A DNA stretch of 64,000 nt. It comes from Adineta ricciae. Lineage: Eukaryota > Rotifera > Eurotatoria > Adinetida > Adinetidae. The DNA lies in assembly GCA_905250025.1 (NCBI GenBank), contig CAJNOJ010000136.1, positions 128,902 to 192,901 of the forward strand, read 5' to 3'. Below the pieces are notes generated by a model that did not search any database, was not told the origin of the DNA, and saw only the letters and a program-made list of their open reading frames with translations. The position numbers and the translations under genes were made by a program. This document shows positions 1 to 64,000 of this stretch, in pieces (position 1 is the stretch's first letter; every line of letters begins with the position of its first letter).

Positions 1-420
1 CGAAACAACATCCAGTAAGGTTAAATATGAAATCATCATAGTTTTACATAATCTTTTATGTATCAACACGGATACTCGAGTAAGATCGAGAACTTTTCTC
101 ACACTGACATCGAATGTATATGTTTTGTTTGATTTTAGTTAAGCTTTATGAATTCCATATCGATCGGATCAGCTATAGTTCAATATATGACCACTCCAGT
201 GAATGGAGATGAAGCAGAAGTTTATTTGGCTGTATTTATTGCATTAGCTGATGCCGAAAAAGACGTGAGTTTATTTGTCTAATCAATACAGATTATTAAA
301 ATCTTTCTTTAGCTTTACGGCATTGCTCAAGCAATGGATTTTGCTCCAGATTATTACTCATCGATTGTTGGATGTCAGCCATTAATTGAAAAGATAAAAA
401 CCAATTTCCAAAATGTCTGA
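1..420 (+). CDS. 3' end of an unidentified protein-coding gene (5' part outside window)
   Basis: Three exon pieces are readable: bases 1-14, about 139-264 and 313-420. They are joined by short introns with GT donors (15 and 265) and AG acceptors (about 138 and 312), and end at TGA 418-420. The readable C-terminus contains the stretches SAIVQYMTTPVNGDEAEVYL and CQPLIEKIKTNFQNV. I considered a glutathione S-transferase C-terminus because AIVQYM and the final helix resemble parts of that family. The distance between the two stretches is too short for a GST all-alpha domain, so I do not assign a family. The exon/intron pattern and conserved frame make it a real gene; its function is unknown. Confidence 0.6.
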
Positions 421-908
421 AGCATTTCAATCTTGTTTGTGTTTTTTTTTCAAATCAAATCCAAGGAACATTCTTTTAAACATGAACCGACAGAAAACCT
501 TTTTTTTCTCTTATTTCTATAAATAATATATTTATTGAGTTAAAAAAATGTATTCGATTTATTTTCAATTCGATCACAAAGCACAAGACAATAGAAAAAA
601 GACGTGTATCAATCGGCCACAGTTGAGATTATGCTAAAAGAAATAGACAAAATATGAATGAGGATCAAATCTGAAACTAAAGTTTGAAGGAAGGGAACAA
701 CGATTGACGTCACAAAACAGTGATTACTACATTCACCTTAATGAATGCTTGTATCATGTTGAGAGGAACGATGGGTTCTTCTTGAAGTGATAGACACTAT
801 ACTCTCAACACTTTTCCTCTGTAGATATGCTAGATTTGAAAGCAAAATGAAGAAAATTGGTTTTGATTTCGTTAAATGGATTGTTATTTTTTTAGAGAAA
901 AAACAAAT
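421..908. other. Convergent intergenic spacer / 3' UTRs
   Basis: AT-rich spacer between the edge gene and the 3' end of the NME8-like gene, which converge here. It contains poly(T)/poly(A) runs around 440-550 suited to two 3' UTRs. I see no further coding exon, RNA gene or repeat. Confidence 0.5.
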
Positions 909-3682
909 TCATTTTTCTATCGTACCGTGTTCTTCTTTGTCTAAGTCTCCAAAGATCATATGAATGTCGTCTTTCGCTTGTTGGACATTTGGAGAAATAT
1001 CGACGGCGTTATGAACAAGATCTTTACCATACATAGCACGGAGACTACCATCATCAAAACATGAATATGTATGACAATGAGGGATCGGAGAAGAACTGAC
1101 CTGGTTGGTGCTGTTTCCGATGCTTTAGCGGGTTCTTCTGGTCCGACAACTTCGTGCCAACTTTTGCTTGCGTCTTCTTTGACTAAAACTAATAACTCTG
1201 ATGGTGCACTAGAATTGAAACGGTATTAACAACTGTATAAAAAGATTTTTCGAACAAACCTAGTCATGTAGTGGATGAGTTCGTCATAGTATTCTTTGCC
1301 GTGATGTGCATGTTGAAGTTTTGTCGCTTGTTCTTGTGTCAATGTTAGTGTTTTGCGAGCCATAACAAAGAAATGAGCTTTTCGAAAAGCATCGACAATC
1401 TCCGCTAGAATTATCAGTCGTATTAATCTATCAGATCTAATGTTTAGTATCTACCTCGTTGCTGGTCAGTTAGACCAGGTTTTAGAACAACCAATATGCG
1501 TTCCTCAGGAAAGAAGAATTGTAAATTACGATTAACTTCAGTACGTGATCCCGGTGCATGCAACGAGTTGATTTTAGCATCAACAATATCGAAATCATGA
1601 CGAAATCTAGAGTAGACAAATACGTGGAGTTTTATGTCGAATGATCAATCTTACGTTCCAGTTGCCTCTTTGATACGAGCCTTGTCAGCTGGACCAAGTA
1701 AAGTACGAAAACCTTGTATAGCATCTTTCTTCGTCAAATACAACGCTAATGATGGTCCACTAAGAAAGAAGACTGAACAATAGTCAATAGGCGTCTTCTC
1801 ATGTTGCTACCTGGTCATTTCTTTGATGAGATCTTGGTAGAATGGCTCGTTTTTCTTTTCTGCGTAGAATTGCTCTGCTTGTGCTTGAGTTAATTGAACT
1901 TCTGCAGTACGTGTAACACTGAAACCACTCTCTTGGATTCGTTTCACTATTGCATCTAAACACGGGGAGAAAGTTTGATTTTAAAAGAAACGTTAGCTAT
2001 TGCTCAATGCTCTCCAACCTTTATATAACTTCAATGCACTCGGTCGTACAAGTGCTAATGTTCTTTCAATTTCTTTCTCACGTGCCGATTGCGGCTTTTG
2101 AGCCACATTTGGCAACAATAGCATTAAATCTCTACAACAATAATTCTCTCATCTGATAATTTATTCGTTTTATAACATACTGTTGAACATTGTCTGCAGA
2201 TTGTGTGCAATCGACAGTTTCTTTCAATAATTGATCAGAATTGACGAGTTCACGGAATTCGTCCAAACTAGCTTCCTTAGCATCGGTTTTTTGCAATAGG
2301 AGGACAATTGATGGGCCACTTGTCATATGTTTTATATGATCTTCATAACCTTCCTAAAAACGAGACATGCAATAAAATTTATATTCGATGAGAAAATTGA
2401 ATATGAAGCACGAACTTCGTTCATTCGATGACGATGAAATTGCCGAGCATCATGTTCAGTAAGATTATGTTCTTCTTGTAATAAAACTCGAAAACCATGT
2501 GGTACAATCTGTACGAAATGAGGCTCATTCAGTGTAAAATTATTCAAACGGATTTAATCTACTTTTTGAATGATTTCATCAACCTTGCCGTCTGCATAAG
2601 CATCCGGACGAATGGTAGCCAAAGTGTATTGATGACTTGCTAGAAGAATGGCTTTTTATTTTTGTCAAATAATGATTAGATTATACTGACCGATGGCATT
2701 GACAATCGATGGACTGCGTTTACGCTTCGCTCCACCCGCATCATCGTCATCTTCCTCTTCTACTTCTGCATATTGTACACGATGCTTTTAGAAAAGGAAC
2801 ATATTAATTCGAAGCGATACAAACGTTGATGAAATTACCTCAATACGTTGACCACCTTCCTTCAAAACTTTCTTTTCTTGTTCCAAATTAGAAGAAATCT
2901 TTCGTTGTAACGCAGGTGCATTGGCACCTATAACTGAATCAACTAGAACTCCGCTCTAGAAAATAGTCAATAGCATCGTATCGATCAAAATTGCTTTTAT
3001 CTTACTGCGTAGAAAAGAAAGCACGGCTCGCATTTGTTACGATATTTCTCCAGTGAATCGATCGTATCCGCTTTGGCCTAAAGAGAAAAGATCAATTTTA
3101 AGCATTTCGCTTATGAAAGTCATTGTTCAAATCAAAGACCAAAGCGTGCTAATTGATGTGAACTCACAATAGCAAAAGCCAAAAGTGGATCGCCAAGCGT
3201 ATTTTTAATCGCTCGAAATTTGGGTTCCAGTGCTTTACATGGTCCACCATAGGACTGATAAACATCGACGACTAAAATAAATGGAAAAAACGAGGTGCAC
3301 ATATTGTGTAGACATAAAGTGTAGAAATATATTGATAGCAATGTGTATTTTCAGAGTACGTGTGTTTGGAGATATACAACAACATTTGGTGGAGACAGAT
3401 ACAATATAGAATGATTATTACAATAGCGAATCGTAATAATGGTTCATCGGTTTCGGATTTAATCTTTTTGAAATATCCTTCGGCACTTCTACATGGACCT
3501 GCCCACTGTTGATAAATGTCGATGACTGAGAAACATGATAGATGAAAATGAAAATCGATTTGATTACAAAGGATGGTAGTTCATCAATCACCTGTAAGAC
3601 CTTCTTTATTGATGTTTTCATTCCATTCTTCTTGAGTTTCAATTTCAGTTTGCAAGGCAATTTCTTGACGACGACGAGCCAT
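909..3682 (-). CDS. NME8: NME8/TXNDC3-like thioredoxin plus three NDK-domain protein
   Basis: Multi-exon minus-strand gene, ATG at 3682-3680 (MARRRQEIALQTEIE...), stop TGA at 911-909. The order is an N-terminal thioredoxin fold (IDIYQQWAGPC, then KADTIDSLEKYRNKCEPCF and IGANAPALQRKI), an acidic linker, then three nucleoside-diphosphate-kinase-like domains. These begin near ATIRPDAYADGK (about 2620), ERTLALVRPSALKLY (about 2060) and LVVLKPGLTDQQ (about 1500), and carry the family signature (M)TSGPS/SAPS. This is the architecture of NME8, an axonemal outer-arm dynein-associated protein of motile cilia. The catalytic histidine context of active NDKs is not evident, so the domains are probably structural. 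Two alternative exons encode the thioredoxin active-site segment (3422-3525 and 3168-3271); only one can be used per transcript. Introns are mostly about 50-60 bases. The start is chosen because it follows in-frame stops and matches the family's N-terminal helix. Confidence 0.9.
3168..3271 (-). other. NME8: Alternative NME8 exon, version B (YGGPC active site)
   Basis: 104-base exon flanked by acceptor ttattttag and donor gtgagttc. It encodes VDVYQSYGGPCKALEP through GDPLLAFAI, the same thioredoxin segment as version A 150 bases upstream. It joins in phase to the common exon starting at 3077 (AKADTIDSL). It is clearly a tandem exon duplicate with diverged sequence. Confidence 0.85.
3422..3525 (-). 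other. NME8: Alternative NME8 exon, version A (WAGPC active site)
   Basis: 104-base exon flanked by a minus-strand acceptor (tttctcag) and a GT donor (gtaataat). It encodes IDIYQQWAGPCRSAEG through DEPLLRFAI. It has exactly the same length and phase as the exon at 3168-3271. Because 104 is not a multiple of three, including both exons would break the frame. Confidence 0.85.
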
Positions 3683-5317
3683 CCTTTGATGATCTTCGGA
3701 ATAAAAATAAAGTGAAATAAATAAAATACATTCGCCATCAATAAATTTTTACATATAGAAGCACCATGGCGATTTGGAAGTACGGAGGTTACATTTATCG
3801 ATCGTAAGAGCACATAGTAACGACATCTATAATAGAATTTCCTACATATCAACACGTACAAAGTCAGTCAAACTCGTATTTTTACGATGTACTATATATA
3901 TCGCGACAAGTATATTGTAAATCTAATTAATTTGGATGGAACTTGCAGCTCTTTAGATTTATTTTCGTGCACCTCCTGGTGCTTCAGCACCGTAGTGTTC
4001 ACGAAGATAATTTAACTTGACATCAAATGGGATTATGAATGTTGAAATATGCGAACTCATTTTTTTTCGCTGCTTGACCACGATGGAGAATGTCAAATAC
4101 TCAATGTACCGATGCAACGTGATGGATCGTACTGACACTGCGTTTTTACTGGATTTGTAGTGAAGAGGTTCCTGGTTTGATGCCTGACTGGTTCACATAG
4201 CCTTTGCCATAATACTGCCTGAAATATTCATCTCGGTTAATAAGTCAGTAGAATCTATCCATGTTCTTGATTCCGATGAGTTCGCGCCGTAACTGTATGG
4301 AACTACATATTTTCGTGCAAAAAGATTCTTATTTGTATATGTGTACTAGCGAAAGTGTTCGCTGCAAAACTCGCCCATTTTATTACGGATCTCACTAGCA
4401 TTACAACTTCTTTACTATCTTAAAAAATCACTACGCAGTACCAGTTGTTCTTGGTGGATTCATGCACTAACAATCGTTCATACACTAATATACAGAAACT
4501 TGACGGTGGATATGTCGGTCCTTATTTTTGATCATTCTTATTTCTAGTGCCGCAGTCCTGCGTAACTGGAAAATGTAGATATAGAGAAAGTTGGAATCGA
4601 CCCAAAGTAATTTTCTTAAAGCTGTCGAAAATTACTAAAAGTAACAGCTGACGCACAAAATGGATGAAATATCACCCAATCTCATTCTTTCTCTTTTATT
4701 GCTTGGCTTCAACCCCTTCCAATCTTTCACCGAGTCTACGGAATATTGTAGACAAGTCGATGACATTAAGTAACACAAAGAATCACGTAGATGAAATTTT
4801 ACTCAGATATTCTCACCCAAATCGATGCTGACGTTACTATAGACCTATGAAACCGCCAAGAAAAGTTTGATGACTGTATATATTACAGGAATTGAATGCA
4901 GAGAGACAAAGAAGCTTTCTTCTTTGTGTATTTTCCAGTCATTTTGACTCAATGGGTTGAAACAATGAATGAATACATCGACTGATTTCATTCATTCTTT
5001 AGAGTGACGTTATTTTTTTGCCTCAACTGCTCATCTTCAGTATGAATGTACATCGACGTCCTTCACTTTCACTCACATCAATACCGTTCGAGGTCTCGTT
5101 CACCAGCAAAAACAAATAGTTCTATAAATCGCATGTAAGTTCCCTACTGCAGATATTATATGAACTCTTTTGAAAATAACTAATACCTTTATTGTACGGA
5201 TGTGTCCCTTGTGTGTCACCATGAGTATCTGTACAGAGTTCTGCTCTGCACGCGCGCACATGTAAATAGTTGCAGATTATTGCAGAGAAAAAAAAGGAAC
5301 AGTAATCTTTTATTTCT
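3683..5317. other. Intergenic region between the NME8-like gene and the TPR relic
   Basis: About 1.6 kb containing the NME8 5' flank (3683-3950), the tyrosine-rich fragment described separately, and otherwise scattered stops in all frames. A few short degenerate stretches near 4240-4640 look like former coding sequence but cannot be assigned. No promoter motif, RNA gene or repeat is clear. Confidence 0.4.
3959..4236 (-). pseudogene. Possible decayed coding fragment, tyrosine-rich
   Basis: On the minus strand a short open stretch (3959-4060) ends in KLNYLREHYGAEAPGGARK and a stop. About 100 bases upstream another stretch reads DEYFRQYYGKGYVNQSG before in-frame stops. The two peptides resemble each other (Y-[LF]-R-x-[HY]-YG), as if repeats of one lost protein or two alternative 3' exons. 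No family is recognised and no complete frame joins them, so this may be chance. Confidence 0.25.
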
Positions 5318-5520
5318 TCATTTCTCTTTTACAGATTTTATATGGGGATGATTTGCCAGTAATGCACGTTACCAAATGTCCAGAGCACGCTCGAAATAAG
5401 TGAGTACTTCCGAATGCTCTGTCATGTTATAGTACACCAGACCGAAGTTGTAGTACAATGTAGCCATCTTGAGGGTGTGATAAAGGTGTTGGTTATGTTC
5501 ACCCTCACCCTCATGTTAGT
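5318..5520 (-). pseudogene. Relic of a kinesin-light-chain-type TPR protein (C-terminal end)
   Basis: Minus-strand translation gives a recognisable TPR unit: LYYNFGLVYYNMTEHSEVL, then TYFERALDIW, an in-frame TAA, and RALLANHPHIKSVKEK before a TGA at 5320-5318. Spacing and residues (N-x-G-x-V-Y, A-L, ANHPHIKSV) fit the KLC-like TPR arrays that are abundant in rotifer genomes. The premature TAA sits where a glutamine codon (CAA) is usual, so one substitution may have killed it. No start or upstream TPR units can be followed beyond about 5520. I read this as a broken C-terminal remnant, not a functional gene. Confidence 0.6.
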
Positions 5521-5622
5521 TTTATTTTTAATAAAAATCCTGGTATTCAAACACAATCTAGCATATAACTACAACTAAATACTATAAACTTGAAACAATT
5601 TTCAGTGGGTCATGCAATCAAA

Positions 5623-6938
5623 CTAAGCGATAGAGTAAATAAGACGTTCCCATTTCTTTGAATCTTGTAAATTTTTCGAACTACCACATCGATCTCCCGT
5701 GCCTTTGCCAATATCTTTTTGTGATGTCCAACAAAGTCGATAATCCGAATCTAACGTGCTTGAATCACATGGATCAACAACAAATGATAACGATCCACGA
5801 ACGAAACCCCATGTTTGATTGTTTGCATTATACCAACCAACACCTCGCTTAGCTTGTGTAATACATTGGTAATTGGATGAACATGCTGGTTTTTTCGCTT
5901 TCTTCTTAAATTTACCATTCGTTTTACATTGCTTTGGTAGGCAAGGATTAGAAACATCTTCGTGTTGTCCTATACCAGCAAGTGTTAAGACTTTCTTGTT
6001 ACTCGCATGACGACAAGCAACAAGAAGCCGACTACCATTACAAGCTTTCTTCAAAACAGAGAAATCGAATGGAATATCGTAAGTACTTTGATAACATTCT
6101 TTCCATCCATTCAGAGAACTAATTGTTAAATTGAGATGAGTACCTTCAGCGGGCGATAATAACGACTCGGCTAAAATGTCAATAGAAAATTAGATTAGCA
6201 ACTGATGATTCGAATTGAATTTACTTAAAGATAATTTGCCTTTCATTATATCGGCCTGACTATTACAGGTTTTAGGTTGAAAAATTCCTTGTAAAAAAAA
6301 TTCATCGTCTTATTCATATTATGACGAAATCTAAGGTGTGTTTTTTGACTAAGGAAAGTCATGCCACTGTGCATTTACCTGTAAGACCAAGATCTACAAG
6401 CATATGAGTGAAATTCATTTGAGAATTGATATACGGAGCTTGAAATTGTACTTGATATTTTGGTTTGTTCGTCATACGTTTGAGCGCTCGTAATTGATCG
6501 AGTAAATAGCTGAAATGCATGGGGTTATAATCGAAAAATACGGCACCATGTTTATCCATCGGAAGTTTTTGATTCGCATTTGATTTGCTGAACATTCGAG
6601 CTAGTTTTGAACTCGGTATAACTGTCAGTGTTGAACGTAATGTGGTCAATTTTGATCCGCCAATGTTTAACTCAATCACATCATCTGATGATGACGCAAT
6701 CGATGTATCAATCTTCTCTTCATGATCATTTTCTAACGAGACAGGAGTTTTTGTTGTTGTTGCTTCTACTATAGTCGTTTCCTCAAAAACTGAGGTCGTT
6801 TCAGCTGTACTAAGAGAGGCTGAATGAACAGATAATTGCCGATTGAATAATATTAATGATGTTACCTAGATATATAAAATCAACATTCAACAAAGAATAT
6901 AGATGTAGAAGATAACATACCAGCAGTATTGAGAGCAT
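5623..6938 (-). CDS. BTB/T1-domain (KCTD-like) protein with predicted signal peptide
   Basis: Starts at ATG 6938 with a short first exon (MLSILL) spliced to VTSLILFNRQLS, giving a hydrophobic N-terminus that looks like a signal peptide. A Ser/Thr-rich, acidic linker follows. Next is a clear tetramerisation-type BTB domain (IELNIGGSKLTTLRSTLTVI, then GAVFFDYNPMHFSYLLDQLR, about 6680-6450). After two short exons (about 6295-6223 and from 6173) comes a cysteine-rich C-terminal domain beginning near LNGWKECYQSTYDIPFDF. Its landmarks are CNGSRLLVACR, GVGWYNANNQTWGF and RLCWTS...GDRCG, with stop at 5625-5623. Paired cysteines suggest an extracellular disulphide-bonded fold. KCTD proteins are normally cytosolic, so the leader is unusual. 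I do not know a function; the C-terminal domain is not one I can name. Confidence 0.75.
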
Positions 6939-8104
6939 GATCGACGATACTAGTTCGCAGATTACTTATGAATGCATATCATCATTTGACAGAGAGATTT
7001 ATATTAGATTTATCACACTTATCGACTATTTTTCCTTCCTGGAATAATACATGAGATTTCTGGGGAAAAATCTATAAACGAGAGAGAGCATGGCAAGGAA
7101 ATGTATTTTCTTTTTTCCCCCCTCTCTCTCTCTACGATGTTTTATTTATTTGTGCATAGATAGATTTATAATTTGTTTTATGATAGACCTTGATGAGTTC
7201 TCGAGAAACAGAAAGTGTCAAAGAAGACATCCTTCTCTAATACATTCGACTTGTTTATTCAATAATTGAAACACATATACATAAATTATCATATTCTCAT
7301 ACAACATCCATCATTTGAACATATGCTACGTTAGATTTGATACACAATTACAATGGCAAGATGTTAGTATAAGAGCATCTTTGTTTGTTTTTACTCTCAT
7401 GGTCTTATCTGAATTTGATTTCAATTTACAAGCCGATGAAAAGATCTTATTAATCGATTGGATCATCTGTCAATCAAGAAATTATTAACAAGATGGAAAC
7501 GATTTGTATCTAAGCAAGAACATTGTACTTGAAGCATATCGACGAGATGAGAAAGACTGATGTGTCGTTGGACATAGACATATATCTATTATCGAATCAA
7601 GGTTTTATCATCTAGGCCATGATTAAATTCAATTGGTTCATGTCTGAATTAAGATCAACACGTAAAGATAAGATTTCTATTTGCAAGTCAAAGATTTTGT
7701 TTTGTTTTCATTTCAAACAAGCACATCAATGATAGTCAATGGCCAACAGAAAGAAAAGAAGAAGAAAAAGACAAAGAAAAAAGACAGTACATTCATCGAT
7801 TAGGACAAAAGAAAGAAAAGTGAACGAGATCAAGGTTTTCTCCCTAGGATATCGTAATATAAAACGCGACAAGAGATGCTTTTTCGATAATTAGGTGGAC
7901 ATTGATAAGATAAAATCAAACAGTGTCAAAGGTGTATTGACTAAAATATAAAACAAAACACGAAAGAAAAGGCTAAGAGAATCGATTTTGATTGTCGTCG
8001 TTTGTTTCGTTTAAAATCAACAAATCCTTTTTCCTTTAGGTAAATGGTGAGAAGAGAAGAAAATAAAAAAAATTTAAAAAGCTGCTAGAAAATACAGTCT
8101 GAGA
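6939..8104. other. Intergenic region upstream of the BTB gene and downstream of alpha-actinin
   Basis: About 1.2 kb of AT-rich sequence. It holds a pyrimidine tract (7109-7133, ending in CT repeats) and purine-rich low-complexity DNA around 7745-7830 (AAG/AAAG runs). No exon-like stretch, tRNA or mobile element is seen. It probably contains the BTB gene promoter and the alpha-actinin 3' UTR. Confidence 0.5.
7109..7133. repeat. Pyrimidine tract with CT repeat
   Basis: Uninterrupted T/C run that resolves into (CT)n at its end. Low complexity, about 170 bases upstream of the BTB gene start, so it could lie in its promoter. Confidence 0.6.
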
Positions 8105-11100
8105 TTAAAGATCCGATTCACCATACAAAGCTGATGAAAATGTTTTATAGTCATAGGCACCTGGCACACTGTCAGCACCAGCATATGCTTTCATTCGTTG
8201 CATACACCATTCAGCTTGTTCAGGTGGCAATTCTCGTTTGAGTAATTCTGCAGTAATATAAGGCTAAAAGAAGAACAGATAGTGGCGAATTCGGTTCGTT
8301 TGAATTCTTTCGAATTACTTACTTTATCGCCAGATAGGGTTTTGAATGCTAATGCCAATTGATCAACACTGTCTTCTTCCGAACATTCACGTGTCATGAA
8401 ATCAAGAAATGATTCGAATGTTACAAAGCCTGTTTGAGTTGGATCGACATTGGCCATAATGCGTTGAAAGTCGACATCACCCTGTCGATCTTCGCGAATA
8501 TTATAGCCACATGCGATTAAACAAGCACGAAATTCTTTTGGATCAAGTCGTCCTAGAAGGAAAAAAACAGTAAAAAGCTCCGGGATGTACACATCGAAGA
8601 TACGTACGACAACGGCCTTTATCAAAGTGTGCAAAAGCTGCTCGAAATTCGTTCATTTGTTCTTCACTAATACCCTTCTTTTCCAATGTATAGATTTGAT
8701 TTTTAATTTCAGCTATTTGTCGTGTTAATTGCGTATTTAATTGTTCCCAAGCCACACGAATAACTTCCATTGTATAAGGTGTATGGCGATTTTCAAAGAT
8801 CATGCATTCTTGAATCTGTTGATTGTATTTCTCAAGTTCATCAATATGTGGACGATATTGAACAACGTTCGTTTCCATGGCTTCGAGTTTCTTCTGATGT
8901 TGTTCCAATGTGCCAACGACTTGTATAGTCAATTGTTGAAGTTGTTCATGCTGACGTTCAATCCACGGACCAACGACATTGGCTTTTTGCGCGAATTGCA
9001 AACGGAAGCGTTCATTCTGTTGCTGTTTGAGATATTCTGTTTGTAAGTCTTGATCACGTTGAGGAACAAGAGCTTGTACTTCTTGCCATTTCGCTGAGAT
9101 TTCCTAAAAAGATTAAGGAGTTAAAGTTTATTACAACTCGCTTTGATCTATTTCTTATTTATGTGTTGACTTTTCTTATCGAACAAAACCATGTATCTCT
9201 CATCAACTTTTCTATTCGCACCTTCTTCAACCGTTGTACGTTTTGACCCTCGACTCGTTCTCTTTTCCATGAAATAATTCTTTCCTTTCATCATATTGAT
9301 TCTATCGTGTAATTCAAGTCTCATGTTAAAACTTACTTCAGGTTGAATATTCGTGTAGGGATTAGGAGTTATTTCGAGACCGTTATCTTGACATGTTTGT
9401 TTTGCATCGTTGACCAATCGGATGATATTTTTATATTCAACGTCGGCTTCTCCTAATGTTGCTTTAAATTGATTATGGGCTTCAATTAAACCTGAAAATC
9501 CAATACAATCCTTAATCGTAGTGTCAATCGTAAACGTATACTGTTTTACCGCGAATTTCATCGAGTGTATGAATAAAGAACATATCGACTAAATCTTCTC
9601 GAGCACCGTCAAGCCAGTTGATATACGGAGCAGCTTTCTTTGCATATTCCAAGAATAAACTATCGATACGTTCAACGATTCGTTCGGCTTCATTCAAGGC
9701 TACACGTCGTTTGTGTGTCAGATCACCTAATTGATCCCATTCATTACAAATCTTCTGACAACGTTGATTCACTGTTGCGATTTGGTCATAACCGAGAACA
9801 TTTAATTCTTGAGCGATGGCAGCTATTTGTTCCACGCGATCCTGATGAGCAGCGAGATCACTTTCGAATGCTAGATGTTTACGTGATAATGCACGAAGAT
9901 CATTTAATGAACAATGTTTGAAGTCAGTCGATTGTAACAGGTCAACCTTTCCATTCGACCATTCTTCGTGAATGTCACATTTATGCTGAAATTTCTTCGC
10001 CAAATGATCAAGACGTTCAAGTCTAAATAGTAGGCGTTGCAAAGAATAAATCAATATACAAGTGGAGAATTCTACCGGCGTAGTTCACGTAACAACCAAT
10101 CTTCGAAACCTTTTTCTGCTAACTCTAAACCTTTCCAGGCATCGACAATGTTCTACAAAACAATCGTAGTTCAACATAGACAAGTAAGTTATTCTTCTTT
10201 CGTTTGCTCACCGCAATCAATTTGCCTTCGGTTGGAGTAAATGCTGGTCGATTCGATAGACGTAAACGTGTTTGAAGTGTGTTGAAATCGGTTTCTAATT
10301 TCGCTTTTTGATGTAACTTCGGCGGCTTTTGTGAACGACAATAATCTCGAAATTCTCCTAGTTTAGCTTGTGTACCACTAAGTGTATTATCTGTAGCACG
10401 ATTTTCTAACCATGGTCGTTTTTGTTTAATCCATTCTAATAGGTCCGATGCTAATCGTTCATATTCCGCCATCATTTGTTCATTTTCTTGGTTAATACTC
10501 AATACTTTACATATTCGGCTAGCTGCTTGTTCGGCCTATGATGAAAAATCAAACAAAATCTTCTCGTTAGTCAATTGATTCGAATCTTGATTGAAGATTT
10601 CATGCAAAAGATAACCTTTTGTGTCGTGGAAAATGCATGATAATATGACGAAACATATGTCATCACAACTTTTTCATCGGCTTTAATGCTGTTATTGATT
10701 TCTACAAAATAACACACATCAAATACATGCAGGAAAAGGAACGTTTTCGATAAACTTCATGCACACTGCATATCTCTTGCATTTTTCAAACTTAAGAACC
10801 TTATAAACACCAGCAAAGGCATGATAGTACGCGCTGACATAAGTCATCACAGACTTTTCATCTGGTCTGACCGTATTGACCATATCTATTTTGTTCCAAG
10901 TCTTCGTTTTTCTTGTCACAGAAGTTATCAATGATGTACGTACCTTCGGCATCTAACATTTTAGGAATATCCAAATGTTTCTCAGCAATATCGAATGCAA
11001 GATTAAGATTTGTTAATGGATCGTCCTAAAATAAATACATATTCATGATTCTTTGAGAAGAAAGGTCTGTACTATTCCTAAATGATCATCTCAAATTTTC

Positions 11101-12215
11101 GTTCTCTGTACCTTTTTAGATATATCTAGGTCAGAGTATTATTATCTCAATACTCCTACAAGATTATGTAGCAAACATCTGGTTTATGACTCATGTCGCT
11201 TTTGGAATGTGATGCGTATTTGAAGTGTTAGATTCCAACTAAAAATATCTTACTTTTGTCAGTTTACTATAATCGAGTAAATCAGGACGGTGGCGGTGAA
11301 TGAGTGCACAGAAGGCCAAACCATCCTTGAAACTATAGGAAAAAGGAATAGAAAGGTTTACTATAATCGGTCTTTCATGGAAATCTTGAACCTTGTATGA
11401 AAATTTTGAACATTCACATTCTTGTATGGAGCGGTCTTTCGTTGACACCACAATAATAGACCTTCCTTAGCAGACATTTCTATATAAAAATAAGCAAAAC
11501 TGATAATGTGTACACATGAAGTGATCGTTTTACCTTCAACTGAAATGTCTTGAATAGCAAAACGCAAGATAATTGTCCAAATCATTCCCAACGTCATTTT
11601 CAAATTTCCATCAACGATTTCTAAAGAAAAGAATCCATATTCAATTAAAAAATTATGTAAATATAGATCATATGTTCAGTATACCTTCAGCGCCAACCAT
11701 TAACTTAACTCCTTTGCTCATTATAAAATCAAGTGCTTTATTTACATTTGCGATCTTATGAAATCTAAAATTATAATCTAGATTATCTCATCTTCGGATT
11801 GTGTTCAGTGAAGGAAACCTCATTCGTCCACGGTCCGGTTTGACAAGTTGTTCATTTGATATAACTTCCAAAAGAAGCATCAATTTCAAACCATTTTGAA
11901 AATCTTCTTCGATGTTTTCGATCGCTGTGCCAACTTTACGTAAATGCGAATTACACCACGCGGTAAATGTCTGCAAATATTCACATTTTTCTTTTCAAAA
12001 TTTGCAACGTTCAAACTTCTTCATACTTTCTTTTGTTGTCGTTCCCATGCAGGATCAAGTACAGCTTCACGTTCCCATTCTTCTTCTGGTACCATATAAT
12101 CATCAATTGAATTTTGTTGCATATACTCTCCACTGTATTGTTGTTGAAGTGGAGGCGATTTCATCATTGGCATACCATTGTATCCATTAGCATCTTGATA
12201 ATAATATCCACTCAT
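8105..12215 (-). CDS. ACTN: Alpha-actinin
   Basis: Multi-exon minus-strand gene from ATG 12215 ([13 protein letters not shown]) to TAA 8107-8105. Order: a Tyr/Gln-rich head; [20 protein letters not shown] and a first calponin-homology domain; a second CH domain ([40 protein letters not shown]); the neck ([17 protein letters not shown]); four spectrin repeats from about [14 protein letters not shown]; then two EF-hands (FAHFDKGRC...[29 protein letters not shown]) and the C-terminal EF3/4 part ending [14 protein letters not shown], the classic alpha-actinin end. It cross-links and anchors F-actin as an antiparallel dimer. Both EF-hand loops lack acidic residues at key positions, so calcium binding is unlikely (muscle-type behaviour). 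The neck exon exists in two mutually exclusive copies (10616-10701, 10800-10885). Confidence 0.96.
10616..10701 (-). other. ACTN: Alternative alpha-actinin neck exon, version A
   Basis: 86-base exon encoding [18 protein letters not shown] and [10 protein letters not shown]. Acceptor ttttgtag; donor AAG|gttatc. It joins to the common exon beginning [12 protein letters not shown]. It duplicates the segment in 10800-10885, from which it is separated by a 98-base intron. Confidence 0.85.
10800..10885 (-). other. ACTN: Alternative alpha-actinin neck exon, version B
   Basis: 86-base exon encoding [18 protein letters not shown] and [10 protein letters not shown], with the first codon split after the upstream exon's GAA G. 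Acceptor aaaatag; donor AAG|gttctt. It is the same length and phase as the exon at 10616-10701, and inclusion of both would frameshift the protein. Confidence 0.85.
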
Positions 12216-14185
12216 TGTGTCTTCTTTGTGCAGATTTAAATAACGATGCCAGTCGAAGAATACATCTTGAAATTAGAGAAAAAAATGAAATTAAAGATTT
12301 TCTTACAAGGTTCTCTTGATAACAATAATGAAGATTCGTTAATATAGATGTATCACATTCAAATAAATGAAAGACGACAGGTGAACAGATGCCTGATAAG
12401 CATATGTTTATAGATAGATGGATATATTTTATTGTTTGGTAGTAATAATTGAACATTATCTTCATATGTGATAATTGCCTTGTTTAATCGAGCGAACGAA
12501 GAAAACGATAGATAAACTTACATGGATGTTCCTATTGCCTCGGAAGAAAACAAAGAAGAAATTTTCTAAGCCTTTGCAAGGGGCGTATGTGTGTTAACGA
12601 AATAAAATAGGTTAAGCGACAAATCGAAAAACGTAGAGAATTAATTTGATTGACCGGTAACAAACACAAAACAGTTGGTTTACCGTTCTTCTTCTTCTTC
12701 TTCTCCATCTTTTTCCTCTTGCTCTCCATTTCCTATCTAACGTCTTTAATCAATGCCAAAAATAGTACAACAATACGTACGCGAAAGAGGTCTAGTGATA
12801 AGACTAACAATCGTATTTTAACGAAATCTTGTTATGAGAATTGAAACGAATGCGACGAGATCGAATGAAAAACTAATCTGAATAATAGAAGTAGAAGACA
12901 GTGACCTCGTTTGTTTGCGATTAAACAAGATAACAAATAGTAAAGGAGCTCGGATTTCTGGTCTTGTTGTTGTGTATATTTGTTATTGACGAACAACTCG
13001 TTATGAATTGGACAGAAGATACAAGAGAAAGAGTAGCAAACACAACGCTAACGCGTCGTTTGTGCAAAGAGAAAAATATATAAAGGAAAAGAGAAGAACT
13101 AAGATGATCTTTGGGTATTGCAGATGTTCGATCTGTATATGTACTTAGACTAGTAAAGACGCGTCGACACTGCATAAAGCTTTCTTCCTTCAAACGGCAA
13201 CGACAGGCTTGTATACCTATGAGTTTAGATGTCTGCTCATATTCTAATCTTTTCCTTCTCTCGTCGCGTTGTTCTCTTTCTTTCTTGCTTTATTTTCTTA
13301 TGGTTTCCTGTAGTACATATACACATATATATCCACATATACATGCAACACAACATCATTAGGAGAATAAGACCGATGAATGAAGACATGAGAGAAAGCA
13401 AAAATAACTTAGGAGATGTACGACGCTCCACAACGATAAATCGCCCATATAGACTGAGAAAGAGAGGAGGTAAATGATCTCTTGTCGAAGATTCTCTCTT
13501 TTCTCTCGTTTATTCATTTGTTTGTCGATACAATCTCTTATCTTTTATCTTCTTGTTCCCTTCCCTCCTTATTTTTTCTCTAACAAGACAAGTGATGAGA
13601 CAATAGAGGGAATCAATGATAAATTGATCAAGTTATGCATGCTCTTTAAAAGCAGAAATGCTCATACTCGAAACGGAACCATCATTCAACAGAATAGTAA
13701 AAAAAGAACAAATTGAAAAAGCAAGATACTCTTGTCCGCTTGCAGAAAAAGACAAAAGAATATGATATCTCTCTCGTTCTCGCTGTCTTTTCAATACTAA
13801 TCGACAAACAGTAGCAAAGATGTTCTTCTAGCCACAAGATATAAATCAGGCAGCTAATAATTTATTTGTATACATGTCTGTTAGGGCAGAGGTGGAGCCA
13901 TTTTTTGATTGGTATTTAATAAACCATTCTCTTCAAAAGAGAATTCTTCTGTTCGTTCATTATTATTCTTGATTGATTTGAAAAATAATTAAACAAGATA
14001 CGACACTTTTCAAATCGAATCACTGAATTCTTTCTTGTGAAATGATTTTCGCATGTTGACTTGGCAAATCGAAGTTGTTTTTTTTCGTTGTTTCGAACAT
14101 CTCGTATCTCTTGGTTTCTAAAATAAACAAAAAACTCAACATGTGTGGATATTGTTGTTTTTTTCTCTTTAGTATAAGTCATTCA
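12216..14185. other. Divergent intergenic region between alpha-actinin and UBE2U
   Basis: About 2 kb between two divergent genes, so it should hold both promoters and possibly untranslated exons. Open stretches here are low-complexity (CTT repeats near 12690, AT-rich near 13320) and show no family resemblance. Acceptor-like sequence tttag occurs at about 14170, 16 bases before the UBE2U ATG. No RNA gene is seen. Confidence 0.4.
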
Positions 14186-15327
14186 ATGCATTCTCGAGCT
14201 TATTTACTGATCAAACGTGATTTATATTTACTTGAAAATAGTCCTGTGAATGGAATTGAAATTGAACGTATCACTAATGATAATTGCTTTGATTTAACTT
14301 TATTTCTCCGTCCAGCAAGATCTTCCATATGGTATGGCTGTGTATTTCGAATATTTTGTTCTTTTTATGATACTTACAATGTTCAACCACCTATTTTACA
14401 GTTTGATCAATTGAATATTCCTTATCATCCGAACGTTGATCCGATTACAGGTCGAATTACTCTGACGACAAGTGAGAAATGGAATCCGAGTTTGACGTTG
14501 AAAATGTTGTTTGAAGAGTTAGTCAACGTGTTTATTGAACCGAATGAAAAAACAACGATTAATCCAGATGCCATGCGCATGCTGAAGTATCGTATACATG
14601 ATTATCAGAATTTAATTGATGAATCAATCGAGAAGAGTCGACAGTTGATGGAAATAGTGAATGATGATAAGACAAATATTACTCAATCACACATTATTTT
14701 ATCGAAACAAAGAGATCGTGAGTAAATTAGCAAGAAATTCTAACAATTTGCTCATGATTTCTTTTATTTATAGTCGATCGGGCACGTTTACGTACACCTG
14801 AAGTAGGTGCACGTCGACAGCAATCGAGTATACCAAAAGATCTACGAATTTCTTTCGAAGATTACCTTATTACATGGAAAGGTATTGCAACATCGAAGGC
14901 TAATTTGCGCGACGAAAATCCTCTACTCAAACAACTGAGTTCGCAACCAAAACTACAAGGTCAACACCTTGCTTTGAATGCGAATGAGCTTGGTAATGTT
15001 CATGTTAACACCTAATCATCATAGAAGGTGTCTGTTTATTTTCCAGCCCAACAATTGGATGATCGAGCGTTTCAATTCGAACGACTTAAATATGGTCAAT
15101 TAAAAAATCAAGAACGAATGCGACCCATCGCTGCAGTTTCTCAAATGAGTGCACCTGAAACGGATCAACAAGTTCATGTTGTGACTCAAGCAAATAGTAG
15201 TCTGGATGTGTTAACGACAGAAGAAAGACAAAATTCGAATCCAATACAAAATGAAGAGGTCGATGAGTTGATCGAGTGGACACAGAGTCTTCCGACAACC
15301 GTTGAGGAAATGATCGAAGAACATTAA
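14186..15327 (+). CDS. UBE2U: UBE2U-like E2 fold protein lacking the catalytic cysteine
   Basis: Three exons (14186-14719, from about 14775, and from about 15045) encode roughly 344 residues. The N-terminus MHSRAYLLIKRDL and the core YHPNVDPITGRITL, KWNPSLTLKMLFEEL match the E2 ubiquitin-conjugating fold. The extension SFEDYLITWKGIATSKA and the C-terminal VDELIEWTQSLPTT are characteristic of UBE2U rather than other E2s. In E2s the active-site cysteine lies just after HPN..G..; here that position is threonine (codon 14459-14461, residue 92), with no cysteine nearby. The protein should therefore be unable to form a ubiquitin thioester and may act as a UEV-type partner. The start follows an acceptor-like tttag by 15 bases. 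First of four co-oriented genes. Confidence 0.88.
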
Positions 15328-15439
15328 TACCATTTTTTACACAAAATCTCAATTCTTTCGTCCTTTTTTCTTTGTACACAAATTTGTTCAATGTTTTATT
15401 TTTGCAGATTTATATTTCGAAAGAAAATATATCCATACC

Positions 15440-16262
15440 ATGGCGACAAGTAATAATTCATTGAATCACGTAAGAGTTATATGCATAGGTTGACGAAAAC
15501 CGATCTAGAAATGATTCCATCAGATGCACTATCATATCTCTAATATAGAATATGAATGATGTGTCTCTCTATGCTGAATCCAAATTAACACGTCATCAAG
15601 CGATTGGTGAAATCACTAATGTTGTTTTGCGTTCAAATATCAAACCACGTGTTGTCAATAGTATCTTAGAATTATTGCAAAAGCTTCTTCCATCGGATAA
15701 TACATTACCAATAACAATCAATGATCTTTTCAGTGCGATAATATCATGTAAATATTCGGCAAAAACAGGTTTTTGTACACGTTTCTAGCATTTTTCAGCA
15801 GAAAATAATTGGCGTGTAACACAGTACTTAGTTCGACACAAACAATTCCTTTCGGTCTCAACAACCAACGCTAGTTCAGCGTTTGTTCAACAAGAGCAAG
15901 TTTCTAATATTGCGACACAACCATCAACAAGTCAGAATAATGATTTTTATTGTAATTCTTATGATAGACTGCAAGCATGTTTACGATTGATCTTGGAAAG
16001 TAATAGATGATTACAGTTAACCTGGATAACTATTTGATAGAGATTTCCCTTTATTGTAGAAAATCATGAAGATCGTGAAGTATCAGTGTCTGATAATTGT
16101 ACTGATGGTTTGTTAGTTGATGAAAATGAAGATAAAGAATCGATTGCAAATAAAAAACTATGTTGTTTTGTATGTCTATAGCTCTTTGGAAAATTTGCTG
16201 TTTTCTAATTTGATTTTTCGTAGGAAATGAATGGATATAATTTACTCAACGGTGGTAAATGA
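15440..16262 (+). CDS. Uncharacterised small protein (about 200 residues)
   Basis: Five short exons with consistent frames: MATSNNSLNH | NMNDVSLYAESKL... to SAKT | AENNWRVTQYLVRHKQF... | KNHEDREVSVSDN... | EMNGYNLLNGGK, stop TGA 16260-16262. The middle (HQAIGEITNVVLRSNIKPRV, ILELLQKLLPSDNTLPITIN) looks like a helical globular domain; the rest is polar. No signal peptide or membrane span. It starts 113 bases after the UBE2U stop. An acceptor (tttttgcag) 33 bases before the ATG fits trans-splicing of the second gene of an operon-like pair. I recognise no family. Confidence 0.7.
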
Positions 16263-16851
16263 CGTCGATGCCCATAGAGGTCGAATATTTTGTACTAAGT
16301 CATTTTTGATCTAGAAGTCAAAGACAGATTCTCAGTATTCTATACAAATACATTGATTTTTGTGACATTAAATAATAAATACACAAAGCATATTAACCCA
16401 ACAAGTAAATTAAAATTCAATTGCAATCACTTGTTGTCAATATATCTTACAAATTGATATAAAAGTCTTTCATGTTATCTCCACTGTCGGTATAGTATGA
16501 TAAAAGCTGATTGAACAGAGATTACACTGAACATAGTATACAATCGACTCCGTTTATCCTTTATTTACACATGGCTTGTTGACTTCTTTTATCTTGATCT
16601 AATTCTATTGATCCAAATAGAGTGATTGCTTCGATAGAACGAAAATTATCTATAACTATCCAGAAAAGCCTATGACAATGTTGCGCCATCTATAACTGGA
16701 GTTTGGTTTTGCAGGGAATAAACGAACTAATGGACGATTTTCATTTTTCTATCCATTTGTCATAAAAGTATACTGCAGTAAAGTGTGGGTTTTTCTAAAA
16801 ATAACAAAGTGAATCTTACTGATTGTTGTCTTTCTCTTTTTTTTGCTGCAG
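16263..16851. other. Spacer upstream of AIFM3
   Basis: AT-rich, with stops in all frames. Contains probable polyadenylation signals for the preceding gene (aataataaatac around 16370) and ends with a strong pyrimidine-rich acceptor (ttttgctgcag) directly abutting the AIFM3 ATG. No other feature. Confidence 0.5.
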
Positions 16852-19166
16852 ATGTTTGTAGTATCAAAATTATTTAAACCGTATTCCAAAGGTTGTTCAT
16901 TATTTCAGTTTCAGAAATTTCATACTAGTAGAAAACATATGGAAACTATTAAATCAATTATATCGACGGTAACTGGCGGTGCTAGTGAAACGAACACATC
17001 TACAGCGTCGAACGAGCAAATTCGTCATCTATTATGTAAAACTGATGACTTACAAAACGGGCAAATGAAAGAATTCGAAGTGAAAACTTCCTTTGTCAAT
17101 ACCAGTGTACTCCTGATTAAACAGAATGACAAATTTCATGCATATTCAAGCAAATGTTGTCACTATAAACTTCCACTAGCAAAAGGTTCGACTTGAGCGC
17201 ATCTTTTTGTTCGTAACACTTATATTTGAATTCAATAGGTGTGTTGATCAACAATCGTCTTCGTTGTTTTGCACACGGTGCATGTTTTCGTGTCGACACC
17301 GGTGATATCGAAGATCATCCAGGTCATGGCAATTTACCCAGTACGTTGTTTATGATAATACTCTCTATTTGAAATTCAAATGTGTTCTGTTGAATAGAAT
17401 ATGATGTTGAGATCGTCGATGGACAAGTTATTTTGGTTGGAACTAAACAAGATCTTGAAAAATTGGAACGTTCGAAGATACCTGATAATCTTGAAATCGA
17501 CGATAAGCCAGTTGTTGCAATTATCGGAGCTGGAGCAGGTACCTGTCTAAAGGAATCTCTTCTTTCACACAAATATTCTTTTCCTAGGTGGATTTACATG
17601 TGCTGATATGCTTCGTCAAAATGGCTTTCGTGGTCGTATACTATTATACACACGCGAAGGAACATTACCATACGATCGCGTGAGTTATTGTCTTTGCTGT
17701 TTATCTGAAAAGAAACGGTAATCATTGGATTTACAGGTTCAATTATCGAAACAACCAATGAAGAAATCGCAGGACCTTCTTCTTCGCGATCAAAATCATT
17801 TCAAAAAAGCCAAAATTGATTTAATACTTGACACCGAAATAACCAATATCAATTGGGATGCGAAAACTTTAACTTACCATACAATTGGCAAACAAATGAA
17901 ATCTGAACAATACGATTATCTCGTATTGGCAACTGGTCTACGATCACGAAAATTACCATCGTCAATACGTGGAGGTGATCTTCGAAGCATTTTCTATGTA
18001 CGATCAATGGAAGATGCGAATAACTTAGTCAGTAAGTCTTACATCAACATTTGTTTGATATTGTTGATTATCGTTCTTGACTAGATAAAGTCAAGTCACC
18101 GGAGACGAAAAATATTGTGATTATTGGCGATTCGTTCATTGCATTGGAATTGTGTGGATGGCTGACAACAGGTTTAGCAGGTCCTGATGGCAAACAAACT
18201 GACATCGACAAGAAAAATGTATCGGTAGTCATGCTTTTGAAAGCCCCAATGATTCGTAAGAATAAATTCGATGAAATCTCATAAGAAGGCACGTTTTGTT
18301 TTCGAAGGTATTTTCGGCGAAAAAATCGCGCGTGCACTACAAACTGTTCATGAAAAGAATGGAGCGAAATTTTATCCAGAAGCCAATGTCACTGAAATAA
18401 CTGTAAGCGACTTCTGAGCTGGATCGATTAACAACTGTTCTCTCCACATATATAGGGTGAAAACAATAGTGTCAAATTTGTGCAATTAGAAACCGGTGAA
18501 TCCATTCCATGTGACATGGTCATTGTGGCAATCGGTAGCGAAACTTGTACTGAATTGTACAAAGATTCGCCAATTGCATTAAGTGAAGATCATTTTATCA
18601 AAGTTAATGATCGATTGGAAACATCAGTTGAACACGTTCTTGCTGTTGGTGACATTAGCAAACATCCATTGAAAGTATTCAATTTGGATGAAGTTAACTG
18701 TCAACATTGGCAAATGGCATGTTCGAGCGGTCATCAAGCTGGTAAGTCAGCATGTGTGTATGAAGAACATTCTTTCGTGATGCGTGTTTTTTCTTCAGCG
18801 GACACAATTTTACACCATTATCTTGGCCAAAACAAAGGTGGTGCACGTCCGTTAAAAACGGACTATTATACAGTTCCCATCTACTGGACAACGCAAAATA
18901 ATAAGACAACGATTCGTTATGCGGGTTATACTCGTGATCCTGAGAATGTTGTTATTCATGGCGATCTTGATGGTGAATTTAAATTCGTTGCTTATTATAT
19001 CGTCGATGGTTTTGTTCGAGCTGTTGCTCAATCTAAATACGATCCATTGTCAAGTGAAGTCGCCGAAGTATTTTATCATCGGCGAAACATTCGCAAAGAA
19101 GATATTGAAAACGATATGTACGGCTATCGAAAATACCTCGAATTCAAAACGAAAAAACCTGAATAA
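16852..19166 (+). CDS. AIFM3: AIFM3-like Rieske/FAD-NAD(P) oxidoreductase
   Basis: Start ATG 16852 lies immediately after acceptor ctgcag. The basic N-terminus (SKLFKPYSKGC...KFHTSRKHM) fits a mitochondrial presequence. A Rieske [2Fe-2S] domain follows with both ligand pairs, C-x-H (KCCHYKLPLAKG) and C-x2-H (CFAHGACF). Next come the FAD-binding motif IIGAGAGG, the NAD-binding region IVIIGDSFIALELCG, the FAD motif VLAVGDI and the C-terminal AIF/ferredoxin-reductase-type domain, ending at TAA 19166. This order is that of AIFM3/AIFL, a mitochondrial flavoprotein linked in vertebrates to apoptosis. Introns are about 50-65 bases and all exon joins keep frame. The stop overlaps an AATAAA polyadenylation signal, and the next gene starts only 123 bases downstream. 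Confidence 0.93.
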
Positions 19167-19289
19167 ACACTTGCATCAGTCTTTATATATTTATATATAT
19201 CTAAACCTGCAATGTAGTTAATATAGTAATTCTTTTTTATTTAAAAAAAACGATTTATTTCGCCGACGAACATTTGATAATCATTTTAG

Positions 19290-22200
19290 ATGAGTTCTCA
19301 AGCTGACCTCTATAAGCAGCTTCAATGCCAAAAATGTGAACGACGTTTGAACAAACCTTTAGAATTAAAATGTCAACATTACATATGTCGAGACTGTCTT
19401 GAAAGTAAAACGAGTAGATTGAGATCTAAGTGAAATTTACTGCTTTCTTTCAGCTATTCTTCGCAACCATCGTACTCAGGCGCAATGCCCAACTTGTCAT
19501 CAAGCTCTTGGAGATTATAAAATTGAAAATTATGAGTATCTTAAGCCAAAACATCCTATTTCCCGTCTTCTAGCATCTTGGAATGATGTTGATCAGTGTA
19601 CGACATGTAAAACATTTACAGTGGTTGAAGCGTGTTCTCAATGTTCGAAAGAACAATGTGATTCGTGTGCTGCACAACATGAAGAGACTCATCGTCTATC
19701 AGAAAGCCAATCTGCGAATAATTTCAACGATTTTTCTGAAGAAGAAAACAAAATTCTTGAATCGATTCGAAAAGATTTAACTGATAAAGAATACGAAGAT
19801 TTCGTTTGTACAGCCGCCGCTCATTTGAATCATGCAGTGTCGAACACGGCTGGAACAAGTTCGCCATCATCAAGAAATGAACTCAGAACAAGTGTTGAGA
19901 ATATAATCGGTTCTACAAAACCAATTTATGATTGGTCCAAACATGAAAAATTCACTGCTGATGATATCGTCAATAGTAGACCAGAACGCGTGAAGCAATT
20001 GTTACGACTAGACTTCACTCCTCGACCATATCAGATCCGAATGGTTCGAGCAGGTCTGAAACGAGAAAACTCACTTGTCTGTCTACAAACTGGTGCGGGA
20101 AAAACATTCGTAAGATATTTTATTTTCAATTGTTTGTTCCTCGAATTTTCCGTAGGTCGCTGGTATTATTGCTAAATTCTTCCACATACTTTCGCTGCAA
20201 AAACTTCAACATGCATCTGCAACATCTGAGAGTACATCACGCCGGTTCAAAGCCGTTTTTCTCGTTCCCATAAAAGCCTTAGTCGATCAACAATGTGCTG
20301 CATTTCGAAAGGTTTTCATGGATGAGCCCGACTCGATCCTACAGATGATCGACAATCAAGTTGGCGAACGGTAAACGTCGAAATCAATGCTGAATAGAAT
20401 GATGTATTCATGTTTTGATCGATTTTAGATTTGAAAGTCTCTATCGATCACACGACATATTCTTTTTTACAGTACAAAAATTTGCTAATTTTATCGATGC
20501 GAAACATGCAGACTTGAGCAAATTTGATTTGGTCATGGTCGATGGTAAGTCCAAACAGTATCTTCGAAAAGTGTTTGACCCTTTCTTCTCTTGTTATCAA
20601 GAATGTCATCACTGCTACGATAATCATCCAATCAACACTATGATGCATCAATATCATCGATTGAAACTATCGAATCGTGCCGTACCACAAATAATTGCTT
20701 TGTAAAAAAAATTAATCGATTTGTTTGTATCCGATCAATTCTCCCTTTTAGAACAGCAAGTGTTGGTACGAATAAAAAGAAGGCTTTCGATCATCTGGTT
20801 CGTCTCTGTGCTAATCTTGATTGTTACAATATTTGTGCCATTAGCAAAGGCGCTGAAGAAGATGAACTACGAAGTTCAACTAATACACCATTAGCAGATA
20901 CAATCGTTGCAGTTCCAAAAGAAGAAAACGATCCGATTGTTTTATTTCTGAAGGACAACGTGATGAAAAGCATTGCTCAACGTCTCGCACTGGATATATC
21001 AATGATGACTACCGAAAAATTAGATAATTTTCTTGTTTTAGAACATACGAGTGCTTGCAAAACGAATGATCGGGATGCTATCATTGGTTGCCATTATTTA
21101 CGAGAATTAAATGTATAGAACCGAGGAGAATATCTCTGCAGTCTTTTGCTAACTGTGGTACATGATTTTATTTAGCTTTTCATTCGCTTTTACCAAGATT
21201 TGCCTCTGGAGCAATGTACGGAAAGATTAGAACAAATCTTACAAAGTTCGTCGCCTAGTAAACCAACACCATTCGATACATTTTGTCAACAAAAACTGAA
21301 CGAATTTCGTAATCTGGCTACAAAACAGATATCATCGAAAGCTCCGGCTCAAGCGAAATTACAGAAACTGGTTGAGTTAATCGAGAGTCTGCACGCACCC
21401 AATCATCGAGGTGAGAATTTTAAATTCATTTGATCAATCGAGGAAACCACAACTGAATAGAATGAGATATACGCATACTTGTTTTAGGTTTGGTCTTAGT
21501 CCGCACTAAATTTCATACAGTAGCTTTAGAAAAATTTCTAAATCAGCATCCAAGAATAGCTCAACGTCAAATATCCGTTGGACGTCTGACTGGGCAAGGA
21601 CCAGCAGAGGACCTTTGTTTACCAGGTAGTCAGCAAGGAGCGGTTTTGGATGCATTTAGGAAGGGTAAGTTGAACTGGCGAGAAAAAGGACCAGAGAATT
21701 ACAGAAGTTTCTTCATAGGTGACAAAAAACTACTTGTTGCTACTGGTAAGCCCGTGAAAAACGCCTATTGATAAGAAATGAAGTATGTCTACGAACGTTC
21801 ATGTAGATGTGGCTCAGGAAGGATTGGATGTAGCTGAATGTTCGTATGTTATTCGATATGAATTCGTATCAAACGAAATCGGCACGGTTCAAAGTCGAGG
21901 ACGAGCTCGGGCTGCACAAAGTAAATGTTTTCTATTAACTGAAGCACGTAAGCGATTCATACAACTGTTTCAATTATCATTAATCGATTATGTTTCTCTC
22001 ATGTTATTGTAGTATCGTTGAATTATCAACGCGAACTCGATAATCGTGAGCGTGAGGATGAAATGAAACAAGCTCTGGAAGAATGGCGTAAACTGGGAAC
22101 TAGTGAATTTCGAGTGCTAGTAGATACCCAAGAAGTACCGTCTAGGCGTAGATATTTCGTTCTTTCCAAATCATATTCGTTGATTTTAGAAAGAAATAAT

Positions 22201-22633
22201 CAGGGAACTATGTAAGAGCGATGGTTTACCAACAGTATCAAATGATTTGGAAAATAGTCAACCTAGTGCGAAAGAAATTCGTTGTCGGTTTTGTGATAAA
22301 TTATTATGCAAAGGATCAAGTTTACGACGTCAAGGTACTACCGTTGTATGTAAAGACCCAGCATTCGAACGATTAGTCAATCCACCGAAGACGACTGGAG
22401 GTAATCATCGAGTACTCATTTTTTTTGCTGAAGTTAATTCTTTTCTTGTAGCGAAATTTCTCTGCCCAAATCCAACCTGTCAGCGGGAGCTAGGTGGGGT
22501 CATTTTATTATCACGAAATGAACCAGCATATGCATTACAAATCACATCATTGAAATTTGTTATGAACTCGGTGGAAGAACCACGTCTTTTTAAAAAATGG
22601 AGTTTATATCAAGGTTACATAGAACAACTATAA
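19290..22633 (+). CDS. RIG-I-like receptor helicase with N-terminal RING and B-box-like zinc fingers
   Basis: About 900 residues in a dozen exons; ATG directly follows acceptor cattttag. N-terminus: a RING-HC finger (CQKC...LKCQHYICRDC...CPTC, residues 13-53), then a second cysteine/histidine module (CTTC...CSQC...CDSCAAQHEETH, about 87-118) resembling a B-box. Helicase: PRPYQ (Q motif), LQTGAGKT (Walker A, about 249-256), DECHHC (motif II, codon split across an intron at about 20543), LTASVG (motif III), ATDVAQEGLDV (split by an intron near 21745) and QSRGRARA (motif VI). C-terminus: a RIG-I-type RNA-end-binding domain with zinc ligands CRFC and CPNPTC, ending in LFKKWSLYQGYIEQL. DECH box, QSRGRARA and this CTD place it in the RLR family (RIG-I/MDA5/LGP2), not Dicer. 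There are no CARDs. Predicted cytosolic dsRNA/5'-end RNA sensor with built-in E3 ligase potential. Confidence 0.92.
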
Positions 22634-24113
22634 TTTCGTTTTTGTATATTTCAATAGTGTACAAGTTCCGAGTGATGATACTTTTATTACCAATAAATGC
22701 TCAGAATATATATATATATTATACTATAACAATTGCAAAGAAAGTCACTTGTTCCCAATAGCATGTACTCATACTAATTTCTAAGAATAGTAAATATCGT
22801 ATTTTACAAGTTCTAACGTAGTAACTGGAATTATTCAAAAGAATTAGTTAGTAGTTTCATATACGGAAGCATCAGATTCTTTAAATAGCTATCAGGAAAA
22901 AGCCGAGCAGACGATGAATGACTTATTTCCTTCGTTATCAAATCTTTCTTTAAAATATCCAAGACAGACTCATGTACAGGCAATTAAACTTCGTCTGAAA
23001 AGATATTTTTCAAAAACACATGAGTCAAGTCATGTATAACACGCGTGATTTTTATGCATGCTATCTATTTAGGAATGTGGACATTGACATAGCTAAGTAT
23101 ACGAACTGCATAGTTAGATAGTCAACTGACACTTGATTACGTATACACATCCTTTGGAGAGGAAAAACGAAGTGGGATGTATCGAGAAGTGAGTCATGTT
23201 TATTTAGATATCACCTTATCTGTCTAGTAGAGGACGTACGCAATAGAATAGTTTATTGTTCGTAAAGTTGAAAAAAACAAGCGTAATAGGTTGCCATTCA
23301 GACGTGTCAGAAGCAAAAGCGTTAGTCATTCCAACAGCCACTTACTACAGGTATGTATTCATTTATATGTGTTGCGAGGAAACTTTTAGCAATTCGGCAT
23401 TATTTCGAGCATTATTCATCGATGAATAAGCAAATAGCGTACTGAGAAACTGACAATCCGAAGGAATTCCATTCTAATTAGCAGCGACATCTTTCTGTGG
23501 AAATCTAAAGAACCTTTTTTTATCCACTTAAGAGCATTGATCAGTCTTGATTTACTCAACAAAAACATCTTGAGAGGACAATCCATTGAATTACCGTGAA
23601 ATAATTGTAAAACATCATCGAAATCCGTTCGAGGGTCGAACATCCATCTCATGGCGGTCGCTTACACAAAGAACGCACGAAAAGCACGCGTTATGTTTCT
23701 ATTAATATGTTGATTATTTACGATTTTTTGGTCATTGATTATTATTCTATATTCCTGTGTATTTTGTAAAAGAAAATTGTCGCGTGTGGTCACCGCCGTT
23801 ATCACTCCTGTTCTCTATTGTTCATAGTGTACATAGGCCTTGTCTATCTATTCCCATTTCGTGTCTTGATTTATTTCGACGTTTTGTACCTATGTATAAA
23901 GTAAAAACGATAAGCAACCATTAAACATTGATCAATTTCAACTAACAAAACCCGGCTGATTATTTTGAACATTTTTCTATTTCTGGTCAAGCAGTGTTCT
24001 CTTTATTTCATACTTTCGATATAAATACAGTAAGTTCCACTCAATTAAAACGTGATTTTTCAGTGTTTTTTTCTGTTTTGCGTAGTTATTTCTATATACA
24101 TATATTTCCTGTT
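22634..24113. other. Intergenic region between the RLR gene and Pumilio
   Basis: About 1.5 kb. Contains an AT dinucleotide run (22706-22719) in the RLR 3' UTR and otherwise unremarkable AT-rich DNA. A 78-codon minus-strand open frame (23416-23652) has no recognisable domain. The last few hundred bases probably hold the Pumilio promoter and leader. Confidence 0.45.
22706..22719. repeat. (AT)n microsatellite
   Basis: Seven AT dinucleotides in the 3' flank of the RLR gene. Confidence 0.7.
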
Positions 24114-27100
24114 ATGTGGTCATCACAAGGAAATACCGATTACAGTTCGACTGGTAAATACATACTTGACTTGCCCACAATGTTTTTGAATCTATATTTC
24201 GTTGTATAGAGCGATCCGCTCATTCGGTTTCACAGCCAATCAATATGCCAAATCGACCATTAGATATGACTGCCGGTTATATTGACCCACACAGTGCGGT
24301 GTTTTCGCCCAAATCCACAGATCCAACAAATCTCGGTGTTAATATGTGTATGAATATATTGGACGGTGACAATTCACCACGTGTAAAAGATAATACTGTT
24401 AAAGATGTTTCACAACGTTTACAGAACATGAAAATATTTGTAAGTATCATTTTGAAAGTTTTCACTGATTTGCGAAGATCAATTTTCGATTGTCTATTTT
24501 TTATTTCAGACTGACAGTGATAATGATAAAAAACCACATGATAATTCAAATGAATATCATGCCGATGATGGTAAATCCGTTGAAACAGTAGGCGATAATG
24601 CTTTACCAAATACAAGTCGTAAACAATCACCACGAGCATCACCTGGTCATATTCATAATGACTTACCAAATGGTAATACCAATGAAAATCTTGCTACCAA
24701 TGATCCTATAGGCCCTCACAATGATATTAATGATAGTGGCTTACCATCAGTACATTCGGTAATGAATGGTATGCCGACAGCATCTGTACCGATTCCTTTC
24801 CAACGAATGCAAACAAATGATGCTCAACAACAAATGTTACTTTACCAACAACAACAACAGCAACAACAAGCGTAAGCAAATCTTTGAAAATATTTCTTCC
24901 AGGAGAAAACACTAGTCATTTTGATTTAGTTATCAAGCACAACAGTATCAAATGCTACAACATCAAGCTACTCATTATGAAATGGATCCACGTACTACAA
25001 ACTTTCAATCATTCGACTATACAATAATTCAGCCACAATCGTAAGTGTAGCTTCAGTTCTAATTCATAAGATTTTTATTTTATTTTAAGATATGAAAGTC
25101 AATCAATCATATCTGCCTTCAACCCACAAGCACCAGGTACGAATCAACAAGATCCGCAACTAGCTAATCTTGCTCAAGGCCCACTCATGCCTTGGCTACA
25201 AACTACAGTCGCTGCATCTCAACAATCTGGTAATCAACAGCCACCATATGGTTCATCGTCTAATCAATACATACTTAACAACAATCAAGACAATTATTTA
25301 CAAACATTAGCAAATTTTCATCAATCACCAGCTACACATCCATCATTTCAACCGCAGTATTGGTCCGCAGTACCTCCTGCTCTAGTGTTCCCAGCTCCAC
25401 CACAAGCAATGTTAGCACAACAACAAACACTAAATAACGAACCACAATCCCCACAATCCAAAGCAAATAATGCGAATAATCGACCTTTGACACCGTCGAA
25501 TTCAAATGATTTATTGAGTACATCACAACCAAATCAACCACCATTTCTAAGCATGCCGCGTGCTGCACAAACACCAGGTACGAAACATACGAATGAGTTC
25601 CTTTTCTCGGCTTATATAAATCATGTTCTTCTTTCTTATTAGTGAACTTTCCATTCTATGCAGCTGCATCGCCAACATTTCTCGATCCAAATCTAATGAT
25701 GCAATCATCTCGAGCACCCAATGGTTCACCTGGTATTCGCATGTATCAACAACAAGTACCAATTCCAAGTATTTGATTTCTAGAGGAAACTTCTCAATAT
25801 TCATGATCTATCTCTTCTTGTAGTCAATACAAATAATCAAGGTGGTCTTTATGGAAGTCCAGTAGCAGGAAGTTCGCTTTCAAGTTCATTCAATGGTAAG
25901 TCAACAGTAGAATCTTACTGATCCGAGATATGAAATGAAACTGAGGAGTTCAATTGATTTATTGAGAGAAAGAAGTAGGCGTCTTTTCTTGTGACTTTAT
26001 TACAATGGAGATTTGTCATTTCATAACATGCTTGTCGGATTTAATTGGATGCGGTTGTCAATGATTTGTTATTATAAAACGCGCTGTTTGTTTTACTCTT
26101 TCCATTCTGCGGACATTTTTAGCAGGTTGTTTTCGTTGCGATATTAATCGAGAGAAACAGATGAACAAATTAGACAGTATCTCTTCAATTAAAATGATTC
26201 TACTTCATAGATGCATACACTGTTCCAAATCAGCGACGTGATGGTTCCATAGTTGATTTCTCTCGATTTCCAGGTGATCCTCGTTTATCTAAACAAGGTC
26301 AACAGCAGCAACAAACGCCAATGTTTCATGGCCAAATTAGTGGTCTACCACCATCACCTGCTTATAACAATCTAATACCATCAATGACTCCCCCGCCGAC
26401 TTCCAATAACGCAACATTCGATGGTATCTTCAATACTCGATTCTTTCCTTCGAATGCTCCATCTACTGGTGGATCTCAACAACAAATCCTCAATGGTAAC
26501 GAAATGTACGCTGGACGTCGTAGTGTCGGCAGCATCAGTGGAACAATGCCAAGTTTCTATCCTCCAAATGTATTCGGTGGTAATGGAAACAATGTTAATA
26601 ATATGCCAGGAAATGGCAATGCGCGTGATGCCAATATCAATCGAAGTAAATTATTGGATGACTTTCGCAATAGTCGAATGCCGAATTTACAATTACGTGA
26701 CGTTATTGGTCATTTTACTGAATTCTCCATGGATCAACATGGCTCGAGATTTATACAGCAAAAACTAGAACGTGCAACTAATGGTGAAAAAGATATGGTG
26801 TTCAAAGAAATTCTTCCTAATTCATCTCAATTGATGACTGACGTCTTCGGCAATTACGTTATTCAGGTGAGAGAAAGGTTACCAATCGAATGACTCTCAT
26901 TTTTCTTTTCTTTTTCTTCAGAAATTTTTCGAATTCGGTACAACGGAACATAAGGGTCTTTTAGCTCACCGCATTCGCGGAAATGTTTTAACACTTGCAT
27001 TACAAATGTATGGTTGTCGCGTAATTCAAAAAGCCGTCGAGACCTTACCTAACGAATTTCAGTTACAAATAGCACGAGAGTTAGAAGGCAATGTTGTTAA

Positions 27101-28946
27101 ATGTATTGAAGATCAAAATGGTAATCATGTTATCCAAAAATGTATTGAATGTTGCTCGGCTGATAGCATCGAATTCATTATCCGGGACGTGACAAGACAA
27201 GTTTTTTCACTCTCTGCACATCCATATGGCTGTCGGGTAATTCAGCGTATATTGGAAAATTGTAATGAATTTCAAACACGACCTATACTGGATACTTTAT
27301 ACAATGAATTAGACAATCTTGTTCAAGATCAATATGGTAAATCTCAATGTTGCAAAAATACTTTATTGTGTTTTCTTTGTTTTAAGGAAATTATGTTATT
27401 CAACATGTGTTAGAACACGGTAAACCCGAAGATCGTGGCCGAATTATTAGTGCTATAACCGGTCGTGTGTTGCAGTTGTCTCAACATAAATTTGCCAGGT
27501 AAGAAGCATGATGAATGAATGTAAACTAATTACTCTATTGTTCATTTTCATTTTTTTAGTAATGTGGTGGAAAAATGTGTAACATTCGCTACGAGGGATG
27601 AGAAAAGACAATTGATCGATGAAATTATCACATCGGGCGACGGGTAATGATGATGATTTGATGTTACTTAGAATAAGACGATACGAATTTCTTTCGTTCT
27701 AGACCAAATTGTGCATTGTTAACAATGATGAAAGATCAGTTTGCTAATTATGTTGTGCAAAAAGTAAGTTGTTTCTTTGCAATTGATTCGAGATACATGC
27801 ATACCCGATATTCATAAGTAGTAGAAAGAAACGGTTAGAAATTAAGCTTTTCTAAGCTATCTCTAACTATTTTTATACTAACCGTATCGAATGACTCGAT
27901 TCGGATATGCCAAATAATACCAGTTACTTGAAAGTAGTCCGCTGAGAGAGTCTCTGATCAATTAGATATCTTCATATACATTCCGATGACTTTGAAAATA
28001 CAAGCCTTGTATAGATCACGCGAGTTAAATTGCTTAGTTGTTCTTATTGCCGTTCTCAAAATTTCCTAGCTAATGCATCACGTCTTTATTCTCTTCCGAA
28101 CCGCCCACTCAAGATTGCGGCGTCGCCTATGATCTAATCACATATGCAAGCGAAAAAAAAAACAAAGTCTCAGCTATATAAACTAGAATCGCGAGTTCTA
28201 TAAAGTGCACAAACAACAGTAGATGTACTCTTCTTTTCGAAAAGGAAATCTTTCATCGTGAGTTTAACTTTCTTTCTGTCAAACCCTTGATTTTTGTATA
28301 GTCTATGAAGCTAAAGAACAAAGTCTCTTCGCTGTATTATTTCCAGTCATTTACTTGTTAACTTTACATGCTATATAGCTATTTATATCATCAAAAATGA
28401 AATATGACGAGCGAACATTCAGTTCAATATATATATGTGACAATAGGAATTGCTTATATTATTCGCAGTCATTCAGTTTTTTATATTAAAATACATTAAC
28501 AAAAAAACTTGACATCAAAGATGCTTTGTTTCGGAATGATCTTTCTTAACTTCCTACGCATTGCCATCATTAAATATCCTCTCACGAATCTTTTCATAGA
28601 CAATAGCAGCTTTTTCTATTATACTTTGTGTATATGCAATCTCAAAAGAATTCTATTGAAAAAATCTTTTTTTACATCATCTTCTTCCTCTGATCTTGTA
28701 TTTTGCTTAATTAATAATCCAACAACCAAGTACACTTTTCTTTGTTCGAACTAGATGATCGATGTTGCCGAACCAGCTCAACGAAAAATTCTCTTACAAA
28801 AAGTTCGACCACATATTCAATCGCTTCGCAAGTTTACCTATGGCAAACACATAATCACTAAACTTGAAAAATATCTCAGTAAAACTGCAGACATGCCTGC
28901 AATGTCCTCATCAAATTCAAACGGTTTACCACATTATGACAATTAA
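24114..28946 (+). CDS. PUM: Pumilio RNA-binding translational repressor
   Basis: Long protein with a low-complexity Gln/Asn/Pro/Ser-rich N-terminal half (polyQ near 24845-24870) and a C-terminal Pumilio homology domain from about 26640. Eight PUF repeats are visible with base-reading residues: [64 protein letters not shown]. This series (SR-Q, NY-Q, CR-Q, NH-Q, CR-Q, NY-Q, SN-E, NY-Q) equals that of animal PUM1/2, so the predicted target is the standard 5'-UGUANAUA element. The domain closes with [16 protein letters not shown] and stop 28946. It binds 3' UTRs in the cytoplasm and recruits deadenylation. Start [13 protein letters not shown] is the first in-frame ATG; more 5' exons are possible. 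One intron (27764-28754) is far longer than the rest. Confidence 0.95.
27764..28754 (+). other. 991-base intron inside the Pumilio RNA-binding domain
   Basis: Runs from GTAAGT after FANYVVQK to AG before [11 protein letters not shown]. Neighbouring introns are 50-320 bases. It has no coding exon I can recognise. It includes a TATA-like element (tatataaac near 28190) and the 8-mer TTGTATAG twice (about 28012 and 28298). It may contain an old insertion or a regulatory element. Confidence 0.7.
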
Positions 28947-30376
28947 CGCACACATACATATATATATATACATGCTATTTTTGTTTTCTCTCGCGCTCTC
29001 TTCTTCTCTCTATTGTTCTCTAGCTAGTTTGTTTGTTTTCTTCGTTTTTCATTGCGTGACAGTGGTCGCCCTCAAACTTTGTATGTTTGGCTTTTTTGCT
29101 CTGTACATACATATACATATTATATATTATAACTGGCTCAGGCGATGTGTTATAGTCTTGCCAGCCTCACACTGTGTTGATGATCATTCAAAGAGATTTT
29201 TTTGTTATATTATTTTTCTTGTTGTTGCTCAAAAAGAAAACAGAAGCAAAGCACCCAGAGAAAAAAAAACTCACGAATCATGATTCTGTACAGTTTTCTT
29301 GTTAATCACCTGTAATCGATTCAGTTTTCTATAAGTACCTTTCTGTGTATGTTTTTGTGTGCGTAATTCATATAATGTAAAGAAGTTTCATTTCAACTGT
29401 CGTACACTTTTCAACTAAAGGAAAAAGGAAAAAAACTTTCATATGTGAATTCATACTCGAACGGTGAAAGAAAAGAGACATTTTTTGCAAATAGTTTATT
29501 GACCGCTGCGCGCACAGTTTATTTTTGTTTCCGTCTTCGTTGTCTACATCCCTGTTTTGTTCTTGTTCTCTCAGGCGAATGTGTGTGATACTGACACACA
29601 TTTCACTACTTTACGCATACGTACGGTTTTCTCTCTCCCTCTCTTTGTTTACTGGGTTTCGTATATAGATGGTTTTTTTTCTTTTTTTTTGTATCCAGGA
29701 ACGATTTTGATGTTTTCTTTTTCGTCAAACTTCAATCTGTTTAACTTGTTCTGGTTCTTTCTTTATGTAGTGAATGACCTGGTTTTCTTCTTTTGTTCTT
29801 TTGTTTTCTTTTCATAAAGTCTCAGTTTTTTTCTCTTTCTTCTTTTGTTTGCTCTTCTCTTTTTCTCTCTATTCATCTGTTTGCATCACCCAACTATACA
29901 TGTACTACTAACGAAAAATAAATAGACAGAGAAAAAAAAACTCAAGATCTGCATGCTTTCTTCTTGGACGTTCAACGGGGAAAGAATAAATTTATAAATA
30001 TTCATCTTATTCGATAAGTAGGCAGACAATCAATGTTGACTTGCAAAAATCTTTTGTGGAAGGGAAAAAAGTTGACTTGTGAGCTTGAACGACTGTTATA
30101 ATGTCCTCCTATTCATTAGCATAAGCAATGATTAGAGGAAGACGTTGAAGAAGGATATTCAAGTAGATCGAGTGACAATTAGCCTTTTGTATGAAGCGAA
30201 CGCGTCATCGTTTCTCGCCGCCATCCATCTTCCGCTCCAATGCAAATAAAACTTCTTCTCTCGCTTCTTTTCTTTTTCCGCTTCTCCAGATTCCTATAAT
30301 TCATAAGTAATATTTTATATTCATGGATAGTCAAAATCTACCACAAGTTTATCGAGTAGTATAGTACAAAATAATT
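28947..30376. other. Pumilio 3' UTR and promoter region of the first vWA gene
   Basis: T-rich low-complexity sequence (TTTTCTTT runs, 28980-29880), AT/CA microsatellite-like DNA at about 28950-28975, and several AATAAA signals (for example near 29917). Open frames here are poly-Phe/Leu artefacts of T-richness. No gene is seen. Confidence 0.5.
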
Positions 30377-31612
30377 ATGCGTGCACATCATCAGCTTTCC
30401 AACTCAAGTCAATCTCCTCCACCGTATCGAAACAACATGCAACATGATAATCAACCTATCAACTATAATAGACCGGCCGAAGAACGTATGGCTGATTTTC
30501 AACAGCTTGTTGCTCGTTATGAGAGTAAGATATTGACGAAGATTTCCTTGTGACATTGAACTAGAAACTACTTGTTTCCTCTTTTTGTCAACGATTATTC
30601 AGTTAATCATACATTTGCAACCAAATTACGCGTTCTCGAAGGTTACGAAATCGTCTTCATTTGTGATGATTCAGGCTCGATGAATACTCCACTCGGTAAT
30701 TTCATTTCGATCGTCTATTATCTCGACGGAATTGCATTATCTGATTATTTTAGGCGATCTCTCCGGCCCGTTTGATAAAATGCCATCACGATGTAACTGT
30801 GGATATTTTTGTTTTCTTTTTGCATCGTAATTTTTCTTAATTATAGGGGATGAACTTAAACAAACAGTGTCAATTGTAGTTGATCTAGCAAGTGTTTTCG
30901 ATCCCGATGGCGTCGATATCTATTTCCTTAATCGAGAACCTATATTTCATGTTCAAAATTCCGAACAATTGCTTCCAGTTTTTGCCATTCCTCCGGCTGG
31001 TATATTGTCTAAAGGAGAACATGCACATCAATTGATTAACATCATATTATTTTATTTATTCAGGTCCCACACCAATTGTTCCTGTTTTCCGACGAGTACT
31101 TCGTGATAAGCAACATGAAATCGAAGAACGTAAATTACTGATACTTTTAGCAACCGATGGTGTTCCAACTGATAATCAAGGTCACCGAGATATTCGTTCG
31201 TTTGAATACGTACTTAAACAAGAACGTAAACCAACTGACCGTATTCCCGTCACTATCATTGCCTGTACAGATGACAATGATTGCATAGGATACTTGAACG
31301 ATTGGGATAAGAAAATTCCCAATCTTGATGTTGTTGATGATTATCGAAATGAGAAAAAAGAAATTCAAGGACGGCAAGGAAAGCATTTTCCATTCAGTTT
31401 TGGTGATGTATGTCCTGTTTGGAATCGATCTGACGATCAACATTGACTTGCATTTGATTTGTTTTCTTAAGTATGTCGTGAAAATTTTGATGGGTGGTGT
31501 GGATAGTTGGTTCGATGATTTAGACGAAAAGAAAGTGACAACGGATGGCTATGGACGACCGAGTACAAGCGGCGAGTCGAAACGAAGGAAGAGAAAATGT
31601 CTTATTCAATAA
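30377..31612 (+). CDS. von Willebrand A domain protein with CaaX box, copy A
   Basis: First of three tandem paralogues. The N-terminus has a PPPY motif (SPPPYR), a WW-domain ligand type. A vWA domain follows: YEIVFICDDSGSMNTPLG carries the MIDAS signature D-x-S-x-S, and RKLLILLATDGVPT and TIIACTDDNDCIGYLNDWD are its central strands. The tail is strongly basic (ESKRRKRKCLIQ) and ends in the CaaX box CLIQ, predicted for farnesylation because X is Gln. Likely a membrane-tethered cytosolic vWA protein; no signal peptide. Exon joins verified at about 30525/30601, 30694/30754, 30793/30845, 31002/31064 and 31409/31471. Not a copine, since no C2 domains are present. Cellular role unknown. Confidence 0.82.
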
Positions 31613-32511
31613 TTCGACGAAATTTCAGTGTTTAGCAAGGAAACTGCACACGATGTTTCACATTATCGACTCTGGTGATTATTTAGTTCTGCACAAAATT
31701 ATCGAAAATGTTCCACATCTATTTTTGCTTTATAATTAATTTCAATCCAAATCATTCAATGGAAAATATTGTGTGATTTTCTAAAACGAAAATTTCATTT
31801 CCAAACGTGGAACAAAACAAATGCACAAATTATTTTACTTTATTGACATCTACGTGTGAATGATGTATATATACATATATATTATTCTTTTGACTGTTTG
31901 TGTTTTTCAGCGATTCTACCATCGATACTTCCTCATGGTTTTTATTTATGACTGGCTGGATGTTCATGACTTCTTTTTTCTAATGGAATAGTTCTAAGAA
32001 AGGAATAAAATTTTTAGTAAAAACAGAAAAAAACTTGACTAAGATGAAGAAGGTCAAATATCAGACATTTTCTACGCTGACAGCAAAAGTCGTAAAGGAG
32101 AAAAAGCGAGGAAAAGAGAGAACATAGTAGCATGTTGCTAGTTGCAATCAAGAAATTGTTTTCCTCTTTCTTCTTGTGTTATTTGTCTACATATCGTCAT
32201 CGATGAATTGTCGTTAAAATGAAGAAAGACAACATACTACTTCGCCGTCAGTTATTACTCACGATACCTGCGTAGCTCCTTCATTTTCATTGTTTAGGTA
32301 ATGACGAGAGGAAGATATTTATTAGATAATACAATGCAATGACTTTTCACGGTGTTTTATGTCCTTCTGTTTCGTGTCTTTGAGTAAATATATTTGCTTT
32401 AAAGATTAAATAGAGACAGCAAGGCAACACCAGATGCACATATTTTTTCTGTCTCTTTCCCTCTCTCTCTCTCTTTCTTTCTTCTAGTTTCAAATTCATT
32501 AGTTGCTTATT
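31613..32511. other. Spacer between vWA copies A and B
   Basis: AT-rich, with a CT-rich tract (about 32451-32486) ending in an acceptor (cttctag) 26 bases upstream of the copy B start codon, consistent with a trans-splice or 5'-UTR acceptor. No other feature. Confidence 0.5.
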
Positions 32512-34198
32512 ATGTATCCTCAACAGTACCCAACATCAACGGCAGCATCAGCTCCACCTCTTCCGAACCAATATTCAAATTCAATTGGGTTCAATTCTCC
32601 ACAACAAAGTAGCAATGTTTCAACGAGTGAAGAGCGCCTGAGAAAATTTCAGTATCTCGTCGATCGATACGAAATCAATCGAACGTTTGCGACAAGATTA
32701 CGTGCTTTAGATGGCTATGAAATCGTGTTCATTGTCGACGGTAAGTGAAATTGATGAGAAACAATCAAACGAATTGGAGTTTTCATCGAAAGAAGATGAA
32801 CTCCATTGGAATAGAAAAAGAAACCTTTTTTTAGGGTCATTTTTTATTCTATTATACTCTCTAGAGAATATACGCTACTATGTAGTATTGTGAAAAAGAA
32901 TAATGGTAAAATGAGAAATTTTTTTATTAGAAGCTTTGTTCTAATGATATCCTATTATTTATTAATACCTCTCATTTGCTAAAAGCGTCAGAAAATGCAA
33001 GTAAGATTTCTCTAACGGCAGTGTGAGTTTTCTTCTTTTCTTTTTCACGAATATTTCCTATTAAACGAATGAAGTGTATCATTTTTCGACTCATATGTTC
33101 CACAAGTTTCCTTCTTCTCTTTAGTTTGCTTCTTGGGGACAAAGATTTCTAATTTATTATTTAAACATTGTCAACGTTCCTATTTGTTTTTTTTTCTTCA
33201 TGTAGATTCCGGATCGATGAATACCCCTCTAGGTACGACCGTTTTCTTTTCCAATAGAAAATTTCAATTAAATCAAGCAAGATTTTTTTCACCTTCTAAG
33301 GTGATGCATCGAATCCATACGAGCAAACTCCGAGAAGATGGGATGAACTCCGACAAACCGTTTCAATCGTCGTCGACATCGCTTCTGTGTAAGCTTCTTT
33401 TTCATCGTTTGTTCTACAATATTTTCTTTCTGATTTCATTTAGTTTCGATCCCGATGGTGTTGGTAAACAAAACACTTGAGCACGAGTAATCAAATTATT
33501 TGTTCTCAATTCTTTAGATGTATTCTTCTTAAATCGTGAACCTTTACGGCATGTGAAGAGTTCCGAAGAACTCGTTCCCATCTTCGCCATACCACCTACG
33601 GGTCCGACTCCTATCGTTCGAATTCTTCGATACGTTCTCCGAGAGAAACAACTTGAAATTCAAGAACGAAAACTACTCATTCTAATCGCCACCGACGGCG
33701 TGCCAACGAATGAACATGGACAACAGGATATCAAATCGTTTGAATATGCACTTCGCTATGATCGAAAACCCGTTCAGCGTGTCCCGGTAACGATCATTGC
33801 TTGTACAGACGATAATGATTGTATTGGGTATGTCATTTGCGTTCAATGATACTCGTCTTCTCATATGTTTGATAAATATAGTTATTTGAATGATTGGGAT
33901 AAGAAAATTCCAAATCTTGATGTTGCTGATGATTACAGATCGGAAAAAAAAGAAATTCTCAAAGCTCAAGGGAAAGACTTTCCATTTAGTTTTGGTGATG
34001 TATGTTAATCAACATATGAATTAAACATTTTTCTATTTAAAAATAATCTTTTTCTTTCTCTTTCTCAAGTATGTTGTCAAAGTTTTAATGGGTGGTATAG
34101 ACGAGTGGTTTGATACACTTGATGAACATCGAGTCAAGAGTCGTACTCCGTCAGGTCGACGTTCCACAAGCAAGACCGATAAATGTGCGATTTTATAA
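32512..34198 (+). CDS. von Willebrand A domain protein with CaaX box, copy B
   Basis: Paralogue of the flanking genes. It starts MYPQQYPTSTAAS; its proline-rich head lacks a PPxY motif. The vWA MIDAS is split by a 466-base intron: GYEIVFIVD | DSGSMNTPLG (exon resumes near 33207). Conserved strands RKLLILIATDGVPTNEHGQQ and TIIACTDDNDCIGYLNDWD follow. The tail RRSTSKTDKCAIL ends in CaaX box CAIL (X = Leu, geranylgeranylation type). Between MIDAS and WDEL it carries an insert (GDASNPYEQTPRRW) of a size shared with the other copies. Frame is continuous across every join, so it appears functional. Confidence 0.82.
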
Positions 34199-35859
34199 AA
34201 CGAGAAATCTTTTTCTTGAGCAAATTTGCATTTTTTGTTTATATTCCGCTTTAAAAATGATTTCGTATGTGTATGTATGTATGTATGCATGTTTTTATCT
34301 GTTGTACGGTACTTTTTCAACTTCATAATTGGTTTTTCCAGTTGATAATTGTTCTATAAGCAAAACAGACACTGAATAATTAATAATGATGATAACTAAA
34401 ACAATAAAAACTATGTACTTACAATCAATTGTCAATAAATTCTATGAAAAAGATGATTTTCATCCAGCGTTTCGTAGACGAGTATTTCAACGATGTTGAA
34501 TGTTTTTGTAGGAGAAAGATTCGATAGACCCGAAAGTTATTATGAAGTTACTCGATAATATGAAAACAATCGTGACTAAATAAATTCTTTGCTTTTATTA
34601 AGATTGAGAGATAGATATATTTGATTTGACAATCGCATTAGCATCATTAGCTAATATATGAGATGTGCTTCTTCAAAGACTTCTGTAATTTTCGAAGTCC
34701 AATATTATTCACGAGATTTCTTCGACTGTTTGACATCATTTTCAGTAGTACGCTTAGCAAAATCATAGGCACTTGAAGAAGTCGATTTTCTTCTATTCTA
34801 TTGAGCATAAAGAGAGGTGTGTAATATACATATATTACTTTTGTCATCGTTCAATGTCGTATATGTAATAATTCGTTCGGGAATAATATTGATAACGAAG
34901 TGAATAAATGCGAAGTTCAGAAGATGGGAAATGAAAGAGTAAACACGTTTCAAAGTTCAAATCGTGATCATTTGTAGAATAGACACGGCCTGGAGTTGAT
35001 TTCGGAATGAAATTGTGCATTTATCATGAGGATATGATTGTTCTTCGAAATTCAACTGATAAATTCGTTTGCAACATCACTTCTTATCATTTCAGCTCTT
35101 TGTCACCGAAAAACAGATTATGGTCGGTCATTGCGTCAACTATGTCCTATTTTTCGTAAACTATTTCGGTCGGAAGATGGTTTTTGACGTAACTGATGGT
35201 TTGTCAGCTGTAACATGATCGAAAATCTTTCGAATTCAGAAATATCGTCGATAACTGTAATTCTCTAACTACATATTCATTCTACACCTACTCATTCATT
35301 TGTTTTCCAGTGAAATGCTATATTTCGACAAAAGTCCTTTTGTCTATATAGTCATCGCTCATAAACATTGCCTTGGTGTTCTTTTTCTTGTTTCATCGAG
35401 TTTTTCTTATCATATCATGGTGTTTGTTTTCCTTTTTATCTTCTTTTACACCAACAAAACATGCTTCTTGGTTACACTGGTTAATCATATGTCAATTCCA
35501 TGGACCTCATCGCGATCGTCATTCGAGAACGAAAAATCTATTGAGAGACAATCAGCCCTGTTTGTTCGTCTTTTGAAAGATTTATTTGACGTAAATGTGA
35601 ATAAATTCGAGTCGTGATGATTGAGAAATATACGTCACCGTTGTCGAATTCTAAAGAGAATGTAAAGTATGTAGGAGAAAGATTACATACGTTAATGCTG
35701 ACGTCGAGTCAAATGACGTTAAACCAAATTACAGAACGAAAGAATTGTCTTTTTTCGCTTTATATACACCAAAATTCTTCTATATATTAGTTTTTCGTTA
35801 CTTACAGAACGTACTCATATTCGACGAACATTTTCAAATTGAAAACTATTATTATTGAA
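34199..35859. other. Spacer between vWA copies B and C
   Basis: About 1.7 kb with no recognisable exon. Contains a GTAT microsatellite (34265-34287), AATAAA-like signals around 34400-34435, and a possible acceptor (cttacag, about 35807) upstream of copy C. Longest open frames (for example 35300-35617) are Phe-rich without a family signature. Confidence 0.45.
34265..34287. repeat. (GTAT)n microsatellite
   Basis: Imperfect tetranucleotide GTAT/GTATGT array just beyond the vWA copy B stop codon, in its 3' UTR. Confidence 0.7.
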
Positions 35860-36866
35860 ATGACATATACAAGTACAGCTCCAATTCAATATCCAAATAT
35901 GCAGAACATTCCGACCTCAAATGAATTTAGTGCTCCGCCAACTTATAGCGACGCTGTGTTAGATCCGATGACAACTGCTGAAGCACGTATGCAAAAGTTC
36001 GCACGATTAGCGGGTCGATATGAAATTAATCGCGATTTCGCAGACCGCTTGAGACAACTCGAAGGTTATGAAATTGTCTTTCTTTGTGATGATTCGGGTT
36101 CGATGGCAACTGTCGTTGGTAGGTTACTTTGATATTTTTCCGTTAATCAACACATCACTATTTTCAAATAGGTACAAATGGAGAAACATTTGCTGTCCGT
36201 TCCACACGTTGGGAAGAATTGAAACAAATTGTTTTGATTACGGTTGATATTGCTTCTGTCCTCGATCCGGATGGTTTAGACATTTATTTTCTTAACCGTC
36301 CTGCAGTTCTACACGTGAAGCATTCGTCTCAGCTTGAATCCACGTTTGCAGCTCCACCTAACGGTTTAACTCCTATTACACGCGTACTTCGTCAAATACT
36401 TCAAGCGAAAAAGACTGCCATTCAAGAACGTAAACTTTTAATTATCATTGCAACCGATGGTCAACCGACAGACGATTATGGTACGACTGACGTTGCAACA
36501 TTGGAACGTGTCTTGAAGTACGAACGAAATCCACCTGATCGTGTTTTGATCACTTTCTGTGCCTGCACGGACGATGAACAAGCTGTTGGATACTTGAATA
36601 AGTGGGACGCGAAACTTCCTTTCGTTGACGTGTGTGATGACTATCGATCAGAACGAGAAGAAATCTGGCGGGTAAGATCGATATATGTTTTCGAAATACT
36701 TTTCATTTGTGTGCTGATCTTTTAGGTTCAAGGACGGCAATTTCCTTTTTCATTCGGTGATTATGTTGTGAAGATACTATTAGGTTCAGTTGATCCGTAT
36801 TTTGATAAGTTGGACCAAAAACATGTTAGTGGAATGAAAAAGAAATCTCGCTGCGCGATTTTGTAG
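35860..36866 (+). CDS. von Willebrand A domain protein with CaaX box, copy C
   Basis: Most diverged of the three. Start MTYTSTAPIQY; PPTY motif (APPTYSDAV, PPxY class) as in copy A. Then YEIVFLCDDSGSMATVVG (MIDAS), VDIASVLDPDGLDIYFLNR, RKLLIIIATDGQPTDDYG, and the C-terminal block VQGRQFPFSFGDYVVKILLG. It ends KKKSRCAIL: a polybasic stretch plus CaaX box CAIL (geranylgeranyl type). Three exons are joined by two short introns (about 36120-36171 and 36672-36724), fewer than copies A and B. A single ATG fits the frame after acceptor cttacag. Confidence 0.82.
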
Positions 36867-37326
36867 CTGATTCGTATCTATCAGTAAGACAACTATGTAT
36901 ATATCTTTCGAAAATGAAGCAGGTAATGTTCAGATGATGGTGATAAATACAAATTTAATTTCTTTTTTGTTATATTTTTTTCTGCTAATTTATATAAATA
37001 TGAACACGATTGTCGATCTTAAGTGTACAGTCAACTGCAGAATCATATAGGAAAGAAATTTTATCGATCGGAATGGATTGAGGAATGCGCTTGTTTGTTC
37101 TAATTATCTTTCATTCTATTATTCATCATGAAATAAACATACACAATACAAAAGAGCCATTTCATGACTTAGGACAACGAACATAAAGTTTGTTTCTTTT
37201 TGACTTAGATTAAGAGTGCAAAGCAGAGAACGTGCGTGAGAAACAAAAGAAAAGAAAGCACAGACAGAATGAGACGAAATGAAATAAAGAAGAAAAAAAA
37301 AGAGAAAACAACAAGAAAATTAAATG
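36867..37326. other. Convergent 3' spacer between vWA copy C and RSF1
   Basis: AT-rich 3' UTR-like DNA with a purine-rich AAAGAAA tract near 37200-37320 and an AATAAA at about 37132. Nothing else is seen. Confidence 0.5.
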
Positions 37327-40300
37327 TTAAGTATTCATTGGTGCTGTTGATTGATCGTCGTTACCATCGAGTAAAGAAGATGATGATGACGGTGTAAGAA
37401 TAATATTGGAAAGATCAGTAGAAGCAGTTGTAGTATTGATGTTTGTGATCGATGTAGAAGTTGGAGGATCTTTCGATTTGAAGATCTTGTATCCAACACC
37501 GGCTGGTTTAGGTAAAATTACAGGAAGAGGTCGTAAAGCAACATTGGTGAAATATGGCGAGAAATTGGTTTTCTGAGTTCGCTGTTGATCTCTACGACGA
37601 AGACGAACATGCAGACACATTCGAGAGCAAAAAAAACACGTTCACACTTACACTGCTTTGGGAACAGTTGATAAAGTGTTTGCTTCACTCACTGCGTATT
37701 GAATATCACGAGTGAGTCGATCGAAATTCACTTCATTTTTTCTGACAACATTCTTGGTCGAATTTTTGTAAACTGGTACCAAACTTGCTGGTTGTGTCAA
37801 GGTGATTTTTGATCGAATTATTGTTGAGTCTTCATCTCTTAAATCGCAATTACTATTGCTATCATTCGAACGTGGTGGTGATCCATCATCCGGACAGAAA
37901 ACGGAATTCTCATCCGCGCAATCCGATGTTGTATCGTTCAACAGTTTTGTATTGTTTGTTCGAAGCCGGTTACGTCGTTGAACATCGTTCCATCGACGAA
38001 CAATTTTCAGTGTTTGATTCGAATTTGTTATAACCGATCTGATTTGATGAGAAGTGCCATCACCATTAACATAAATTATTGGTGAACCAAGTTTTTCATT
38101 CAGATTTACAGACGTTGGATATAACTAGAGTAATCAAACAAATACAGCTTGTTCTTTCCTCAATAAAAACAAGGCCTAGTCGACAAATGACTTACACGTG
38201 GTGCGATAGGTTTCGGTTTGATCTGTTGATCATTTCGAGCAATCGGCCGATAGCGTTGATTGAATAATCTTGTCATTTTCTTCGGTATCTGTACATCGAA
38301 ATTGGTGATCTGTGTTGAAGCCTCAACATATTCGTCATCTTCGTCGGTATCTGATTTATTTTCGTCTGAATCATCATCATTGTTAAGCATCTTATTCATG
38401 TCGAAGCGTGTTCGTCGATGTCGACCGCGTTGACTGATGTTTTTACTCGAATCATCAAAGTGTGTTGATGAAAGATTACTATTTTCATTGACTTGATTGA
38501 TTGATAACATCGATTCGTCACCGTAGAGATTATTCTCAGCGAGATTTTCAAGTTCAGACTCCGATGCAGTCACACTTTCATCACTTGCATATTCTTTCGG
38601 TCTTAACTTCCGTTCAAGTACTTTCTTCGATTCACGTTCTAAACGTTTCGTTTCCATTTGATTAAAATTAATCAGTAACCCTTTTAGTTTTTCAAGTAAA
38701 CAATTGGACAATTTCCTATGTTCACATAATGGACAAAACCAATCACCATCGGGTACGGATAAAAGCTTCGGACGTAAACATTCCAAATGGTAAGCATCGT
38801 CGCAATCATCACATAATAGTAAGACTTCCGGTCGATCACTTTTTGAACATACACGACAAGCGATGATGACGGTTGATGCTTGAGCTGTTTTTGCTGTACG
38901 TAGTTCTTCACCTGTCGGATTGTTATCTTCGTCAAGCTCGAAGAAATTTTCATCATGTTCGAGTTCAGCTGGATTAGGGAGATAATCATCCGAATTGTAG
39001 TCAGATTCATAATCAAGATGATCGTCGGAAGTTGAACTGGATAAACAGAATTCATCATCAAAATTTCGTCGTGAAGTGACTTTACGTCGACGTCGAGAAC
39101 GATCGGACTTCTGTGTTGTTGAAGGTTCATGTGATGCTTTCGATTTACCATTCATAGAGCGTTTCTTTTTCCCATTAGTAATCTAAAGACGTATTTTTAA
39201 ACGGGACACTTTTGAAAGAGATAGGAATTTACGTACTTGTGAATTGATCGTTGAATCCGGTACAGTCGCTTTTCTGGTTCTAGTTGAACGACGAATGGTG
39301 ACAGCTGTATTGTCATCAGATGATTGTTCATGTTGCATGTTATTGCCGTTTGCGAGTTTGACTTGATCATCATGTTGATTTTCTTCGACAGGAGTTTTAC
39401 GTTTTCTACCGCGACGAGAAGGTGTGACTACCTCTTCCTCTTCTTCTTTTATGTCCATATCAATTGGTTTGATCTCTTTATTGACAGGTTTTCTCGGACG
39501 AGTCGATCTTCTCGTTAATGGCAGATCCCATTCTGCGTCATCATTTGATGTCGGTTTAACTTCTTCTGTTTTGATCTTCGTATTAACTTGTTTTATTGAA
39601 GTTCTTAAACGTCCAGATTTGCGTTGTGTACATACTTCAGCCGTTTCACTTTGTTCTGGTTCTTGTTTAATTTCCTGATGTATTTTATTCGCATCAATTG
39701 ATAATGATGGCTTAGCTAAACTTTTCGCTCGGCCACATTTTTTCTTTATTGGTTCGAGAGATTTTTCATCTTCTTCGTGTTTAATTTCAGGTACTTGCGA
39801 CACTCGTCTTGCTCGTCCACGTTTCTTCTTTACCGGTTCATCATCGCTGGATGTACCATTCACTTCCTCTTTTACTTCCGTATCATTTTGATCTTTTCCA
39901 TTAGCTATACTAAGACCTTTTGGCCAGCCGCGTCTTTTCTTCGTCGTTTCATTTTCTATTACCGTTGATGATTCGATAATTTCACTTTCTTCCATCTCTT
40001 GTTGTTGTTGCTGCTGATGTTTGTCTTCATCTTCCTCCTCCTCCTCCTCCTCATCTTTCACAGTTGAAGGTAAATAACGTTCTTCGTATTCGTTTGACAA
40101 AGATAGTGCAGCGAATGCTTCGTAATCAATGGTCCAATCTGTAAACAAGCGATACTTATTGGTGCAAAATCGGATGGAGTGTTCTCACCTGCGAATTTGT
40201 TTCGTACGACCGAATCGGTGATTAATAACTTGATAAAGTTTTCAAATTCCTCTCGATTTCTAAAAACAATAGTCGGTCGAGAGAATTTCACTGTTGTGTC

Positions 40301-41141
40301 TAGCTGATCTAATGACTTACTTCGCTACATGACTCCATGTTCGCTCCAGATCAATATCTTCACGGAACAATCGCACGAAACAGTCTGTATCCTAAAGTAA
40401 AGTCTGCGAGTACTTTTACTCTATACTTTAGAGATGCGCATACCATGAAAAGCCAATATGAAACACCAAACCGATCACGACCTATTGGTATTGATTTAAT
40501 TTCTCGAGCAGATTTGTCTACCAATGTGTTTTTGAATGTTTGATTGAGATCAAATTGACCTTCCAATAGATTCTGAAAATGCAACATGCTTCTATGATTA
40601 ATGAAGTTCTACTGTATGTATGCTCACCTTTAAAATTCGAATTTTAATAGTAATATCTACTTGTAAGTAGCCTGTTGTTGTCAATGAGTCAGCATCATTG
40701 AAATCGAATCGAGAGGCAAACTATGAGCAAAGAATAAGACAAGCTTATGTATAGTTTCTGGTGAATCCATCTGACTTACTTTAGTAATTATAGTATTGAA
40801 TTTCTCTCGTTGTGTATTTTTAGCTAATGACAACCGTTTGAGAAGAATAAAATGAAAATCAATCAAACGTGGTGGAACTAAAGATCAATCAGATGAGTTT
40901 GTCTTTTAAATGATAAGAAAATGACGAATGATTTACTTTGGTCTTGATATTGGATTAGGTGATCTTCAAGTCTTTGATATGAGTACAGTGGTAAATCAAG
41001 TGAAGAACGAAACCGTTCAAGAAAGCAAAGAATTATACCATAATTTGGATCATTGAGTAACGTCAATCGACGTTGATCTTTCTCATCAATATTATTTTCC
41101 TTTGGAATAAATTCCATGGAATGCTCGTCGTCGGGAATCAT
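37327..41141 (-). CDS. RSF1: RSF1-like chromatin remodelling and spacing factor (PHD finger)
   Basis: Begins MIPDDEHSMEFIPKE; the first domain (YGIILCFLERFRSSLDLPLY, SIPIGRDRFGVSYWLFMDTD, near 41070 to 40340) matches the conserved N-terminal region of RSF1. A long acidic/basic disordered region follows, with a poly-Glu run (about 40020-40050), a poly-Gln run and several AT-hook-like motifs (KKRRGWPKG, KKKRGRARR, RRGRKRKTP). Then a PHD finger (CRVCSKSDRPEVLLLCDDCD, YHLECLRP, DGDWFCPLCEH, about 38870-38710), as in human RSF1, and an acidic tail; stop at 37329-37327. RSF1 partners the ISWI ATPase SNF2H in nucleosome spacing. Upstream of the ATG a stop is in frame and an acceptor (accaatctcag) is present. 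Confidence 0.9.
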
Positions 41142-41923
41142 TGATGTTTTGTCGTTGTTGTTATTGTTGTTACTGAGATTGGTAAGAAAACTGTATCGAC
41201 GATGTTAATCATTCCATTGTGAGGAAGATCTGGAATAAGAATGAAAATATTTTAAGTGAAACTCGATTGTGTATCATAAATGGTTTTGATTTTGATTTCT
41301 TTATTCATGTAGCTGCCCTCGTTCTCGTTCCGTCCGCAATTCTTTCCATTTTTTATCATCTTTGTTGAATATTAATTCTTATTCGTTAGTAAACTGACGG
41401 TTTGAATAGCAATTGTCAACAGATGTCGCCACAAAAACTAATGTCATGTTTCTTGGAAAGGTTCCGTCAAATTTGTAACACAAATGTACGAACGAAACGT
41501 GAAAATGTTTTTTTTGCCGTTTTTGAGTTAAAGAGAAGTCTGAATATATTTCGTAATCATATTGCAATAGTGGCGAGATGATAAAGCTTTATTTCTCATA
41601 AGATATCGAGAGTAAAGGAAGTATTTGAAAACTGATGAGAAGTATTGCTTTAACCTTCCATCGTCTTACCTCTAAGGCAATGCAAATATAACTATACTTG
41701 TAAATAGCAATTCTTCTACCGTTCGAAATATCATTTTGACTGTTCACATTCTTGTTGACACACATGGGAGGCAGTACATCTATCCCGAATTCAATCAGTA
41801 CTAATTCTGAACAATGCTCGAAACTTGTTTCAGACACCCAATTACCCGTATGTAATCAATGGCTTTTAGCCAGCTGCACTCGATAGCGACTTGCATAAGT
41901 ACAAAAATTTATTCTTTTAGATT
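41142..41923. other. Divergent spacer between RSF1 and the MBL-fold gene
   Basis: Holds the RSF1 5' leader (CAA-rich, 41142-41190) and ends in acceptor attcttttag, 3 bases before the MBL-fold ATG. A minus-strand open frame at 41589-41837 shows no family resemblance; it could be a relic but is unsupported. Confidence 0.45.
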
Positions 41924-42712
41924 ATGTCAGGACTTTCATCATACGATGTGATTTGTCTGGGTGTTGGTAAAGGTGCTACAGCTGTCTATTTCGATCAAAC
42001 GAGTAGTTCATTTGCTCTTGTACGTCGTTCGACTGGAGAATGTATTCTTCTCATTGATATGGGTCTTGGTTCAATTTTTGCTCTTCAAAAATACATAAAA
42101 GATTTTCAAATTAAACCACGGCAAATATTCATTTCGCACAATCATACTGATCACAGTGGAGAGTTACCTGTATACATTGCAAATGAAGCTTTGAAATCTC
42201 TTGTCCGAATCGTTTGTTACGTTGGCATCCAATCTCGTCTTCGCCACCAGAGATGTGCTGAACTTGATTCGTCGACAACGGATCTGTTCCATAACGTTCA
42301 ATGGATTACTTGTGACGAATCGCAAGATGTTGATTTAGACTCTGGAGATCCGAATTCAAAATTGAAAATACGTGTTCACCAAAGTCAACACAGTGAACTA
42401 TGCGCTGGTTTCGTCTTGTATGAGAATAACCAAGCGATTCTTAGTTTCTCTGGTGATTCAGGATTCAATGTGCCGTTTTACACATTTCTTTGGACCGCAC
42501 CAACGATTTTAGTCGACGGCCGGCAAACGACTACTTATGAACATGCAAGTTTTGATGAAATCTTAAACTTTCATAAAGCCAAAAGCATTCCACGGCAAGT
42601 TCTTGTGTATCACTACGGTCTTGAAAGTGACAAACCAAAGTTTCCTGATGGTACCATCTCAGCTATATCACCAGGTCAAACTGTACAGTTAACATTGCCG
42701 TCAGACATTTAA
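41924..42712 (+). CDS. Intronless metallo-beta-lactamase-fold hydrolase
   Basis: Single-exon gene of 262 residues. The metal-binding signature H-x-H-x-D-H appears as ISHNHTDHSGELPVYIA, the next ligand segment as HQSQHSELCAGFVL, and the downstream aspartate as LSFSGDSGFNVPF; a late histidine lies in LVYHYGLES. It resembles small RNase Z/MBL-type hydrolases of bacteria and fungi more than typical animal MBL proteins. It has no targeting signal. Lack of introns among intron-rich neighbours suggests horizontal acquisition or retroposition, but it has an acceptor (cttttag) 3 bases before the ATG, so it is integrated in host mRNA processing. Substrate unknown. Confidence 0.85.
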   Translation: MSGLSSYDVICLGVGKGATAVYFDQTSSSFALVRRSTGECILLIDMGLGSIFALQKYIKDFQIKPRQIFISHNHTDHSGELPVYIANEALKSLVRIVCYVGIQSRLRHQRCAELDSSTTDLFHNVQWITCDESQDVDLDSGDPNSKLKIRVHQSQHSELCAGFVLYENNQAILSFSGDSGFNVPFYTFLWTAPTILVDGRQTTTYEHASFDEILNFHKAKSIPRQVLVYHYGLESDKPKFPDGTISAISPGQTVQLTLPSDI

Positions 42713-42879
42713 TTGAACTCTATCCGAGAACATATTTATTATTATTTGCTCTTTTAACATAAATATCACAGACATAAAAAAAGAAAAATACGAAAATATC
42801 CAATAAACGTTTCAAAGTACCTAGATACGAAGAAAACTATATATGAAGTGATAGACAGTCAATGAACGGTCTAATAGAA

Positions 42880-44864
42880 TTATTTTCCATCATGTGGGTT
42901 TAAATGTCCTTCCTCATCACGCCAAATCCCATCCAGATCAACTTTACCATATTGATGCGTTGATTGATTCGTGTATAGGGCGTCCATCCAGTCCTTGACT
43001 ATCTGCGCCGAATCGATCATTGTATTGATTTCCTAAATGAGTGCAAAATAGTCAAATTCTTAAGCTGAGAAAATAATATCGTTTTCTGATATATTTACTT
43101 GAGAATGAAACCAGGACTGACTATCCATATTTCCATTTCCCATAATGGCAACTTGTCCATCGATCGCCATGAATTTGATGTGACAATTTCGTTTCTTTTG
43201 CGAAAAATTCAATGGTCGTGTTTGATCTAAATACAACTATCTACATGAAATCTCATTCGAACCGATTTCTAATCCAAACCTTTTCCTGTGTACCAGTAAA
43301 CTTCGAGGAATTTTTCTTTTCCAGCATATTCCCTTCGCAATTTTTTGTAGAGTTTCTTTATCACGTGTTCATTTGTACCACCTTGAAAAGTTCCATGTCC
43401 TTCCTTCAAATCATTAAAGCCTAAATCGAGCCACACAATTACTTGAACACCTCGTTGACACGCTTCGAAAATGCCTTCAATAGCTGGTTTGGCGTTTAAT
43501 GTTGGCGACTGAATGAAGATCAACTTTTCTGCGTAACGCATTGCTCCTAACCATGCTCCATCCTGTGGATTGGCTACATCTAAATGGCCAGGTGCACCAT
43601 GCGGCAACCGATTGACTAAAGCAATGGGAAATGGCTGATGTGGCTTATGAAATATAAATGGTGTGAAGTCATTTGCGAGTTTATCCAATTCCTGCTTAGT
43701 TAGATTTTCATCTGGCTCTGTTTTAGATGCAGATTTAGCAGCCAGATTTAAATGCTTTGTCAATGGTGATTCCGCCGATGGTAAGGCTAGTAAAGGTTCG
43801 TTGAAATAGATTTCAGTCTGTTCAATATCTAAATGATTTCGCAATCTTAGACGTGCGCGAGCAATAGCATGCTCTAGTGGTTCTTTAAATGGAACGATAT
43901 CGGGGTATTTCGTACCAAATTGAAACTGGTAATTATTTGCTAATGGTTCGTCGTTAAGACAAACAAGATTGGGCTGAAATGGTAACCACCATGATATGAG
44001 AAATGTGTCATAGAATGAATTGACAATATCTCCTTCATAATGGGCCATCATTTCAAGATTGGGTCGGTCTTGAATATTGTTACTGTTCAATAAAGCGATT
44101 CGACGATCGACAACCATAAATTTCGAATGAAATGTGCCCATAATCAAACGATGATAATTATTAACTTCCAGCGACACATTAGGAATTTCATCCGGTGTAG
44201 GAATATCAAAATGTGACCATTTATGCGGCGGAAGGATACTATGAAAATGTGCGACGTTTTCTTTCATAGGATGGTCAATCATTAATTTGAAGATAACCAC
44301 ACGATTTTCTTGTTGTGCACGTTGGCTTAAATCGCGTAATGCTTTACCAATAATGCTTACACTGTGACCTTTTTCCCAATAGTTCGTTGCTAACAAGACT
44401 TCTCTTTTAGCATTAACAATGCAATGATAATAATGCTGCATAATGTCAGGTATGGTAGAAACGATCGTCAATGGAATTACACCCGATGAACCAATCAAAG
44501 ATGGTGAACATCGACCACTTAACGGATCACGTTGAAGTGTAGATAAGACATTATGAAATAGTTTGAGAAAGAGAGTACTTGGACGGTAAGGAAATCGGCC
44601 AAAGTCAGCAGCGAAATCAAGTTCAGCTTCGGTGATATTATGTGTCGAAAATTCATAGTTGATTCGAGCTCGTAAGAAAGGTGCTGGTTTTGAAAATAGG
44701 ATTTCTGCCGCGTATTTTGGACTATCAATTATTGAAGATTTTTCAGCCAGTAATGATGTCACAGTTTGTGTTCTGTGCGCGTCTATTGGTGGTAAGTCTT
44801 CCATAGCGCCAAGCGCGTGCGCAGGTATCGCAAGAGCAATTGAATTGGGCGTCGGATAAAACAT
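42880..44864 (-). CDS. Phospholipase D-superfamily protein with two HKD motifs
   Basis: About 620 residues; a 1.59-kb first exon plus two small 3' exons (joins near 43276/43230 and 43103/43034). Two PLD catalytic motifs are present: HSKFMVVDRRIALLNSNN and HIKFMAIDGQVAIMGNGN, each with H-x-K-x4-D, so the enzyme should be active. Surrounding sequence (NNIQDRPNLEMMAHYEGDIV, FYDTFLISWWLPF) resembles the fungal PLD-like/cardiolipin-synthase-type group rather than animal PLD1/2, since no PX or PH domain is visible. No clear signal peptide or membrane span. Single large exon and family type point to possible acquisition from fungi. It converges on the MBL-fold gene with only 167 bases between stops. 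Confidence 0.88.
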
Positions 44865-45260
44865 GATTTATTTATAAAAGATGATTTTTTGCCGTTCTGC
44901 AAGGACGACGAAGACTAGTTTGATTACGAAAAATAAGACATCGTGCACATTGTATCTGAAACAAAACGCGAGCAATGTGATATGTCATTTGTTTATGTTG
45001 AATACTGATAAGAAGATGAATGAAACATCCAACAGAAAAAGAAAACAAAATAAGATGAGTGTGATCACAAGTATTAATGTATGATGTAATCAATGGTCAT
45101 CGAAAAGAGCTTATTTAGGTTGAGTGCGTAGTTTATTTTTTACAAGAACAATTCTTTATTTTTATTAACAATTTCATTGATAAATATTCAAATTATCATA
45201 GAGAATGAATGATCAAAGCGTGAATATGAAATAAGTTGCCTACATAAAACTACTCGTGCT
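44865..45260. other. Spacer between PLD-like gene and MalQ
   Basis: AT-rich 5' flank of the PLD gene and 3' UTR of MalQ (AATAAA on the minus strand near 45160). No coding or repeat feature is seen. Confidence 0.5.
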
Positions 45261-47325
45261 TTAATAAGATTTTGGTTGTTGGACACTATTTGTTTTTTCA
45301 TCGACACCAGCTTCGGTATCAGGACGATCTAAAGCTTCTTTTGGCAAATATCTTCCATAGATATATGTGAGCGATTTCAGTTTATATTTTGTTTCTTGTT
45401 TGATTTGCTTCCAGTGAAATCGCCAACGCCAATTGTCTTCGTAATCTGGTGTAAACGCTCTGGAGAAAATTATGTTAAGAAAAATCATTGAAAAATCTTT
45501 TTCATTGAACTTACGGATCATTCATTTGACAACCTTCTTCGAGGTCGAGAACATCTTGAAATAGCAAAACAGCAGTATTTGCTACGCTAGCAAGTACCAA
45601 TCGTATTAAATCCCAATTAATCTGCCGTTCGAGATCACCTTCTTTTTGTAGATAATCTATCAGCGTCTTCTTCTCTTTAGCTGATGCATTATGACGAAAC
45701 CAGGCAACTAAAATTGATTTGTAATAAAAAAAAAACCAACGATCGGTTACTCTTTAATATAGACACGTGTCCACATACTTGTTGTGTTGTTATCGTGAGT
45801 TCCCGTATAGGCGATACAATTTGGAATATAGTTATGTGGTAAATACATATTATCTGGCCAATGTGTGAAGGCGAAATGAAGTACACGCATTCCAACAAGT
45901 CCAAATTTATCGCGAAGATCAAATACTTCCTGAGTTAAATGGCCTAAATCTTCAGCAATAATTGGTAAATTTTCTCCCAGCGCTTTAGTTGCTGCAGTAA
46001 GAAATTCATCGCCTAAACACACCATTTATTAATGTTTACGAGAAGTCAATATCAATGAGAATATTACCACAAGCTTTGACCCATTCGCCTTTCGTTGGTG
46101 GAAGAGGTTTTCCGTCAGCACCGATAGGAATCGCCCTATGAAAGAAGGGGTAAATTGATTGATAGTTATCTTTTGTCAAGAGTGAAATTATATATACCAA
46201 TATGCTTCTAAACCACGAAAATGGTCAATCCGAACGACATCAACTGTTTCCAAGCATTTCTTCAAACGTTTGATCCACCAGTCAAAATTTGTCTTTCGCA
46301 AATTACCTGTCCAATCATACAATCTAAGGCAATCGAACTTTATCTTTTGAATTTGTTTCTCTTTTCGACATACGGATTATTCCACAGTTGTCCTGTCTCA
46401 CTGAACGAATCTGGCGGTGCACCTGAACAAAACATAAAAGTACGTCACTTCAAGTTATCATATTACCTGAGACTGCTTTTGGTAAAGATGTCTTTTCATC
46501 CAATTGAAATAACGATTGATTAGCCCAAACATCAGCACTATCATAATCAACATAAACTGGCATATCTAAATAGAAGCATCGATTTTCTCAAGCTTTTTCT
46601 CATTCAAAATTCGATCTTACCACCAAGAATAGTAACCCCATTCTCATTGGCATATTGTTTCAGTTGATTCCATTGTCGGAAGAAGATATATTGAAGAAAT
46701 GTGTGTTTACGAATAACATCGGCATGTTCTTGACGTTTGTTTTCGAGAACTTGTTTTTCGCGATACTTTAATTCTTTCGGCCATTTTGACCACGATTTAT
46801 TATTCTGCTCGGCTTTAATCGCCATGTATAATGTATAATCATCAAGCCAATAATCTTCTTTCTTTACAAACGTTTCCAGTTCAGTTTGAAACGTTTGATT
46901 TGAAGAGTTTTTGTAATTATGATAAGCATGATCCAAAACAGTGTACTTCCATTGGAAAACTTTCCGAAATTCAATATATTCGCCAAACTTTGGTCGGCTA
47001 GATTCGATATCTGACTGAATAAGTAAACCATCATCAACCAATTTCTCTAAACTAATCAGCAGCGGATTTCCGGCAAATGCTGATGTACCCGAATAGGGTG
47101 ATGGCTTTTCACTTGCTGTCAACGGAAGAATCTATATCAGACAGAAATCAGTCGGTGGAATCCAGCAAAGATTTCCAAGAAACTTACTTGCCAAGTTTGC
47201 TGATTACATTCATGGAGAAAATCAACGAACTTATAGGCTTCTTCTCCAATATCACCTATACCATTGGGACCGGGCAGACTGGAAATATGAACAAGAATAC
47301 CTGATGTACGTTCAAGTTTGACCAT
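45261..47325 (-). CDS. malQ: 4-alpha-glucanotransferase (amylomaltase, GH77)
   Basis: Starts MVKLERTSGILVHISSLPGP with the GH77 N-terminal block (GIGDIGEEAYKFVDFL, SPYSGTSAFAGNPLLISLE). Catalytic motifs are intact: VVRIDHFRGLEAYWAIP (nucleophile Asp), LPIIAEDLGHLT (acid/base Glu) and AYTGTHDNNTT (stabilising Asp). Several short introns have host-type borders, for example the join NNP|LYDW near 46383/46331. GH77 enzymes transfer maltodextrin units in bacteria, plants and algae. Animals normally lack them and use a bifunctional glycogen debranching enzyme, so horizontal acquisition followed by intron gain is likely. No transit peptide is seen, so cytosolic. Lies in a minus-strand run with SRPRB and the PLD gene. 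Confidence 0.93.
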
Positions 47326-47669
47326 GACGATAGACTATCAACAATGTATTGATCTAAAGATACCGAAAATGCACTCTAATTCATCTATATACACAGGATG
47401 AAAGAAAAGAAAAGAAAATTCAAAATAAACCCCGTCGATATGTTATCTAATGACTCACTAGTAACATATGATATATTCTTTTTTGACTATTCAAAATGAT
47501 CATCTCAGTTCAGCCCATCGAGACTTAAAGGTTCTCATGTGCAGGTATAAACAGATTTGGTTTTTATTTATTTCTTCAATTCCAGTGATCCAGAATTAAA
47601 CAAAACACAAACAGTTTTCGCTTTCGTTTTGTAACTATTGAAAACAAACGAAAAACAGATTGATGTTAT
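47326..47669. other. Spacer between MalQ and SRPRB
   Basis: Short AT-rich region with the MalQ 5' flank and the SRPRB 3' UTR. No feature is recognisable. Confidence 0.5.
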
Positions 47670-48449
47670 TTATTTAAACCAGATTCGAGCTATCCATTGA
47701 TGAACTTTAAGTAGATGTGATCCTTCTCCATCTTTCTTCGTATCTATCGTCGAGCCTTCGGCAAATTCAATTCGAATATCTTTCACATCACTGAATTCAA
47801 ATGTCTCTTTGCCTAGTTGACCAATATCTTCCTGTATTTGCTGTTTCGAAGTTAATTCTCGTTCGAGTAAATACCGGATTCTTTGTATACTATGATCAGT
47901 CTTGTTAATATCTTGTTTGTTACAAAAGATTAGCAATGGCAAATGCTGATCTCGAAAATATCTTTCACGAATAATATGATAAAGATAATCGGAGACATAT
48001 TTAAGATCTTTTTCAATAGTGGTACTATCGATAACAAATATAATAGCTTTTGCAGATGTTTTATAAACAAGAAAGTCGTATTGATAATGTCGAGTGTTAC
48101 TTGGAATTTCAATAACATGCACTTTTTCAATAGGACGATCTGACGAAAGATAATCGAGTTTCATTGTACCATGATTAACGGACATGGCGTAAAACGGTCG
48201 TTTTTCTAAATTCGATGTCAGACGGTTGAAGAGTAGCGTCTTTCCGGATTTGGCAATTCCACACAGAAGAAGACATTTGCCATGATGTGCGAAGCGCTGT
48301 TGACGACGTCTAATCCACCAAAGAACAATGATCGTTAATAGTAAAGTAAGTATTGAAAGAAGAATTGTACGTCGAAACGTCTGAGAAATTGGATCGATGA
48401 AAGGTTTGTCGATATGTTCGTCGAAGGATGTTGGTTGATGAGTATTCAT
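47670..48449 (-). CDS. SRPRB: Signal recognition particle receptor subunit beta
   Basis: Single-exon frame. N-terminal transmembrane anchor (RRTILLSILTLLLTIIVLWW), then a Ras-like GTPase: P-loop GIAKSGKTLLFNRL, later AKAIIFVIDSTT, and the guanine-specificity motif LLIFCNKQD. C-terminus ends HQWIARIWFK. The length (259 residues) and membrane-anchored layout match SR-beta, which tethers the SRP receptor to the ER membrane. The switch II segment, usually D-x-P-G, reads IEIPSNTRHY, so the invariant Asp and Gly are replaced. I chose MNTHQPTS at 48449 as start because an acceptor (catttctag) lies 2 bases before it. The frame is also open to an ATG at 48503, giving an 18-residue longer alternative. 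Confidence 0.87.
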   Translation of the reverse strand: MNTHQPTSFDEHIDKPFIDPISQTFRRTILLSILTLLLTIIVLWWIRRRQQRFAHHGKCLLLCGIAKSGKTLLFNRLTSNLEKRPFYAMSVNHGTMKLDYLSSDRPIEKVHVIEIPSNTRHYQYDFLVYKTSAKAIIFVIDSTTIEKDLKYVSDYLYHIIRERYFRDQHLPLLIFCNKQDINKTDHSIQRIRYLLERELTSKQQIQEDIGQLGKETFEFSDVKDIRIEFAEGSTIDTKKDGEGSHLLKVHQWIARIWFK

Positions 48450-48865
48450 ATCTAGAAATGAATATGAACCTTTGAGTGAGATGAACAGCTTCGCTTCGCT
48501 CATGCGCAGTGTCGCTAGTTTACAGAAATGAACATGTTGTTTCCTTTAACTAGATGGAGTTCTTATTTGAATGAACGTCGTCCATGTTTTATAGCGCAGA
48601 CAAATCACATGCAGCAATTCCTTTATTTGAATAAACAATGTTCACTGCAGGAAAAAAATTCATTTTCATGCGTAGTTTCGGAAACGTCGTAGATTCGAAT
48701 TGTAGAGAGAAAATTTTCATTTAGCGCTAGGTGTCAGATTAACAGCGTTTGCATCGAATCAAACAAAGAATCGGTGACAGAAAAGAAAATAATAAACAAT
48801 GAAGAGATTTTCCTTTCACATCACTGTCTTTATCTTTAGATTGAATATCTTTTATTAAATCGAGA
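48450..48865. other. Divergent promoter region between SRPRB and LSM14
   Basis: Short head-to-head spacer that must serve both genes. AT-rich; no defined promoter motif can be supported from sequence alone. Confidence 0.4.
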
Positions 48866-50231
48866 ATGTCACGTGATTTTATCGGAAGTAAAATATCCAT
48901 TATAACAAAATCTCAATGCCGCTACGTGGGAACGATCATTGGTAAATTAACTGCCTTTACGTTTTTGTTTTCACTTTGATGAACTCGATTTCTTCTATAC
49001 CAGGTATCGATGCGCAGTCATCGTCCATTGTTCTCGGTAGTGCTAAATGTTATGGAACGGAAAATCGTGCCGGCCATGTAACAAATGGTCATACACCTGG
49101 CACAGTATTGCCAATCGTGCACTTTGCTAATAGTGATATCGATGATCTGAAAATTGTCGATGAGGAATCGACACCGGAAACTCTGCAAGGTCAATCTCAG
49201 TCAATGTCTACTGCTTCAACACAACAAGCATCGATTCATGACGATCCTGCGATTGTTTCAGCTGTTGTTGGTGCATCGAACAAGGTCAATCCGTCGAATT
49301 TATCAGTATCCAATCGACTGATACATAATCTTCAACATATGAATTTATCCGACAAACCATCGACTACATTGTCAAAGAACGATGGTAAAGATCTCTTTCA
49401 TTCCTAAAGCCCTCGTATTATTTACATTCAGGTGAAATAGGTGCATCCTGGTCATCGTTGTTGTCATCATCCGAGTTTGAACGTAATAATTCCAAAGTAG
49501 CGTCTCGACAACAATCCGATCATAAAAGTAAATTTTTCGACGATTTTATTTCCAACAACAACGACACAAATAACAGACCAATTCAATCGCAAGTGTTTCG
49601 CTCTTATCAACGTTCGTCTAATACGAATGCTACACAAACAGCACGTGACAACGGACAACATTTCAACGGTCGATATGAAGATAACGGTCTACCTGCCCGA
49701 CAACCATTCTTTTCCAATGATCGTCCATATCCTCAAAGTCAACAACACCAAAATCGCTACCAGAACGGCCATCAACAACGACACTTTCACAATAACCGTC
49801 GACCCCAAATGCCTAATCACCAACGCCGAGGTGGCAGCAACATGGGTGGTGGAAATCGCGAAACATTTCAAAACAATGCCAATGATTACGATGCTGATTT
49901 TGACTTCGAAACAAGCAATCAAAAATTCAATAAATTAACAAATGAAGATGAAGTCAAAGAACAAACTGATTTAATATTAAAAGCAGACGTTGACACTGAT
50001 CATTCAGTTTTATATGATAAAAAGAAATCTTTCTTTGATAATCTCGTCATCAGTGAACCTTCCGATCCATCAGCACCTCGTACACACAATCGATCGAAGA
50101 ACAGCGATACATTCGGTAGTGATGCATATCAACGCTCAAATCCTCGCCCGAACGGCTATGGCTATCGCCGATTCAATAACAATTATCGACAACATAATAA
50201 TAATAATAACGGATATCATCAACGTTATTAA
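48866..50231 (+). CDS. LSM14: LSM14/Trailer hitch/CAR-1-family protein
   Basis: Exon 1 encodes MSRDFIGSKISIITKSQCRY and splices (about 48942/49000) into IGIDAQSSSIVLGSAKCYGT, ENRA, then IVHFANSDIDDLKIVDEE. Together these form the divergent N-terminal LSm domain of LSM14. The middle is Ser/Gln/Asn-rich. The C-terminal half has the FDF box (DADFDFETSNQKFNKL), the FFD box (YDKKKSFFDNL) and a short TFG box (SDTFGSDAY), ending in Asn/Arg/Gly-rich RNA-binding sequence. LSM14 binds the helicase DDX6 through FDF and represses mRNAs in P-bodies. Second intron at about 49383-49431 keeps frame. Start chosen by match to the LSM14 N-terminus. Confidence 0.92.
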
Positions 50232-51633
50232 CCAACGAAATTTCTCGCTTTCTTTCCGCAGTGATTGCTTCTCATTCTCAAAAGAAAGCCATTTTTAACT
50301 AACGATCTTTAACTTTCCGTTCTTGATTTTCATTTTGTCTGTTTTTTTTTCTACATCCTCTAGTGAAAGTGTGATCGAATGATTGTTTTCTATGTTTGGC
50401 AATAAGCAACACTTGATTTATGTATATAGTCAAGTGTCTGTAATTATGACAGATAAATTGCCCCGTTGAACATCTTTTTTTCTTCTTTCTGTTGTTTGTT
50501 TGTTTATTCGTTGATTCATCGTTTCTCTCTCTCTCTCTATTAAACATGCTGATGCAGATATGTGTATTAGCGACTTTTTTTTAACTTGAAAAGATCTGTT
50601 CGTGGATTTGAAAAGCGTCTTAAGAGAAAAAAAACACATACACTTGTATTCTATTTATTATTGTTGTTATTGTAGTAGTATATCTTCTTCTTTTTGTTGT
50701 GCACTTTTTTCCGTGTGTATAAACAGGAGAATCCGATCTTGCGCAATGTAACCTACTCAGATGATCGATGAGAATTGGCAAGAATAAAAAAAACCAAATT
50801 TTTAATAAACAAAAAAATATCACACACATATCCGATGGAGATAAACCATTCAAATCTCAGCAATGCTGACAGGACTATTTACCAATGAAGCTAATCGTGA
50901 TTGTTATCATCATTTATGTTAATGTCTACCTATAATGTCTGTTTGTATCAGTCGATTTCATCTATAAAGGTTATTGATGTTTGATCACAATCAAGCTTCA
51001 ATTGAAAAATTATTATAAAGCAAAAATAAACATACGATCCGGAAAATATCAACTAACTAATTAATGAATGACTGAGAATTGAATAGTTTCGCCGTACGAT
51101 GCATTCAATTAAGTATTGAAATAGACTGAAATGTTAATTCAGTTGAATTTGATGTTCATATTTCATTCAATTACATGTATCATTCATCCTACTCGATACC
51201 CTGCTGATTGAACAAGGTTACATTTTGTCTGTATAGAGAAAGAAATGCAGAGAAGAAACGCAACTATTCATCCATGAAGGACTAAGTAAGTCTTGGTATG
51301 TTATATTACGCAACTATCTGATATATGTTCTATTTGTCCCGAGGGAAAATGATTTTATCATTGTTATTTCGAACAATAGTTTCATTACAGTTCAATTTTA
51401 GATGAAAAGTACGGCGTACAATCGAAGACGATCGCTTTGATTGAACAGAAATGATTCGACAAACCAAACATTTAAATAAGGTGTTATTTAACAAAAGAAC
51501 CTTGTCTATTGCATATTTATCTGACATTACTGGCCTTGTTTTGTTATGAATATATCATAAATGGTTTCGTCTCTCTTCTATATATTACTTTTTATATAGA
51601 ATATCATCGATTATCGTCATTACGATTGACATT
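50232..51633. other. LSM14 3' UTR and upstream region of the proline-rich gene
   Basis: About 1.4 kb. Contains a CT microsatellite (50524-50538), T-rich stretches and several AATAAA signals (for example around 51025). No exon or RNA gene is recognised. The final 100 bases are AT-rich and precede the next start codon. Confidence 0.45.
50524..50538. repeat. (TC)n microsatellite
   Basis: Short TC dinucleotide run in the LSM14 3' flank. Confidence 0.6.
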
Positions 51634-53608
51634 ATGTTCGCTTCGAGTTTAATCACCGATGATAATCATGTCCCTGCGGGTAGCAGCAATTTTGATCGTT
51701 ATGAACTACAAAACGACACAACAAACTGTCAACAACTGTCATCAAGCGGCCATGCTAGTGCATCACTAGTTCCGCAGCCTGATTCGTGGCCACATCAAAG
51801 CAAAATGCAACGAAGTGCAAGTACGACGTCGCAAACATTCATTCCATCCGCTCAATTCGATTCAAATACATGGAATTTTTCATCATTGAACGTAAATGCT
51901 GGCGGTTGTGGAGATAGTCATGCAAATTCAGATCAGTTATTTGGAACTGAGTCGATACTTCAACAAGCAGTACCAGGAACACTCGCCGTACCAAGAAGTT
52001 GGCATAGTGAAATTGTTGGTTCGACATCTTCTACGTACAAGAATGATATTGACTCGCAGTCGATCAATGACACGGATAGAAGTGTGTACGAAAAACAGGA
52101 AGAATATAAAACATTGAACACGACCGATGGTCCACCAGTAATATTTTCGTCAAGGAGTGAAACAAATCGATTTCTCAACGAGCTGCCCCCATCATCGTTA
52201 ATCACATCGAATGGAACCAATACTCGTAATAGTGCTTTTGCAGAATTCAAGAATACTCCCATCGATGAAAGTTTCGAACAGAATAAAAATGTTGTTTTAA
52301 CAGAGGAACAACGAGCTGCAATAGCAAATATTGATACTCAACAACCGCCGCCAATGATCATTCGAAAAAAAGCAACGGCTAGTGATATGATGTACCAACA
52401 AAATATATCAGTGCGATATTTACAACCGCCGACACCGCCTCCACCAGGCCCAATCATCATCCGTAAGTGAACATTCTAGACAAATTATTTGTTTACATTT
52501 GATTCATTAGGTGAGGTTCGTCCGCCTCCAACATGTCCAAAATCTCCGATTCATGTATGAATTTCTGCAATATCAGTTTGCAAAATATTTTCTCTTTCCG
52601 TTATCTTAGATTCGACAACGACCAGCGCCTAGCCGAACACCACCACCACTTGTAACAAATCAATGATCTTCGTCACATTCTACAAATATTTCTAATCCGT
52701 TTTGTATCTTAGATTTTTCGAGAAAGACCTCCACCGATTCCACCTCGACCGCCATGCCAAGTCATCGAAAAATTGTTACCACCGCCTCCGCGTCCACCAC
52801 GACGATTAATTGTCGAACAACTTGGACCATGTCCTCCTAAACCATCGGACGTGATTATCGAACGATGGCTTCCGTACCGACGAAATGATCAACGACGAAT
52901 CTTCTACGAACGAGTGCCGACTACTTATAGGTAACATGTGTTACCTCCAATCAATGCTTCACTAGATGTGCTTCTGATAACTTTAGACCACCTTCTCCAA
53001 ATGTTCTCGTCATGCATGGGTCACCACAAGCACGTATTCATAAGGAATTTATTAATCAAGGAGTTAGTCGTGCTGATCCAAATTATTACCTTCAACATTA
53101 CGGACACGAAATCAACTCGTCACAATTACATTCTCAGTATGCTCATATAATTGACGAGGCAACTCGTACTTTGCCACCCCCGCCGTTACCTCCGCCTCCA
53201 CCGCATCCGAGTGTCGAATATCATACGTATAATCCATCCGATTCCAACTTTCATTCGCACCCGTCTCCTTCGTTTATATCAAACATTTGGGAAAGAATGA
53301 AATCAGCAGCACCATATCCGTCGCCTGGATCCTATCAAAATAATTATCCATCGTACAATCAACAGAATTCTCCCTACCCGTACACCAACCCGCCACCTTA
53401 TTCAAGTGATCCTAGAGCAGTACCTCCGGTAGTACAACCATGGTCTGGTCATAATTACCCATCACCTTCTCTTCCTCTTATTCCCCCTTCTCCTTATCAA
53501 TCAATTCAGCCTACACAAACAATTCAAGTGCAATCAGATACCGAACTTCATCGTGTTCTTTCTGGTTTGACCAATGGTCGTGTACCAACTCCGTTGCGAG
53601 CTTATTAG
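51634..53608 (+). CDS. Large proline-rich repeat protein, unknown function
   Basis: About 590 residues from MFASSLITDDNH to a stop at 53608. The first half is Ser/Thr/Gln-rich and disordered. Around 52340-52925 several short exons encode a spaced repeat of a proline block followed by a hydrophobic-charged tetrad: PPPMIIRK, PPPPGPIIIRE, PPPLIFRE, PPCQVIEK, PPRRLIVE, PPKPSDVIIERWLPYRR. The rest is Pro/Tyr/Ser-rich, with PPPPLPPPPP near 53180 and PPPY (WW-ligand type). There is no signal peptide or membrane span. The regular I/V-I-x-[RE] spacing suggests an extended, filament-like or scaffold segment. I do not recognise the family; exon joins at 52467/52511, 52557/52610, 52651/52712 and 52931/52988 keep frame. 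Confidence 0.75.
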
Positions 53609-53739
53609 AACTTTTAAAGAAGAGATTGTGTTGAAAAGATGTACGTTGAATTTATTTACATGTTTCTCTCTTGAATAGAATAAGTTAAACATCGATGATT
53701 TTTATTTTAAGAAAGAAGGATAAAGGAAAACGAAATTAT

Positions 53740-54809
53740 CTATTTAGGTTGTTGATTTCGAGGTTTTTTAAGAATATTTCCTTCACCCGTAAATGGCTGA
53801 AATGTATTCGAACTAGCTCTGTCTCCGGTCGTCGACGTTTCTTCATTCATTGAACGTAGTGGTGTGCGTATAAATTGTATTGTGCCATACTCATAATTAT
53901 AATTAGGCACGCCACGTGCTTGTTGTACGGCAGGATTATTTTGTTGTTGTTGTTGTTCCTGATCTTTCGATCGTGTTTTTCCATTCAAACGATTACCTTG
54001 TCCATGGAATGGTAAAAATGTCGATGGACTTTTATAACTATTTGGAATCGATGATAGAGGATCTCCGGGAGTCGCTGCCATCGAGTTTGTCGTCTTAGGT
54101 GTTGTAGCAATGTTTTGTGATGTTGTTGGTGTGTATTTAGGCTCGACATAACCGACAGGTGGAGCGAAATCAACTTCCATATCACATTCAATGATTGAAA
54201 CAGCATCAGCTGGTTTCAATTCCAAAACGCATAATTCATAATTTCGATTGAGATAATTAATTGCTATGATATCACCTTTGGTTAAACAATTGAAATTTCT
54301 CAAAGTTTTCTCTAAAACAGCTTTAGGATTGGATATATCGAGGAAATCTTGCGACTGAGGTTGAAAACGTGCAAATTTTGCTGTTGGTAAATTGACAGAT
54401 TCGACACTGACTTCATCACCTTCTTGCAATATTAAATGACGCATCATCCAGTTAGGTAGATAACACGTGTTATTTTCATTTTGATGAAATTCTAAAACAC
54501 CGCAATGAATAATACGATCGAGTTTTTTGTTTCTTAATTTGAATAACATTACACCAGACTAGAAGGACAACGTAATAGAAGGATAGATAAGCATTTTTCA
54601 ATGTGATTTACTTGTTCTACTAGTTGTTCGAGAGCTGCCTGAGGAAGAAGAATTTTACCGCCATTTTCAACGTTAAGACGTTCGCGATCGCGATCCGGTA
54701 AGAATGCCGCCGAATAACAAACATAATCAGCTCGAAAGGGACCAGCATTCATACCCATATCATGACCACCACCTCCAAAATTTTGTCGAAAGAATGGACT
54801 AAAAAACAT
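53740..54809 (-). CDS. UFD1: UFD1 (ubiquitin fusion degradation protein 1)
   Basis: Two exons joined near 54613/54558 (EQLVEQ|SGVMLFKLRNK). Starts MFFSPFFRQNFGGGG; the double-psi-barrel/UFD1 domain includes GGKILLPQAALEQL, GVLEFHQNENNTCYLPNWMM, SVNLPTAKFARFQPQS and NYELCVLELKPADAVSIIEC. A low-complexity C-terminal tail (polyQ near 53940) contains FLPFHGQGNRLNG and TFQPFTGEGNILKK, resembling the p97- and NPL4-binding SHP-type boxes F-x-G-x-G. UFD1 partners NPL4 and the p97/VCP ATPase to extract ubiquitinated substrates, for example in ERAD. About 338 residues, normal for the family. A longer frame to 54839 exists, but the family start is the internal Met chosen. Confidence 0.94.
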
Positions 54810-55328
54810 GTTTGTGAAGACAAATGATCTAAAATGCAAATATATCCTTGATTATATATGATTCCGTTATTCTAACTTTCACAATGATGACAATTAGAAA
54901 ACATATGACTCATGTGATCCTTTTCAATGACGCGGCGACGTTTGATTTTCTTATCGTTTTTCGAATTATACAGTCATTTCAATATAGTTAGTCTTTCAAT
55001 TCGCAAACTGTCCTCATTAAATAATCGATTTCAATTTTTCGATTGTTCTCGAAGTATGAGTATAAAATCATCGGGTTGACAGTACGTCGCTAGTTTTCAT
55101 CACACTCAACCGACCAATGAAATTTCACACAGAAAAATCCTCAGTGATGAAGTCGAAATTCTGTCTCGTCAATGTGTTTAATAGAGGGTGCTAGTAGGAT
55201 ATTTTCTAAACAGAAAATAGGTTGTGTCCAAGAGGAGACGATCGTGGCTGCTTACATCCGTTTCCTAGGATATCAAATTGAACAATAGAAATCGTAGCAT
55301 AATCTCTTTGTTTCATGTTCGTTTTTAG
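54810..55328. other. Divergent spacer between UFD1 and the zinc-finger gene
   Basis: Head-to-head promoter region, AT-rich. It ends in acceptor cgtttttag directly abutting the zinc-finger ATG at 55329. No other element can be supported. Confidence 0.45.
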
Positions 55329-58297
55329 ATGTCTTCAATGCAGAAAAATCATCAACATCTTGTACGGCCGTGCGCCGTATTTTTGGAACGTTTAAATGAA
55401 ACATTTATTCCATCGAAACGCTACAAAGTTGATGCCGATATTATTTATCGTTCATCAAATGAACAAACTCCGACAAATCATCATAATGAAGAATTATCAG
55501 TCGATGTTCTCATGTTACCGAATAATAAAGTGAAAATTTCATCGTCTTCAACATTCGATGACATTCTTCCAACTTCAACAACTCAATCAAATACTAACGA
55601 CGAAATCAAACCCATCGTTCGTATACGTCCACATCAATCATCGATTGATTCGAATGATTTCGAAACTTCAACAACAGCTAAACCACGTTCCAATTCACTT
55701 CGCCGGATTGAATCATCATCGAATAAATACGATAGTGACTCATATTTATTCGCTGGTACATTCGATTCTGATGATGAACTTGGCATGGATTTGAACGACG
55801 ACGATTTAGCATCAATCAATCATGTCTTGGACTTTGAGGATGACGATATGTCCAATTTTGATGATGAAAATCCTCATCTATCATCGACAACCAATAGTAA
55901 TCATGGGCCGGGATATCATTCGACACAATTACCAGATTTAGTTATGGGTTCAATGCGATCAGAGAATGGAGTCAAATCAGAACCGTCGTTTCAATATAGC
56001 GATTTATTTAATCGAAAAGGTCGAACATTTGTATGCGACGAACGTGGTAATCGTGTTGTTTCAGTTAAACTTGAAAAGAATTCAGCAAAGCGTCTAATCG
56101 ATGCTATTGAAAGAAACTTAGGACGATTGATACTCGAAGAGTGTCGACGAGGAGACTTACAAGCACATATTTTAAAAGTATGTACCGAACAGACTTAACT
56201 TTCGTTTCAATAAGAATGCTCGTTTTAGGTTGTTTTTAAAGATGAACAAGAATTTTTTGATTTCAATCGTTCAGGAATCGTCTCAAAACATTCATTTAAA
56301 CAATGTCCGGAAATGTACACGCGATTTTTGGAGAGTTTATTTGAATCTCAAACGTATCCAAACGAAAGTGAAACTGATCCACTGGGAGTCGATGTATGTT
56401 GTCATATGTTGAACTTTAACTATCGAATTTTTGTGTGTTTTCTTTTCGCAGGAAGGTGATCAATTAACTCAGTCATTTTGTTGTAAAGTTCACGAATGTG
56501 GAGAAGCATTTACTTCGAAATCTGAAGCATTGAAACACGCGAAGAAGCATGCAGGTATAATCAAACAATAGGAGTAACCTTTGTCGTTCTACTACGATCG
56601 TTTTTCTTCTAGAACTGGATCCGTTTGATTTTGTTTGTGATCATTGTGGAAAGAAATTTCTCGGTATTGCCAATATGAAACGTCATTTACGTGTTCATAT
56701 GGGTAGTGAAGGAAAAGATTTCGCTTGTCCACTGTGTCATTATCGCGGTTGTACGACAACACATGTCAAACGTCATATGGCACATAAGCATTTAGAAAAG
56801 TAATGATCCGATAGAAATGTAAACATTTCGTACTAAAATGAATGCTGTTGTTCGATTTAGATCGATTCCTTGTCCATATTGCTCATTTATGGCTGCAACC
56901 AATGCGGATTTGAAAATCCATATGGCACGTCGTCATTGGGATATTGAAGGATTGGATATTTTGAATAATTTACCCAAAACATATAAAAAAGAATGGAAAT
57001 GTAATAAATGTGATACAGTATTTCACGACTATTCAGTATGTAGAAATACATTTCTCGTAAAACTAGATCTTTAACAAATTGTCTTGAATAGGATTTTCAA
57101 AATCATATCTACAGTCACTCAAGTCAAACAAATAAATTTCAATGCAATTTATGTCCATACAACTGTAAGAGTTTCTCGAAATTAAAAGTAACTAATCATG
57201 CTTTCGATTGAACAGGAGAATGACATGTTTGCTTTTTTAGCGACATATGCTCTACCATCAAGGTCAACGTAATTATGAATGTCCGAAATGTAATAATAAA
57301 TTCTACCAAATGGAACATCTCAAACGTCATTTAACATCCATACATAAGCTGAATATTCCTCAAATCGGTCGAGGAAATCGATTATTCAGTTCGGATATTT
57401 TAAAGAGAGTAAGAAGATCGTGCTGCTTGAAAGAATTTTGTAATACTTCAATCGGTTTTGTAGCATTCGGACATGCCACATATTCCTCCGCCGCATGGTA
57501 CAGTTCCTCAATGTTATAAAGTTATCTCGAAATGCGTTTTTACATGTCAAAAATGTCCATTTTCAACAACAAAACTTTATCATCTGAATGAACATGTGAA
57601 AAGTGAACATTTACAATTGGATGATTCAGCACATGTTTGTACTTTTTGTTCATATATAACCGATAAAAAAACCAATCTTAAAGTGAGTTTCGAAGTCGAT
57701 GATATCTGAATTACATATTCTCTTCTTTTTCAGCGTCATTTACATCATAATCATGCTGGTCAATCAAATACACCTGTTCTCTTATCGAATGATGCTCTTT
57801 TATCCAATCCTAATACGAAGTATGATCCATCAAATGATCCTTTTATTCCATTGAAAGCAAGTTCTTTTTCAAACTTTCTTAGATTTCAATGTGGACTTTG
57901 TCGACGATATCAAAGCAATGTCGATGAATTTATTAAACATATAACCGAGAAACATCGTATGGACGTATGTGTATATTCTGCCTTGTTGATATTATTCTGA
58001 ACTGTACTTCGTTGTTTAGGTTGTTATCTTAGACTCTGCTAATAATGGAAATATTCACCAGCAGATAAAATCTCGTGGTCGTGCTGAGGTTTGTTCGAAT
58101 CGCTTGGTTGTTGATTCAATACATGTGTATTTTATTTTGTTTAGTTGATTTGCGCTAGTAACAATTCGACACCCTTTCGATTCGATGAATTCGGTGGTCT
58201 CGTGACTGTTATGAAGAACCCAAATGAAACAACATCACTAGTGAATCCAACAAATCAACCGACTAATGCATCAACAGATTTTCTCCTTCAGCAATAA
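55329..58297 (+). CDS. Multi-C2H2 zinc-finger protein (ten fingers)
   Basis: Eleven exons, about 800 residues. N-terminal half: RPCAVFLERLNETFIPSKRY, then Ser/Asp-rich acidic sequence (FDSDDELGMDLNDDD). From about 56470 ten C2H2 fingers: CKVHECGEAF..., CDHCGKKF..., CPLCHYRG..., CPYCSFMA..., CNKCDTVF..., CNLCPYNC..., CPKCNNKF..., CQKCPFST..., CTFCSYIT... and CGLCRRYQ.... Many pairs lack the standard TGEKP linker and several resemble the C2H2 type of REST/CTCF-like regulators (CPYC...H-x3-5-H). It ends STDFLLQQ at stop 58297. Likely a nuclear DNA-binding regulator; no orthologue assigned. The ATG directly follows acceptor tttttag. Introns of about 50-65 bases interrupt between and within fingers. 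Confidence 0.88.
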
Positions 58298-59668
58298 AGG
58301 AAAAAAAACATTCTCTTCTTTCGTTATTTCATTCTCTGTATACACAATTCTATCAGTCAGTCCTTATAGGATTGTATTTCGCATCTTTCAAGGCACAGTT
58401 CATCCAGCCCATTTCTTGTGTATTGTTCTGTTTTTTTTTGTTTGTTCGTTTATTTGTTAAAAAGGCAAGTCAGGAGGAAGAAAAGCAGACTGATTCAATT
58501 CTTTTCTTTATTAACGTATTAATAAAAAAAAGAAATCGATGTTTACAGAAAATGCTTCATTAATATCAACATTCTCACGCATTACGAAGGTAATGAGTTT
58601 TTTGCAAGAAGTCAATGAATATGTTGAATTGAGAAAAGCTTCTACTTTTTTTTTATTTTGTTGCACGCAAGAGGAATGGCAAAGATATTGAAGGTGACGA
58701 AGAGAGAACTTCGTTCAACAAAACTTGCCAGATCTATCGACCGAATGAACTCTTACAGTAGGTAAAAAGAGAATAGAGATGATGTAATCTTCTAGTTCTT
58801 GGCATAGAAGGATACTTTGAGGGTGAGACGTGACATTTCTGAGGAATACGCTTTCTCAATTTAATTCTGTCTGAAATGAAGAAGAAACACAAACAAATGT
58901 AGTTCCCAATTTTACTCAGATAACTGTCATCGATAATTCTATATAAAGAACAATGGATTAAGAAATAGAGATTTATAATCGCAGTCTTCTGTAACTAACG
59001 AATGAGAAATATAAGAATACAATCGAGAAAAAGTTATAATAAAGTGCATGGTTATTTGTCGAATAAGAAATGATAGATTGTTACAGTCTTTTTCATAAGA
59101 GAAAAACCCGTTTTAGCGAGTAGCGCACATTCTCTTTTCATTCTGCGTCGGAGATCGAGACACGTTTGATAGAAACTCCGGTTTTTATGCATATCAAATC
59201 TTACTTCGTCAAAGCAGGTCACATGAACTTGCTTTATTTTCTGCAATGTAAATAACAAAGCAGGAAGTGCTTTTGATGAGTAGGAACGTAGCGTACTATT
59301 GCAATATTAAATAGAAAGAAACTTTAATAGCATAATCAACACTTCGTTGCTCATGATGACAATTACAAATCATAGGGTTTTTGTTATTTCCATTTAGAAA
59401 ACTATCAGTTAATCGACAATGGGTACATTTCCTCTTCACTTTTTATTGTTGGCAGTAGACACAATCCAGATTGTCATCGATGATAGACAAAAAAATATGA
59501 GGAGAAAGAGAAGCAAAAAACAGCGTTCATATAGCAGAAATGTTTTCCTATCTGACGACATCAACATTTCTCTAGGCTAGTTTTTCATCAGGTGTGTCGA
59601 TTTATGATTACATTTCTTTTTTTTTTATTTCTAGATTAACTCTTCTTTTCTTTGGAAAAGTACGATTC
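58298..59668. other. Spacer between the zinc-finger gene and the GPCR
   Basis: About 1.4 kb of AT-rich DNA with T-rich runs. A minus-strand open frame of 68 codons (59052-59258) has no recognisable family. An acceptor-like site (atttctag, 59634) lies 35 bases before the GPCR ATG. Nothing else is supported. Confidence 0.45.
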
Positions 59669-62236
59669 ATGTCAGCGGACCTATTTACATTATCATGGTT
59701 CATTGTATTTATTCTGGTCATATCCATTGCATTTATTGCCAATATGATCATCATCATTGCCATCCTGCGAGACAAATCCATGCATACATCAACATATTTC
59801 TACATTATCAATGTCAATATAGCTGATCTTATTCTGGTGGTGAGTTGCTTGCCAGAGCGCGTAGCTGGGGTCTTCGGATCAAACGACGGATTTCAATTGG
59901 GAATGTTGACATGTAAGTGCATTTCTTATACATTCAGTTCAGTAGATATTGGAACTGGAGAAACTGGTTTTGTCGAGACTGGAGAATAGAGAGAAATCAA
60001 TTAGATAAAAATGGAAATTCTCTATGAATAAAATATAATGCTGTCGTGTATAAAATATCATGTTTTGTACCTTGTATTCTTTTGATTGACGTACAATAGG
60101 AGCAACAGTGACGTATATACGATGAAAAAAAAGAAATCAAAAGATCTTGTTTGACGTCGTCATTTCTTAAGACATTGATTACAATGGATAAGAATAAAAA
60201 TTTTGTTTGAAACAAAAGAATTCATTCTGATCAAGGTATAAGAATATGAGTATATTTAATTGATAGTCAGAAAGAACTAGAAAAGAAGGAAAAACCGTTT
60301 TTTTTCCCGTCATATATAATGAAATTAGTTTCCGATATGATCGTGTTGTTTATCCGTATCGGAGAGAAAATAGCAAATAGCAATTGAGAATCATCGGTGA
60401 AATAATCTGTCGCGTTTATAAGAAGTTTAATAGATGATTGATCTATATTTGAGTATCGAAACTAAGCAATCGAATTTTATCTCTCGTGAAATCAAATTTA
60501 TCCTAATCTTTCTGCTATTTCACTCGCGAGAAATCCCAACATGATAATTATACGATCATTTTCTTGAAAAGGGCAAGAGAAAGTTCATGCTAAACAACAG
60601 AACCTGGCTTGAAGGTGATACTTAGTTATTACAACACGTTTTCATCAAGTAATAGATATTCTATGTCAAATGTCTCTATCAACTCTCGCCCGATAATTAA
60701 TATATACATGAAATGATCATACCATCTCACCGTATAATCCCTTCCCTATTAGAATTACTAATGAATACACATGAGTTGTTATTTAATTAATATAAATTAT
60801 CAAATTAATAATATCTTGACTTCAATAAACCGAATGACGTGTGAAATAGTGAAGGAAACTATCGTGTTATTTTTATTCGATGACCTTAATGGTTTCATTT
60901 TCCAATAGGTTACTTACTCCCATTTTTTCAACAAGTTTCAATGCACGCTGCATTTGTTTTCTTGCTTGTTCTATCCATTCATCGCTGTTATCCTGCTGGT
61001 GTGCCGCGATTTCTTCAAGGAAATCTCATTCGTCGACAAATACGAAATTATCCGCGAACACTATGTATTCTTTGGACTTTTGCTGTCATTATTAATCTAC
61101 CCTTGTTTGCGATAACCAAATACGAAACATTCAGCATGAATATAACGATTTCCATTGGAAATGACCTCAATGTCACTAAAATAGTCAATCATAATTCCTG
61201 TTTTACAGCAGCGGAAGAAATCTGGTCACGTACTTATTTAAGTTTATTACTCATTTGTACTTATGTCATAACAGGCATCTTTCTTATTGCTATCTATGGT
61301 CAAGCCATACGGATAATTCTTGCTTCAAAAAAGTATTCGAAACCATCGTTACGAACAACAGTAAATAGCAATGATCATTATCGTTTTCTTTCACCGAATA
61401 ATACTCCGGACAGTGAATGTCAATCAAATTTGTGTCTTCGCACAAATGGACGAGGAAATCTTGAAGTCCTAGCAGGAAATTCGATGTCATCATTAACAAC
61501 AATAGCTTCAGCTCGACATTATCAACAGAAACTTTTACATGCATCAATAACACCGCTAGTTATTACAAAATCTAATGAACATAACGATCATCTCAATCAT
61601 TCATTAACGAATTCTCATTCCACTCAACATCTGCAAGTTATTGTCATGTTATTCATTGTGATTCTTTTGTATATTCTTCTTCTTTTACCTTATCGTCTAT
61701 TTAATTTGCTATACATTGTTTACAATGACATCTTTCAGAAAACTACCATCAATGAAACGATGTTCCAATGGTTAATCAATACTGTTCGTCTACTTGTTTT
61801 TCTTAACTGTGCTTTACAACCAATAACTTATTTGATTATCTCCTCACGTTTACGACAAACCGTCGGTAAACTTCTTCGTTCATGGTATTGTCATTGCCAT
61901 TGTTCATCATCGGTATCATTAACAAATGGGAATGAACGTTACAAAAACGATATACGTGCGGTGCAAGCATATTCTTCTCACAAATATCGCGGTCGAACGC
62001 CGTATGAAGATCAGCAGAGACAAAATATTCATCATGCGGTTCGCCCATTTCAAACTTCATTGTATAACACTCAGTTGATGGGTTCACAATTGAATCAGTT
62101 GACTTTATCGCGTTCGCAATCACCAGCTGGTGTATCGCAAATAACTTTGTCACGCTCGCCATCACCGATTGGTTTGACACATTTGACAAACAAGACTCGA
62201 TATATTGTGTCATTCACAAATGACTCTCGAAAGTAA
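59669..62236 (+). CDS. Atypical class A (rhodopsin-like) GPCR
   Basis: Two exons (59669-59912 and 60909-62236; 523 residues). TM1 SWFIVFILVISIAFIANM with the conserved Asn, TM2 NVNIADLILVVSCLP with the conserved Asp, TM3 AAFVFLLVLSIHRCYP, TM6 IVILLYILLLLPYRLFNLLY, TM7 LLVFLNCALQPITYLIISS. The DRY motif is replaced by HRC (Arg kept) and NPxxY by QPITY; TM6 lacks the CWxP Trp. A long third intracellular loop and a Ser/Pro-rich tail (SRSQSPAG, SRSPSPIG) follow. The LPYR segment in TM6 is reminiscent of TRH-receptor-type peptide receptors, but I would not assign a ligand. The 996-base intron falls at the start of TM3, right after the cysteine expected to pair with extracellular loop 2. Confidence 0.88.
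59913..60908 (+). other. 996-base intron in the GPCR gene
   Basis: GTAAGTG donor after codon start ACA T; acceptor ttccaatag before GTTACTTACTC; the join restores T-C-Y-L-L-P in TM3. Much longer than the typical 50-65-base introns here. Contents are AT-rich, with no recognisable exon or transposon ends. Confidence 0.75.
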
Positions 62237-62298
62237 AAATTTGTATAAAGATGTTTTTATTTTAAAAAATGAACAGAAATAAAAGTGAAAAATAAAGT

Positions 62299-64000
62299 TT
62301 ATTGACTCGATCGACCAAGATGTTCAGCTAAACGTTTCCGAAGCATCTCTTGTATGGGCACAAATTGACGACGGAATTGTGGACAACGTTCGGATAAACC
62401 ATGGAGGATAGTTTCATAATGTTGTAAACGATTGATTTGATTTTCACGAGCAGTGTTTAATGCATCTGGTGTTTGATGAACTTTCACATATTTACCATCT
62501 TTTATCTGTTCGTAATATTTCGCACGTGCTTGTTTTTCAGTTAATGTGATAAACATCTAAATACAATAAGAAGTTGTTTTCGTTTTTCGTTAGTGGCAGA
62601 AATGTTTACCATATTCTTTCGAGTATTTAATTCAACGATACGTTCGTCGAGTTGACTGTTCTCATTGGTTAATTGATCTCGTTGTGCTTCGAGTTCGCTC
62701 ATGTGTGAGACATGTTCTTGTTGGAGATTTCGATATTCATCTAATTGTTGTTCAAGTTCACCTGCTTGCTAAAACAGACACAAGCGAATGAAAACGTTTT
62801 ATCAAATCCAGAATTGACATTGAGATTTACTTGAGTCGATTCGCGAATCTTTCGCTGTAAATCGGTGATTTTTCTTTGTACAGTGCTTTCCATGATCGCT
62901 TTGTTTTGCGGCACACGTTGTTGAATTTCTCCACGAGTTACAATCGTATCACGTCGTAGTACACTTGCTTCCATATCACGTATTAATTTTTCTTGCTGAC
63001 GCAACAGCTGATCATATCGAACCTGAAAAAACAGATGGAATTACTTGGAAGAAATTCGAGGTATGTTGATGAAGAACTTACTTGCATACGATGAATTTCC
63101 GATTTCATCGCTCGAATTTCACCTTGACCAGTTTCCGAATCAACAGCTGATTTCATCTCTTTTGCAAGCTGAATTTTTCGTTCCCAGAACATGATTTGTT
63201 TTCTAGAAAGATCTCAATAGTTTTCAATATGGCTTCATTATCTTTTAAACTTACTCAGCTTCGACAAGATTTGATAATAAATTTTCTCGTTCTTTTCGTA
63301 TCTTTTCCAATTGTTCTTCCATTTGTATCGCATCTTTCTCTGCTTCCTACGAAAGACGCTGCACATCGATTTCGAAAGTCAAAAAATTTTCTTTCTGCAA
63401 ACTTTTAATTCTCGAACAAAATCGCCTTCTGATAGTAGATTGTTTCTTTCTAACGTTGTTTTAGTTGTTGATTCTTTGTAGATCAGTTTATTCAATCGTT
63501 CCAAATCCAATGTTAATAATTCCATTTGCCGTTTCAAATGTGTACAATCGGTTTCCATATTTTTAATTGTATCTAAACAGAAAATTCCAAACCACAATTG
63601 AGAAACAGTGAGGTTCATTTTCATTACTTTCTGTTCGGATCTTTCTCGACATTAAAATCGTATATTTTAATTTCATCGAATCGGTTTCTTTTTCTAAAAC
63701 ATCTTTTTCATTTGTTAAACGAACTAATTCGTTTTGTCCTTTAAGCCACGCTTGTTCCAATTCGAAAATTTCTTTTCCCGTTTGTGCAATTGATTTCTGA
63801 AGATTCAACACTTCCAATTCCAATGGTCCAAGTTCCACTCCGCCAGCTTTTTCTTTCAAGCTTTCCAACTTTTTGTTCATTAGATCAATCTGATTCTGTT
63901 TCTGTTCAATTAAAAGAACTCGTCGTTTTATCTCCTGTTCACTGCGCGTGATGATCTGGTTCTTTTCGAGAATTTGTTCATTATATTCCTTCGCTTGGGT
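62299..64000 (-). CDS. CCDC40: CCDC40 axonemal ruler protein, C-terminal part (5' end outside window)
   Basis: Minus-strand coiled-coil gene running off the right edge; stop TAA 62301-62299. Segments [78 protein letters not shown] and [12 protein letters not shown] match the C-terminal half of CCDC40 in order and spacing. The tail ([14 protein letters not shown]..., [16 protein letters not shown]) ends GRSSQ. CCDC40 and CCDC39 form the 96-nm ruler of motile cilia. Heptad-rich sequence, short introns, no signal peptide. With NME8 at the other end of the window it is one of two cilia-motility genes, probably by coincidence. Confidence 0.92.

What the first reader, a model, noticed from the sequence alone, without database searches (positions are those of the whole stretch)
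19290..22633. RIG-I-like receptor fused to an N-terminal RING plus B-box-like module instead of CARDs
The sequence shows an uninterrupted gene with RING-HC (CQKC...CQHYICRDC...CPTC), a second Cys/His module, a full DECH helicase (QTGAGKT, DECH, QSRGRARA) and a RIG-I-type C-terminal zinc domain (CRFC...CPNPTC). In vertebrates, RIG-I signalling needs separate RING E3 proteins (TRIM25, RIPLET) that ubiquitinate it. Here sensor and E3 module lie in one chain, suggesting a self-ubiquitinating, CARD-independent RNA sensor. I do not know this architecture from characterised animals.
Basis: partly seen in the sequence, partly recalled or inferred. Interest (0 to 1): 0.88.

Follow-up and report, generated by a model that had tools for sequence, protein, structure and literature searches.

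The report
RNA-virus sensor fused to RING finger
In bdelloid rotifers, one relative of the human virus-RNA sensors RIG-I and MDA5 carries a RING zinc finger, the hallmark of ubiquitin ligases, where those human sensors have signalling CARD domains, although the RING lacks the residue that usually grips the ubiquitin-loading enzyme.

Summary
The gene is real. Positions 19290-22633 splice into 13 exons (12 introns of 46-77 bp) coding 885 residues: a C3HC4 RING, a second C6H2 zinc module, and a complete RIG-I-like receptor (RLR) core with helicase, Hel2i insert and C-terminal zinc domain. One open exon carries the last RING cysteines, the second module and helicase motif I, so a false join of two genes is very unlikely. 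Seven full-length counterparts exist in Adineta, Rotaria and Didymodactylos; 15 of 16 zinc ligands are invariant in 8 of 8. The helicase groups with RLRs, nearest to two other RLR loci of the same genome, one with a DED before it, one with no recognised N-terminal domain. The genome gave no CARD match. The survey read describes DED, IG, SAM, caspase, Death or CARD N-termini on lophotrochozoan RLRs, not RING. Autonomous self-ubiquitination is therefore doubtful; an RNA-clustered RING that needs a partner or an unusual E2 fits better. New variant of a known kind.

The parts
19290..22633 (+). whole coding region of the RING-RLR gene, 13 exons, 885 aa plus stop
   Evidence: gene model; TAG directly before the ATG in frame; collinear with 7 proteins of 882-893 aa
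19290..19404 (+). exon 1: first six zinc ligands of the RING (C13 C16 C28 H30 C33 C36)
19454..20109 (+). exon 2, one open frame: last RING cysteines CPTC, second Cys/His module, linker, start of the helicase with motif I QTGAGKT
19326..19497 (+). RING C3HC4, residues 13-53 (intron 19405-19453 inside)
   Evidence: PF00097 E 5.1e-5 over cut-off; all 8 ligands invariant in 8 of 8
19597..19692 (+). C6H2 second zinc module, B-box-1-like spacing, residues 87-118
   Evidence: 7 of 8 ligands invariant, the eighth (H118) in 7 of 8; profile match to the same module of four other RING proteins of the genome; no Pfam B-box hit
20014..22119 (+). RLR helicase (Hel1, Hel2i, Hel2, pincer), residues 226-750, exons 2-11
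22283..22630 (+). RIG-I-type C-terminal zinc domain, residues 787-885; CRFC at 22283, CPNPTC at 22463-22480
   Evidence: 27.5 bits, cut-off 25.6, unspliced frame; the matching four cysteines and a Trp invariant in 14 of 14 RLRs and in the window protein

Best explanation
This is a cytosolic double-stranded-RNA sensor of the RLR family that has a RING plus a second zinc module in place of a CARD/DED signalling part. SHOWN by sequence: architecture, conservation in three bdelloid genera, and RLR membership of helicase and CTD. INFERRED: the helicase-CTD binds dsRNA and hydrolyses ATP; several molecules on one RNA bring the N-terminal RINGs together; the clustered RINGs nucleate ubiquitin signalling. 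Because the E2-contact residue is Lys/Ser, the RING most likely works as the non-E2-binding half of a RING pair (as BARD1 with BRCA1, or Bmi1 with RING1B) or through an unusual E2, rather than as a free-standing ligase.
For: Gene model and one-exon fusion. RING over Pfam cut-off; zf-C3HC4 matched in 8 of 8 bdelloid proteins at E up to 10, best 4.4e-6. Seven full-length homologues; 15 of 16 zinc ligands invariant, identity to the window protein RING 50-71%, module 53-65% (29% for Didymodactylos), linker 30-50%. Unbroken profile match over helicase and CTD to MDA5 (E 3.3e-72); fold match to MDA5, RIG-I, LGP2 and DRH-1. Trees place it with RLRs, apart from Dicers. RIG-I_C-RD over cut-off. No CARD or CARD_2 match in the genome, while the same method found 57 DED matches. 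E2-contact anomaly in 8 of 8 against 2 of 58. Precedent for E2-blind RINGs that pair with active ones: PMC6487577, passages.
Against: No cDNA, no biochemistry. No dimerisation element recognised; the model's N-terminus is poor (pLDDT under 50 at 82-101 and 103-131). No partner RING identified. The eight RINGs are one lineage, so the anomaly may be one evolutionary event. In Didymodactylos the second module is no better conserved (29%) than the linker (30%), apart from its ligands. The RING could have lost ubiquitin function altogether.
Confidence: 0.5

Rival explanations
1. A free-standing RNA-activated RING ubiquitin ligase that ubiquitinates itself: RNA binding dimerises the RING, which recruits an E2 directly.
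For: Complete C3HC4 ligand set and the CP.C turn, CS.C in one of eight. RNF135/Riplet, a RIG-I ligase (role recalled), is among the RINGs matched (E 0.0018). I26A BRCA1 keeps residual activity with a subset of E2s (PMC9910797, passage).
Against: Position before the second Cys is K (7) or S (1) in 8 of 8, against 56 of 58 hydrophobic in other RINGs sampled here. Linchpin H,K,N,T,N,N,S,Q. An Arg put into the E2 interface lowered the activity of TRIM25 and TRIM32 (PMC6487577, passages); by recalled numbering that position is the one after the second Cys, which is Glu in 7 of 8 here and Leu in Didymodactylos.
Confidence: 0.22
2. A Dicer partner of the C. elegans DRH-1 kind that works in RNA interference; the RING is a protein-protein module.
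For: A DRH-1 structure is the top single-sequence PDB match (8t5s, E 2.1e-51); DRH-1 works with Dicer (title and start of abstract of PMC11095941).
Against: With a profile the best matches become MDA5, so the DRH-1 match is not specific. The trees do not join it to the nematode DRH-like row, which has a long branch.
Confidence: 0.18
3. A negative regulator: an LGP2-like competitor of the DED-type RLRs whose RING targets them or itself for turnover.
For: Other RLRs, one with a DED before it and one without a recognised N-terminal domain, exist in the same genome.
Against: No evidence of interaction; same E2 problem.
Confidence: 0.07
4. Annotation artefact: a RING gene and an RLR gene lie next to each other and are not one transcript.
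For: No cDNA in hand.
Against: Exon 2 alone codes CPTC, module 2 and QTGAGKT; seven public gene models in three genera show the same fusion.
Confidence: 0.03

Closest known systems
Vertebrate RLRs: RIG-I, MDA5, LGP2
   Same: SF2 helicase with Hel2i, pincer and C-x2-C...C-x4-C zinc domain; unbroken profile match over the whole core to MDA5
   Different: RING + zinc module at the N-terminus instead of the tandem CARDs of RIG-I and MDA5; 23-26% identity in the 50 fold alignments shown
C. elegans DRH-1
   Same: RLR core, top single-sequence PDB match
   Different: DRH-1 is reported to signal via CARDs (titles of PMC11260149 and PMC10871272, listing; papers not read)
Lophotrochozoan RLRs with grafted N-termini (PMC8998645)
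   Same: RLR core carrying a non-CARD N-terminal domain; a DED lies before an RLR helicase in the window's own genome too
   Different: N-terminal domains named in the parts read: Death, CARD, IG, DED, SAM, CASc; 'RING' and 'rotifer' do not occur in its main text. The domains of its single-species 'X' types are in a figure that I could not see
RIPLET/RNF135, TRIM25, TRIM65
   Same: RING proteins that act with RLRs in vertebrates (recalled); TRIM65 PSpry solved with MDA5 (7jl0)
   Different: There the RING is in a separate chain; here it is covalent
TRIM28, BARD1, Bmi1
   Same: RINGs reported without E2 binding (PMC6487577, passages)
   Different: None is an RNA helicase (recalled); the resemblance is in the lost E2 contact only

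Membership tests
RIG-I-like receptor | SF2 helicase motifs I, II (DECH), III, VI | tested here: met
RIG-I-like receptor | Hel2i insertion and pincer between and after the RecA lobes | tested here: met
   unbroken profile match 226-880 to MDA5; fold alignment over 704 columns to MDA5 chain 9lov_B, TM 0.79 by target and 0.62 by query length
RIG-I-like receptor | C-terminal RNA-recognition zinc domain (PF11648) | tested here: met
   27.5 bits over cut-off as an unspliced frame; four Cys and a Trp invariant in 14 of 14; weak in whole-protein scans, 1 of 8 at E 0.0026
RIG-I-like receptor | closer to RLRs than to Dicers | tested here: met
   100/100 split from 4 fungal/plant Dicer rows; the tool warns of long branches
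RIG-I-like receptor | dsRNA binding and RNA-stimulated ATPase | not testable with these tools
   needs biochemistry
CARD-type RLR (RIG-I/MDA5 class) | N-terminal CARDs | tested here: not met
   no CARD in the protein; no CARD or CARD_2 match in the genome at E up to 0.1
RING E3 ligase | eight zinc ligands with C3HC4 spacing | tested here: met
RING E3 ligase | hydrophobic E2-contact residue before the second Cys | tested here: not met
   K/S in 8 of 8; role from PMC13061254 and PMC9910797, passages
RING E3 ligase | Arg/Lys linchpin after the last Cys | tested here: inconclusive
   K in 1 of 8, other residues in 7; the rule is not absolute
RING E3 ligase | ubiquitin transfer | not testable with these tools
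   needs an assay
TRIM family | B-box after the RING | tested here: inconclusive
   C6H2 spacing fits B-box 1 (spacing recalled); no Pfam hit; the module of 2 of 4 kin scores weakly as B-box, E 0.02 and 0.056, below cut-off
TRIM family | long coiled coil after the B-box | tested here: inconclusive
   only short helices 134-144 and 149-167 in a low-confidence part of the model; no coiled-coil program was run
Dicer | RNase III, PAZ or dsRBD domains | tested here: not met
   none in the Pfam scans of the window and A. vaga proteins

The most novel reading that the evidence does not exclude
Bdelloid rotifers have an RLR branch that signals without any death-fold domain: dsRNA binding clusters a covalently attached, E2-blind RING that licenses a partner RING, so that sensor and ubiquitin scaffold are one molecule in an animal whose genome shows no CARD domain.
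Probability: 0.3. Interest if true: 0.8.

Novelty: new variant of a known kind. Interest (0 to 1): 0.6.

Why it matters
RLR signalling in vertebrates depends on separate RING proteins that modify the sensor (recalled). A lineage in which a RING is built into the sensor, kept in three genera with invariant zinc ligands, offers a natural test of whether ubiquitin scaffolding can replace CARD-MAVS signalling. The same genome holds an RLR with a DED before it and one with no recognised N-terminal domain, so N-terminal swapping on one RLR core can be studied in one animal. Surveys that start from the Pfam RIG-I C-terminal model (PMC8998645 did so, with TBLASTN besides) could overlook such genes: whole-protein scans list that domain in 1 of 8.

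Tried and rejected
Separate-gene artefact: rejected, see exon 2. Dicer fragment: rejected by domain scans and trees. TRIM membership: not claimed (B-box and coiled coil inconclusive). Pfam B-box search of the genome: 57 matches, none at the window, a result against calling module 2 a B-box outright. AlphaFold model: useful for the core, useless for module 2; a fold search of module 2 alone was not tried.

Reach of the protein searches: one search scored only the 7,997 candidates that share most words, one search scored 6,434, and candidates must share exact 5-residue words with the query. That RING-RLRs exist only in bdelloids is therefore not shown. Search with the N-terminal 225 residues alone (388 candidates): 6 proteins up to E 10, all bdelloid RING-RLRs; not even the Didymodactylos one came back, so the empty result outside bdelloids is weak.

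Kin of the N-terminus in the own genome: C400, C126, C11 and C29 match through or beside the second module. A further match, C33 (residues 23-89), showed a RING but no such module in the frames I read, and was dropped. Among the four kin the E2-contact residue is Y, L, N and V, so kin are mixed.

RING control: 60 of the 149 matches listed, picked by hand along the list; 2 hits lacked the first Cys and were dropped, leaving 58. The eight best (L001-L008) were not sampled; one search scored 150 of 392 candidates, so 149 is not the full number; several sampled RINGs are near-copies of each other.

Trees: 20 rows and 19 rows of 27 proteins found, with domains outside helicase and CTD cut off; the second left out P0002, P0005 and P0009 and added two roughly joined genes.

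Ten literature searches: none of the rows shown is a paper on a RING-RLR fusion or on bdelloid RLRs by title or start of abstract. Several lists were capped (20 of 36, 20 of 102, 20 of 21,756, 10 of 83, 12 of 197, 8 of 92), searches were aimed at RING-E2 contacts and DEDs, and only open-licence papers are held.

Full report
THE GENE. The stretch 19290-22633 is coding DNA cut by small introns. Joining 13 exons at 12 introns of 46-77 bp, all GT...AG, gives 885 residues with no stop inside. The fourth intron (20545-20601) splits DECH. A TAG lies directly before the ATG in frame. Exon 2 (19454-20109) lies in one open frame of 250 codons that holds the last two RING cysteines, the second zinc module and helicase motif I, so the RING and helicase parts cannot easily belong to different genes.

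HOMOLOGUES. In a collection of 5.8 billion proteins the protein finds seven counterparts over its whole length: Adineta vaga 72% identity, A. steineri, Rotaria sordida, R. socialis, two further Rotaria species, and Didymodactylos carnosus 47%; the next hits are LGP2 proteins at 28% over 65-67% of the length. A profile of the eight finds the same seven and then abalone RIG-I-like proteins. The bdelloid proteins have 882-893 residues. In the eight, all eight RING ligands and seven of eight ligands of the second module are invariant, and the eighth is kept in seven. Identity to the window protein is 54-76% in the helicase, 43-78% in the CTD, 50-71% in the RING, 53-65% in the second module (29% for Didymodactylos), 30-50% in the linker before the helicase and 17-47% in that before the CTD. 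The RING is therefore under constraint, and so are at least the ligands of the second module.

THE CORE IS AN RLR. Pfam gives DEAD/ResIII and Helicase_C. A single-sequence search of solved structures ranks DRH-1, MDA5, RIG-I and LGP2 first, and a profile aligns without a break to MDA5 from the helicase through the CTD. An AlphaFold model of the A. vaga protein (mean pLDDT 73, pTM 0.60) matches MDA5, RIG-I, LGP2 and DRH-1 over about 700 columns. The C-terminal open frame passes the RIG-I_C-RD cut-off, though whole-protein scans match that model in only 1 of 8 members (E 0.0026). In an alignment of 14 RLRs, seven bdelloid and seven other, the four CTD cysteines and a tryptophan are invariant. 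Trees with four Dicers as outgroup put the bdelloid proteins with RLRs at 100/100; the join of the other RLRs among themselves is weaker (81/90), and several rows have long branches.

OTHER RLRs OF THE GENOME. Among 28 matches in the own genome, those above 54% identity to the A. vaga helicase and CTD lie at the window gene alone; further RLR helicases lie at C107 and C210. C107 has a RIG-I_C-RD domain (E 5.9e-14) and no recognised N-terminal domain in the open frames seen; at C210 a DED (PF01335, E 2.8e-11) lies in the frame just before an RLR helicase, and a second RLR-like stretch upstream is preceded by two more DED exons. That DED and helicase are spliced together is inferred from adjacency. 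In a tree the RING-RLRs and the C107/C210 genes form one group (100/99; the exon joins of C107/C210 are rough). So on one rotifer RLR branch the N-terminus is variously RING, DED or none recognised. No match to CARD or CARD_2 at E up to 0.1 was found in the genome (3 and 1 candidates scored), while the same method found 57 DED matches, 13 over the cut-off, one of these only with its neighbours. The CARD result is limited by introns and divergence, and there was no CARD positive control from an animal.

SOURCE OF THE GRAFT. Searching the own genome with the A. vaga protein also returned RING loci that match through the second module (C126, C11, C29) or in two neighbouring exons (C400), and one that matches in the RING only as far as I could see (C33), E 2.5e-4 to 0.008. 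The second modules of the four share the pattern C-x2-C-x8-C-x2-C-x4-C-x2-C-x3-H with the RLRs, with x10 in C11 and Asp for the last ligand in C126. A profile comparison of RING plus module gives 98.9% probability, the module alone 93.8% (one-pair comparison; the kin were chosen for likeness, and the RLR module profile kept 7 of 8 rows). Two of the four kin score weakly as B-box. C400 has the best RING match (44% over residues 8-54). Hence the N-terminus looks like a RING + zinc module unit present elsewhere in this genome, a TRIM-like pair.

IS THE RING A LIGASE? A published compilation of human ligases states that the hydrophobic residue before the second cysteine is important for E2 binding and that a linchpin, most often Arg or Lys, follows the eighth ligand (PMC13061254, passage); in BRCA1 these are I26 and K65 (PMC9910797, passages). 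Here the first position is Lys in seven and Ser in one, the second H,K,N,T,N,N,S,Q. As control I read 60 of the 149 RING matches listed, taken along the list: of 58 with the position in the hit, 56 are I, V, L or F; the exceptions are A and Y, the Y being the kin locus C400. TRIM28 shows that a RING can be without detectable E2 binding, and its authors suggest pairing with an active RING, as for BARD1 and Bmi1 (PMC6487577, passages). So the RING is kept as a fold, but direct ligase activity is doubtful. The eight sequences are one lineage and may count as one event; some sampled control RINGs are near-copies.

PRIOR ART. A survey of 58 animal genomes describes lophotrochozoan RLRs with Death, CARD, IG, DED, SAM and CASc N-termini, found by screening with the Pfam CTD model and by TBLASTN (PMC8998645: outline, passages, first part of the results, methods 4.2). 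'RING' and 'rotifer' do not occur in its main text; its figures and supplements were not seen. Other papers were seen as passages: PMC6487577, PMC5702613, PMC9910797, PMC13061254, PMC11251625. Ten searches of an open-licence library showed no RING-RLR fusion and no bdelloid RLR study in the rows listed. Domain grafting on RLRs is thus known; this graft is not known to me.

VERDICT. Architecture: very well supported. Function: dsRNA sensing by family resemblance; output through RNA-clustered RINGs is inference. The claim of self-ubiquitination should be held back until tested.

Noticed in passing
G000 genome-wide: 57 DED-domain matches (13 over the Pfam cut-off) but no CARD or CARD_2 match in the genome at E up to 0.1: death-fold signalling of this rotifer may be DED-based.
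   Followed up: partly
L085 and L078 (G000 C210, minus strand): A tandem of two RLR-like genes: one with a DED before an intact motif I, the other preceded by two DED exons, with altered motif I (AGGKKT) and motif VI (LQGRLRAH), possibly a helicase-dead RLR.
   Followed up: partly
L077 (G000 C107:53000-60000): Another RLR with a clear RIG-I_C-RD domain (E 5.9e-14) and no recognised N-terminal domain in the frames seen.
   Followed up: partly
L079 (G000 C400:37415-37949): RING + module 2 gene with the best match to the RLR's RING; it has Tyr at the E2-contact position.
   Followed up: partly
window 16813-19166: Rieske domain and pyridine-nucleotide oxidoreductase frames on the same strand, like AIFM3 (name recalled), ending 123 bp before the RLR start.
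   Followed up: no
window 26871-27410: Pumilio-family (PUF) repeats in a frame downstream of the RLR.
   Followed up: no
window 53743-54558, minus strand: UFD1 (ubiquitin fusion degradation protein) N-terminal domains.
   Followed up: no
window 41921-42709; 43272-44867; 47673-48545; 60890-62233: Beta-lactamase-fold protein, PLD-like protein, signal recognition particle receptor beta, and rhodopsin-type receptor.
   Followed up: no
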